Of a stretch of 64,000 nucleotides of DNA, positions 1 through 64,000 are shown piece after piece. The stretch's first letter is position 1; each line of letters starts with the position of its first letter. The stretch spans positions 33,294,001 through 33,358,000 of the forward strand of contig OX485806.1 in NCBI GenBank assembly GCA_950295325.1. Direction: 5' to 3'. The stretch is from Polytrichum commune. Taxonomy: Eukaryota; Streptophyta; Polytrichopsida; Polytrichales; Polytrichaceae. Under the pieces are notes generated by a model. It saw only the letters and a list, made by a program, of their open reading frames with translations, was not told where the DNA came from and did not search any database. The position numbers and the translations under genes are program-made.

Positions 1-865
1 ATTAGCTTTTGGGATTTTTAAGTTGTTCAACTTTTCAATGGAGTGTTCGTGTATGGCTCCTCTTACACCTGCTGTGATGGTTATGAGGGGGTGGTCACTG
101 AGAGTTTCAAGATAGTGTTCTAACAATGTACAATACAATTTTATTTGCATGTAACAAAAATGTAATGTTGTCGTTCAATTATGGGTTAACGTCGATTTAT
201 GTCAAAATTTTAATATTTTGATTAATGATACAATTTACAAACAAAATGAAGTGTATTGTAAAAGAAAATTATGGCATAGATTATGTTTACCTACAAGGTC
301 TTGAAAAATACCTCAAAGTACCATTTTATCTATTGATAGGCTGCCAATTATTTAATAAATTTAGATACATAGCCCATCTTTAATTAACCCCCGACCGCAT
401 GTGGTTTACAAAAGTATATAGCTTGTGATCTTCCCATGAATAGGTGCCACCATAAGATCTAGGGTTTTGGGCCAAAAAGTCATAGTCAAAGTGTTTTTGC
501 CATTGTATTTGTTAGGTTTTGATGAATATACATTCTACCATACCATTTTACAACACCTGAAGTTATTACTATTGTCACACCATCGAGGATGATTCTCAAA
601 GTTGCAACCTCAAGCTTCAAACCACCTTAGAGCACGCATCAAATTTCGTGAAATGTATGGTAAATGAACATGTATTTGTGAATTTAGTAACACTCAATAA
701 AGAAATTTAGGCATCTCTACACTGATTATCCCAATTAGTGAGGGAGGGCTAGTAGTGCGTGTGGGAAATTGGTGAAGGCAATACTAAATTTCTATATGGT
801 ATGAAATTAGTGCTACCAAAAGTCCTAGGAAGCATTGTTCATCCCACACAATATATTGACAAGCA

Positions 866-897
<32 letters not shown>

Positions 898-931
898 AGT
901 CTCTCTCTCTCTCTATATATATATATATAAG

Positions 932-963
<32 letters not shown>

Positions 964-1240
964 AGTCTCTGTATATATATATATATAAAAGTCTCTATAA
1001 GTACCTTAGAGCATGCACTGATTTTCTTAAAATGTATAGTAAATGAACATGAACTCATGAATTTGGTATCACTCATGAAAAAAATTCAACCCTCATTAAT
1101 TTTGAGATTTTTTACAAAATAGTGAGTGTTTTGAGAATTAGTACCATATGGACTAGTTGGGATAATCGATTTAATCTTGAGAATTGGCAAAATAGTGCAT
1201 GTTTCCGGAATTAGGACCATGCGCACTAAATGGGGTAATC
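1..1240. other. Non-coding AT-rich stretch with a compound microsatellite
   Basis: No reading frame resembles a known protein. The visible structure is a compound simple repeat at about 871-990, where (GT)n, (AT)n and (CT)n tracts alternate three times. Short open frames across it are translations of the microsatellite and are not genes. Confidence 0.7.
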
Positions 1241-1246
1241 AGTGTA

Positions 1247-2060
1247 GGGCGCTTCACATAGGTCCCAAGTCTCAAGTCCCAATTCACTTGAGGTCAATGT
1301 GTGCAATCTCAGCTGTTGAGAGCATGGAAGTTGGGACTTACCACTTCACACACAAGACTGAGAGCCCATGACCATTGCACTTCAAGCACTCTCATTAATG
1401 GAAAAGGCGGAGCCGTCCATGTTCACTTCACACTACACTTGAGGGGACCAACGGAGTATGTCAATGCAACATGGATGTAAAGTCTACATGGATTCCCACA
1501 TGGCATCGAATAGATCATGTTTCATGATCACTTGGACTATTCTCAAGAACTACCTCTTGGAGGTAGGCCTAACACAAAACCGGGAGACTGCAATACTCCA
1601 AATGCTCACAACCGTTGGTTTATTCTATTTTATCATGTGTGAGGATCCGCATGAATAGAAATCCATTGAAATAGCATTTGGTTGAGGGCCCGGTCACATA
1701 TGACTTCGCACTACACTCGAGGATGTCTTGGGACAATCTTTGCACTCTCACAATTTCATGGTCACAGCTCTTGGCTCGTGTGTCTTTCCTATGTCCCAAA
1801 TATGACATGGATGCCTACATGACAACACTTTTTGGGGGTGAGGCTTGGGACTTGTGCTGAGAATCGGGTCAAGCTAACAGCTAGATCCAACTCTTAACAC
1901 AAGTCCCGCGAATATTTTTGCACAATATAACCAAGATCTGACTTTAATGATAATCAACCATACTCCAATGGTGTCTTGAGGCTCAAAAGCCAGGACTTTG
2001 CCTCCATGTTGGGACTTGCTAACACGAGTGGGGACCTTGGGACCCCATGTAAACCGGCCC
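1247..2060. mobile_element. Degenerate PIF/Harbinger-type MITE remnant with a nested second MITE
   Basis: The right end reads inward as GGGCCGGTTTACATGGGG and is followed by TAA. The left end, GGGCGCTTCACATAGGTCCC, is a weaker inverted match. A copy of another MITE family (1341-1783) lies inside. The sequence next to the right end, about 1995-2060, resembles part of the foldback arms at 19.2-20.1 kb. A 3-bp TAA flank and GGGCC-type termini are typical of PIF/Harbinger non-autonomous elements. The left boundary and the pairing of the two ends are uncertain. Confidence 0.4.
1341..1783 (+). mobile_element. MITE of the GGGCCACTTCACAC family, copy 1
   Basis: The left end (CCACTTCACACACAAGACTG) and right end (ending GGTCACAGCTCTTGGCTCGTGTG) are imperfect inverted repeats of each other. 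The interior aligns by eye with the copies at 6,967-7,466 (opposite orientation) and 22,703-23,535. The terminal GGG and TSD are eroded here. Confidence 0.55.
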
Positions 2061-2063
2061 TAA

Positions 2064-5063
2064 GATATACATTAGGCCCTCACTTTAGGCTACTACTACT
2101 ACTATGCCTACTATGGAGCCGTATGTAGTATCATGAGCTTTCGAGGAGGCGGCTGCATCCAACATTGGAATCTAGAGTATTGGGGATCCGTGCAAGATTC
2201 AAAGGCAAACTTGTCCTCATCAAGTACTCCTTATAATTTGTTATTGTGTTAATCATTTTTTGGGTGAGATATTTTGTGGGTGTTTGAAGTTCATTGTGCT
2301 TGTAGAAAAAAATAGTATGATTTATATCTACTTGGATAAGGTCTTGGCAAAAATATCCTTGTATGGGGGGCATGGGGGTAAGTAAACATCAATGTCTTTT
2401 ATTCTACATATCGGATGCCGAATTAGTTTGACGTAGAAAGTGAAATTTATGTGCGATTGAAGGTCCAAATTGGTTTCATGTAGTTGCTATCCACCCGCGT
2501 TTTAGATGAGGTTTATCAGGTCATGGACCAAATAAGAGTGAGAACGTCATTGGTAATTCTTAAAGGTCCAAAGTATTTTGGGAAAGTAAAATGGTGTAAA
2601 GATTAAAGCTTGAAGATCTTTTAGGGAACACAACCTCCAACTATTTTCATGAAATATTTCTCAATCTTGTTGAAAATGACTAAAGATTATTATTGACTGA
2701 AGTCATAATCTATGCATAGCTTACATCATATCTATAGTTCATGTCCTTGCTATGGGGTTCAAACAAAACAACAAACAACCCATGGTACTAGATCTCGAGG
2801 AAGAGTGGTTTGGTGTTCATAAGGATTAACGTCACACTAGTTTAAGGGATTCAATAATAATCAAAGGTTTTTTTTCTCCTTGAAATCTAGAATTTATAGC
2901 CATATTCTTTTTCTTGTCATTTATAAGCCTTTAGCATTCGCTAAAAGAACATTAATAGAATGTTAAAAGGGCTATTAGATGAGAATAGGAGGTGATTGTC
3001 AGGTGAAACAACTCTAACTACTTAGGGCATGAGCCTCAAGCAAAGCTACAAGAAAGTAGGGCAAGAGGTTGGTTAGAGAGAGAGAGAGACAGAGAAAGAG
3101 AGATGTAAAAGTTGTTGAAACAACAACAAGGGCTATAGCCAAGAGTTAGAAAAGTAGCCACTCCATCCCTAGTGATTGGGAGATTGGAAGAGTGAGCAAG
3201 TTAGCCATAAACTACTGAACAGTGCATGTGAAAAGATTGTTAGTTGGAATATTGCCATATAATCTTGATCTCATGTGAGAGGAGAAGATATTGCTCATTT
3301 TGATTATAGCATGTCTAATTTTTGAAGTTTCATTGATATCATTGTGCAAGTTTGTGTAATTGTATCACCGGACATGTGAGATTAGAGGAGAGGAAGGAAT
3401 TGTTGAGATGCAATAAGTGTCTTAAAGCAGAGTATGAATGCAGAGAGATATTCCAAGGTTTGAGACCTTGAGATAAAGAGAGAGGTAGAGCAAATGAGTA
3501 GTGCGATTGCTGAATAAATTGCAAGGAACATCTATGCGTACTTCAAACACCTATAGCCAAGATTGAGGGAAAAAAGATAATATGAGAGGAACAAGAGTAT
3601 ATTGCGTGAAGAGGGAAAAAAAATTAATATAGAGACACTCATTGAATGAATAACCTAGAGGGAGATAGACAATCAGTCCAAATGAAAATATGGATGAAGA
3701 AAGGAGACGTGATTGCTAGAGCTAGAACCAAATGAGCGCAATTGAGAGAGTCGTGCAACTATTAGGATTATTGTTAGGCTAAATTAGTATGAAGGAATCA
3801 TGATTACTTGTTGTCACATGATGTGTACAATGTGCTTATCTTTATGGTTGATTGGATAGCCTAGCCATAGTCTACAAATCTCATCTCAATTGACCATTTC
3901 CTTGATGGTGTGCAAGTACGGAAGTATTGTGGCAGTTTTCTTACCCTACAAGTGTTGGCCTTGGTCATTTCATGGAAATCAAATTATAAGTGAATTTTAA
4001 ATGTTTTCATCAATGCAATGTTATGTTGAATTGCAATTTAAAATGAAGTATTAAAGGAATGGATCGATGCAAAAACTCATGACAAAAGTCTTGAGTTGAT
4101 TATTGCATTCTAAAAAGGAAAGAGACCATTGAAAAGTTCCAAATACTATTGCCAAAAGTTGACGTAGAAGCTTGCAATAATGAACACATGTTTTGAATCA
4201 ATAAATTATTGGAAAATTTGAAATGAGACTATGCCAAAAAAATCACACAAGGCCCATTGGGGACAAAATCACAAGAGCTTGGCAGACCTGCCTAGGGTGC
4301 ACCCGGTGGAACCCAAATAAACCAACACAAGTAAAAAAACCTAAACATTACTACCTAAGCCCACTTTAAGCCCCCCAAATGCATGGTCCTAGTGTTGGCT
4401 TAGTGGTAGAGAAGTTCATTCCATGTGATTGGCAAATATGATAATGAATAGTTACTTAAATACAAGCTTAAGCGATCACAACATTGCTAAGCTCCAAGTA
4501 GCAAGTAACACTGAATAAAAATATTTCGTGTATAATTTAGGTAAACTATTACTACCTTAAGAGTTTGGGCACATATAAAGTGTTGAGTAATTCTTATACT
4601 TTTACATTTAATCTTTAGCATTTGCAATGTTCATTTTCATACGTTCAATTTCATTTAGAAAAATGTTAAACACAATGAATTTGACATTTATTGGAATATG
4701 ATCGCATTTGTGCTCTATGAAAATATGGATGTCAAGAATAAAAAAGAAAACCCAACATCAATATTATGATTGGCCTGAATTTGAGCCCATTGGCTCTCAT
4801 GTGCTCAAGAATCCTCTTGGTAAATGAGTAATTGCCATGTACGTGTGTGGTTTGATTTCTGGATGTCGCCTTTCAAAGAGAGCTCTCCTTACATGTATAA
4901 GGTATGTGGTTCTACAAAGGCAAACCCCACTCAACATATAATGCTCTTATTGGTGGATCAAATAAGGTGTTGGCTAAGTTGGTGAGCAATTACAAATTAT
5001 GTAAATTGTTGTTTCAACTGATGCAAATGTTATGATAAGTAAAGTTATGATGCAAATGTCATA
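2064..5063. other. Intergenic sequence without recognisable genes
   Basis: No coding frame resembles a known protein. Short simple-sequence runs occur, such as CTA triplets near 2,090 and a GA-rich run near 3,076. A GGCTTAGTGGTAGAG stretch near 4,398 resembles a tRNA A box but has no properly spaced B box. Confidence 0.6.
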
Positions 5064-5076
5064 TGCAAGTCAACAA

Positions 5077-5444
5077 AGGCACCACGGGCCTTGGCTTGGT
5101 GGTTAGGGCTCATGACCCCCAATGAGGAGGTTGTGGGTTCTATTCCCCATGCCGGCGTGGTGCTCACCACCTTAGTCCACCCAACTATGGTGGGGGGTCC
5201 TTGGACCTTGTTGTATGGGTACCTCAAAGCCCTTTGGGGGGATATCATGTCCGGTATCTTCAAGGCACTAGTGGCTAGCTAGGAACTTGTATAGTGTGTC
5301 ACTATAGTGTCCATCCTCGAAAGGGGAGAGTAGAATTTGTCCCAATGTCCCCTTGTCCACTGGGCATCGGGTCATTGGCATTACGAACGGACACTTTATT
5401 CACGCCGGCCCCTTGCTTGAAAGGGGTTGGAGTTTCTATCTATC
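5077..5444 (+). mobile_element. tRNA-derived SINE, full-length copy 1
   Basis: A 368-bp insertion is flanked by a perfect 13-bp TSD, TGCAAGTCAACAA (5,064-5,076 and 5,445-5,457). The head carries a pol III A-box-like TGGCTTGGTGGTTAG and, about 35 nt further on, a B-box-like GGTTCTATTCC, as in tRNA-headed SINEs. The 3' end has a small hairpin (CCCCTT, 6-nt loop, AAGGGG) followed by a short CTAT-repeat tail. Three more copies occur at 22,836, 31,216 and 32,760. Confidence 0.9.
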
Positions 5445-5734
5445 TGCAAGTCAACAAGAATAGCATCTTACCCTTTAAGTGATCATACAAACCCTTCCAA
5501 TTGTATTGACAATCAAACTTAGAGTGGTTGATATATAAATGTTGAGCACATAGTCCAATCTTGGTGTAAAATGTGTCTTTACAGTGACCATTCTTGATTT
5601 CAAGGTTTGTCATATTCGACTCAAATCCAAGTGTTCAATCAAGAAAAGTGACCACATAAACCCTATATACCTTTTATCCACTCCCATTGCACAAATTGAG
5701 CGCATCACAAGGTAGATGGGTCTTAAATGGTTAC

Positions 5735-6300
5735 TTTTTCAAACTAGCCCACTTCTCCTAGGATATAAAACACACGGTTTAATACGAGATGGTTAGCTAA
5801 CCCAAATCGAGGCCATAGCCGCTTTCTCATAAATTTTGGAGGTCAGTGAATGGGGACAACCGACTGCCAATTACAAATGAACTAGTTGAGTTTGAGAAAT
5901 AACCAATTGAAATTGAAGGCTTCAGGAAAAATATTGAACATTTTATAGGGATTTGTAGAATATACCCCAATTTAACAAAGAACGGCCGAAAGAGGTCAAC
6001 ATGTATTTGGAGATATTAGGATCTCAACCGATTACGCCCCAAAATCTCCCGGGACATTGTTGGAGGTCATATGAATATTTCAGTCATTATCAAAGTGAAG
6101 ATTTGTATGCTCATATAGGTCCCTCCAATTATGTTGACAATTGAACCTAGAAGGTTATCATATTCTGAGCACGTAACCCAATCTCGTTCAAGCACACGTG
6201 TTTTTTGTATCCGTTCTTGGAGCCATGCTTAACCACATATCATTGAAATATAGGTGTTTCATTCAAGATAAGTAAGTGAATCAGTTTCGTCTACCTTATA
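5735..6300 (+). repeat. Dispersed repeat family interrupted by a hAT-type MITE
   Basis: Sequence on both sides of the MITE at 5,844-6,059 matches one continuous stretch at about 15,024-15,350 and 45,000-45,400. Shared landmarks are the 'agcccacttctcctaggata' start, a 'gagatggttagc' motif and a 'tatgttga.tattgaaccta' block. No terminal repeats or coding sequence are visible, so its class is unknown. Confidence 0.6.
5844..6059 (-). mobile_element. hAT-type MITE with 8-bp TSD (216 bp)
   Basis: The ends CAGTGAATGGGGACAACC and, reading inward from the right, CAATGTCCCGGGAGATTTT form imperfect terminal inverted repeats. The flanks are a perfect 8-bp duplication, TTGGAGGT (5,836-5,843 and 6,060-6,067). 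It interrupts an older repeat whose related copy at about 45,000-45,290, inside a PHR-gene intron, has a single uninterrupted TTGGAGCT at the matching point. That is a paralogous empty site. An 8-bp TSD with CA-starting ends is typical of hAT. Confidence 0.85.
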
Positions 6301-6966
6301 ACCTATTATGAAAGGAATTTATGCCTTTGAAGTGTGAAAGAATTAAAAAAATGAGAGAATCGGCAAAGATCAAACAAGTTTTCTTGATACCATAATCAAA
6401 CTTAAAGGCCCATACACATTTGAAATCAACTGACAACAAACCTTTAGGGGCAAGTTTTTATCATGGATGGATGAATGGTATGCTTACATGCAACAATTCT
6501 TCCTCATTTGTGTATCATTAAGAGAGGAACTTTGGCCCGAAGGACTAGCGTGAATGAAGAGTCTGTTGGAGAGAATGCTACTTGTTTAGCATGATATCAT
6601 ACTCCTAAAGCCTTCATAATTTTGGAGCTTATATGAATATCTAAGTATTCTAGTTTCAAAGTGATTATTTTATTTTATTTTGTATTTATCTTAACAATTG
6701 ATAATATAAGTCCTCCCAATCACAACCTTATGAAATTCTCAAACTTGGGGACAAATACACCTATCTAAGTCACAAATATGTCTCTCAATCCATCATCCTT
6801 ACAATTACAATTCATGCAAGTAGTTTCACACATTGATTGGGTTCTCTATACTTGTAAGTGACATATTTAGAGATTGTCACGTTATTGACGATAATAAGAT
6901 GAGACACATTTGTAGGGACAGAATAAAGACTATCATAGTTTTGGGCATATCCACAACTTGTACTAA

Positions 6967-7466
6967 GGGCCACCTCACACTTGAGGCAAGAGCCGTGACC
7001 ATGTAATTGTGAGAGCCCAAAAGAAAGTGTCCAAAGGCCGTCCCAACACACCTCCAAAATCATGTAGTGTGGTCACGGACCCTCAAGTGTAGTGTGAAGT
7101 CATATGTGACTGGGCCCTCAACCAAATGCTATTTCAATGAATTTTTATTCGTGCAGATCCTCACGCATGATAAAATAGAATAAATCAACGGTTATGAGCA
7201 TTTGGAGTGCCATGGTTTCTCGGTTTTGTGTTAGGCCTACCTCCAAGAGGTGGGTTTTTGGGAAAAGTCCAAGTGACCATGAAACTTGATCCATTCGATG
7301 CCATGTAGGAATCCATGTAGACTTTACATCCATCTTGGCATTCACATACTCCATTGGTCCCTCAAGCGTAGTGGGAAGCGAACTTGGACCGGCTCCGCCT
7401 TTTCCACCAATGAGAGTGCTTGAAGTGTAATGGTCACGGGCTCTCGGTCTCGTGTGTGAAGTGCGG
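6967..7466 (-). mobile_element. MITE of the GGGCCACTTCACAC family, copy 2 (~500 bp, uninterrupted)
   Basis: It begins TAA|GGGCCACCTCACAC and ends ...GTCTCGTGTGTGAAGTGC, an imperfect terminal inverted repeat of about 35 bp. The interior is the reverse complement of the copies at 1,341 and 22,703. TAA next to GGGCC termini suggests PIF/Harbinger. The right TSD has merged into a (GT)n tract at about 7,466-7,480. Confidence 0.65.
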
Positions 7467-7479
7467 TGTGTGTGTGTAT

Positions 7480-9620
7480 GTACAATAGGAATCTCACAAT
7501 AAATTTGAAGTGTGGGCTACCCTTATTGGAGCAACACTTGGTCTACATCAAGAAGCCAAGCAAGTAAGAAAACACCCCCGGTTTGTGTTCATGGGATCTA
7601 TCATATGGGGTTCGGCAAAACCTTGTGCCTTAATATGTTTGTGCTCAATTGAATCAACGAGGGCCCCAATCCACTAGTAATCCGGGTCTCCAATTATAAT
7701 ATCATCACAATATCTACACAATATAAACATTTGGTCAATGGTCGTAGGGTTTAGGGCTTAAGGATTTCTCTATGATTTCTCCCACTCTCATGGAAGTTGT
7801 CATTTTGTATCTATCCTTAACTACTAACCATTAAGCAAAATATCGCTACATGAAAATTGAAATCAACTAAAATAGTTGAACTTAAACGTTGAGCTTATGG
7901 CTTTCAAGTCTTTAGTATCCCAATTTTGCCAATGGGAATTATGAGGGCAACATCGTTATTGTGTAGTATATATGCTCAATATGGGTATCAATGAGGGTAT
8001 TGTACAGTCTAATGTCATTTTGAACTCACTTTTATTTTGAAAGATTTTTATCTTTGTTGTGACACCAATTGGAAATATCTTGGTAATTGGTGTAACCTAT
8101 AAGAGGGCAAACTCAATAAGATGACACTATGGGAACAATCCCATGTGTTGGCACCCAAGGGTTTGGACTCTGCATACCATGTATGAATTAATGTGAATGT
8201 AAGAAGAGGTATTATTTGAGGTATTAGCATACACAATATACGTAACGGATAGATATTGTTTATTTCTAGTGTGTACATCTAAAAAGGCTATCAAGAAATA
8301 TGTGTTAAGCTAGATGTACAAAAGGGGAAAACCTTGATAATAGATGTGTCAGTTTCATCCGATTCATGTTTTCATCCAATGTTGCCATATGTTAATAATC
8401 CTCAATGACTACCATGTCCATTTGTGTTAGGGTCTATAGAGTGGGTTCTAGGTATTTACGAACTCGAGGTTCTTGGAGTGCTCATGGGCTCCCTTGAGCT
8501 TTGCTCTCCAAATTGTGGCTTAAGTTACTATACTTTCGTCTTTGTTTGTTTGATGCAATCATTGAGGGTGATAAAATGCTCAACGATTTTCATTATGGAA
8601 AGTAAGGATTTCATATGTAATAAAGGCGTACTTTAATTCATGATTTATATCTTGTATATGTAATAAAGGCATTTATTGCATTAGAGTGAAAAAAAAGATA
8701 ATATAAATACATGGGTCCACTTGCTAGCTTGCAGTTAGTACGTATACATGGATTTCTCTATAAACTTCTCTTATAAAGGGTTTAATGACAAAGTGACCCA
8801 CACACATCATTTAGATTTCCAATGAAGAGTCCACCCCTAGGGTTTGCATGGTTAGTGAAAACCACTCGAAGATTGGACCCCTCCTTCCATATGGAAGTGT
8901 GTGCTAATTTCCACCATAAAACAAATATTGGAGGACGATACAATTGTACGATTAAGTTGAAAAGAAGAACTTGATTGCATCTCTACTCTAGAACTAGAAA
9001 TTGATTTTTGTCTTAGCAGAAGTAGTATTGATTTGCATAACTTGTTAGTGTGCACCCAAAAATATTGTATTACACCAATTTGTTTTCGTTGTGGTGTGTT
9101 CTTATTTTTCAAAGCTTGCCCAAATTTTTTGTATATATTGGATATAGTTGAATTGTTCTAAAGTTTCAAACAATATATAAAGTTCAATAAACCAAGTCAT
9201 GCAATAGTTAAAATGGATAATGAGGACGATGACCGCACTCCAACTCCTACACGTTTGACAAAAATGAAAATCTAGCCCCCCTTCCCCCCCTTGGCATTGC
9301 ACATGGAAGTGCTCGACCAAGAATATACTATGCTTGGAGGCACTAGCAAAAGCTTTGTTGATATTGACGGACTTTATTTTGCTTGACCAAAATGGTTGGC
9401 ACATGGAAGTTTATCATGAGCCATTACTCAATGTAGTTTGAATTGACCACTCAAACTTGAAATTCTGGGGAGTTTTATACTTGGAGTTGACAAAACACCC
9501 ATCCAAAGCTCAAACTAGTGAGAGCTTGACCACTCAATCCCTCACTAGTTTGAGCAAGTGGCCGTTGCTCAGAATGGCAAGCATCAAACATTTTCTTTTG
9601 CTACAAATCACAATACTACC
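7480..9620. other. Intergenic sequence without recognisable genes
   Basis: AT-rich, with frequent stops in all frames and no protein or RNA family that I recognise. Confidence 0.6.
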
Positions 9621-9625
9621 CAAAC

Positions 9626-9833
9626 ATACAAGTACACTCATCTCTCATTCACCCAACAGAAAAACCATGAAAATAGCATGCAACCTAGAGGTTTTTCCTC
9701 TCTCATAAGTCAAATTGGCACCGAAATTAGCTTAAAAGACCCGGAATCGTTTCTCTCGAGGTCAGTTGAGGTGAATAGGCAACAAACCTATAAGAGGTCA
9801 AGTGTTAATGTTGGATGGATGTGAGGTACACTC
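9626..9833. mobile_element. Small inverted-terminal element of the CATCCAACAT family, copy 1
   Basis: The left end (AGTACACTCATCTCTCATTC, then ACCCAAC) and right end (...TGTTGGATGGATGTGAGGTACACTCG) are imperfect inverted repeats. The inner part ('gaggtca.ttgaggtgaatag.caacaaacctataagaggtcaag') recurs at 24.8, 25.3 and 37.0 kb. It is a non-coding MITE-like family of unassigned superfamily. Confidence 0.5.
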
Positions 9834-9839
9834 GTATAC

Positions 9840-10651
9840 AATGGCAATTCCCTTCCTCCTCTCCTCCTTCAAGCTTTATATATATATACAAAAGCTTCAC
9901 TAGCTACTAATAAGTGGAAGTTAATGTCTTGGTACGGCCCCAAAGATATGGCTTGCGGTGGACCCTTGGGATCTATGACTCCGAGCGCCAGACTTTGTTG
10001 GTACTTTAGGGTTTTTTTTAATAGGTGTTCACGGTTTTCGTGTAAGTGTGATTCTCTTTTTGGACTCAGAACTCCAATTGTTTAAATCGGAGCCTGGCCA
10101 CTTCCGCCAAAACTCTAGATTCTACAATCAAAGATTCCACAAGATCCTTGTAGATTCATTTTGGGGGGGGGGGGAGTGGGGTAAATTAATACTCCTTTAT
10201 CGGGGTTTGCTTGATGACCTCAAAGGGAATTAGAGATCGACTCTAGCTTGCCACCCTACCTATGTCATTCTTGGTCCCTCACTTTGCATGAAGATTTTTG
10301 TATGTTTCGAGAATATGGTGAAAGGCTCTTTATGATGCAAAAAAGGGCCAACTCCCTTTCAAACTTTTGCCACATGCCGTTATTAAAGGGGTTCACACCA
10401 ATGGTTTTGTGTTTATGAGTTCCAACATTGCTAATTGGTTTTATATATAGATAGATAGATAGTCGAATGGAGTGGTTGGTGGTTTGATTCCTGTTGTGAA
10501 ATCTTCTCCTACTTGACGGAAAAAATTAGGTAGGCAGGTAGGAAGCCAAGAGCCCACCCACTACAAGGTAGGCAGTAAACCCCGCCCTGGACGGAGAGGA
10601 TTTTTGAGCATGACAGGACCAACAAGCTCAAATTCACGTCGGATTCCCGAC

Positions 10652-10689
<38 letters not shown>

Positions 10690-11620
10690 ATGTCGACATT
10701 TGACATCATCTAATATTGGTGAAAATACCTACTTGGTATTTTCACATATACCATTGTAAAAGTCCATGGTAGAGCCTTTGTGTCCGTGGATATTTTAAAG
10801 ATATATTGTATACCATGTTCCAATGGGTATCAAATTCTAACTACTTTTGGATTTTAATATCCTTACCTTCCAATAAATCATGAACATAAAATATAAAAGA
10901 AAAATACACCTACACAACATAGGTTGAGACCTGCTTTGGGGGGGGGGGGATGTGTGGGTTAGCTTCCCCACAACCATTCATGTGCTCATCTTTGACATGG
11001 GCAATATACTTCAAGACCCCTTTGATTCATAGCATCGTTTGGGAATGCATGCATCACTACACCAACTCGAAGACGAAGCAACAACATGAGTTATTCAAAT
11101 CCTCTCTTCGTCATTCTTTGGATTTACCAAATTTTTGGGAGAAGTTTCAAGGTTGTGATTTTATACAAAGATAGCCCTAGAAGCTCTTTAATAGGAAGAC
11201 GAGTGTTCCAAAGCTCTTGAAAACCATGGACATATTAGTCCTTATAGGACCAAGAGGACTTTGAAAGAGGGAGGTGACTTGAGATGGAAGTCTTGATGGA
11301 TTGTATAGTCATTTCTCCCCGAAAAAACGATTTGTTGGAAACAACCGAAAGATAAACATGCATGCGGTTGGAAGTGGCATATATGTTTGTGTTGAGGAGA
11401 AAACCACGTTCCATAGTTGTACATTAATTCTTTAATAAACCATTAATGTGATAGATTAGATAACGTGTTTCTACATGGACAAACTATCAACTAAATCTCG
11501 TTTAATACATCAATGGGAAACAATAAGAGATATGATCGTAGGTGGTGATGACAACCAAATATGTCAGACGCATTTAAGCAACCTACGGCAAGTGGACATG
11601 GAGACAATCACCATTCCAAA
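9840..11620. other. Intergenic stretch with homopolymers and a GA microsatellite
   Basis: It contains poly(G) tracts near 10,163 and 10,938, a GATA run near 10,450 and a (GA)n run at about 10,657-10,687. No supported gene. Confidence 0.6.
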
Positions 11621-11641
11621 GCTCCAAGACGTTCGGTCGTC

Positions 11642-11784
11642 TTTTTTTTCTTTTTTTTTGAGACAGAAGGCCAACAGGCCAACGACAGAGCACATGAGGC
11701 AGTTGACCACCTGGCAAATTTTCCGTCAAGTAGAGAGGAGATTTCACAGCCGGGATGATGGTGGAGAGATACCCAAATCTCAAG
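11642..11784 (-). mobile_element. 143-bp poly(A) retroposon with 16-bp TSD
   Basis: The insertion is flanked by a perfect 16-bp duplication, AAGACGTTCGGTCGTC (11,626-11,641 and 11,785-11,800). On the minus strand it ends in an A-rich tail (plus strand: T7-C-T9 at 11,642-11,658). A long TSD plus a poly(A) tail indicates LINE-machinery retroposition. I see no pol III A/B boxes in the body, so it could be a poly(A) SINE, a 5'-truncated LINE end or a retroposed cellular RNA. Confidence 0.85.
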
Positions 11785-11819
11785 AAGACGTTCGGTCGTC
11801 AACGACAAGGTGATGAGCA

Positions 11820-13880
11820 TACGGTCTAGAGATGGGCCAGGACATCATTTCATATGCACAAGTGCAACATGCAAGGACGACAATGGGTCCAAACTAGTAT
11901 ATTACATGTAACATGAAAATCAACAACAATGTATTTGTACGTATTCAATTCTTTTGATACTTCACCTTATCTAGAACACATGTATTTCACCAATGAAGAG
12001 TGTACAACAGCTATGGTGACTAAAAATATACACTGTCTTAGTTGACAAATAACATCTTAGTATACCCCTATGTAGATTTGAAACCCCACCAACAGATCGG
12101 ACCACTTTAAAAAACCGTTTTATTTTTTAAGTCCCGACTTCCCACAAAGAGGCTTTGCGAGGTCTTCCTATCTAGAAGAAATTCACTGCAACTGGCAAAA
12201 ATATCTCGGGATGTTATTTTTTGGAAGCTATCTTGAATCTAGGGCCTCATTTTAGTTGCACTACTTCGGGCATGGATCCGGGGTGCATTTGATACCATAT
12301 GTTTTGGATGCAAGCAAACTTAGAGTAGCATATTAAACAACAATTCATCTTGGCATAAGTACTTTGACCAATGGTGTTTGTGAGGACAAGAAGCTTATTT
12401 TTTTGTCACACACCCGTAATGTGATTTGAAGTCGATGTATTTGTATTTCATACCTATATTTAAAGTCGTAGATTCAATGACCTCTTTCAAGCGCCTCTAC
12501 ATTCCCAACATATAGGAGGAGGCTTGAACGGACCCATTAAACAAAATTTGATGACCCACGTTGTTGGTGGTGTTGGTGTTGGTGTTGGTGTTGGGAACTG
12601 GTCAAAGGGTTGAAGTAAGATAACATAGGTAACACCGCAAGTATATGAGTGCTAGGCAACTGACTTACGTCACTGGAATTTTTTTCAAATCTATCACAGA
12701 AGTAGATTTCGTTGTTCCTTCATCGATGTGAGACAATTGCGTAGGACGTGCATGCTAGTAGTGTAATCATCTCAGTAGTTGTGACGAGGATTTAACACAA
12801 ATATCTAAGGAGCCATCGCAAAGTTATGATACTTAATCTTATGAAGATGAGGATCAAAGGTCAAGTACAACCCTCTAGGTATGGGTTTTGTGAATGTGTA
12901 TTGGAGTTTATGGTAAAGGTCATGGTAATGGCCGAGACTAGCTACTCATGTTGCATGGTTTCGGTGCTTTCCCGATCTTGACTGGTGTTGGGGTTTTATT
13001 TAAGATTTTCTAGGAAGTAAACACGTTAGAGCACAAATTAAAGGGCAAAGCAAAGTTTGGTATTACGAAGTATAAGTCATGTAGAAGTTGGGAGCTACAT
13101 TGATCCTCTCTATTAGACCCAAAAAAAAATCCTTTGAGGGGAACATCACAAGGATTTATTTTTTAGGGCTAGAAACGTCCCCTTGAGTTTGTGGTTGATG
13201 CATCCTCGAAGTTATGATACTTAATCTTGTATCGGATGAGAATCAAAATTAAGTACAAACCTCTAGAGGGTGGTAGAGTGTTCATGTACTTGTTTTGGAC
13301 CCATGTTGTCTCGGCTCATTGCATTGTGCATATGAATAATGCTCCGGGCCATCTCCACACCGTGCGGTTAGCATGCTAACCATTTAGAATGTTTAGAACA
13401 ACAACTGCATCACCACCTATTGGTAGTCTATTGTATTTTAGATTGACCTCTACATTGAGGATGATGTTACATGTCATGACCAAGACATGTGTACTATATG
13501 CACAATTCTATTGCTTTCCAAGTCTTGACCTAAGGTGGGGTAGTTTTAGTCTCTTTTAGTCGACATAATCATCTATGAAACCATCAAAAGGGTAAATTAG
13601 GACGCCTCCAACACCACTACATGTCCCTTTAATTCCTACTCCAAAACGGCAATGCCAAAGGCTTGTGGGCCATGGGGTATTGCATGGAGAAGTTTTTGAA
13701 CTATAGTGTTGGCGGCATCACTGCTACAATAACAAGTACCACTCTACATGTAAAGTTATATTATAAACATGTAAAGTTTTATATAAAACATGAAGTGTTG
13801 TGAATAGTCTAGCTCTTTCTATAATTGAAAGAGATTTGATTGAGGTACAACATTGTCACTACAACATAAAGTTATTCCTT
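11820..13880. other. Intergenic sequence without recognisable genes
   Basis: No coding frame of note. A short run of TGGTGT repeats lies near 12,565-12,590. Confidence 0.6.
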
Positions 13881-13904
13881 CATTTTGGTGCCTCTAAATT
13901 CACA

Positions 13905-14275
13905 TTGACTAGTGTAGAGGGAGGCGTGATGGGATCTAGTGGTTATGATCATCATGCTTCCTCTCCCTTGAAAGTAGTGCTAGAGGGAAAGGTGGTGACA
14001 ATGATGGAGTTGCCCTTCAAGCTAAAAACTTCCCCTCAAGTTTGTAGTTAATAGAGTTATGCATAATGTTCCTTAAAGAGGGACAAATATGTGGGTTTGG
14101 ACCATATATGAATGTGGAGGGAGATGTGGTGGGGTGCAGTGGTGATCGTTGTGCTTATGTTCCCTTGAGCATAGTGTTAGAGGGAGATGCAATGCCAATG
14201 ATGGAGATGCCTTCAAAGCTAGTAAATTCCCCTTTAGTTTATGGCAAACATAGTTATGCATAATGTGCTTTAAAT
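13905..14275 (+). repeat. Imperfect tandem duplication, ~185-bp unit
   Basis: Two adjacent, diverged units share 'gagggag.tg.gatgg', 'cccttga..tagtg.tagagggaga', 'caatgatggag' and 'gttatgcataatg'. Both are non-coding as far as I can see. Confidence 0.55.
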
Positions 14276-14279
14276 GAAC

Positions 14280-15020
14280 AAAACTATGGATTTTTTGACC
14301 ATATATATTTGGATCTAAAGGAGGGTATGTCTATTGAACCCACCACCCTAAATCCCAAAACGATTTATGAAAGGCTAGATTGGTGTATTTTACCTTAGCA
14401 TGACAATTTATAAAATTGGTTTTTAATAGTCCAACCCACTTTTCGAACATGTTATTTTGAGCGTTAAGAAAGGTTGGATGACTTTATGGATAAGTTGTCA
14501 AACTCTCCTTTTAACCAACTCGCATAGAGTTTGATCCCATGACCTTTCCTTATGACTCTAAGTAATTATTGCATCCTCAAAGTTTCGATGCTTAAGCTCA
14601 TGTTGGATGATAAACAAAAATCGGTTGCAAACCTCCAGAGGGTGCACAAATGTTTATTCATATTGACCTCTATGGTAAGGTGATGTTGGTCAGGCCAAGG
14701 GATTGTGGTGTCTACATAAACTCATCCATTATTAAAGGTGATAATACAAGGGACTATTTTGTAGTATGAAATGATCTATTTTAAGATTATTTGACTCAAC
14801 AAATGGCAACATAGTCCCAAAACTAGTCTAGTGGAATGCATATGGAATGAATCAACCCTCAACCTTGTTGTAGACATGTTTTTACTAGAGCCCTTCATCC
14901 AAGATGGATGACTTTACATAAACGCCACGAAGCCCAAGCCTATTGGTCATGGTTGAGACATGCTACCTACCTACTTGGAAGTTAGCTTTGTCTTATGTAA
15001 GGTAGATGCGTCTTAATCGG
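14280..15020. other. Intergenic sequence without recognisable genes
   Basis: No supported feature in this stretch. Confidence 0.55.
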
Positions 15021-15023
15021 TTA

Positions 15024-15350
15024 CATTTTCCAACTAGCTCACTTTCCTTGGAACATGAAACATGCGTTTAGTACAAGATGGTCAGCAAATCCAAATCAAG
15101 ACCGTAGCCATTGTCCTCATGATTTTCAAAGCTTATATGCATATCTTATTCAACATCAAAACGAAGATTCCCATCTTCATTGAATGGTCGTATAGATCCC
15201 CCCTCCCCCCCCCCAAAAAAAAAAGTTGACTTTCTAAGCCTAGAACGACCATCGTATTCTGGGCATGTAGTCCAATCTCTTTTAAACACATGTCTTTTGG
15301 TGCCCACTCTTGGAGCCCCACTAAACCACATACCACTCAAACACACTCTA
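15024..15350 (+). repeat. Dispersed repeat, same family as 5,735-6,300 and 45,000-45,400
   Basis: It shares the 'actagc.cact', 'gagatgg-tagcaaatc.aa' and '.gaccgtagcca' landmarks with the other two copies. A poly(C)-poly(A) tract interrupts it at 15,198-15,224. Confidence 0.55.
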
Positions 15351-15889
15351 AACTCCGCAATACCAACCTCCTTAATGTCACTCTTTCTCTTATATCCCGA
15401 AACCCTATGAAACGGATGTTCTCAGTTCAAATCTCAGTCCTTGTTTTCACATGTCCCTCCCATACATCACGGGTTTTGAAATCGATCCAAAACACACACA
15501 CACTCGCACACATCACGATGTCATCTTTGCAACATTGTCATTACTGCAGTTTTGACTTCTTGCTATTCCACAATGTCACATGCTACACTAACTCTCTTTT
15601 ATTGTGCATTCATATTAACGCTCTTCAAATTCCTTAATATCACGGGCACTATGGTTGCCATGAACATGATATTACGGAATTTAAAGTGTATAGGTATCCA
15701 ATTGAGAGAAGTAACCTAATTAGGGCACATCTATATACCTCGCTCGATTCTACTTGCCTTCTCCATGTTGACCTAGGCAAGGATCGAAGCCCTAAGTCGG
15801 TCTTCTTTCAGCCCAATTTCCGCATGGCTGACTCTTGGCTTGTGGGAAAGTGGCTATAGTATATATGTGACTCGTGGTTCGGTGCTTAG

Positions 15890-16087
15890 GAGATTTTTGG
15901 GCATAAATGGTCGAGATCCTAGTAGTGTTTCCAAGTCCAACCGGTTACATGTTGACATCTCTCGATTTTTCTTTATTAATCTTAAGGTGTGTTCCATAGA
16001 TTCATCTTCAAGGAATCGGTATTTTTTGTAAAGTCTTGAACTTCGACCGGCTATTTGTAATTGGCGGTCAACCCTCCCCGTTCATTG
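15890..16087 (+). mobile_element. hAT-type MITE with 8-bp TSD (198 bp, left end trimmed)
   Basis: The body carries family landmarks (GAGATTTTTGGGCATAAATG, then 'aaccggttacatgttgaca'). It is flanked by GTGCTTAG at 15,882-15,889 and 16,088-16,095. The right end (...CCCCGTTCATTG) is intact. The left lacks the usual first ~12 bp. Confidence 0.75.
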
Positions 16088-16099
16088 GTGCTTAGCTAA

Positions 16100-16980
16100 C
16101 ATGCAAATGTATAATGATATTTGCAATCAGGTTGCCTTTGCAAATAGGGTTGCCTCATTACCTTTGCGAATTACTTTGGGTCAAAACCATATCACAAAAA
16201 CTTATAAGTATGTTCATTCATATGTATAGCAATCATAGGAAAGACACAATGCTCACATTGTGTTACCATGGTAATAAATGTTAAGATTAGTGTGGAATTG
16301 CATAGGGCGACCTGGTTGACATATTAGCGTAGGTGAATCCAGTATCAATCAACCCTAACGCAAGGTACTATGCCCTATCACTAACCGTGCGTTGGAACCA
16401 CATTCAACATTTCAAATGCGCTTTAGTATGATGCATATGAGTTCATATCTAAAAGTAGACCATCTCTATGACTTTGTATCTCAAATCTTCATAAGTTACG
16501 CTTCTTGACTCCAAAATTTTCATTCTTGTGTCCAATTTGGATATGCTAATGTGGTTGTGTTGTTATAAAATAAAAACCAAAAGCTCACATATGTTAAAAT
16601 CCAAAAAAATCCATAGTAGGTGCACGCACCTTCACTCTATTGTCGAGGTCGCATAAATTTGTACATTTTTTGATTTATTTTCAGTGTTGCAATCAACTGT
16701 GATAGTTTAATGAAGATCATTTCTATCTGGTGCCTATGCTCTTTGCTTAAAATGACAATTCTATTTGAGGCCATAATTAACCCACAACATATGTGATGAG
16801 AACATGTAATTATGGGATTTGAGGTTTCATGTGTTTTTTTTAAAATCCAATGTGGTGAGGTTGTGGAGAGGCAGTTGTTATGTTATGAGAGAGAAAGAGC
16901 ATCGGACCCACAACTTGAAGTGCTCATAAATAGTGCAACGAATGGAGCATATAAAGGATCTACCTACTCTCCTCTTCTCT
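16100..16980. other. Intergenic sequence without recognisable genes
   Basis: No supported gene. The sequence is AT-rich with short diverged repeats. Confidence 0.55.
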
Positions 16981-16989
16981 CCTCTAAAT

Positions 16990-18360
16990 TGAAGTGACTA
17001 GATTCATCACCCCCTCAACTATATTATTGGTTGGCCTACTAAGCCACACACACAAGCATCGTTGAATTACATGCCATAACAAAGGAGAAGGTCAAACCGG
17101 TTTAATCCCTTCCTATGTGATTCATACACAACAGACAATGTGGTGGTGGTGGTGACGAGGTTGCTGCCCCATCGTTTCTATCCCTTCCAAGACATGTGGA
17201 TGGAAACAACGAGGTGGCAAGCCTGGACCACAGGGGACCATGCTAAAATGATTCATGATTAGTATGCATGGGTGCAATGGCTGGGACGGCATGCTCCAAA
17301 CTAAAGCCCGCTTCAGACAAGCACCCGATGAACAATGACACATTGGCCAGTATTTCCGTTCCCCCAAAGTGCATCCTCGCCATCATGTCATTTGTGAATT
17401 GGATCATCATGATAGCACGTGATGTCCTCCACTTCATCCAACGCGACTTCATACTTGTCGGCAACCCTGGCTGGACAAACAAGAGCGTTCCTCCGCTTGA
17501 GAAGTTCGGAGCTACCTCCCAAGCAAGACGCGTGACTCCTCCACCTCATGCGCCGAGGTGACCCACACTGGTCGGTGACATGACAGGTTGAAAAGGTCAA
17601 CAAACCCTTAAGGTCCAATCAGCGCACAGTCTAAAGCTATTATTTCATCCAATGACATGTAACAACGTTTTGTCGAGACCCTCGTCTACATCGATCCCTA
17701 AGTCCATAGTCTCCCATATAACAAAGGCGGACGAAAGGGGGGAGGCAATACCTCCACGCTCACGTGTCCTAACTTGTAACCACCCTCTCGGAGGCGCGGG
17801 TTAAGTTAAATGCACCATTCGGACATGGAAAGGCCAACACTGAAGGCCTCGAGGGGGCCACACCGGAGTCCCCCTCTAAAAGCATGTGGGGATGCTCTCC
17901 CCTAGAATGTACGCGCCTCGTACATCTACTTATCCATCAGCATCTTCCTTGCATGTTAGATACACGAAAAAGAAAAGGCGAACCAACTACATAAGTAGTT
18001 ATAATAAGCGCGCACCACCCCCGGGGCTTGCTTCCTTATTAGTTTCCTGGAAGCTGGCCCCCTCAAAGCCTACACCACAGTCTAAGGGCACCCTAGATCC
18101 TCCGCAAGGGGGGGTCTGAAATCTACGCCATGTCTAGATCCTAGAGCGGTCAAGGGTTGGGCTTCATCAACAGTGGCTAGGACTGTGCTGGGTGGAATCA
18201 AGGGAAAGTGGAGCCGTCCAGTCTGGAGATTCCGCTGACCCTAGTTAGTTCCACGCAAGGACAAAAACCCCATAGTATTAGGGCTAGGAGGTTACTTTTT
18301 AACTGCGGTTAAATATGCGGACGTCAGTAGAGGGGGGGGGGGGGGCGGTGCTGACGTGTC
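16990..18360. other. GC-richer unidentified segment
   Basis: Base composition is clearly more GC-rich than its neighbours. Open frames of up to ~97 codons occur on both strands (for example 17,268-17,561 + and 17,388-17,618 -), but I recognise no domain. It could be a decayed retroelement. No LTR, primer-binding site or protease/RT motif is visible. A poly(G) tract lies near 18,333. Confidence 0.4.
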
Positions 18361-18519
18361 CACATGCTACAGGTCGCCAACTCAAGGAGGGTGAAACTGG
18401 GTGGAGGTCAACTTGCTCTTTCCAGATGCTTAATTTTCCCCCATTTTGGTACATGTTTTTTTGAATCAATTAATCATATATTGACCTCCTGGCGACTCGA
18501 CTCGTCTCGTAGTTTGTTT

Positions 18520-18615
18520 GTGGGGCCCGGGGTAGATCATCATGTCTTCGTTCGGGTGGGCCGGGCCCCGCCCCGCCCCTCTCACACCTCCTTCACTGGC
18601 CAGTCTTCTCCAGTG
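18520..18615 (+). repeat. Partial copy of the foldback arm sequence
   Basis: The stretch from 'gtagatcatcatgtcttcgt' to 'acacctccttcac' matches about 19,490-19,555 in the left arm of the foldback downstream. Confidence 0.5.
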
Positions 18616-19202
18616 AACGGGAGTTTATGGGTTGACTCAGATTTTTACCCCTCTTTCCACATATCATTCGGTGGTTTGCACATTGATTTAGCTTTGATTA
18701 CTACGTATGATGAAAGATCATTTCAAATCATGTTTTGAAAGAAATCAAAATTGTTCAAGTATGAAATCATGAAACACCCTTGATAATACGTGAAAACAAC
18801 AACCAAAAACATCAAATAAGCACTAAAAATGTGAATTCAGCACCCTTAAACATCAAATGAACGTTGCAAAACATGAAAACAACACTTAACAAAGGGATGG
18901 TGATGATAACTTTGGTGGAGTCTCGCCGCGGCATTGTACATGTAAACCCTTAAAGATAGAAAGAGATAGGTGGAGGATTCAAGGTAAGGTGTGGGAGAAC
19001 TAGTTATAACCGGAGATACCCTCGGGCAACCCAAATAAGAACCGGTGGGAGATGGTGTGGGGCAGCTATCGTCATCAACTTTACATAACCGGTTGATTTC
19101 CTATACACTTAATTTTTCCTTCGGTTACATGGCCTAAAATACTCAAATTAAATTGGTAATTCATTTCACTCGGCCGATTTTACATTAAATGTCGGATCTC
19201 CC

Positions 19203-20137
19203 CAATCACTAGTCTTCCATGCCCACACCTGGATGGGAACTCGTCCTCGTTGGGAACCAATGTAAGAATACCCGGTCACTTAAGCCATTAAGCTCCTTCG
19301 ACATGTGGAGGGATTTGCTGACACGGATGGGACTTGGGACCCCATGTGAACTAACCCTTATGTAGGCACACACTTTCTACATGTCCTCACCAAGCCTTAG
19401 AAAATGTTTTAAATTTTATTTATGGGATTGGGACTTTTGTTAATTATTATATCTTCCATTAGACGGAAATACGTGACATTCATGTGCCCTGGGCTAGATC
19501 ACATCTTCATTCGGTTTGGCCCCACCTTGCCCTGCCCCTCCCACACCTCCTTCCATACCTGGTCTTCCTGCCCGCACATGCGTGGGAACTCTTCCTTGTT
19601 GGGAACCAATGTCACAATACCCGGTCAAAATTACAAATACTCAAATTGACATCACTTCCATTATTCCCAAGTTGATTGATGAAGTTCCTTCACATGACTT
19701 CAGTGACCGGGTATTATCACATTGGTTCCCAACAGGGAAGAGTTCCAAGGCAGGTGCGGGCAAGAAGATTGGGCGGTGAAGGAGGCGTGGGAAGGGTGGG
19801 GCCCAACCGAATGAAGATGTGATCTAGCCCGGGGCACATGAATGTCACGTATTTTCATCTAACAGAAGATATAATAAATAACAAAAGTCTCAATCCCATA
19901 AACAAAAATTTAAGACATTCTCTAAGGCTTGGTGAGGACATGTAGAAAGTGTGTACCTACATAAGGGCTAGTTCACATGGGGTCCCAAGTCCCATCCGTG
20001 TCAGCAAGTCCCAACATGGAGGCAAAGTCCCTTCACATGTCGAAAGAGCATAATGGCTCCAGTGACCGGGTATTATCACATTGGTTCCCAACGAGGAAGA
20101 GTTCCCTCACAGGTGCGGACATGAAGATTGGGCGGTA
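19203..20137. repeat. Long inverted repeat (foldback) with ~430-bp arms and ~75-bp spacer
   Basis: The left arm (about 19,203-19,627) and right arm (about 19,703-20,137) are reverse complements along nearly their whole length with few mismatches. Landmarks are 'gggaaccaatgt..gaatacccggtcac', 'gggacttgggaccccatgtg', 'ctacatgtcctcaccaagcc' and 'gctagatcacatcttcattc'. Each arm itself starts and ends with the 'gttgggaaccaatgt' motif. It would form a very long hairpin if transcribed. Part of the arm resembles a Harbinger-type end with GGGCTAGTTCACATGGGG termini. Confidence 0.85.
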
Positions 20138-20200
20138 AAGGAGGCGTTGGGCGGAGCCCAACTGAATGAAGATGTGATCTAGCCTAGGGCGTGTGTGTGT
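20138..20200 (+). repeat. Extra partial foldback-arm copy
   Basis: 'ggcggtaaaggaggcgttgg' through 'gatgtgatctagcctagggc' repeats the inner part of the right arm (about 19,775-19,840) just beyond the arm end. Confidence 0.5.
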
Positions 20201-20272
20201 TTTTCCACGGTGTTTGTAATTTTGATGGAGTAAGTAGGTAAATTCTTCAGGTAGTTCTTGTACACTAGTGAT

Positions 20273-20498
20273 CTATGATCGGGGAGAACCGGCAGTTAGT
20301 TACAGATGAACCGGTTGAGTTTGAGAAATAACCGGTGGAAGTTCAAGACTCCATGAAAATTACCGATCATTTTAGAGGAATTTATAGAATATACCCCAAA
20401 TTAATAAAGGAAAACCGGAGGATGTCAACATGTAACCGGTTGGACTTGCAAACACTCGGATCTCAACCGGTTATGCCCAAAAATCTGCCCGATCACTG
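20273..20498 (-). mobile_element. hAT-type MITE with 8-bp TSD (226 bp)
   Basis: The ends CTATGATCGGGGAGAACCGG and, inverted from the right, CAGTGATCGGGCAGATTTTT are imperfect terminal repeats. The flanks are a perfect CTAGTGAT (20,265-20,272 and 20,499-20,506). The body contains the family's repeated AACCGGTT motifs. Confidence 0.85.
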
Positions 20499-20509
20499 CT
20501 AGTGATTGA

Positions 20510-21500
20510 GGTTTGAGGTCCAGGGCTAGATGCCCACCTACATAGCTTCTGTGCACCCACTAATCTTACAGATGTAATTGGATTGTATTAGGGTTATTTT
20601 TACCCATGTTTAAAAAAACATAACACCCCCCCCCCCTCCCCTCTCTCACATGCATATATGTGGGCATTCCAATATTGGTCTACTAGTGTTCTTCATTTAA
20701 TATCATTATCATATTATTGAGATCTCCGTAATGAAGATCCTCTCACTTCAACATACTCACCCAACATCAATATTTGGCTCATATTATAATTACGATACCC
20801 ACGGGTGGATTCTTTGTTAGCATTGTTGATGTTAGTTGTTGATGCCATGCTTGGGGGCCAACTCAACAAGCTAAACTATGCATCTACTTTCTAAACCTCC
20901 CCCACCCTCCAACATAGTTGGAGTTGGAGGAATATATGCGATCATTCAATGAGAGAGGGAAAAAAAAAGAAAAAAAGAAAAAGAAAACACCACTTTGACG
21001 AAGAACAATCTTTGCCTATGAGCTCATACAGTTGTGAGAAAACGGTTACCTGCACGACTGGAATTCCAAATCATCTTGCACTAATTGCGTGTTTTGTAGC
21101 CTATGAGAGGTGGGTGCAAAGCGAAAAGTGCCCGTTCAAGGTCCATTGACCTTAGGTAGACTACCCTCATGCTAATTCCAAAGTTGAATCACAGTTTGGT
21201 TTCCTAGCACCTAATGAAGGGTAAATAGTAAGAAATTGACCCCCTACATGTTGGTTGCTAATTCATACCAGCTTCAACTCACTATGCCAATTCAAGGTCT
21301 TTGACCCCGACTGAGGGGTTATTTCAAGTTAAAATAACCATCGTTGGGCTCTACAATGATAATCAAAGTTTTTTACCCTCCTTCCCTGGTAGGTGTTAAC
21401 ACTCACCCATTGAATCACCTGGGTTTGTTAGAAAATGGTATACATGCTATCATAATATAGCCAGCTTTGGTTTTTCACCTTCAACTACGCCTCAAAATAG
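20510..21500. other. Intergenic sequence without recognisable genes
   Basis: Poly(C) near 20,627 and an AG-rich run near 20,953. No supported gene. Confidence 0.55.
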
Positions 21501-21508
21501 GGTACTAA

Positions 21509-21850
21509 GGGCCGGTTTACACTACGGTGGAGAAGGCCTCCGGTCGGTCAAGAATGCTTGGCCAAGACATGGTTATATGAGGCAAATGGTGGATGTGCCG
21601 GAGAAGAATTAAAGGCAATAAAATATTTTTATTGAGTTGGGCTTCTCCGGCCTCTTGAGGCCGGAGAAGCCCAACTCCAAAAAGTGCCGCCATGTCATTT
21701 TATCATCCATGAGAAAAATTCACCACCATTGTTTTCTTCACCTAGTGTAAACACCCACCGGTCAAGAGTTGCATTTTCGACCAATCACAATTGAGAAACG
21801 CCCTTTTTTTCATGACCGGTGGACTTCTCCACCGTAGTGTAAACCGGCCC
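21509..21850. mobile_element. PIF/Harbinger (Tourist-like) MITE, 342 bp
   Basis: The terminal inverted repeats are perfect over 27 bp. They begin GGGCCGGTTTACACTACGG, and the outer 3-bp TSD is TAA on both sides (21,506-21,508 and 21,851-21,853). Both features fit PIF/Harbinger. In the middle (about 21,642-21,685) there is a second, perfect 19-bp-arm hairpin centred on TCTTGA, with arms reading GAGTTGGGCTTCTCCGGCC and its complement. It has no coding capacity. Confidence 0.93.
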
Positions 21851-21898
21851 TAAGTGACACTATTATGCATGTGGCACTACATACCATAAACGATGTAG

Positions 21899-22132
21899 CA
21901 ATGAATGGGGTGAACCGACCGCTAGTTACAAATGATCCAATTGAAATCATCAATTGAAGTTCAAGACTTCGGGAACTTTATTGATAATTTTAGAAGAATC
22001 TATGGAATATATGTACATCAAATTAATAAAGGAAAAACTGAAGGATCACAACATGTAACCAGTTGGACTTGGAAACACTAGGAATGTCACCAATTATGTT
22101 CAAAGATCTCCATGCGGACATCGCTACACCGT
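21899..22132 (-). mobile_element. hAT-type MITE copy inside a short palindromic context
   Basis: The family body runs from CAATGAATGGGGTGAACCG to ...CATGCGGACATCG. The flanks are inverted to each other: 'accataaacgatgtag' on the left and 'ctacaccgtttatggt' on the right. So it either sits at the centre of an older foldback or carries an outer inverted repeat of its own. Confidence 0.6.
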
Positions 22133-22139
22133 TTATGGT

Positions 22140-22700
22140 ATTTAATGTCATGTGTGTAATAGTATCATTTACCATGTTTTGAGGCATATGTTAGGTTACA
22201 CTAATGACCCACAACTTCACCGTTGGTGTCACTTCATGACACTTGGCATTCCAAGTGCGCTTACTAATATCCTGGCATGCATGTGTTCAATAGTGTTATG
22301 AGGTGTATGCCCATGTTACACAATGGTCTACAAGTTGACTACAATGTACACAAATGACATTTGGCAGTAGTATGCTCAAGAATATCTTCCTCTTGCATAC
22401 TAAAATGTAACACATGACAATGGTCATTTAGTATATTCAATAATATTTTTCCCCTACCATACTAAAACACCAAAACTATCACTCAAGTATCCCAATGTGG
22501 TATGCTGAATGTCATAATGTAAATAATATTTTCACTTCAAAATTTTACTTATGTTCACAAATAGTATCCTATTGGCATTAGTGGAAGTGACATTGTGCGA
22601 CCTCTAGGCATCTAGTTTAGGCCCTTTGTGAATAGTGTACGTGACACTAAATACCATAATCGGTGTAGCCCTCTGGCTGGGTTGTGGAGTTTGTAATGAT
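22140..22700. other. Intergenic repeats of the 'ccataa.cg.tgtag' kind
   Basis: Diverged fragments such as 'gtgacactaaataccataat' echo the flanks of the element at 21,899-22,132. No gene. Confidence 0.45.
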
Positions 22701-22702
22701 AA

Positions 22703-23535
22703 GGGCCACTTCACACACGAGACTGAGAGCCCGTGACCAATACACTTCAAGCACTCTCATTGGTGGAAAAGGCAGAGCTAGTCCAAGTTCGCTTCACACT
22801 ACGCTTGAGGGACCAACATAGTATGTGAATGCAAGTGAGGAGGTTGTGGGTTCTATTCCCCATGCCGGCGTGGTGCTCACCACCTTAGTCCACCCAACTA
22901 TGGTGGGGGGTCCTTGGACCTTGTCGTATGGGTACCTCAAAGCCCTTTGGGGGGATACCATGTCCGGTATCTTCAAGGCACTAGTGGCTAGCTAGGAACT
23001 TGTATAGTGTGTCACTATAGTGTCCATCCTCGAAAGGGGAGAGTAGTATTTGTCCCAATGTCCCCTTGTCCAGTGGGCATCGGGTCATTGGCATTACGAA
23101 CGGACACTTTATTCACGCCGGCCCCTTGCTTGAAAAGGGTTGGAGTTTCTATCTATATGTGAATGCAAGATGGACGTAAAGTCTCCATGCATTCCTACAT
23201 GGCATCAAATGGACCATTTTTCATGGTCACTTGGACAATTTCCAAAGCCCACCTCTTGGAGGTAGGCCTAACATAAAACCGGGAGACCATGGCACTCCAA
23301 ACACTCACAACCGTTGGTTTATTCTGATTTTATCATGTGTGAGGACCCACATGAATAAAAATTCATTGAAGTAGCATTCAGTTGAGGGCCCGATCACATA
23401 TGACTTCACACTACGCTTGAGGGTCCGTGACCACACCACATGATATTGGAGGTGTGTTGGGACGGCCTTTGGACACTTTCCTTTGGGCTCTCACACTTTC
23501 ATGGTCACGGCCCTAGGCTCGTGTGTGAAGTGGCT
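22703..23535 (+). mobile_element. MITE of the GGGCCACTTCACAC family, copy 3, split by a SINE
   Basis: It starts TAA|GGGCCACTTCACACACGAG and ends ...GGCTCGTGTGTGAAGTGGC. The interior matches copies 1 and 2 but is interrupted at 22,836-23,155 by a SINE. Removing the SINE and one TSD copy leaves about 499 bp, equal to copy 2. Confidence 0.75.
22836..23155 (+). mobile_element. tRNA-derived SINE copy 2 (5'-truncated)
   Basis: Perfect 14-bp TSD, TATGTGAATGCAAG (22,822-22,835 and 23,156-23,169). The element lacks about 48 bp of the head, including the A box, but keeps the B-box region, body, 3' hairpin and CTAT tail. Truncation at the 5' end with an intact TSD is what incomplete reverse transcription gives. 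Confidence 0.9.
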
Positions 23536-23539
23536 CCAA

Positions 23540-24485
23540 GTCCTTCTTGAAGCTTTGGGACATTGTGGTAGCAGTAGCCATTATTTATTTATGTGTGTTT
23601 TCAATGTGCATGATGCGTGCACCAATGATTGACAATGAATCTGATGCAGTTAGTGATTGGGATCCCAAATTCAATTAGAATGCATGGCATTCTACTTGTT
23701 GGGACAAGTCGGCATTTGACTAATGAGCATGGTTTATGAACCTACAATATAATACACACGAGTGGTATCGGGACTTTTGGGAGAGAGAAAGAGAGAGAGA
23801 GGGAGAGAGGGAGAGAGGGAGGTATGGCATATGTGCCAATGAAGTGGGAAACCGGACCACTACATTGACTTGTTTTTATTAGTGTGGGTTATCACTTGGA
23901 GTTACGTGTTGCTATAAATTTGTATTGATCATATGTTTTTTTACTCGAGTTAATTACATGAATGATTAAAAGCAGTCCCATCAAAATACACAAATGTTGT
24001 ACACAATACATGATATTATGTGTGTGGGGGGAGGCCGCCAACTTGGGCGGGACTGCTCATCATGAGCCAAAATCCACCAATAGTTGGGCATGCCCTATTA
24101 TGATGAGAGCCTTAACCAGTAATATGCAACCACCTCATTTCTAACATAGGATAGAGTAGTGGAAAATAGTACCTACTATTCATTAAGCTCTTTGGAGGGC
24201 GGGGGGAGGCATGTCATATAGGTCTTTTATGGTGGGGGTTTGCTCCCATTGTACCTACAATGGCACACATTTAATGACGGGGCGGTCATTAATGCCCTTT
24301 ATCTTTTGGCGGTAGATGTACCTAAATACTAGGGATATTGTTGATACATGGGTTGCCATGTCTAGTAGGGATGCTCTCAGTATGCACATAAAAAGATCAT
24401 GATATAACTTACTTGGTAGAAAATAAAATAATGTTGATAAAAAGTTATAGCAACACGTAACTCCAAACGGTAACCCACACTAATA
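23540..24485. other. Intergenic sequence with GA microsatellite
   Basis: (GA)n at about 23,780-23,821. No recognised gene. Confidence 0.55.
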
Positions 24486-24491
24486 GGAAAA

Positions 24492-24705
24492 TTCAGCGTG
24501 GTTACAGAAGAATCGGTTGAGTTGGAGGAATAATTGGTTGAAGTTGAAGACTTCGGGAAAATCACCCATCACTTTAGAGGCATCCATGGAATGCATCTCA
24601 AATTACTAAAGAAAAACCAAAAGACCACAACATGTTACTGGTTGGACTTGGAAACACTAGGATTTTGACTGATTGTGTTCAAAATCCTCCGCGAACACTA
24701 ATATG
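24492..24705 (-). mobile_element. Degenerate hAT-type MITE copy
   Basis: The body aligns with the family ('ggttgaagttgaagacttcggga', 'aaagaaaaaccaaaagaccacaacatgtta', 'ggttggacttggaaacacta'). The ends are eroded and no TSD can be read. Confidence 0.6.
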
Positions 24706-24709
24706 AGCG

Positions 24710-24897
24710 TGCCTCTCATTCATTCAACATAAAAGCCCCAAAGAGTATGATGCTCGGAGGTTACTTTTTTAAAGCTCATTTGACACCAGACTTAGTTTCA
24801 AAGACCCCAAATTAGTCTACTCAAGATAAATTTGAGATGAAACAGGTAACAAACTTATAGGGGATCAAGTCTTTATGTTGGATGAATGAGAGACTTG
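24710..24897. mobile_element. Small inverted-terminal element of the CATCCAACAT family, copy 2
   Basis: The left end (CTCTCATTCATTCAACATAA) and right end (...TTTATGTTGGATGAATGAGAG) are inverted repeats about 25 bp long around a ~185-bp element. Confidence 0.65.
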
Positions 24898-24984
24898 TCC
24901 GCTCAAATAAAATAATTCTCCCTCTCTTTCGATATAACATCGATTGTGAATGGACAGTGAGGCGAAGAAAGAGGGAATTATTGT

Positions 24985-25380
24985 ATACAAACGCACCTCT
25001 CATTCATCCAACATAAAAACTCTTGAAATATTATCCATCTCGGAGGTTATTGTTTTTAGTTGATTTGACACTAGAACTACATCGATTATCCTAATTAATG
25101 CGTGATACTATTCGGAGTTACATAGAGCAATAATGCCTTACTCAGGAGTTCAACAGGTTCTTTGGACAGTACATAACATAGTTAACGTTGCTTGGTCAAA
25201 TATTATATTGTCATTTACTAGTTATAGCATGGTGTAACTTCAAACAATAACGCACACTTTATTGGGATAATCAATGTAGCTTTAAAGGCCTTGAATTAGT
25301 TTACTTGAGGTCATTTGAGATAAATCAACAACAAACCCGGGGTGGGGGATGTCAAGTTTTGATGTTGGATGGGTGAGAGA
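24985..25380. mobile_element. Small inverted-terminal element of the CATCCAACAT family, copy 3
   Basis: Left end ACCTCTCATTCATCCAACAT. Right end ...TTTTGATGTTGGATGGGTGAGAG. The interior shares 'ttgaca..agaactacat' and 'caacaaacc.gg' blocks with copies 1, 2 and 4 but is longer (~395 bp). Confidence 0.55.
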
Positions 25381-25399
25381 TACTACACTCGTATATGAT

Positions 25400-27535
25400 A
25401 ACTGCCTTTCTTCTTGTTTGGCCTTGTGCCAATCGGCTTGGGATTCGTGATGTCTATGTAAACTCATCCATCGTGAATGAAGGGGCTCTAGAAAAAAAGA
25501 AAAAGAAAACTAATCCCCTATAAGATTGATGACTATTTCATTCCAACTAGACTCCACTACACAAATTTGAGGGTTTTGGTGTTAAGTCAACTTATCTTAA
25601 AACAATCATTTGCAGGCTATACTGTATATTCAATGTGTTCTCACCAATGCAATGGATGAGTTTACATAGACACCAAAATCCCTACAGCCAGGCCGATCCC
25701 TCCAATATGATGGCTTTTGAAGGCCGTTTGGTACCATACTCACAACTCGGGTGCAATTACACAGGGTTACAAAAGCACAATGAATTGTCCTGTTAATGTG
25801 AGTTACCATTTGGAGTGACATATTGCTGTAACATTTTATTGACATTATCATTTTGTACCAACTAAGTTATATCCTCTCGGTATAATGTTATAGCATCGCG
25901 TAACTCCAAATGGTAACCGACACTTATTAGACAAAAAGGTGCAATGCCTACCGATGTGGTATCTTCAATTTAAAGGGTTTATTTTATTTGCAATGATCGC
26001 CAATTATTCCAACCACATTCTCGTCATAGTAACTAAACTACTCTGTGAAGTGCTTCATGAAACAAATTCTTCCAAGGAAGAGCATGAGCCCTCCCGGAGT
26101 TCAAGAAACAGACGTATATAATATAAAAGCAAGAGAGACAAAGAGCACGTCCGTTGTTGATACACGCAATGTTGCACTTTAGTGTCGTATAGTATTTGGT
26201 GTCATAGTGGTAACTTTTCTAATGACACTTCTTATGAGTGAGTTTACAAAGTATTGTCATGGATCATTGAAATTTGGATGAAATCCATGCCAACTATTGG
26301 ACCAAAGTTGGGTATGTTCTACAATCCTAACATTTTCCTATTGAACTATTGCCATGAATGATTGAAATCCGGATGAAAAAATCACTCAATAAGTGACCAT
26401 AATTATAGTGTTGTCTGTAGATTATGATGCCCTGATTCTATTATACATGGAGGAGCAATGTTTTTTGTTTGTGACGAAGAGACGGTTCAAGTCAAAGAAA
26501 AAGAAAACCATACCCTTCTCATGCAATATATTGATAAGCATGAATCATGCAAACTTGAAGTTTAAGTTGAGTTTAACCCCAAAATCCCTGAGAGACCCAA
26601 AATGACCTTTTTTTTATGGTTTTTTTCTTTTCTTTTCAAATGAGACCTCTGATTTTTTGAGATGGAGATGAGTTTTTTTCATAATGAATAAATTTCATTT
26701 GGCATCCAACGCCCCAAATTTCATTTTATTTGGATTAAACCTCAGCCTTGTGGAATTTTGCAAAGTCGTCCAGTGCCTTGAATTCTATTGGATTTGGATT
26801 AAACCTCGTGATGCATTAGGAAATGTGTCAGGTAGGAAAACAACACTCATATGTACTTGGAAAGCTATGAAAAAAAAATTCCAAGATTTGGTTTTTTTTT
26901 ATGTTTCAGATACCTACCGTTAGGATTGGTAGTTGGAGTTTTTCAAGTTACTTCAAAAATAGTATGTAAGATGGGATGTAAAACGGAGTGCTACACATTG
27001 CAAGGGCTCTCAAGAAATGACATTTGGTGCAAACATAAAAAATTCAAGTCTCAAAGGTTCACAATTTAGTTGGGAATCTTAAGAAAAAAAATTTCATACC
27101 ACTTGGGTCTCATCTTGTCATCCATTTGATGATGTCAGCAGGATTAAAGTTTGTTTCCAATCATCTACCCCGCCCATTATACCTTCACATATGCACTAGG
27201 TTCTCATTCATATTGCCATGTGGACGGTTGATATGTTTTTGGATAGCTCATACAAAGACCCATATCATATTTGTACAGTTGGATGCTAAAAAACGCCTAC
27301 ATGATTGAGTCCTAAATTATCTCTTTTAGAAACAACGATGTGAGGTTGATTTTGAAGAGAATGGCCAAGTTTACATCGGTGTCTACATGAGTGCAATTCT
27401 AAGGTTGTGTCAAAACCCTCAATGTAACTTTAGACGTGTTGGTTCTATTTGGTTTGTTTTTTCATTTTCTCCGACTCCTACCAATTAGATTTACACAATG
27501 AACAATCATTCCCAAGGAGTTGGTGTCCGGCGCAG
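25400..27535. other. Intergenic sequence without recognisable genes
   Basis: Mostly AT-rich, with short diverged repeats such as 'atggatgag.ttacatagacacc' near 25,655 and again near 28,350. No supported gene. Confidence 0.55.
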
Positions 27536-27540
27536 GCCAT

Positions 27541-27969
27541 CACTACACTAAAAAGGATATTTAGTGTTTGATAAACTAAATATGAACGCCTACACTAAAT
27601 GTCAATAACACTATGAAAGTAAGCAACATTAAATGTAAACTCAAAAACTAAATATCAACTATGGTAATACGTGGAAGTTTCATGTTTGAATTTAGTGTAA
27701 GTATGAAAGGATATGAAAAATAAAATAAAATAAACAATGACATCAGATGTGAGATGTGAGATCAACAAGCAAGAAGTTGGGACGCCATCCCTAAAATCGC
27801 AAGTCCAGTGAAACCCATGCTTCACATAAAGGGAGGTGGCAGTAGGGAAGGTAGCAACACATTTATGTCTAACACTAATTGTCAAGGAATTGAAAATTAG
27901 TGTTGAGCAGGGTAGGGTGGTAACAACATTAAATATAATCAAACACTGAATATCCCTTTTAGTGTAGTT
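27541..27969. mobile_element. CACTA-like MITE (~429 bp)
   Basis: The left end CACTACACTAAAAAGGATAT and the inverted right end ACTACACTAAAAGGGATATT form an imperfect terminal inverted repeat of about 32 bp, continuing through 'cagtgtttgat'. The possible 3-bp flanks are CAT and TAT, so the TSD is not perfect. CACTA-like ends suggest a non-autonomous CACTA derivative. No coding capacity. Confidence 0.65.
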
Positions 27970-27974
27970 TATAC

Positions 27975-29670
27975 TACAAGGAATGACAAATAATGTTAAG
28001 TTTTACAGTTGGTGTTGGTGACACAACACGGGCAATTTATGATTAGTATTGAGCAAGACAAATAGAATTAGTGACACCAACTACAATGTTGAGTGTAGTT
28101 TTCCAAGTGTCATGGTCTCACATATTGTGTCAAGGGAGAATCTTGATGTCCGCCACTCTGGCCGGGGTTTCATTCATTCATAACGTGAAGGGGTTATGGT
28201 GAAAACAATCCCCTTAAACTAGATCGAGAGTTGATTCATTCTAATTGGACTTCACCACACTAATTTGGGGTTTCCCTTCCTATTATATAATTAAGTATTT
28301 AAAATATGAATTCCGGGATCACGGACAATTTGATGCATCTTGTCTTCCCAATGGATGAGGCTACGTAGACACCGCATATCCTTAGGCCTTCTTGATGCAA
28401 AATCAAAGAATGCCAACCATTCAAAAACAAAGAGGGCAATATGACGGAATGCATGGCCAATGCTTCATGGTGTCTACATTATAAACTCCCTCATGGGAGA
28501 TGAAAACTAAATGATCACTTCAACAATTTGCAAGTGTCTATTCTATGTGTCCCATTGGCATGTTTAGAGGGGATATTAGACATAACAATACCCGACTTTT
28601 GATTAGTCGCGTTTTGTGGGACCGTGTATCACATGAACATAATCCTCCTCTACATCCGGGACTCCCTCATTTACAAGGGAACACTTGGGTTGTGTATTGT
28701 GAACTTTTTGACAAGTAGCTATTATTATCAAGATATTTACGTTAACTGCGATCGCTTTCTTTGGAAAGAGACCGCCCATGTGATTGCTTAGTAATGTCAT
28801 GAGCTAATTCGAGCGTCACATAGTCTCAAAAAGTGTCCTCTGATCCTACTACACGCCTACTATTTTCATCTTGTTTTCTTAAGAGATATGGTCGATAATA
28901 TGGAATAAATTCATCGCTTCTCGACCAATGTGTATTTTTGACAAAGTTTTTGCAAGTTTTTGACATTTCACACGCAAAAACTTGCATAAAAATAAAACTC
29001 GCGTCAATTGACACACACGATTAGAATTTGACATGGAGTGTGACTTGTGAAGGAAAAAACCAAGTGTCAATTGACACTTTCGAAATCGAAATGGCACGTG
29101 CTACTGGACATGTGACATTGAGGTGACAGTTTAGAAGAAAATGCAGATGTCAATTGACATTCGTTCTTGTTTTTTTAAAAATGTCGTGTGACACTTTGGA
29201 TTTGGGGTTGAACGTCAAATGAAATTTGTCAAACATACACATCGTTCTCGACCGGACGGAGTTTCTACCAACCTACTACTTGTTTTTTCTACAGTCACAT
29301 GAATGCACCACCAACAAAGGTAGCGTAAACCCACAAAGGGAAAGCGCTTTCATGCTGCGTAGGAGTTGCGAAAGGCCGTGATGGTGGGCCCCGGAATAAC
29401 ATCGGGAAGAGGGACTCAAACATATATAGGACTCAATCGAGGATTCAATTGAGTCGATGGTTAAAAATATGAAATGAAATATATATATATATATCTACTA
29501 CTAAGAAGAAGAAGAAGAAGAATATATCATTATCATTGCTCATTATCCTGCCACTAGTATCTAAACATGCACCCAAGCCCGTGAGTTACCACACATGCCA
29601 TAAATAGCAGCCAGAACTCTCCTGACTCTAACTGAAATTAGATTCCCGTGTGTGTATGTTTCGGGTTGGG
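27975..29670. other. Intergenic sequence with clustered TGTCAATTGACA palindromes
   Basis: No gene recognised. Three GTCAATTGAC palindromes sit at about 29,003, 29,067 and 29,147. An AT run and a GAA run occur near 29,480-29,520. Confidence 0.5.
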
Positions 29671-29677
29671 GGGGGGG

Positions 29678-31043
29678 ATGTCAACAATATAACAAGATTC
29701 GATCGTTGTGGATGGACATAACATTACTTAGCAACTATAGTAGAGGTGTCTAATCCTAATCAGGACTGGTACCGGAATTTCGATCCGGTTGGGATTGAAT
29801 TTCGGTCATGGTGGGACTAAGTTTTGATTAGGTTATAACCAATAGTGGCATGACACGTGTCTTGATGTTGAGTGCTAAAGTGAGGAGGAATGAACCGTTG
29901 AGATGAGGATGTCAACAATACAACAAGATTCGATCGTTGTGGATGGACATAACATTATTGAGCAACTATAGTCGAGGTGTCTACCTTTGACCAGGACTGG
30001 TACTGGAATTTTGATCAGGTTGGGATTGAATTTCGGTCATGGTGGGACTAAGTTTTGATTAGGCCGGAACCAATAGTGCCATGACACATGTCTTGGTGTT
30101 GAGTGCTAAAGTGAGGAGGAATGAACCGTTGAGATGAGGATGTCAACAATATAACAAGATTCGATTGTTGTGGATGGACATAACATTACTGAGCAACTAT
30201 AGTAGAGGTGTCTATTCCTGACCAGGACTCGTACCGGAATTTCGATCAGGTTGGGATTGAATTTCGGTCATGGTGGGACTAAGTTTTGATTAGGTTAGAA
30301 CCAATAGTGCCATGACACATGTCTTGATGTTGAGTGCTAAAGTGAGGAGGAATGAACCGTTGAAATGAGGATGTCAACAATATAACAAGATTCGATCGTT
30401 GTGGATGGACATAACATTATTGAGCAACTATAGTAGAGGTGTCTACCTTTGACCAAGACTGGTACTGGGATTTTGATAAGGTTGGGATTGAATTTTGGTC
30501 ATGGTGGGATTAAGTTTTGATTAGGCTGGAACCAATAGTGCCATGACACATGTCTTGATGTTGAGTGCTAAAATGGGGAGGAATGAACCGTTGAGATGAG
30601 GATGTCAACAATATAACAAGATTCGATCGTTGTGGATGGACATAACATTACTGAGCAACTATAGTCGAGGTGTCTATTCCCAACTAGGACCGGTACCGGA
30701 ATTTTGGTCAGGTTGGGATTGAATTTTGATCATGGCGGGACTAAGTTTTGGATAGGCCATAACCAATAGTGCCATGACACATGTCTTGATGTTGAGTGCT
30801 GAAGTGAGGAGAGATGAATTGTTGAGGTGAGGTTGTCAACAACATATCAAGATTCGATCGTTGTGGGTGGACACAACATTACTGAGCAACTATAGTAGAG
30901 GTGTCTAATCCCGACCAGGACCCGTACCGGAATTTTGATTAGGTTGGAACTGAATTTTGATCATGGTGGAACTAAGTTTTGATTAGGCCAAGACCAATAG
31001 TGCCATGACACATGTCTTGATGTTGAGTGTTGAAGTAAGGAGG
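29678..31043 (+). repeat. Tandem array, six units of ~230 bp
   Basis: Units start at about 29,678, 29,908, 30,139, 30,369, 30,601 and 30,831, each opening with a variant of GATGTCAACAATATAACAAG. They differ by scattered substitutions. The last unit is the most diverged and ends in a short AGGAGGA run. The unit length is in the range of plant satellite monomers, but six copies make this a local array. Two diverged inverted relatives lie at about 33,340-33,520 and 33,775-33,965. Confidence 0.9.
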
Positions 31044-31215
31044 AAGGAGGAAGGTACCATTGAAGTAAGCGGTTATTGATGCGAGTGTCGTTATATAGTC
31101 TTCTGATGGAAAAAATATGCATTGGACTAAAATTTCCAACACTTGGAAATCGACCAAAAAATGGAGGGCTTTGCCCTTTGGAGTTGGACGATGATGAAGT
31201 GCATTATGTAGGGAA

Positions 31216-31591
31216 GGGCACCACGGGCCTTGGCTTGGTGGTTAGGGCTCATGGCCCCCAATGAGGAGGTTGTGGGTTCCATTCCCCATGCCGGCATGGT
31301 GCTCACCACCTTAGTCCACCCAACTATGGTGGGGGGGTCCTTGGACCTTGTTGTATGGGTACCTCAAAGCCCTTTGGGGGGATACCATGTCCGGCATCTT
31401 CAAGGCACTAGTGGCTAGCTAGGAACTAGTATAGTGTGTCACTATAGTGTCCATCCTCGAAAGGGGAGAGTAGTATTGCCCCAATGTCCCCTTGTCCAGT
31501 GGGCATAGGGTCATTGGCATTACGAACGGACACTTTATTCACGCCGGCCCCTTGCTAAAAAGGGACCGGAGTTTCTATCTATCTATCTATC
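31216..31591 (+). mobile_element. tRNA-derived SINE, full-length copy 3
   Basis: Perfect 11-bp TSD, TATGTAGGGAA (31,205-31,215 and 31,592-31,602). The head has TGGCTTGGTGGTTAG and GGTTCCATTCC at A-box and B-box spacing. The tail is a longer CTAT run (five units). The 3' hairpin is slightly altered (CCCCTTGCTAAAAAGGG). Confidence 0.92.
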
Positions 31592-31826
31592 TATGTAGGG
31601 AATCTAAATATAGTACTTCTTCAATATAGTGAGACAACATATCATTTTCATATTCAATACAAAACGGCCAGTATCCAGTTCTTTTTTTTTCCTTTTTTTT
31701 TGTGAAGGGTTGGAAAAAAAGTTTGAAAGTCTGTGTGAAGTGCGATTGTTCTGAAGCCCTTCACATTGAAATGCATGTGCACACTTCACACTCGAACACT
31801 GCCTCCTCCTCTTCCTCCTTCTCGGT

Positions 31827-32065
31827 CAGTGATCGGGGAGATTTTTGGGCATTCATAACCGGTTGAGATCCGAGTGTTTGCAAGTCCAACCGGTTACATG
31901 TTGACATCCTCCGGGTTTTCCCCTTTATTAAATTGGGGTGTACTCTTCTATAAATTCCTCCAAAATGATTGGTAACTTTCTTGCAATCTTGAACTTCTTC
32001 AACCAGTTATTACTCAAACTCAACCGGTTCATTTGTAACTAACTACCGGTTCTCCCTGACCATTG
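31827..32065 (+). mobile_element. hAT-type MITE, first of a tandem pair
   Basis: The ends CAGTGATCGGGGAGATTTTT and, inverted, CAATGGTCAGGGAGAACCGG frame a 239-bp body with AACCGGTT motifs. The next copy follows after ~33 bp. Because the post-element sequence 'tcctcaatgcaattacgccc' recurs after the second copy, element plus flank seems to have been tandemly duplicated as a unit. Confidence 0.8.
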
Positions 32066-32098
32066 TCCTCAATGCAATTACGCCCCAACTCAGGCAAC

Positions 32099-32341
32099 CA
32101 GTGATCCGGGAGATTTTTGGGCATGCATAACCGGTTGAGATCCGAGTGTTTGCAAGTCCAACTGGTTACATGTTGACATCCTCCGATTTTCCCCTTCATT
32201 AAATCGGGCGTATTCTTCTATAAATTCCTCTAAAACGATCGGTAATTTTCCTGCAATCTTGAACCACCACTTCTTCAACCGGTTATGTCTGAAACTCAAC
32301 CGGTTCATCTGTAACTAACTGCCGGTTCTCCCTGACCATTG
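32099..32341 (+). mobile_element. hAT-type MITE, second of a tandem pair
   Basis: It is nearly identical to the copy at 31,827-32,065 and is followed by the same 'ctcaatgcaattacgcccc' flank. It arose by duplication and not by independent insertion. Confidence 0.8.
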
Positions 32342-32584
32342 TCCCTCAATGCAATTACGCCCCGACTCAGGTACCTATTCCGCTGCATTCCGAAAGGACA
32401 ACAATATCCACAGTCACCATATCACCATGTCACCATGATCTTCATGCCAACCTAATTAAAGCATACTATAATGCACATGCTCTCATCCAGACATTCCCCA
32501 TTAAGATGATCCTTTTCCCGCCCCCCCCCCCCCAACACGCACACACAACTTGATCGATCCACTCCTCCCTTGCTAATTCCCTTC

Positions 32585-33038
32585 CATTGCCCCGGGAGGT
32601 TTTCGGGTGCAATCGGTCGAAAATCGGAGTGTTTTTCCAAGCCCACCCAGTTACATGTTGCGTGCTTTTAGGGTTTTTCCCTTCACGAATTCGAGGTATA
32701 TTCCGTCGATTCCTTTAGAATGCTCGCTACTTTTTCCTGAAGTCTTGAGTCATGTCCGGTATCTTCAAGGCACTAGTGGCTAGCTAGGAACTTGTATAGT
32801 GTGTCACTATAGTGTCCATCCTCGAAAGGGGAGAGTAGTATTTGTCCCAATGTCCCCTTGTCCAGTGGGCATCGGGTCATTGGCATTACGAACGGACACT
32901 TTATTCACGCCGGCCCCTTGCTTGAAAGGGGTTGGAGTTTCTATCTATCTGAAGTCTTGAGCCCCGGCTGGTTATTTTCTCAGTCTCCAATAGGTTCATA
33001 TGTGTTAACTAGCGGTCGGGCTCTCCCCGGTCCTATGG
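32585..33038 (+). mobile_element. hAT-type MITE copy split by a SINE
   Basis: Both halves (32,585-32,759 and 32,949-33,038) align to the family. The ends CATTGCCCCGGGAGGTTTTC and ...CTCTCCCCGGTCCTATGG are diverged. SINE copy 4 sits between them. Confidence 0.65.
32760..32948 (+). mobile_element. tRNA-derived SINE copy 4 (strongly 5'-truncated)
   Basis: Only the 3' 189 bp remains (body, 3' hairpin and CTAT tail), flanked by a perfect 13-bp TSD, CTGAAGTCTTGAG (32,747-32,759 and 32,949-32,961). Confidence 0.9.
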
Positions 33039-33339
33039 TAAAGGCATGCGGGCCTTATGTGGCCACTCTTCTAGTAAGCCCCCCCCCCTCGCGTTCCGGA
33101 ATAGCCGGTGTGTGGGTGAAAGTATTTTGGTCGAAAGTCTCACGAGGACTCACACACAAGGATGAGAAGCTAATGGAAGTTCTCACCGATCGGATGTTGG
33201 GGTTTGTGACGAGGAAGATGACTTGGTGTTTTTTTTTTTGTTTTATTGTGTTTGAGGGTCGTCGAACATTTCAAAACGTTCGACAAGCATCCAGGACTCC
33301 GAAAATCGGTCGTAACACATTACTTATGCCCAGAGTCTG

Positions 33340-33965
33340 TCGTAACCTCTCATTTTAACCACTCATTCCTCCTGAGCCGTGACATGTGTCGTGGCATTAT
33401 TGGTTCCACCCTGACCGAAATTCAACCAGAGGTTGATTAGAACTCAATACCAACGTGATTACAATTCCGGTACCCTATAGATTGCCGTTTGGGTCCTAAT
33501 CGGGAATAGGTGCCTCTACTATGCAGAGTTTTTGGTAGAAACAGTGGGTAGGTAGGTAGGTATAGAGTAGAGGCGCACGTAACCAATCACTTAAGAGATT
33601 TTGTGCCATATTTGGAGAAGTATAAGGCGGTGCAAATTTTTCTTGTGTAGGAAGATAGAAATTAGGAGGATTGCAAAACAATTAAAAAATTAATTCCTTA
33701 TTTTGAAATTACTATGAATTTTTGAAGCCAAAAGTTGGCCCAAACATATTACCAATGTCTATAGTTTGCCATAATTACTCATTTAAACCGCTCGTTCCTC
33801 CTCACTCTAGCACTCAAAACCGGGACATGTGTCATGGCATTATTGGTTCCAACCCAATCAAAGTTCAGTCCCATATAGTTCGAAATTCAATGCCAACTTG
33901 ATTGAGATTCCAATACCCATAGATTGCTCATGGGGTCGTGATTGGGAATAGGTGCCTCTACTATA
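33340..33965 (-). repeat. Two diverged solo units of the 230-bp repeat, inverted
   Basis: About 33,340-33,525 and 33,775-33,965 each carry the reverse complement of the unit's 'aatgaaccg', 'catgacacatgt', 'ccaatagtgcca' and 'tagtagaggtg' landmarks. Confidence 0.65.
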
Positions 33966-33969
33966 TATC

Positions 33970-35025
33970 AAAACCAATGACACTATAGTTAGATAGTCTT
34001 GTACAAACATAATTAAGTTTACTCACTTAAAACCATTGTTGCAACTTACAAAAGTTCTTAGGATGCCATTGTGCTAGTGTGGTTTAAGGTAGAATTTGAG
34101 GCTAATTTGGTTAGCTTCCTTAATCACACACCTATTTTTGGCTCCTAATCGGGGCTACAGTCGCTTTAAGTCGGTGGGTGACTAGTGCATGGTGGTTTAG
34201 TCACTGCCTTGATGATATTTGGTTTAGTGACCTTCACAAAAGTCAAACTACACCCACCATCCTCCACAGTGAGGAGGGCTATTCATTGAGATATGACTCG
34301 CTTGGTTTTTGTGGCCGAGGTGGGCAAATGAGGAGGCGATAACTTGGGCAAATTAGGAGGCATCACGTGGTTGTGAGGTGCCGACCAACTTGTATTGTGA
34401 GTATTGTATAATGAAAAAAACAATTCACCAACATTTTAACTTACATGCGACCACTTTAGAGACATGACGCAACCAATATTGGCATTAAACTTCGTTTCTC
34501 ATTGGCAAATGACCCATGTAGAATTTGCTAACAATGTTGTCCACTCACACAACATTGAACAATAAAAGAGGTCCCCCCCCCTCATAACACCACATCGGTA
34601 AGTAGAGAACTGTTGATTCCAGAGCCTAGGTCAACACCTTCCTCAACTCCGATTTCATCGATTTCAAAATCTTTGGTCCTAATGCGCAACTACTAACCTA
34701 CTCAAGCTTCTAACACTCTCATATATTGGTTGGATGATTCCACAAAGCTGGAGGTGTCCACATAAGTCTCATCTACCTTAACAAGAAAACGGTAGAACCG
34801 TGAGGCTTTGCCCTTTACTATGAAAGACTACAAGTATAGTTGTCCACTTTGCTCATGCCAATCCATTGCTATTTACTATACCAAACCTTTATTGGATTTT
34901 GTGCACCTTCTTCTCAAATGCAGGTCAAGGATTTTGATATCACCCGAAATTTTTAGAATAAATAATCAAGAAGTGCCGAAATAACTATAATTAACTAGAT
35001 TTCTTTCAATGCATTTTAGGGAGAA

Positions 35026-35085
<60 letters not shown>

Positions 35086-35360
35086 TATATAATTATACTT
35101 AACAACAAGAACAAGTAACGTCCAAGTGTGAACGCAAAGTGGTTAGGAAATTTGCTCTTGAAACGAAGAAGTTGCATAGCCTCTGTCCTACAGACAGAGC
35201 CAATAAAAGGAATCCGTGGATAGTGTTGTTGAGTTGATGTACGTATGTACGTTAAGTGAAGCTTAGGTCACGCAGGAGAGAAAGTCTACAAAGGTGTAGG
35301 GCGAGGGACTACCTCAATTCTTTCTTCTTCCTTTTTTCCTTCAAGGGCCGTGCTTTGTAG
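33970..35360. other. Intergenic sequence with AT/AC microsatellite
   Basis: A compound (AT)n(AC)n(AT)n microsatellite at about 35,029-35,090. No supported gene. Confidence 0.6.
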
Positions 35361-35362
35361 AT

Positions 35363-35580
35363 CAATGAACAGGGAGAACTTAACCAACTGCTAAGTTAGT
35401 TGCAGATGAACTGGTTGAAGCCGAAGACTTTGGGCAAATTACCGATTGTTTTAGAGGAATTTAGAGATTGTACCTCAAATCAATAAAGGAAACCCGAAAG
35501 ATGTCAACATGTAACGGGTTGGACTTGGAAACACTAGGACCTCAACCAATTAGGCCCCCAAAAAAACTCCTCAGACAATG
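35363..35580 (-). mobile_element. hAT-type MITE copy, diverged
   Basis: It runs from CAATGAACAGGGAGAACTTA to '...ccaattaggccccc', with the family interior ('agatgaactggttgaagccg', 'caacatgtaacgggttggac'). No TSD is readable. Confidence 0.65.
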
Positions 35581-35589
35581 AATTAGACG

Positions 35590-36715
35590 ATGTCTTACTT
35601 TTAGGGGACCCCCCCCCCCTTCAATGAACAGATATGGGATTTCTGATTCTAATTTCATAGTTGATTTGATTGATGGGAGTAAAGTTTGTGCTAGAGTATA
35701 GTTGACTACATCTTTAGGTAACATTTTTGGTGGGGCCTTGACTCAAAGGAGCTTTCATAACATTCTTGAGAGCGGTGTGGGTCCTCAGAATATGATAGTG
35801 AGATGCTATGAGTTCGACATGTATATGAGTCTTTCAACGCAACTTTTTGAACATGTCACTGTTATATTACGAGGGCCCTGGAACAGGAACTGAACGTCGG
35901 GTAATGTTTCTGTTGACATCTCTGTTAATACGTGGAATTAACATGCCTGCACGAACAGCCCCCCCCCCCCCTCCTTATCTATGCAAGTAAACTTCCGGTT
36001 AGAACCAAAACATCAAAAACTTGTAAACTTTGTTCATCAATCGGTATGGCTACCAAAGTGCAAAGAAAAATAAAAACTAATTCATGTATTTTGTGAATGT
36101 GGTAACAATAATTCAAGACGGTAAGGAATGTCTCGCTCTTTTAAACTAAGCCTCAATTAATGTTACATAGCACAGATGGGATTGCAGACAATTACGTTTT
36201 AATGCAAGAACTTACCTCTGCCAATCCTTTTGACTTGAATGGAATTAGAATCATGGACCCCGAATCACTCAATTGAGAGGCACTTGGGGTGCATTACCCA
36301 CAAATATACCAAGGGACCTACACGTTTGACAACACCCATCCACCTCAACCAAAAAAAATGTTGGGTACCCAACACACAAAGCAAGACATCATCATCATCG
36401 TCATCGTTAAGCCCTCCATTTTAATTTTTCTCTTTCCAAAATGTTGATGGAAGGTGGTTTACGGTGCATAATTGGCTGCTTGGAAACAAGGAGTCATATA
36501 ATCTCCACACACACAATTGGTTGTGAACCGTCGTTTACATTCCTAATCATCGGGTGCAATATTCTACAATGAGCTTCATGCTTGATAATTAAGGCCCTCA
36601 ATGTGGGGCCTTGATGGTTGGGGCCCTTATTATGCATGAAATGCCCCACCCCGGGGGACTTATCTATAACACCATCAATTGTGTAGTTGTGGGTCGGGAG
36701 GGAATTATCGCAAAT
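35590..36715. other. Intergenic sequence without recognisable genes
   Basis: Poly(C) tracts near 35,610 and 35,960. No supported gene. Confidence 0.55.
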
Positions 36716-36717
36716 GA

Positions 36718-37036
36718 GCATACCTTGCATCCATCCGACATGAAAACTTGACTCCTATAGGTTTGTGCCCGATTCCTTATCAAATGACATCAACTAGACT
36801 GACTTTGGGGTCTTCAAAGTTGACTCTGGTGCCAACATTAATAACCTCTGGTTGTGTACCTCTCCTTAATCCAATATCAAAGCCACAAAAGAATATGCAG
36901 CCATGAGGTTATTGTTTTTAGTTGATTTGGCATTAGGATTAGCTTTGAGGACTCCAAATTAGTCTACTTCATGCCATTTGATATGAATCAGCCACAAACC
37001 TACAAGGGGTCAAGTTCTGACGTTGGATGGATGGGA
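36718..37036. mobile_element. Small inverted-terminal element of the CATCCAACAT family, copy 4
   Basis: The left end (GCATCCATCCGACATGAAAA, then CTTGACTCCTATAGG) and right end (...ACCTACAAGGGGTCAAG, TTCTGACGTTGGATGGATG) are imperfect inverted repeats of about 40 bp. Confidence 0.65.
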
Positions 37037-37525
37037 GGTACACTCGTTTGCACTAATTCCCTCTCTCCGTAGCCGTGGCCTCCCATGGGAAAAATATTCA
37101 TCCATCCATCCACATGAGTTGGCACATTGGACTCAAGAGAGGGACGAGTCGGGCCTAACTTACACTGACTCTCATAAGTGAGTCAATTGCAAAATAAAAA
37201 ACTACATGAAGCCATGTCTAGAAGAACATTGAGCTTTTTGCCAAACCGTAAACTGGGTCAATTGCGCAACCAAGCTAGCTATCATCCTTCCAAACTTCCA
37301 CTTGAATATTGTAGCAATGAGAGAAAAGTTGCATTTCGAATGAAGTTAGGTCTATTGACTTAGTTTTGAAATTGTTTTCATCACTCACCTTCAATTGTAA
37401 GAACAAGTTCATAGGTTCTTAGTGTTCATGAATAGGTTATTCCTTTCAATTATGGTTAATAGTGTGGTCTCCTAAGACATTTTCTCTTACAATTGTGAAG
37501 GTTTTCTTTGCCCATAAGAGCACAA

Positions 37526-38512
37526 CCAAAGGACAAGAGGTTGGATGCTATAGCTTCGTTGTAGCATGGTTGTAGCATACATGAAGTGTCAACATTGTTG
37601 GATATCTATCAATCTACATGCTTTAGGATCCGTAGAGAGTGTGTTCCTCATGTGGAGCCTTCAAGAGGAGGGCGCCCAATAAGCATCACCTTTGCTCAAT
37701 GACAAATGTGTGTAAGAGCCATCATAATTGGTGGAGAAGAAAATTTTGTGGACATGAGGAATGCTTTGAGTGAGCACTTTAATGTGGCAGTGAGCACCAA
37801 CACAACGAGGCATGCACAACATGAAGTAGGTCTTGGGTCATTAGAGAAGTAGAAGAAACCGTTACTCACGACCTAGAATGTGCGTTGCATGTTGGAATTT
37901 GCTTAACTTCATCGTATTTGGACTACTCATGATTGGTATAGGGTTGATTTTTAGTGACGAGACTCAGATCAATCAATTTCAGTATGATGCTTCCACTTGG
38001 GTTGGATGAGGGATGGAGAATCTCAATTACAAGCTCATAATGTGAGTCAAATAGTTAGACATGGAGGTAGTGCAATTTTTGTGTGGGGCTGTATGACTTC
38101 CCATGGCATGGGTTACATGTGCAAGGTAGAGGGGAAAATGACACAAGCTATGTATCTTAACATTCTACATGATGGGGTAATGAAGACAATTGAATGGTAC
38201 CCTTCTCGTGTCATATTTCAACATGATATCGATCCTAAGCATAACGCACAATTAATCAAGTAGTGGTTGTTAGTGCAAAATTTTGATGTACTTACTTGGC
38301 CTCCTCAATCACCTGACCTGAATCCAATTGAGCATGTGTGGGCACTTGTGAAACGGAAATTAAACGAGCATCCAACACCGGCCAAAGGAGTGCTTCAATT
38401 GTGGGAGTGTGTGCAAGCTTCTTTCCATTCCATCACTGTTGAGCGGTGTCAAAGGTTCTATCATAGCATGCCCAGTTGTATCCAAGCTGTTTTAGCTTCT
38501 AAAAGAAGGTGA
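37526..38512 (+). pseudogene. Tc1-type (DD34E) transposase, decayed
   Basis: Conceptual translation follows a Tc1-family transposase from the helix-turn-helix region to the catalytic core. In order it shows an RLDAIASL-like HTH, the GRP linker (RGGRPISIT), KKPLLT, DW..VDF / SDETQI with the first catalytic D, FQHDIDPKH with the second D, and WPPQSPDLNPIEHVW with the catalytic E. The second D and the E are 34 residues apart. It is broken. In-frame stops occur in the N-terminal half (for example after FAQ) and one at 38,264-38,266 between IK and WLL. A frameshift lies near 37,950 (VDF to SDET) and another near 37,999 (STWV to MRDGE). The terminal inverted repeats were not located. Most plant mariner-like elements have DD39D, so a DD34E Tc1 type is unusual for a plant. 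Confidence 0.85.
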
Positions 38513-38519
38513 ACATATT

Positions 38520-40865
38520 ATTGAACTATAAATAGATGTAGGTTACAAAACTGAGTCAATGTATATAGTTCTCTCCCAATCACTATTTCTCCATGTGTAG
38601 TGTTGCTATAGACACGATGTACTAGACTATGACTATTAACTTACATAAGTGAACATTTTTATGCTCTTGTTTTAATTTGCCTGACATTGTGTGTGAAAAT
38701 CGATGGTAGTGAATCACTGACTCAGTTTGGAGAGTCAAGTGTAGTTACAAAACACACACACCGGGATTCGATGCTTCTAAGTTTCTTTTGGCTTTCTTTT
38801 GCCTTCTCTTCCCCTTCCCTGGGAGACTGGGAGTGTCAACAGTCTCTCGATGGGGGAATCAGGATGCACATGCAGGCCAGGACATACTTAGATTCGGAGC
38901 CAACAGGCAACTTGCAATTATAAACTCAACACACAAAGCAAGGTGGCTCTCTCTCCGTCACCGCGAGTCTTGAGGAGTCCTCTTCGGAGTGAATACTTAG
39001 TAAGTAAAATTAGAAGGTGAAGAGAGGAGGCCGGGGAATCTTTGGCTCCTCCATGATCCCGGCTCTCATCATCACCACCACCATCAGCATCAGCATCGAG
39101 GAAAGAAAAAGAAAGAAGGGAAGGAAATCAGGAAAAGGAAAAGGGAAGGAGAAGAAGCTGAAGGAACTAACTTCAAAGGAGAAGGAGTAAGGTAAGGGAA
39201 TTAATAAAAGAGTCCCACCTTTGCACACGCACTACCACCCCAGGAATCCGCGTTTGGCTCCATCTTCATCATCTTCATCATCATCATCATCATCATCATC
39301 GGCAAATAACTTAATAGTGGCGCGCCCTCCCTCGCTTGCACTGCTGCTGCTGCAGGGAGGTGCTGCTTACTGCTGTTGTTGTCCCCAACTCCGGCCATGC
39401 GCCCACTAACTTAGGCGCTCGCTTGAAGCTTCTTGCTGTGGTTTGCTTTTCATCTGTTCCTTCTTCCTTCCTAAAACTTCCCCCCCTTTCTGACTTTCTC
39501 TCCCGTGTCGGTGTTGTCCTCACTCACAACTTACAAGCTGCTAAATCAATGGCACCCAAAAATACACCCCTCCTCCACCACCATCGGTGACCCTTCAAGC
39601 AGCAGGACGCCTGGAGAGTGAGAGGCCAAACTCAGTTGTCGGCCCCACATGATGATGATGGTGACGATGGTGTTCACTTTGAAGGTTGCAGCTGTCCATT
39701 CGTAATCTAGTGGGCGGTGGTGTCGCCTGGGCATGTGTTGTGTTGGGTTGCGTTAAGTTAAGTCATGTGTGTATGTGTTTGTTTGTTTGTGCACGTTAAG
39801 TAAGGAGATGGTGTGTGATCCCTGTTTTTGAAGAAAGGTGTAAATTTGTGGAAAGGGAAGGGAAGGAAAGGAAAGAAAAGGGAATTCGTGGAGTGTTGTA
39901 TTAAGGAGAAGAAGAAGTCGGAGGCGGAGTGTGATATGAGGTTCGGATCACGGCGGTGAGTTTGAACTTTTGAGTTTTGGGCAGGGGGTGTGTGGCTATG
40001 GTGGTAGATGCCACAAGGTGGGTGGGTTTGGTGGAGATTCCCATGCGGAGTTTGGATTGCGTGTTCTTTGGGGAGTAGGAGGAGGCGCGGCGGGATTGTC
40101 GTGTATGGGTGGCATCCAGGTGCATGCGACGTAGGAGGAGGAGGATTAGCGAAGAAGAAGAAGAGGAGGAGGAAGAAGAAGAAGAAGAAGATGGTGGTGG
40201 TGGTGGTGAGTGAGGAAGGAAGGAAGAAGATCCAGGAGGAGGAGGAGGAGGCAGTAGTTGTTTAGGGAGTAGTAGTTGTGTGGTGGATGTGTTTGTTGTT
40301 CATGGCATGGGCATACTGGAGCGATGGTGGTGAGCGGCGTGCGCGTGGACAGGAGGTGCGGGGCTGGAAGCGGAGCAGGTTATGTGTGCACAACCACTAG
40401 AATCTCGGAGTGAGGAGGAAGATTTTTCTTCGTAGAAATCTTCGAAATCTCCATGCCCACCATGGCTTCCTAATCACAGTGAAAGCCATCCATCCACTCA
40501 CTCGCTCATTTAATCTGCCTGCCTCCTGCTCATCCCTTTCCATTTCCTTTCCCTCTTGCTCCGAATTCCTGGATCCACCACCGGGTAGCAGCAGATCAGC
40601 AGGCACTGGTAGGGAGGAGTAGGAGGAGGAGGGTAATCTCCTCATCAAGGGTCCTTCAAAGAATCGCGTTGTTTATTTTTTCATAGGAAAAGCAAGGTTT
40701 GTGGGGAGGTAGAAGGGCATCTCGATTTGTTCGGCAGGGTAAGACCCGATTTCCAGGAGAATTTGGGGAAGGGGTTAGGATTTGGTTTTTGGTTGCTGCT
40801 GGCGGGGGGGTTGTGGGGGTCAAGGAGGAGGTTTAGAGGAAGAAGAAACCCATGCCAAAGCCTTC
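38520..40865. promoter_or_regulatory. Upstream region / probable 5' leader of the PHR-like gene
   Basis: The ~2.3 kb before the PHR-like start is rich in purine or pyrimidine triplets: CAT repeats at 39,263-39,300, GAA/GGA runs at 40,133-40,190 and 40,225-40,250. It shows no conserved frame. The C+T- and G+A-rich character close to the gene fits promoter and 5' UTR, possibly with a leader intron, but no TATA box or start site can be fixed by eye. Confidence 0.45.
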
Positions 40866-41051
40866 ATGCCTTCCCAAATGCCACCCTCTCTCCCCACTTT
40901 CGCGGCCGGTAGCGGTAGCCCGCGAGGAGCTTCCACTACCGCTGCTGCTACTGGTGCCGCTGGTGGTGGGGGTGGCGCCTTATTACCCTCCCCATCTTCC
41001 TTCCAACATCCACAACAGCATCAACATTATCAACAACAACAACAACATCCA

Positions 41052-41089
<38 letters not shown>

Positions 41090-44000
41090 TCAACATCAAC
41101 CACCCTTGCCTTTCGCAACCCAGAGCTTCCCTTCCTTAACAGGTCTACAGAGGGGCTACTATGTGCAACCGCAACAAGGAGGTGGAGGAATTGGAGGAGT
41201 TGGAGGGTCATCATCATCCGCCTCGCAGTGGCAAACTACAAGGCAATCACAGTTCCTTCCCTCCCTCTCAGCGGCTTCACAGTTTCTTTCGAAATCTGCC
41301 AACAACAACAACAACAACAACAACCTTAACCCCAACCTCAATCCCAGCATCAGCATGAGCTCGAGCAGCACCTATGACCTCCATCATGCAATAAATAATT
41401 TTGCAACAAACAACACTGTTACATCTTCTCCCTCGGTGGAGGTGGCGGTGGCTCCCTCGGGATTTCAGGCTCCTACATTCCATCATGCCACATTCCCTCC
41501 TCCACAGCCGTGGTCATCAAACTCATCCACTGGGCAGTGGGAAAGCGCACAGCATTGGTCTGCCTCTGCCTCTGCCTCCCAAGGGCAAGGGGGAGGTGCA
41601 GATAGCCCTGTCTCTGGAGGCAGTAGCACTAGTGGTGCACAGCGGTTGAATCCTACTAGTGGTGGTGGAGGGGGTAGTGGCTTATCATTTCAGCATGGGG
41701 GAATCGGTGGTGGTCGGGTTAGTGGAGTTGGTGGGGTTGTTGGTGGTGGATTCTCCATAAATCAACATGGCGGGATGGAGCCCGGTCTCCAGCAGCAACA
41801 GCATTCGTTTCAGGAGTTGGTGGGGGGATCAGCCTCCGGTCCCAATGGTGGGGGTGGTGGTGTGGTTGGGACCAGTTTGGCTCGGTATTCCTCGGCTGCC
41901 GGGCTGGTCATCACACCCAAGCCTGATGGCGCCCAACACAACGTCAACAACAACAATAGCAATAATCTTTCGGGCCCTCTTCAGGTCAGTACTAGTGTGT
42001 GTGCATGCATTTTTTGCAGGGGTTTTATTGCGAGGGAGGAATCTTCTTTCTCTTGTTGACAGAGTAGATGAGGTTTTGGAGTTCATTAGGTGAGACCTAG
42101 TAGATGATGTCTCTGGCATGGAGGAATTTTTTTGCGCTTGATGACATACATGAGGATTTGGAGGCATTAGACGAGACCTAGTAGATGATGATGTCACTGT
42201 CATAGAGGAATTTCCGTGCTCTTGACGACATACATGAAGTTTTGGAGTCTTGAAGGTTATAGACGAGGTTTTGGAGTTCATTAGATGATACTTAGATGGT
42301 GTCCCTGTCATGGAGAAATTTTCTTGCTCTTGATGACGTAAATGGAGGTTTTGGAGTTATTAGATGGGACCTAGTAGATGATGATGTCCCGGTCATGGAG
42401 AATTTCCTTACTCTTGACTATATGGGTATATGAGGTTTTTGGAGTTCATTAGGGAGGTTTTTGCTTGAGATAATGATGATGATGTCTCCGAATCATGATA
42501 GCCGCGAGGTTCCATGGTGCGCAACAGCCGCCCGGAAGCTATTCCTGCATAGCCTACGCAGAACATACGAGATGATGAGATTCTCATCAGGAAGTTTTGT
42601 ACGCTTGTAGGTTTAGTAAGAGAGTACTCTTGGGGTTTTGGAGTGAGGTTTATGAGTTTCTTGATAGTTGCGTAGACAGAGAGGTGATACTAGACGAAAC
42701 CTAGTAGATGATGATGTCCCTGTCATGGAGAAATTTTCTTGCTCTTGACGATATACATGAGGTTTTGAATGTCTTTAGCGAGGTTTTTGCTCCGAATGAT
42801 GATGGTATCTCCGAGTTGTGATCGTGGAAAGCTAGGTGGTGCTAAACAGTCGCTCAAAAGCTCTTCCCTGCATAGGCCGCACAGGAGATCGCATCGGGTA
42901 GATGTCCTTGAGGTTTTCGGAGGTGGTGAAGTGAGTTTTGGCCGCAGATGATGGACTCCCATATCTGAACCTTGGGGGATTTCAGGATTTCTTGGTAGTT
43001 GCTCTTGACATACATGAGGTTTGGGGTTCTTTAGGGATGTTTTCTTGCTTGGGATGATGATGATGATGATTTCGAATTCTGATTGTTGGAGGTTCTAAAA
43101 TTGTTCCCTGCATAGGCCGCACGGATCATACCATATGATGAGCTTATCATTAGGATAATTCCCATCGATGGGAACGATCTCTGAACCTTGGGAGTTTTTG
43201 TGGGTTCTTTATAGTTACCCTAGAATCTTGTCTCCAAGGCATACTACTTAGCCGGCGGGTTCAACCAGGATGTTGAACACTCTATCTAGGGAGTCCCCGT
43301 GCGACATCGGTAGTTTGACTTTTGTATTCCTGTACCAGTTCCTAGCGTCATAGCTGACATTTGTGCTATTTATGTGGATCACGGCACTGGATTCAGTTCT
43401 TTTAAAATTTCTTGGAGGCGACTATGGGATTCTTACGAAAATAAAACGGATAGTGTCGCTATTCGTATCCTTGAAATTGTCAATGTGTGCAAACAGTGCG
43501 TCGAGATATCAAAATAGTGAAAAAGGTTTATTGGTCATTTTCTAATTTGACCATGTCAAAACCACAACACTTGTGAGCCTGTATACATGATCGATGGGAG
43601 GGGCGACTGAAATCTTACATCAAGCTGAGTCACCATGTAAAGGTTTATTAAGGAAATCCACGGATTAGATTTGACGAGTTGTGCAGTTTCGGTAACATCA
43701 GATTTGTTAACCCATGAAATTTGTTCTGGTTTAAATTGCAGGTTTTACTTGAATCTCCAGAACAGAGCGTGGTTCGCGACAGCGAGGGGTCCATGCAGGC
43801 CGGGAAAACATTAAACGTAGGAGAGTGGGACATTTGGACCGAGATTATCGACTTGGAGCCTGACAGTGAGCGGGTAACTAACAAACATTCTTGGTCTCTC
43901 TCCATGCAGCTTAGAACTATCGTAAAAAATTTCAGCCATGCAAATGCAATGTACATACCTATAATAATTTGGGCATGGCACACTATACTCCCCTTTGGAA

Positions 44001-47000
44001 TTCGCTCAAGGGTTTTTGCAGTTGGGGTTAGGGGTTAGTATCTGGAAGCCAAAATTGGATATGGAAAGGCCGTCTGCCGGCCCATTTCTGGATGTGATTT
44101 AAGCATTGATGATGGCTGGATCCTTTTTCTTGAATTTAATTATGACAGACAAAGCGGTTCCCACTTTTGGCTCCAGCACCAATCTCTTCTCGGGACCCTC
44201 ACCCCGACCAACATCACTCAGGTGTGTGTGTGCGCGCGCTTGATCTTTCCCCCTATGGTTGCCTTTCTCTATTGTCAGTATAGTTGGTTGCGCTTTGCGG
44301 CCCAGCTTTGTTGTCTTGAAGGCTTTGAAGGAATTTGACAGATTAGCCCAATGTTTTCTCCAGAAATTTGGTTTTGTTCTATGTGGCAGCGAGGGTTTTA
44401 ATATTTTGTGGACTTTTTCAGGTGGAGGTTCAGGAGGGAGTCCCGGTCCATCTTCAGGTGCGGCTGCATCCGCTCCAGACAACTCTGTGAAGACACGCTT
44501 GCGGTGGACTCCAGAACTTCACGAGAAGTTTGTAAATGCAGTCGCACAACTCGGGGGCCCTGAACGTACGTATTATTTACCTGAACCATCGTGGTGTAGA
44601 CCGGTGCAATCTGCTTATTTGACATTCGATGTTGGAGACAGTTTTAGGAAATTACATGCACATCTTTAAGCAAAGCATTGCTCATGGATGATGATGAGAA
44701 TTGTTCCAACACCTTCATTATACATGATTAGTGAAATTATACATGGGTCATGCAGAATTTCACTAATCATTTGACATTTGCTTGATGTACAGGTGCAACG
44801 CCAAAGGCGGTGCTTCGCGTAATGGGAGTTCAGGGTATAACCATCTACCATGTCAAGAGCCACTTACAGGTCCGTAAGCACTCCAAGCTAGCTTTTGTAT
44901 GTGTACTGCTTGGCAGTTTAAACTCTCTGCAAAACCTTCATTCAACATATGCACAATCATATCAAAACCCTGCACCTGCAAAATGGCATCCGACTAGCCC
45001 ACTTCTCCTAGGATATGAAACACAGATTTAGTACGAGATGGTTAGCAAATTTAAATTGAGGCCATAGCCAATTTCCTCATGATTTTTGGAGCTCATATGA
45101 AAATCTCATTCATTATCAAAGTGAAGATTCTTGTGCTTATTAAATGGTCATATAGGTCCCCCAATTATGTTGATTATTGAACCTAGAATAGTTGTCGTAT
45201 TGCGAGCACGTAGTTAAATGGTCATAGGTCCCCCAATTATGTTGACTATTGAACCTAGAATAGCTATTCTATTTTGAACACGTAGTCAATGTTTTCAAAT
45301 TCACTTCTTTTTGACATCCGTTCTTGGAGCCACACATCACCACATGCCACTCAATATAGGTGTCCAATTAAGAAAAAATAACCAAATAAGGGTCGTTTAC
45401 CTTGGTCTCTGCTTGGCTTGCCTGGTATAATATTAGATAGTCAGGTCATTCAAGCATGTCCAGCTTTTGTTTTCATTAGAGTTCTCAAACCAGGAAGCAT
45501 ATGCCCTATGTATGTCTTGGGGTCATTGCGGGTATGCATGTATATAATAACACCGTTCATCTTTATTCAGCCGTGCTTGTTCTAGAAGTACATCTTGGTG
45601 GCGCTGACTGAACATGAGTTAACAGCCATGTCCGGGCAAGTGTTGGTGACATTTCATGTTTGCCTCTCATACATGACTTCAATTATGAATCACTCGTCTC
45701 ACGTACTCGAGTCGTGTTGTTTATGTTGTGCAGAAATACCGACTCATACCTGAGATTACCTCTGAAGGTATGTTTGTACTCATTGTGGAACTGCCTAGAG
45801 ATTTAAATGATTGTTTGTGAAATTTTTGGGAACGTATGAATATGACGAATATCTGCTTAGGGCAATGGACAATGGTTATGTGATGTGCAGATGCAAAAAA
45901 TGACCGCAGGAGGAATGATGGTTTACTGGGAGGCCTTGACATGAATTCGTAAGCTTCTGTTGCCATCACTTGTAGTGCCAAGCATTTCAGAGCACCATAG
46001 ATTGAGCACCATAGTCAGTAGTCATCTGCTTTCTTTTCTTTTTTTTAAATAAAATGAATTTAGCCTTGAGTTCTGGGTGTAGGCACCAAGATTGATAATT
46101 GTCATCTCACAGACGATATTTTTTTGGGGTGATTGCAGAAGCGCACAAATGACTCAAGCGCTACAAATGCAAATGGAAGTGCAAAAGCGCCTCCACGAGC
46201 AGTTGGAGGTAGTTATTCCACCTTGCCGTTCTCCTTTCCTCTTATAAAAATTAGAGTTATCCTCGGACTCAGCATGACTTTCAGTCTAGAGGTGGTTGTT
46301 TCGCTTACAACACCTTCCATGCTCGGTAAGTTTTTGGTGCATGCTTGGAGGTGGTGTGGATGTTTTAACGAAGAACACTATATATTGATTCATTGAAGGT
46401 CAAACTCACTTTGGCATGCCAAGAGGTGCTAAAATAAGTTTGGATCTCAATCACCTGAAGTAGGTTACTCTTCATGAAATTCAAGCACTATTTCCCGGCA
46501 TGCAGCACAAGTGGAAAGAAACTATTTATATTGTATCCAAAACAACCAATGGGAAATTCAAAGGGCACGAATTCCCGACAAAGAATCTCATTTGAGTATC
46601 AGGAAAACTCCAATGTGCAAGTAATTCTTTATATCAAAACCATGTCCATCAATCGTCCACGTATCCTTCTTCATGAGCTAACATTTTAAGTGTACTGCTG
46701 TTGTGTCATGTGCAGATTCAGCGACAGCTCCAATTACGTATTGAGGAGCAGGGCCAAAATTTGCAGAAGATGATTGAAGCTCAGGCACAGGCTGGGCTGG
46801 CATTTGGCTACCGTTCCGACCTTCGCAACCCAGCGGAGCCGTCTACACAGACCACAATGACGGCGGATCGGGATGCGGCAACCACCAAAGGGATCCAGCC
46901 CTCTCAAGGGGCTCTTTTAGGATTGCAGACGTCTTCCCAGGTTGACTTAGTAGCCGCTGCTGCCACTGCAAGCGCGAGTTCGCCGCCTCGGGAAGCGAAA

Positions 47001-47303
47001 CGAGCCCGGGTGGAGGTGCCAAACTTGGTAATCATTCCGCAAGAGTCTGCTTCATTATACGCGTCTGCGGATTCGAACATGTCGAGCAGCGCAAGGTGTA
47101 TCCATCATAACAATTCTACTAATCATAATAACAATAATAGTAGTGCGGAGGGGCCTCCAGAGCCAGGGTCATCTTCTTCTCCGGCGGCGGCGGCTAATTC
47201 GAATACGCAAATGAATCCGCCTCCTGCTTGGAAACCCTCACAAGGCTGCGTCCCCCAGCAGTCCGGTGGTGCCGCGCCGACGTCATTGCAGGCCTCTGTT
47301 TGA
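40866..47303 (+). CDS. PHR1-type MYB-CC transcription factor (phosphate-starvation-response-like), 8 coding exons
   Basis: Exons by GT-AG consensus and frame: 40866-41984, 43742-43865, 44422-44565, 44793-44869, 45734-45767, 45891-45948, 46139-46208, 46716-47303. They sum to 2,214 nt, giving 737 residues and TGA. Residues ~1-415 are low complexity: Q/H-rich at ~47-82, then N-, S- and G-rich. The GARP/MYB domain spans ~439-491, from TRLRWTPELHEKF through VMGVQGITIYHVKSHLQKYR. The MYB-CC coiled coil spans ~522-566, with LHEQLEIQRQLQLRIEEQG. This architecture is that of PHR1/PHL proteins, nuclear regulators that bind P1BS sites and interact with SPX sensors (family knowledge). The start is the first in-frame ATG before MPSQMPP. 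The upstream frame is open to at least 40,782 but has no ATG. An alternative splice (exon 2 to 43,873 plus a cassette at 44,149-44,221) also keeps frame and would add 27 residues. Paralogue identity cannot be fixed. Confidence 0.9.
41004..41350 (+). repeat. Coding CAA/CAG and AAC repeat tracts in the PHR-like exon 1
   Basis: CAACAG-type repeats at about 41,030-41,100 encode a Q/H stretch. An AAC run at about 41,300-41,325 encodes eight Asn. Both are in frame, so length changes would alter the protein without frameshift. Confidence 0.85.
42060..43090 (+). repeat. Imperfect tandem repeat filling intron 1 of the PHR-like gene
   Basis: A diverged unit of roughly 90-130 bp recurs at least six times between 42,060 and 43,090. 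It contains 'tagatgatgatgtcc.tgtcatggag', 'ttgctcttgacgatatacatgaggt' and 'tttggagttcattag'. Confidence 0.7.
45000..45400 (+). repeat. Dispersed repeat within a PHR-gene intron (uninterrupted copy)
   Basis: Same family as 5,735-6,300 and 15,024-15,350. It includes an internal ~75-bp duplication of 'ggtcata.aggtcccccaattatgttga'. It lacks the hAT-type MITE found at 5,844-6,059. Confidence 0.65.
46285..46660 (+). repeat. Dispersed repeat in the last PHR-gene intron (copy A)
   Basis: It aligns by eye to 51,596-51,935. Shared blocks are 'acaacaccttc', 'gtaagtttt..gtgcatgcttggag', 'aagaaca.t.tata', 'ggtcaaactca.tttggcatg' and 'caacaaccaatgg'-like motifs. No terminal repeats were seen. Confidence 0.7.
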
Positions 47304-47399
47304 TGGAAGTAGGTGCTAATTTCTCCTTAAGCCTTTTGAGTTTAGAATAGAATATATTGTACCAATGTCACGTTTTCAAGAACCAATTGGATGTGAAGA

Positions 47400-47770
47400 A
47401 TTTTGGACCACTGCACTGCGGGCCGCTTAAACCCCAACCTTAACCCAGATCCCATGTAGATCGGAATAGTGCTTGGATGGGTGACCTTCCTAGCAGTCGA
47501 TTTCTGGTGCACCATACGGATCTCAAGGCAGATCACAATAGTGCTTGGATGAGTGACCTTCCTGGCACTCGATTTCAAGTGCACCCTACCACCTATGGTC
47601 CACCCAATCATTGTGGGGGTATTCAGGTGAATCAGATATTGTCAGCCAAGCGCGTGGGTACTAGGGGCTTGCCCTTGGGGGAGATAGGTGCATGCCAGCT
47701 TGTTTGCTCATGTTCAAGGTGTTCACCTTTGCAAGGAGGCAGTAGTCTTCGGGCCTTCTAAATTTCGTGA
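47400..47770 (+). mobile_element. 5S-rRNA-like SINE candidate with internal tandem duplication
   Basis: 'cccagatcccatgtagatcg' followed by 'gtgcttggatgggtgacc' and 'tggtgcacc' resembles the second half of plant 5S rRNA (GATCCCATC..., GTGCTTGG...GGATGGGTGACC...GCACC) with a deletion between GTGCTTGG and ATGGGTGACC. The block is tandemly repeated ~75 bp later. Beyond it, 'ccacctatggtccacccaat' and 'tgtgggggt' echo the central part of the tRNA-headed SINE in this window. It is not an intact 5S gene. The boundaries are uncertain and no TSD was read. Confidence 0.45.
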
Positions 47771-48423
47771 TGCTCGTTTTCGGATTATATATAAATTTAG
47801 GCCAACTCGAAGATGAAGCAACACCATAATTCACACCAGTGGCAACAATCGGAGTCATATTTCCTTTCTTTCTTTCTTACTTAGGGAGCACCCAAGAGTC
47901 AGGATGTGACAACAAGCTGAGCAATAATCATTATCTGCAGGCCGGTGGCACACATAAACAGAGACATACAGAATACACTCTTCGACCACGGCCTCCTGAC
48001 CAGAGGTGGGTGCCTCCATCAATTGAAGTAAGAGGTAATAGGGAAACTGAGAAAGAGAGAAGGTAAAACTTAGAAGTCTTTCCACAAGGTGTCATAGAGG
48101 GAGGGAGGAGAGGTCACTGCAATCGTCTTGCTGCAGTGGGTGTATACAATTGTTTCAAGATTATGATGGTATATATGCACAATTCATGGTTTGCACGCAT
48201 AACTTGCCTTTGCTTCCCAACTTGATGATCGCAGACACAATAGTATGGAGGAAGTTTTCAATGAGGTTGAGTAGGATTGTAAATGGGTGATTATGCTTTG
48301 ATTTGTCCTCGCTCCCTATGGAATCTAATTTGCAAACCGAGATAACTCTTATGAGCTAGTCTAAGGAGTTGCTCAGGAGAAAGACTGGTTATGTGTACTT
48401 CGATGGGTGTAGTCCTAGACAGT

Positions 48424-48618
<195 letters not shown>

Positions 48619-48619
48619 G

Positions 48620-50560
48620 TGTTTGCCACGATGAATGTCCTATGCAAGGATCGTTCCATTTCTAATTACTTAAGGGGGGCCTTGATAAATGATGATTAAT
48701 GTCTCAAAACCATTGCTGGTAGCTATTCAGAGAAGATCAAGGACCAGTGCTGCTTTCTGTTCATCCAAAAATCAGTATGATGGGTAAGAGTTCTCAGAGA
48801 TCATTAACCTTTTTGATTGTGGTCTTCTCCCTGACTATGTTGCAATTTTTTTTGCTTTCGATTAACGTCACACATTTTTTATTAATGCTACAAATGTGTT
48901 GTGATATAGCACTGTTCTGAATGTAGTAAGGAAGAATTTATGGAGTACAGATCCAGGACAGGAGGCTAGGACAAGCCATCAGCCGCTTGTAGTTCCTTGA
49001 ACGAACTTGAACAAAGCCCATCATGAACTTTTCATAAAAGGGAGGGCGAGAGTAGGCACTTTTTTTGCTCTCAATTTCAATCGTTGCCATTGAAGGATTT
49101 GTGGCGCTATCCTGTATGTAGATTGGGAATAGTACCACATCATCTTCTCGCGAGTAGCTGCCCATAGTTATACTGTTCTCCCTCTTTATTAAGACATGTT
49201 TGGTTGTGCAAGAAAGTGTCAATTATCCAAATGTTGTATGCTTGGTAATATGACATTTTGGCCTCGAATGTCGTACTATTGAGGTTTTTCAAGAAAATGG
49301 CCTATTTCAATGTAAAATGACATTTTGTCTACATAATACAGGTACATAAGTATGAAAGAACATTTGTATTGAAAAAATATGCTCACAATGTTCCCCAATG
49401 TTCCTATGCATGTTCCAAAGCATTAATCACATATGAATCTTGAAATATGCGGGTCTCACCACTCATGCACATTGATTGCCTCCTTTATATGACAAATTGG
49501 CCCTAAAATTATTGTATACTGAGCTTCGAAGTTGTGGAATGGAGGTAAATTAACATGGGAAATGTGTCGTATACTCAAGGTGCTGTAATATGGAGGGTAG
49601 ACTGTCAAGAATGTTTTCATGTAATTAAGACCCATCAATCATGAGTAGACAACACCATATGTCAAGCAATATGAGCACTTCCAGGATTTTGATTCACACC
49701 TATGGCACTTGTTGGAATATCTGGTGTGGGAGTAAGCCAGGCATTTTCTATAGGTATTCACATTATCAGCCAAGGAAAAGACATAACTGTCAAGGTTGTG
49801 CAAGTGCAACTCACTTAAAATGCCATGAATCAGCAGAACGTTTGTACAGGAAATGACTTCCCAGTATGATTGCTCCTGTTCTCTTTCATGACCACAAATT
49901 GTGTGAAGTTTGAAGAACACGATGTTTGAAGCAAATGAAGTAGTAATCTGTTTGCTTGAATGTGTAAATTTGTGACATTTTCAGTGCACTTTCCCAACAC
50001 TGTATCACCACCCCTAACAATTTCATTGTTCTTCGATGAAAGTAACATAAACCTCATTCAAAAGAGATCTCAGGAAAACATGCATGAATACAAGTGGATA
50101 GAGAACAAGGTCAAAATTTCCCTGAGGCAGTCGATTGTTGTTTCTATAAGATGGCCAAACGAGATAGGTTTAGGAGCTAAAATCAACATAAAACTCCATT
50201 GAAATTATAACTCTACACTGCAAATTTACGATTTACAGGTGAAAGAGACTACCATCTGCTACTCCTAAGAGCGTTCCCCTTATTAATGGCCTTGCATCTA
50301 CCAACATCCACTTACTACTCTAGAAGAGAGTAGAATAAAGTACAAATCTTGTCTTGAAAGTCCTCAGCATCAACATGATGTGTCTCACAATGCTTCATTT
50401 GGACTTAATTGCACCAACAAGTAAAATCTGGATGGGAAAGACTAAGTTCCCAGAGGGCCAAATCAGTGTCAAAATGGAGGATGCAGCTGGAGTTCGGCGC
50501 TAGACGCCAGGTTCTCTGTACAAGTTTGACAGGTGAAAGAAGTGGCAAGGATTCTTTTGA
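48620..50560. other. Intergenic stretch between convergent genes
   Basis: No recognised coding sequence. The last few hundred bases before 50,562 should include the 3' UTR of the minus-strand gene, but no clear polyadenylation signal can be assigned. Confidence 0.5.
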
Positions 50561-50561
50561 A

Positions 50562-53492
50562 TTATGCATCATCTTCCACATCTTCCACTTCTTCCTCTAG
50601 AGACACTTTTTCAAAGCCCCCTTGTTCATATTTCTGGACCAGGAAAGAAGCTCGATTGCGTAGCTTTGTCGCAAAGGGCCTCTCATCACCAATAAAAATT
50701 TGTCGCGAACATGCTTTTAAGAAAAAGACCCACTTCTTTACGGCAAAATCGTCACAGTAATCTTGGTTACACCACAGGTACACATCCGCAAGCAACACCT
50801 GATAATAGACCTTGCTGAAGTGCACGACTTTTGCCTTGACATTCACTGAGTCAAAAAGTTTGGACACCTCCCGGGGAGTTGAAAGCACTTTCGTCATCTG
50901 CCTGGTGGTTTTCGTCAGTTCATGCAAGGCCAACTGTTGCTGCAGCTGAAGAACTCGCGTGCCAGTGCCACTCAAAGCCCCAATAAGATACACTCCATCG
51001 TGCAGCTCCGTCGTCAACTTTGAAATTGCGGCAACAACTCGTGGGCAACTAATTTGCCACTCCTCGTAACTAAAGTAGCGAATGAGCACCATGATACTTT
51101 CATGGACAAGATGTGTAATTGCAAGGATGCGGCGCTCAAGGGTAAGCCGAACCATGATGACCAACAAACTTTCCACATCTCCCTGTGTGTCCCGATGTCG
51201 TGGCGCCTTCGTCTCAAAACATGCTATTACAAATTCAAGGAGTGAGCGGAGGTTTTTTGGAGGTCCCTGCTCCTCAATGCTTTTCACTGGAGAGCTACCA
51301 TCGTCATTACAGCCCTTCTCCATGTACCCATACACATCAAGAGTTTCCTTGAAATCTGCCAGGGCCGGTAGCCAATCCAGCTTGAAAGGGGAACCACCCT
51401 GGTAACAAAAACCGAAAGGAAGCTCACATCAGTGCACCTGTTAACACAGGACCAGTAATACTGTGTTTGAAAGTGTTCGCATTATTTGGGGAGCGATCTA
51501 AAGAGCTGTTTGCATTCAGAATGTACCTGTATGAGAAAAGATGAGGCAATAGAACCAATAAACTTTATCCTCTAAGTGAAGATGGTCTTTTAGTTAGGAG
51601 TTGGTTGTTTTGCATACAACACCTTCTAGGTTCAGTAAGTTTTCAGTGCATGCTTGGAGTTGGTTATGTGGAGGTTTGAATAAAGAACATTCTATATCGG
51701 TTCATTGTGGGTCAAACTCATTTTGGCATGACAAAAAGTGCTAAAATGAGTTTGGCCCTAATGAACTGAAATAGGTTGCTCTCCAATTCAAATTCAAACA
51801 CTACCTCTGAGCATGCACCACAACTAGAAAGAAATTATTGATACTGTACGCAAAGCAACCAATGGAAATCTTAGGGGACCAGCTCCTGACAAAAAGTCCC
51901 ATTGACTTAAAAGGATAACTCAAATAGGCACAACAGAGAAATTGAAAAACGAAAAGAACAAAAGGTCCCTGAAGACAGGAAATCTCTAGAACAATACCTT
52001 AAAATATAGATAAGGCCACAAAATAGAAGGGGATTATATACATACCATGGTGCTTCTGGTGACAAGATCACATAAGATCTTGCAGGCAGCTCTCTCCACA
52101 GGTTCTTCTTTAGAGTACACCATCTCATGATAGGCCCATTTTAGAGTCGATTCATCACAACAGCCACAACACAAAGCCCATGATCGTATAAAACCTGAAC
52201 TGGCTAACAACTCCAGAGAAGCTTTCTTTCCTGTGCCGCTCGCTGTATACAATGCTTGGCATAGTAATTTGGCCCCACCATCTTCAGCCTGTCAAGCAAT
52301 GTACTGCTTTAGGATCCTTGAATTTGGTAGAACCACAAGATAGATAGCTGGTACTGAGCGGTGTAACAAAAACCATGTGTGAAGATGAGGTGCTATGATT
52401 GGATTGGAAAATGCACCAATGTCACCAAATTTTTAGAACAGTAAAAAATGTCATGGTTTATGGATTAGTGTGATTAACACTACAGTAGATAGACTACATG
52501 CTCGTTGTAGTGACTTGGACAAACTATACATGCCTTACTGATGAATTCAATGACAAAGCATGAAAACTATACTCCGGCATGCATTGAATAAATAGATGTT
52601 GTTAAGTGGAAGAAACATAATGCTCTCGGTTCCTGATTTGTAAAGCCCTAAATATTGGGTGTAACCACAGTGCACAACAGAGCGTGTATGAAGATGAGGT
52701 GTTTTGATTGGATTGAAAAGTGCACCAACTGCACCAAATTGCTAGGACAGTTTTTTTTTTTTTTTTTTTTTTTATAATCTCTCATGATTCATGACCAGTC
52801 TGATTGACACTAAGTCAAACCACATAATCATCGCAGTGACTTGAACAGAATATACATGGCGCAATGGTGAATTCAATGACAATACATGAAAACTATAGGT
52901 ACTCATGAATGTAGTGAATAAATGGATCTTGCCATATGGGACAAAATATAGCTCTCTGGGCTCCTGACGGGTAAAGCCCTAAGGTATATGGGTGTTGTTC
53001 AGTCTACTGATTGGGTTTATCTATGGAAGACATTTATCTATGGAAGGATGGTAGATATGGATATGGAGGCAGGTATAATGTGTACAGGGAATGACGTATA
53101 TAACTTACCAAGGGAGGAGGTTGCCTCTGTGCACCAAACACCAATTGGCCCCATTCAGCCACCACCTCATCTTCAAACTCGTTCTTCACACTCCTCTCCA
53201 GCTCCTGCAACAACTTGGGGGCTTTCTCGGTCCTCTCATCATCATCGGAAGAAGAATTGTAGAGGTACGAGTTTTTTGTGGCATTCACGGGCGCTGTTTT
53301 CTTCTTTTTGGAGTTGTTTTTGTTGTTGTTACCTTTGCGAGCATGCTCCTTCTCCGAAAGGAGATCGTCCAAATTGATCAACTTCCGTTGCCTTTTCTTC
53401 GCAGCATCTACTGCAGCTGCGGCTTCGGTCGCCGAGTTTGGAGTCAACTTGAGCCAATCCTCGTCATCATCAGCAGCATCAAGACTCGACAT
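50562..53492 (-). CDS. Three-exon gene, candidate SMC5/6-complex-associated protein (ASAP1/NSE6-like)
   Basis: Exons on the minus strand: 53492-53109, 52288-52046, 51398-50562. All introns are phase 0 with GTAAGT or GTATGT donors and CAG acceptors. The product is 487 residues. Its N-terminus is acidic then basic (SSLDAADDDEDWLK; KKRQRKLINLDDLLSEKEHARKG; a KKKK run; SSSDDDERTEKAPKLLQELERSVKNEF), which looks like a disordered nuclear region. The rest is predicted mostly helical, with a conserved-looking GGSPFKLDWLPALADF at the start of exon 3 and an acidic tail (EEEVEDVEDDA). There is no enzyme motif. The layout and motifs remind me of plant ASAP1/NSE6-type partners of the SMC5/6 complex (CANIN-like region), but this is recollection without a search. 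The gene structure is well supported and the function is tentative. Start chosen at MSSLD. An in-frame non-ATG codon lies upstream. Confidence 0.75.
51596..51935 (+). repeat. Dispersed repeat in intron 2 of the minus-strand gene (copy B)
   Basis: It matches 46,285-46,660 in the same chromosomal orientation, and therefore lies antisense to its host gene here. Confidence 0.7.
52366..52995 (+). repeat. ~310-bp tandem duplication within intron 1, with T23 tract
   Basis: Two diverged units (about 52,366-52,680 and 52,681-52,995) share 'gattggattg.aaa.tgcacca', 'gatgaattcaatgacaa' and 'gtaaagccctaa'. The second carries a T23 run at 52,751-52,773. Confidence 0.75.
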
Positions 53493-54330
53493 CTTGATGA
53501 AGATAAATGATTTCCTTATATGGATCCTTATTAATAATTCCAAAGACCAAGCCACTGTCAAAACCTCGATTTCCAATGCCTATCCCCCAATTTCCAGACT
53601 CGATGATGTCTTTAAGGTTTAGGCCCTTCTCCAACCTAGTGCAATGTAAATGGTGGCCACGAAATCGCTACAAATTCCTCACCAAAATGATTACACCGTA
53701 AACCCTTCACCAACATTTCCACTCAATTTGTTTTGCAATTCACATGCCAAAGACTCACACACACCATTCTCGCATACCAAACACTGACCAAACTCGGTGC
53801 ACGCCCTATCAAAAACGCTAAACCCTGAAATCCAAAACATGCACTGTCAAAGGGGACTCCGAGAAAGAAACTCCGAATTCGACGAGCTTCAGCTGCGCAG
53901 CAATTAAGACACCGAATGTAAGAATTGAAAGAAAAAGAAAAAGAACGCCCCAAATGGTGAACTCTTCTCCTTCTCCTTCTCCTTCTCCTTCTCCTTCTCC
54001 TCCCTTCCTTCCTTTCCTCACAAATCTGGGAGGATTTGAGCAGATTTCTTTGAGAAAAATCAGAGCAGCAGACGCAGCGATAACTTGGGGCGCGAACCGA
54101 GTGGCGAATGCGGAAAATCCGAGGTGGCTGAAACCGTCGCATTCGAAAGCAATCCTGAAATTTTGGCGCCGAGGAAAAGCCTTTAGCATGAGACAAGTGA
54201 CCCGAGACACTTCCGCCCCAAGACCCCCCGAAACTGAGTTCTCTCAAGAGGGGGGTCTTGGTTTTGGAGACGGGGGACTTGGGGCTTGCTCCCGCCAAAG
54301 GAGTGTGCGTTGAGACCGTTACCCTTGGGA
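53493..54330 (-). promoter_or_regulatory. Probable promoter / 5' leader of the minus-strand gene
   Basis: Upstream of the minus-strand start the sequence becomes more GC-rich (about 53,850-54,310) and includes a CTCCTT hexamer run at 53,967-54,002. Long open frames on both strands here have low-complexity or unrecognised translations. Confidence 0.4.
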
Positions 54331-54339
54331 ACAGGGTAT

Positions 54340-55470
54340 AAGATCCGGGTATGTAGGATTTATATACAATGGACAAGGTGGTGGTGGTGGTGGTGGTGTT
54401 GCTGGTGGCCGTCAACCCATTGTTCTGCCATCATTTTAAAAATTTGGGGGACCATGTTAAAGTGATGTATCATATGTACAGGTGCAAAGACATGTGAAGA
54501 ACTTATAAAATAATATGTCGAATAAGCGTTGATAAGGTATGCAGGTGTTTTTCGGTTATTTTTCTTAATTGAACACTTATATTTGATTGGTGTGTGCTTC
54601 AATGAGGACTCAAGAACAAACAAGTTTTTAAAAACATGTTTTTAAAAGTGATTAGACTATATAGTCAAAACTTTGTTATTGATTTCACTCTCAATAATAA
54701 AGATAGTTGGGAGGTGTTATGTATTCAGTTAAGGAATCAACAAACATGCGTATCCAAAAACCATAACCAAATCGAGGGAGGTGTGTGATTTGTGATCCTA
54801 TTGTTGTTGATGCAAAGAGAGAAAAATTAAAAATTAAAAATTAAATTAAATTAAATCTTTAAAAATCTTTGAATTACACACGTTTACCTTATGCTAACTT
54901 AGCATGTCCCACATCATTGAGCACCTCGTTCCATTCCTATGCCAAAAACATTCTTCCTAACTCCATTTTATATCAATAGTATAATCGTGTTGCATAATAA
55001 CCCTATGGCCCCATAATGTTCTTGCCTAATGCATTTCATTTCATTTCTCAATAGTTTTACAACGGTAAGTTGTCTCATAGAATAGCATGTAGCGCCATAG
55101 TGTTTATTTTCTTTGTTTATATTGAAAATCTAATATGAGTTAAATACACCCATGTGTCGTTAATAATGACAACCATCAAATGAGGCCCATCTCTTGATAT
55201 TCGTGAACAATTAGGTTTGAATAATCAATGCATGTGCCTTGGGACAGGGCTCGGCACCTGCCATGACCTCAACATCCCCACAAACCCCCCTCATTCTACA
55301 AGAGCCATCTCTCTCTCTCTCTCTCTCTCTCTACTTAGTTCTTGATAGGCCATTGAAAGACTGTAACACTTTGTATAATGACCCTATATAAGGTTCCACC
55401 TTAGGGGTCCAGCAAAGGGAGGTTAAAAAAGGCTCAGCTGTGGATCCAGAACTTGCATCTACGGTCACAA
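54340..55470. other. Intergenic AT-rich stretch
   Basis: (GGT)n near 54,378, AATT-type runs near 54,825 and (CT)n near 55,310. No supported gene. Confidence 0.6.
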
Positions 55471-55482
55471 AAGTTTACCTAA

Positions 55483-56295
55483 TCTTATAATAAGAGGAAG
55501 CCAACCTCGGTACTTCCTTTCCAAGTGTAAACCGCATTAGCAGTTTACACTAAGTAACTTCTGGGATTAGGGTAAACGTGACGTGAGTTTGTAGGAAGTG
55601 GAAGTGACTGACTTCAAGCTTTGAACGTCAAAGGAAGCCAATGGCTAAAGAACATGTAAAATACTCATTGAAAGCATTGAGTATTGTGTATGATGGGGAT
55701 ACTAAATGTATGATTATGCCGTACGTATAAGTTTGTGTGACATAGATAACAATTGGGTTCTGCTGTAATTCACCTCGTGTACGTTACTAACCCTCTCCGT
55801 GGATTTGGTTGGTGGCATGGGCACAGGTGAGGCAAACCCTTCACAAATATGACGGCTACATTAGGTTTTGTATACCATCTGATTGCAAAATAGTGTATGT
55901 AGATGAAGGTTACAAAAAACATATGCAATGACCAGTTCTATTCTACATTGCAAGTTGTTGAGCATATGATTGGTGTTACCATTTTACATTTGATTTACTG
56001 GAGCTTAGTTGTTAGGAGACTATGATAGGTTTTACATTGGAAAACCTTAGTATTATGGAATACTCCAAGGTTTTACTTGTAACAAAAATATGTGTAAGAA
56101 GCTCCATAGTGTTATGTTTTAGCACTTGCATTGCAATGGGATGGGGAAAGATCCCACCCACCCTCCCGGGTTTTGTTAGATACATAGATATATGGAAGAA
56201 TGGTATGGCCTCTTGCCAAGAGGATGTTATTTGAAAAAGAACTATGCTTGAAAGTAAGCTTAGGTTCTCTCAAGAAATGCCCAGCTCTATATATA
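55483..56295 (+). repeat. Left copy of ~0.8-kb direct repeat flanking the CACTA element
   Basis: It aligns with 61,030-61,850 in the same orientation. Shared stretches include TATAATAAGAGGA, 'tttacactaagtaactt', 'gtgacatagataacaattgg', 'tggtggcatgggcac' and 'cccacccaccctccc.ggttttgt'. Divergence is moderate with indels. It may be an LTR pair, or a tandem duplicate into which the CACTA element inserted. No clear TG...CA termini were seen. Confidence 0.8.
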
Positions 56296-59200
56296 TATTT
56301 TTTGTTTTACCTTAACCATAGATTAACTGAACCAATAACTTATATTAAATCCAAGGTTAAGCCACTTTAGGGTTAGGTTAGTTTCAAACTAACTAATCTC
56401 CACCATAGATCTGCGACTGGGGCATCTATGGTTATGAAAGGCACTACAAGAAAACCAGCCCAATGTGACCGGATGTGACTAAGGGCATATGACTATGTAG
56501 TCACCTCAATCATTGGTTTAGTCTAAAATCAGTCCTAAGAGGGTCCAGTCATGGTCTAGTCATATACGTAGTCATATTTTTGAGGACCTGGGTGGGAACG
56601 TCTACGGGAACGGGACATATGTTCTCCTGCCCGGTTCCCAGAGTCATGCTATGAGTGCTCACTATGTGTAGTCATGCTAATGCTAATGCGTTATGTATGT
56701 CTTATTGTAGTAAGAGAGTTGGTTTGGGTGACTACATGACTTCCTGTAGTAAATGAATTGACTAATAGTTGTCATATATTTTAATCAGATGATTTTGAAG
56801 TCCTCTAGTCGTTGGCTCCATGGGTGAGTGTTGTGATATAGAAGTAGGTCTATAATCTTCACTTACATAATAGCTCGTCTATTCAACACTACCATGTCTG
56901 CGCGCAAACATGATCACGTGTCATTTTAGAGGCACCCCATCATAGAAACAGGAACTAAACACACCTTCAAAAATTAGTAAGTAATTGGCTTGGGCGTCCA
57001 AAAATCATGATTCCACTTGGAATATCTTCCCACTTTCTTTTCAGATGCATGACATTGCCGTGTATGCTTAACCAGGCTACAGAATTCCCATGCTCACAAC
57101 AAAGCCGTTATTGATCACCTTCCCATACTTTTTTGAGATGCCAAAGTGTTTGCAAAATAACGTAGTCATGTGGACAGTTTTCTTTACTGGATTCAGTCAT
57201 GACTGCGATATAACATAGTCACAGACACAATTTCCTTTACTTATATTGGTAATGAACCCCCTTTGTCCATACAACTTTAATTTGTTAACTGTACAATCTC
57301 TGTGACTACTCTTTTGCTGTACCGAAATTCTACAGATAGTAGTTGGGCTCCTACAGTCCTACTGTGGTGATTCATCATTGTAGTTTGCCTCTGTATCCTC
57401 CATTTGCATAGCAAGATGCACCTCGTTGCTAGAAAGCTCCCTGGAACTTGATAAAACAGGTGGCATTGCTACGGTATCATCAGCGACATGATGTGCCATC
57501 AATCCCTGAGCTACAACATCGTCGCATAAGCTTAGGCAGTGTAGATCTGGTCTTCCTTCAGCCATGGAAGTCACTCTCACACTTCGTGCCTCTTTGCGTA
57601 GAACTACCTTCCATCCAGGATGTGCCACATCGTCAACAAAGAAGACCTGTTGAGCATGAAGAGGAAACGCAAACGAATCCGATGAGTACGGAATGGTACG
57701 GTCAATGTTCACGAGAGTGAAACCGTACTCATCTCTTTTCATAGTTGCCCGTGGCCCAATCCATGTGGCGCGGACCCACTTACAATACAGTAGGAGTATT
57801 TCGAACTTCCCATAGTCAGCCCCAATAATCTCTTCGACCCACCCCACGTACTCCACGTTCACAAGCCTGTGATTCTTGTCCTTTCTGCTGGAACGGCAAG
57901 ATTGTGAGAATGTTGCGGCTACTCCGCTGTCGCACGTTGACAAGTGGCCCTCTGCTCCTCACACACGTATATGGTTCCCGTATGCATACATGCTGTGATA
58001 CGATTTTGCCTCGCATGAAGGTGGTAGGACAAGGCCAAGAATATCTTCATGGACCTCTGTGCCTGCTGCCACATCCCGTTGCACCGCGATAGGAAACCAC
58101 TCAGAAAACTGTTCGTTCCTTGCGATTGCTGGATACTCTGCTCTTCTGCCCCGTGATCGACGACATATCTCTGCACGCATTTTGTGCCACGTTTCCATCT
58201 CCAAGTAGTGACGTCTGATTGGAAGCCACAGTGGATGGAAATTTTTTACATAACAAAAATAGCCGGCAGATAAATGTAAACGTCATCAACATCTAATTCC
58301 CTAGTCATGTGTTGCAATATGATGACTGGAATTAGTACGCAATAGACCTTTGTTGACTATAGAGTCACATTGTCCCTTCTAGACAGAGTGCATGACTAAA
58401 ACATGTGATGCTTACTCTCTGTATGACTGTAGAGGCTCAGCATTCGTGAGAACAAACTCGTGAATCCGTGCCCTCAGCTCTGATGTCAAGAGTCAATATC
58501 GACCTGTACCCTCCGCGACCTCACTCTTGGCCCCTACTTCCTCCTCATCGTCCCAAGTCCTCCTGCGTGTTAGCTCACAGTCTTGCATGTACTCTGTGCA
58601 AAATCCTAACGCCTCCTCTATTGTGTACCCCCTCGCCATGGATCCCTCAGGTTTTGCTCGTTGCCTAACATAGCCCTTCAGTCTCTTCAGGTACCGCTCA
58701 ATAGGATACATCCATCGGGTGTGTACGGGACCACATATATCCAACTGCTGCACCAGGTGAATGGGGAGGTGCGACATGACATCAAAAAATGAAGGTGGAA
58801 AAACCATCTCTAGCATGCATAGAGTCTCAGCTGTGTACTCCAATAACTGTTCCATGGACGAGGGATCTACGGATTTTGCGCACAATCGTACAAACACCCG
58901 GCTAAGCCGCATTATTGCCACCCACGTATCCCTGTCTAAGAGAGTGCGCAAACACAAGGGGAGCAATTGTTGCATCAAGACATGGTAGTCATGAGATTTC
59001 AGCCCCTTCAAGTCCCCATCCGACCCAATGCATTTTGCAAGTTGGCCAGCGTAGTTCGTAGGAGTCTTCAAATTGCGGATAATGTCTATGAATTTTACCT
59101 TCTGTTCTTTCGATAGTACATATGGAGCTGTTGGAAGTACGACATACCCAGGTTTCCTTCCTGGAAAAGGGTGCAGATATGGTCGAATGTTGGCCTCTTT

Positions 59201-59415
59201 TAAGTCTAGCCGGGCCTTCAAAGTGTCACGGACTCCCCAAATTGTTTTCATCACGTTCTCGCAGATGCTTTTTTCGCAGTGCATGGGATCCAAAAGATGT
59301 CTAATGAGGAGGTCATGCCAGAAATCCCAGCAAAGTATTCCAGCGTCAAATTTACTCACTTTCGACAAAGACTCTTAAGCATTCATTGAAAAGATATAGG
59401 TCCATGTTTTGTTTC

Positions 59416-59825
59416 ATCCATACTGGCAGTCATGGATTTCATAAATTGTACTATTCACAGTCACTCTTCTTACCAACCAGGTTACTAGAGTCAGTCAACA
59501 ATTATAACTGAACATACTGGAACCAGTGATTGATTTCAGAAATTGCACTATTCACATTCAACCTGCTAACCGTGTTTGTTACTAGAGTCAGTCAACAATT
59601 CTAACTATCAGTTACTGGAACCAGTGATTGATTTCAGAAATTGCACTATTCACATTCAACCAGATAAGCGTGTTTGTTACTAGATTCAGTCAACAATTCT
59701 AAATATCAGTTACTGGAACCAGTGATTGATTTCAGAAATTGCACTATTCACATTCAACCAGATAAGCGTGTTTGTTACTAGATTCAGTCAACAATTCTAA
59801 ATGTCAGTTACTGGAACCTGTGAAT
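59416..59825. repeat. 98-bp tandem repeat in a CACTA transposase intron
   Basis: Units begin GTTACTAGA at about 59,481, 59,578, 59,676 and 59,774 (98-bp period), plus a diverged partial unit before them. Each has 'gtcagtcaacaatt', 'tactggaaccagtgattgat' and 'aaattgcactattcacattc'. About 1.5 further units lie in the other intron at 60,430-60,572. Confidence 0.9.
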
Positions 59826-60357
59826 GCGCTAAGTACCTGCCAATACGGAAGCTTGTACAGAGCGGAGAGCCGCTTCACTTCGGTGCGCTGAATGGGATCG
59901 CCTTCTCCTCCACCTCTTCTTCCCTGTGACTCTTGTAGGAAGGACAATCTTTCTTGTGCATAGCCCTTGATGTCGCATCCTGTTAGAATTGGAGGGGGAG
60001 GTCGGTACTCCTGTTGACCATCAAATGAATGCCTGAGCCTACGATATGGATGCCATCTACTGAGATACCGGCAGTGACCTAAATATACATTCTTTCCGAG
60101 AGCCTTTGACCGCCGAGTTGTAACATCTGGCCCACACTCGGTACACACTCTATACCCTTTTGTGACTTGGCCAGATGTGAGTCCGTACGTAGGGAAGTCG
60201 TGAATGCACCAAAGAAGTAGAGCCCGTAGTTTAAAATGTTGTCTTGGGGGCTCTTCAGACAAATCTATGGCTGGTACCCCTTTCCAAAGTTCCAAGAGCT
60301 CTTCAATCAATGGAGTAAGGTACACATCGATGTTCTCCGAGGTCACGCTCTCGCGAC

Positions 60358-60625
60358 CTGGAATAAGCAATACAAGCATGATGAAAAATGGCTTTGTCAC
60401 TAGTCATGCAGACAAATTATAGTAAACCTTCTTACCATGCTCGTTACTAGATGCAGTCAACAATTATGAGTGTAGATACTGGAACCAGTGACTGGTTTCA
60501 GAAATTGCATTATTCACAATCAACCTTCTTACCATGCTGGTTACTAGATGCAGTCATCAGTTATGAGTGTAAGCAATACCTGGAATAAGCAATGCAAGCA
60601 TGATAAAAAATGGCTTTGTTACTAG
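60358..60625 (-). repeat. Duplicated exon end forming an intron boundary
   Basis: A block of about 60 bp ending GCTTATTCCAG (minus strand) occurs twice, at about 60,640-60,580 and 60,417-60,358. Splicing from the first CCAG|GTATTG to the second CCAG|GTCGCG removes exactly 222 bp (60,579-60,358) and rejoins LLIPG to RESVTSENIDVYL in frame. Confidence 0.75.
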
Positions 60626-61029
60626 CCATGCATGCAAATTATAGTTCACCAGAAGGACCGGCCATGTCGAGTGACTGAGCGACTGGTTTCCGAACGGATT
60701 CACACCGTCCAATGCCATCCCCAAGCGTATGTTCCTATGCTCATATGTAAAGTTGGCATCCAACGAATCAATATGCTTCCAGGCCTTCGAGTCGGGGACG
60801 CATTCCACGTTAATACCCTCCTTCTTCTGATTGGCGTGCCATTTGTTAAGTTCCGCCAATCTTTTGCACCGGTACATGCGCTTCAAACGGGGAATCAACG
60901 GAAAGTGGCGTAGGATTTTGGATGGGATTGGGCTGGACTCTGACTTGTATCTCGAGGCGTTGCACTTTGGACAGGACTTTGCATCCTGCAACTCCTTCCT
61001 GAATAGGCAACATCCATAGGTTACATTGC

Positions 61030-61850
61030 TCTATAATAAGAGGACGAGTCCATTAGGACTTCCTTTTCACTGGCTTAACCGCAGGGAATGTTTACACTAA
61101 GTAACTTTCGGACTTAGTATAAAAAAAGACACAACACTTGAGCTGGGTGGTGTATGTAACCCAACTCTTACTTTGGTTACACGAGGTTCAGATGGCTAAG
61201 GAACAGGTAGAATACTTCATGAAAGTATGTGTATTCTTTTTTGCAAAATATGTATGTATGTTGTACATTATTGTGTGACATAGATAACAATTGGGTTCTA
61301 CTGTGATTCACCTCGTATACGTTACTAACCCTCTCTTTGGATTTGGTTGGTGGCATGGGCACAAGTGAGGCAGACCCTTCACAAATTTGACAACATCATT
61401 AGGTTTTGCATATCAACTTCTATCAAGGAATTTGTGTACTTTGAGCGTCAACATTCTTTGATTATGAATGTTAGACTACACATATGGCAATGATAGGACT
61501 TTGAAGTACTTATGGGTTAGATATATACTTGAGAATGATATGTTATGGATATAATATACTTTAGGTTACATGTATGGGATGCATTGTAAAACCATAGTAA
61601 CGAAAGTTTACTTATGGTTGATGATACATATACTTAGAAGCATGCCAAGAAGAGACAATGACTTTGATAGTTTGCTTGCTTAACCAAGGCACGAGTATAG
61701 GGGATGAACCCACCCACCCTCCCAGGTTTTGTAAGGTACATGGATATATGCAATGGAATGGAATGGCCTCTTGATAAGAGGATGTGTTGCACAAAAACTA
61801 AGTTTGAAAGTAAGCTTAGCTATAAGCAAGAAAAGCCCAACTCTCTCTCT
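61030..61850 (+). repeat. Right copy of the ~0.8-kb direct repeat flanking the CACTA element
   Basis: Counterpart of 55,483-56,295. It begins CTATAATAAGAGGACGAG directly against the truncated transposase frame and ends near a (CT)n run. Confidence 0.8.
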
Positions 61851-61859
61851 CTCTCTGGA

Positions 61860-62900
61860 TATTTCATCGATTGCAAAACATCAAATATGCCAAGCAAGCA
61901 ATAAGTAGTGTGTTTCCATGTGCATTGGCCATGAGGGACGCCGTGGATTAATGTAATGCCATAAAAGCATGATTGACTCACTAGGGCCTATGTTGGTTTA
62001 TGGAGCGGTGATGAGGTGGCTTTAGGAGCTAATTATGTGCGGTTGGCAGCTAGGGTGGTGATCATCAACAAGCAAGTGAACCTACATTTCAATCGGTGTC
62101 AAGTAACCTGGGGTTTCTATCCCAGGAGGGAAGGTGACACAGTGCTAGTAATGGCAAAGGCTTCATGTGGCAATCGTCTGCATTAGTTTGGGGTAGGTGT
62201 CATATGGTGGGAGCTCGTAATTGGAAGGCGGCTAGGGGTGTAAACTACATTCGTCGTTGAGCAGTAGGGAGGTGCATTGTGGTGGGTCTTCATCAAGGGA
62301 ATCATGTGTGTGAGGATGCATTGTGCAACCTTTTGTGGTTTGATTTTATTTTTTTATGTATGTAAGGTTGCAAGTGGGCTCTTCGTGGAGGATAGTATAG
62401 ATGAAGCTTTTTAGCTTCTGTTTTGGAACTAAAGTTTCCTTCCTATGAGTGATGTGTAAATCTATTGTGATTGTTTTGTTTTTCCCGCTTTGGTGCCTAG
62501 CCTTCTAATTAATGTAACTCCCATAACCAATCTTAATGTGACATCACTTTTAATGTAACTCCCATTAATGTGACATTACTTTTACACCGTATCTTAGTGG
62601 GCCCACTCAAGAAATCACTCCTTCTAGCTCAAGAAACCAATCTTCATAAGTACACTCTAAACTTTGTAATATTACGCTTGTGGCAACCAAAATACACTTA
62701 ATAGTAAGGTGTTATGTAGTGTTAACATGGGTGCGTGATACAAGAAATTGAGTGTAGCATGTGACACTATGGAATAATACAAAACAAACATTGCAATAAT
62801 GACAACGTGATGCGTGCGAGTGTGGGGATTGAATTCTTTGGTGGTTTACTTTGATGTCAAAATCCGTGATATATGGGAGGGAGATGTGATAACAAGGAGT
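61860..62900. other. Intergenic stretch before the IscA-like gene
   Basis: No recognised gene. It has a short local repeat 'taatgtaactccca' / 'taatgtgacat.actttta' near 62,510-62,590. Confidence 0.55.
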
Positions 62901-63045
62901 GAAATTGAAATTGAGAACATTCGTTCCCTAGGGTTTCAAATATAAGAGAAGGAGTGACATTAAGGAGGTTGATATTGCAGAGTCATCAGACCCGCATGTA
63001 AAATCCTCCCTCCATTGGGAACGAATTGGGAACATGAAGGGAACG

Positions 63046-63051
63046 CACGTG
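63046..63051. promoter_or_regulatory. G-box (CACGTG) upstream of the IscA-like gene
   Basis: The palindromic CACGTG core lies 241 bp before the predicted ATG, inside GAACGCACGTGTTG. G-boxes are common bZIP/bHLH sites in plant promoters. Function here is inferred from position only. It also lies inside a 71-codon ATG-initiated frame (63,034-63,249), which would be an upstream ORF if transcription starts earlier. Confidence 0.35.
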
Positions 63052-63291
63052 TTGTTTCCTGCTCTCTCTCTGTCTCTCTGTGGGGCTATGGCGATTGGCT
63101 ATGGCCGAAAACCCCCTTCACCGCAAACCCTAATTCACGCTTTCCTCTATAATCCATCATGTCACATTCTGCCATCCACTTCACATACCCTTGCGCAACC
63201 CTCACATGTTCTAAGAAATTATTTTATGTTTAAAAGAGGTTCATTTTGATCACTGAAGCATATCTTAGTTCTCAATTCGGTGCACTCTGCA

Positions 63292-63777
63292 ATGGCGAGG
63301 CGTGAAGCTCTGCCATTATTGCGAGCCTGGAAATCTTTTCGTGTAGTCACATCGGCGAGGAATTCTTCTTCTCCTAATTTGGGTCGTTCTCTGGTGTCCG
63401 ATCCAGCCCTACAGTCTCACAGTTGTGTACAGAGTTTGAACAGGGCCTCAGAAATAGTAGAAATTCTAGATTGCAAGAGTTCGGGTCTCGCTGTTAGGCA
63501 TCAGGTGCAGTCGATTGATATTCCAAATTCTGTAATTAGGGTTCCGGGACGATTTGCTCAGGCAATTTTTAGTACTCTAAGAGGTTCAGTTTCGAGTTCA
63601 GGTTTAGGTTCAGGGTTTTGCAATGTATTGGATGGAGTAGAAGATAGGTTGGGAATTGTGGTGGCACGGAATGGGAATGGGATTAGGCACCAGCATGTGT
63701 CGACAGCCGAAGAACCCAAACCTGCGGAGGAGACGACGACCCAGGAGGGGATCACCTTGACCGACAGTTGCATACGG
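63292..63777 (+). CDS. First exon of an organelle-targeted IscA-like iron-sulfur assembly protein (partial)
   Basis: Starting at MARREALPLLRAWKSFRV, the exon encodes 162 residues and ends in phase 0 at ...CGG|GTACTT. The N-terminus has several Arg, many Ser, and Ala and Leu, and no acidic residue apart from one early Glu, which is typical of a mitochondrial presequence. The final residues, EGITLTDSCIR, match the start of the A-type Fe-S carrier fold (family pattern: LT-x-CIRRLKEL), most like plant mitochondrial ISCA2-type proteins. The Fe-S-binding cysteines of the core would lie in later exons outside the window, so the assignment rests on one short motif plus the targeting-type N-terminus. 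The presequence-like region is long for the family (~150 residues). Confidence 0.6.
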
Positions 63778-64000
63778 GTACTTACACCAATTTTCTACTT
63801 TGCATTCGGGTTCTAATTTCATGTAAAATGGTTGAGTATCACAAGATAGTACTAAGTTCGGGTTTTATCCTTAGCAATACTTAGGACATGAATTTTAATG
63901 TATGATGATGTATGATGTGGAATTCTAAGCTGAATCATTTTGTGAACCTGAATTTTTCCGCTCTACTTTTGACGATTCATGTAAAATGGTGGAGTAGCTC
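63778..64000 (+). other. First intron of the IscA-like gene (partial)
   Basis: It starts with the GTACTT donor. No acceptor followed by an RLKEL-type continuation is seen before the window ends. Confidence 0.5.

Follow-up and report, generated by a model that had tools for sequence, protein, structure and literature searches.

Gained introns with a recognisable source sequence are few (PMC4974935). The cases described for the AG|GT tandem-duplication model include ATP2A1, fission yeast and potato RdRp (PMC4974935), and the model is also covered in a review, Table 1 of which counts 188 events (PMC3443670). In Daphnia, neointrons were found in which the end of the adjacent exon is repeated over 4-12 bp at the far end of the intron (PMC4202315). 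In rice, tandem duplications were the commonest insertions, they were enriched at 50-200 bp, and they were attributed to patch repair (PMC7971508). According to a review, the sequence inserted in such events may come from ectopic donors or from sites no more than 200 bp away from the break (PMC7407515).

The transposases of CACTA elements have three conserved intron regions (Regions I-III) and a clade-wide gained Region G, which in Baron, Korbin and Chester precedes Region I by 208 residues (PMC4158355, Table 1). The gain of Region G was inferred from position and phylogeny, and the accessible part of that article names no source sequence. Among the literature matches listed, and as far as their accessible text goes, this positional case was the only intron gain reported for a CACTA transposase, and none had the form described below. 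In Chenopodium, a ~40-bp fragment of the tnp2 transposase gene seeds genome satellites (PMC7320549).

In the present analysis a stretch of 64,000 nucleotides from Polytrichum commune was studied (the window). The preferred reading, with a probability of about 0.6, is that it contains a phase-1 spliceosomal intron that was made by duplication of the last ~68-73 bp of an exon, together with a repeat-derived spacer of 154 bp. As in the published AG|GT cases, an exon segment with AGGT is present twice, the first copy would supply the donor and the second the acceptor, and the protein would remain unchanged (compare PMC4974935). A pyrimidine tract and, judged by eye, perhaps a branch site came with the duplicated segment as well, which is a parallel to ATP2A1. 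In contrast to these cases, in which the copies abut and the intron is wholly exon-derived, a repeat-derived spacer separates the two copies, and the host is a transposase gene. The sequence-only reading had placed the locus under the AG|GT tandem-duplication model. This assignment stands for the exon-tail copy, for the AG|GT at both ends and for the phase-1 restoration of the protein, but not for the arrangement of the copies.

The introns attributed to staggered break repair, including those of Daphnia, have an adjacent exon end copied at the far intron end, filler in between and internal direct repeats (PMC3443670), and the same arrangement is found here, with a 68-bp exon end at the acceptor side and a 154-bp filler. 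However, the duplicated exon end of 68-73 bp is far from the 4-12 bp of Daphnia (PMC4202315), and the kin of the filler, the repeat of the neighbouring intron, is recognisable. Like other CACTA/En-Spm transposases, for which one gain has been reported, the gene has several introns (PMC4158355). LLIPG| lies 173 codons before the next intron, in contrast to the 208 residues between Region G and Region I; compared by distance, the candidate site would differ from Region G if the next intron corresponds to Region I. Tandem repeats inside a CACTA element recall the Chenopodium satellites (PMC7320549), whereas the 98-bp array lies in introns here and its kinship to coding sequence is only suggestive. 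Taken together, the locus is a good, although unproven, candidate for an intron born by exon duplication; events of this kind are known, and it is the setting that is new.

The CACTA transposase gene and its duplicated exon tail

The features of the gene are compiled in Table 1.

Table 1. Positions in the window of the candidate intron and the surrounding parts of the element
Feature	Position	Strand	Basis or detail
Exon upstream of the candidate intron, KELQDAKSCPKC...ALLIPG, first part of Transposase_21	60580..60998	-	ORF; PF02992 positions 9-81, E 8.9e-26
Copy 1 of the 68-bp exon tail, coding, NYNLHAWLVTKPFFIMLALLIPG, with candidate donor CCAG|GTATTG	60578..60645	-	self-comparison
Candidate intron, 222 nt, phase 1, GT...AG, 37.4% GC, 33% T	60358..60579	-	
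154-bp spacer between the exon-tail copies, ~1.5 units of the 98-bp repeat, spacing 97	60424..60577	-	
Copy 2 of the exon tail, 3′ end of the candidate intron, YYNLSA*LVTKPFFIMLVLLIPG	60356..60423	-	
Next exon, G-RESVTSENIDVYL...KLPYWQ, rest of Transposase_21	59837..60357	-	PF02992 positions 68-207, E 5.2e-39
98-bp tandem array within the next intron	59419..59826	-	4.1 copies, 59427-59823
Downstream exon with DUF4218, in-frame TGA at 58495-58493	58418..59314	-	Pfam
Last exon with DUF4216, in-frame TGA at 57961-57959, TAG at end	57359..58213	-	Pfam
3′ terminal inverted repeat CACTACAAGAAAACC	56442..56456	+	sole exact match in the window

Judged by its domains and its exact 3′ terminus, the region is a minus-strand transposase gene of a CACTA element, and the identity proposed for the host gene was thus borne out. 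Pfam searches revealed Transposase_21 (PF02992), which is split over two adjoining ORFs (E 8.9e-26 and 5.2e-39), DUF4218 (E 1.1e-39) and DUF4216 (E 8.8e-11). The latter two domains accompany CACTA elements. Together with the terminal repeat, these families point to a plant as the host. The upstream exon is preceded by a good acceptor (CTATTCAG|G, last G at 60999), which ranked second of 190 AGs. Relatives of the transposase were detected neither in viral contigs (searched with the exon 1 and exon 2 proteins) nor in genome contigs (searched with the exon 2 protein), as expected for a plant element.

A 5′ partner of CACTACAAGAAAACC was not found as a 15-mer with up to three mismatches on the minus strand of the window up to 64000. 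One 12-mer partner with two mismatches is present at 63337-63348, and the 13 such 12-mers in the window, versus 8.2 expected, are within chance; bare CACTAC occurs at 62721 and 61910. Three minus-strand ORFs, from 52 ORFs listed, gave no Pfam match to the missing N-terminal part in 60900-64000. With two in-frame TGAs and no convincing 5′ end or TIR found, this copy of the element looks dead and is probably 5′-truncated. Two copies of a ~810 bp direct repeat (55486-56290 and 61032-61845, stretches of 30-148 nt at 74-90% identity) are located just outside the 3′ terminus of the element and just before the first recognisable exon, respectively, and it seems that the 5′ part of the element was lost or displaced at this repeat.

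An exon end of ~60 bp finishing with CCAG|GT had been described as duplicated. It was found as an ungapped direct repeat of 68 bp (60578-60645 and 60356-60423, minus strand), with 62 of 68 positions identical, which extends by five bases to 73 nt at 89% identity (60578-60650 and 60356-60428). When 60200-60700 was shuffled 100 times by mononucleotide, no 68-nt self-match had more than 36 identical positions. CCAGGT terminates both copies; exactly as had been reported, copy 1 leads into the donor CCAG|GTATTG (60580|60579), while copy 2 gives a pyrimidine-rich tract and the acceptor TTCCAG|GTCGCG (60358|60357). The duplicated tail is also visible in the Pfam matches of the two ORFs, which overlap at profile positions 68-81.

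The two copies differ at six positions, five of which are transitions. At the H/S site the domain scored 199.0 bits with P, 194.5 bits with the H of copy 1 and 194.9 bits with S, and the codon of each copy seems to have arisen from an ancestral CCT by a single-base change of its own. When all residues of copy 2 were put in for those of copy 1, with X at the stop, the score was 185.8 bits, a cost of 8.7. The pattern fits sister copies of a proline-bearing ancestor, in which copy 1 would have been held by coding and copy 2 would have drifted, including a change from TGG to TGA.

Splice signals, decay of the gene and rival explanations

Excision of the 222 nt joins LLIPG to RESVTSENIDVYL in phase 1, and the joined exons gave one unbroken Transposase_21 match (profile 9-207 of 213, 224.3 bits, E 1.3e-66), the score of which is about the sum of the two separate pieces (90.8 and 134.1 bits). 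The earlier claim that the removal keeps the frame thus agrees with the domain match. If the segment were retained, the message would contain four in-frame stops. However, frame restoration was rejected as proof of an intron, because any direct repeat gives it automatically; on its own it is weak evidence.

This point is central to the first rival explanation, namely that a 222-bp duplication with filler disabled an element that was already dead, and that it was never an intron except on paper. Any direct repeat that ends in AGGT can be 'spliced' back, and AGGT is present in 517 of 2412 70-nt windows of the gene's exons. The apparent death of the element, with its two in-frame TGAs and without a recognisable 5′ end, suits this explanation as well. 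Nevertheless, it was judged unlikely, on account of splice signals, composition and coding decay. With a hand-written splice matrix, the donor scored 8.0; among the 169 GTs in 58300-61100 it was third, a rank shared with two ATG|GTAAGA sites of the spacer (60532 and 60435). The acceptor scored 8.3 and was third of 190 AGs. The candidate donor is without a G at +5. The composition is intron-like: the GC content of the candidate is 0.374 versus 0.485 and 0.498 in the flanking exons, and it is 0.360 in 59355-59837, the region taken as the next intron. RNA folding of 60330-60660 yielded a z of -2.2, with 2 of 100 shuffles as good, which has no clear meaning, as the repeats share parts.

To quantify the decay of the gene, the copies were assumed to have been identical at the start, which corresponds to ~4.7% change per copy, and 0.1 indels per substitution with 80% of them frame-shifting were assumed. 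Neutral decay over 2685 coding nt would then yield ~4.9 stops and ~10 frameshifts, versus two and zero observed; the exon limits had been set by the analyst, and a frameshift next to an exon end could escape notice. The joint P was 6e-6 at the point estimate under the assumed indel rates. At the lower confidence limit of the divergence it was 0.02 with 0.1 and 0.12 with 0.05 indels per substitution. Taken by itself, the number of stops is compatible with neutral decay (P 0.14 for two or fewer), as would suit an element that was dead from the outset. For much of the period after the duplication, constraint probably acted on the gene, and such a constraint would mean that the 222 nt had to be removed from the message. 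The strength of the splice sites, the composition and the low number of disabling changes in the exons speak for a working intron that arose by duplication.

A second rival explanation is that an old intron with repeats of the 98-bp type already existed at this site, and that a copy of the exon tail later entered its 3′ end and took the place of the old acceptor. The several conserved introns of CACTA transposases (PMC4158355) would allow this, and the spacer differs from the array by 17-20% in its three longest matches, versus 9% between the exon copies. Yet this contrast in divergence has a Fisher P of 0.14, the copied tail must have landed exactly with its own CCAG abutting GTCGCG, and the last AG of the spacer (AAGAAG|GT) is purine-rich and by eye a poor acceptor. 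Such a history therefore appears rather improbable.

An assembly or collapse artefact is very improbable: although nearby tandem repeats are hard to assemble, the exon-tail copies differ at six positions, two 50-nt repeats in the spacer differ by 6%, and the window contains no N. CACTA elements make target-site duplications of 3 bp, and a target-site duplication of an inserted element was rejected, as 68 bp is far beyond this size.

The spacer, the 98-bp repeat and a possible route of origin

The spacer of 154 bp (60424-60577) keeps the exon-tail copies from lying back to back. Compared with the array in the next intron, it is 80-83% identical in the three longest matches, which span 132-139 nt. 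The intron had been said to have acquired 98-bp repeats after its birth; the kinship was confirmed, whereas this order of events is one of two that fit. The spacer comprises only ~1.5 units, and the full array of 4.1 copies belongs to the next intron. At the upstream joint the TTCCAG of the exon and that of the repeat unit are 3-4 nt out of register (one alignment needs a 3-nt gap, and MAFFT, with unit 1 cut at TTCCAG, places them four columns apart). At the other, downstream joint the AAGAAGGT of the repeat meets the point at which copy 1 has CTTCTGGT, and the common GGT is only 3 bp long. These short matches could be traces of microhomology-guided copying.

For the preferred reading, intron gain by exon duplication, the following course can be envisaged. 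The starting point would have been a continuous exon without an interruption at LLIPG|. During repair or a template switch, synthesis would have departed from the exon close to TTCCAG, run through ~1.5 repeat units of the array in the neighbouring intron or a relative of it, and re-entered the exon through GGT at a point ~70 bp back. The CCAG|GT of copy 1 could then have served as donor, and the pyrimidine-rich TTTTTCATCATGCTTGTATTGCTTATTCCAG of copy 2 as tract and acceptor, perhaps also with a branch site (by eye), so that the mRNA would have been unchanged by the new intron. The gene would have worked on until the copies were ~9% apart, and this copy of the element would have died thereafter. 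Alternatively, a clean 70-bp tandem duplication with the joint GGT, followed by a later insertion of the repeat at the same GGT, would lead to the same end state. Because the spacer is repeat-derived and short matches are present at both joints, a single repair event appears about as good as the two steps, and both fit.

The best array match of the spacer differs at 23 of 135 positions, versus 6 of 68 for the exon copies. A larger divergence of the spacer would favour an older or a different source, and it runs against the prediction of a one-step origin from this very array; however, the difference is not significant (Fisher P 0.14), and dating the spacer against the exon copies was dropped.

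The exon tail itself may be akin to the 98-bp unit. It was compared with the array and the spacer under strict and loose settings, and its scores were set against those of 787 windows from elsewhere in the exons (taken every 3 nt, excluding overlaps with copy 1) and of 3000 stretches from the whole window. The score against the array was reached by none of the exon windows in either setting and by 21 (strict) and 10 (loose) stretches, the score against the spacer by zero and two exon windows and by 27 and 37 stretches, and both scores together by zero and zero exon windows and by 32 and 14 stretches. Dinucleotide shuffles reached the score in 3 to 11 of 500 in four pairings. A descent of the 98-bp unit from the exon tail is suggestive, as a lead only. 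It is tempting to speculate that one microhomology-guided template switch brought donor, acceptor, tract and filler together inside a live transposon, and that the 98-bp unit perhaps descends from this exon tail as well and has diverged from it over a long time, but this full combination was considered improbable, the more so as TTCCAG is 3-4 nt off register. If the 98-bp unit does descend from the exon tail, both introns would be products of one recurring process.

The basis for intron gain is one element, which is apparently dead. Multi-copy transposon families lend themselves to a search for the states before and after an intron gain, because sister copies in the same genome could keep intermediate states: an uninterrupted LLIPG-(R/K)ESVTSENIDVYL exon, the bare duplication, or the duplication with the spacer. 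If intron gain by exon duplication is confirmed, this one locus would unite tandem duplication with filler-containing break repair, both of them standard models.

Several further observations were made in the window. The motif TGACT/AGTCA occurs ~20 times per kb in the 98-bp array (59419-59826), where the count is inflated by the repeat structure, and at a similar density in the subterminal region (56442-57000), versus 5 per kb in 57362-59314 and 1.4 in 50000-55000; the 98-bp repeats may be related to subterminal protein-binding motifs. At the 3′ end of the next intron (59314-59374) no AG was seen by eye that joins KLPYWQ| directly in phase to DLLIRHLLDPMH, and the in-phase AG before 59371 would add 19 residues at the junction; the acceptor of this intron may be damaged in this copy of the element. 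A plus-strand ORF of 188 aa (63250-63816) weakly matches a plant TPR family (E 0.009, which does not pass the curated cut-off) and may represent the first exon of a host gene at the border of the element. Elsewhere in the window, a 231-bp tandem array with 5.9 copies at 90% is present at 29676-31045, and inverted partial matches to it lie at 33778-33917.
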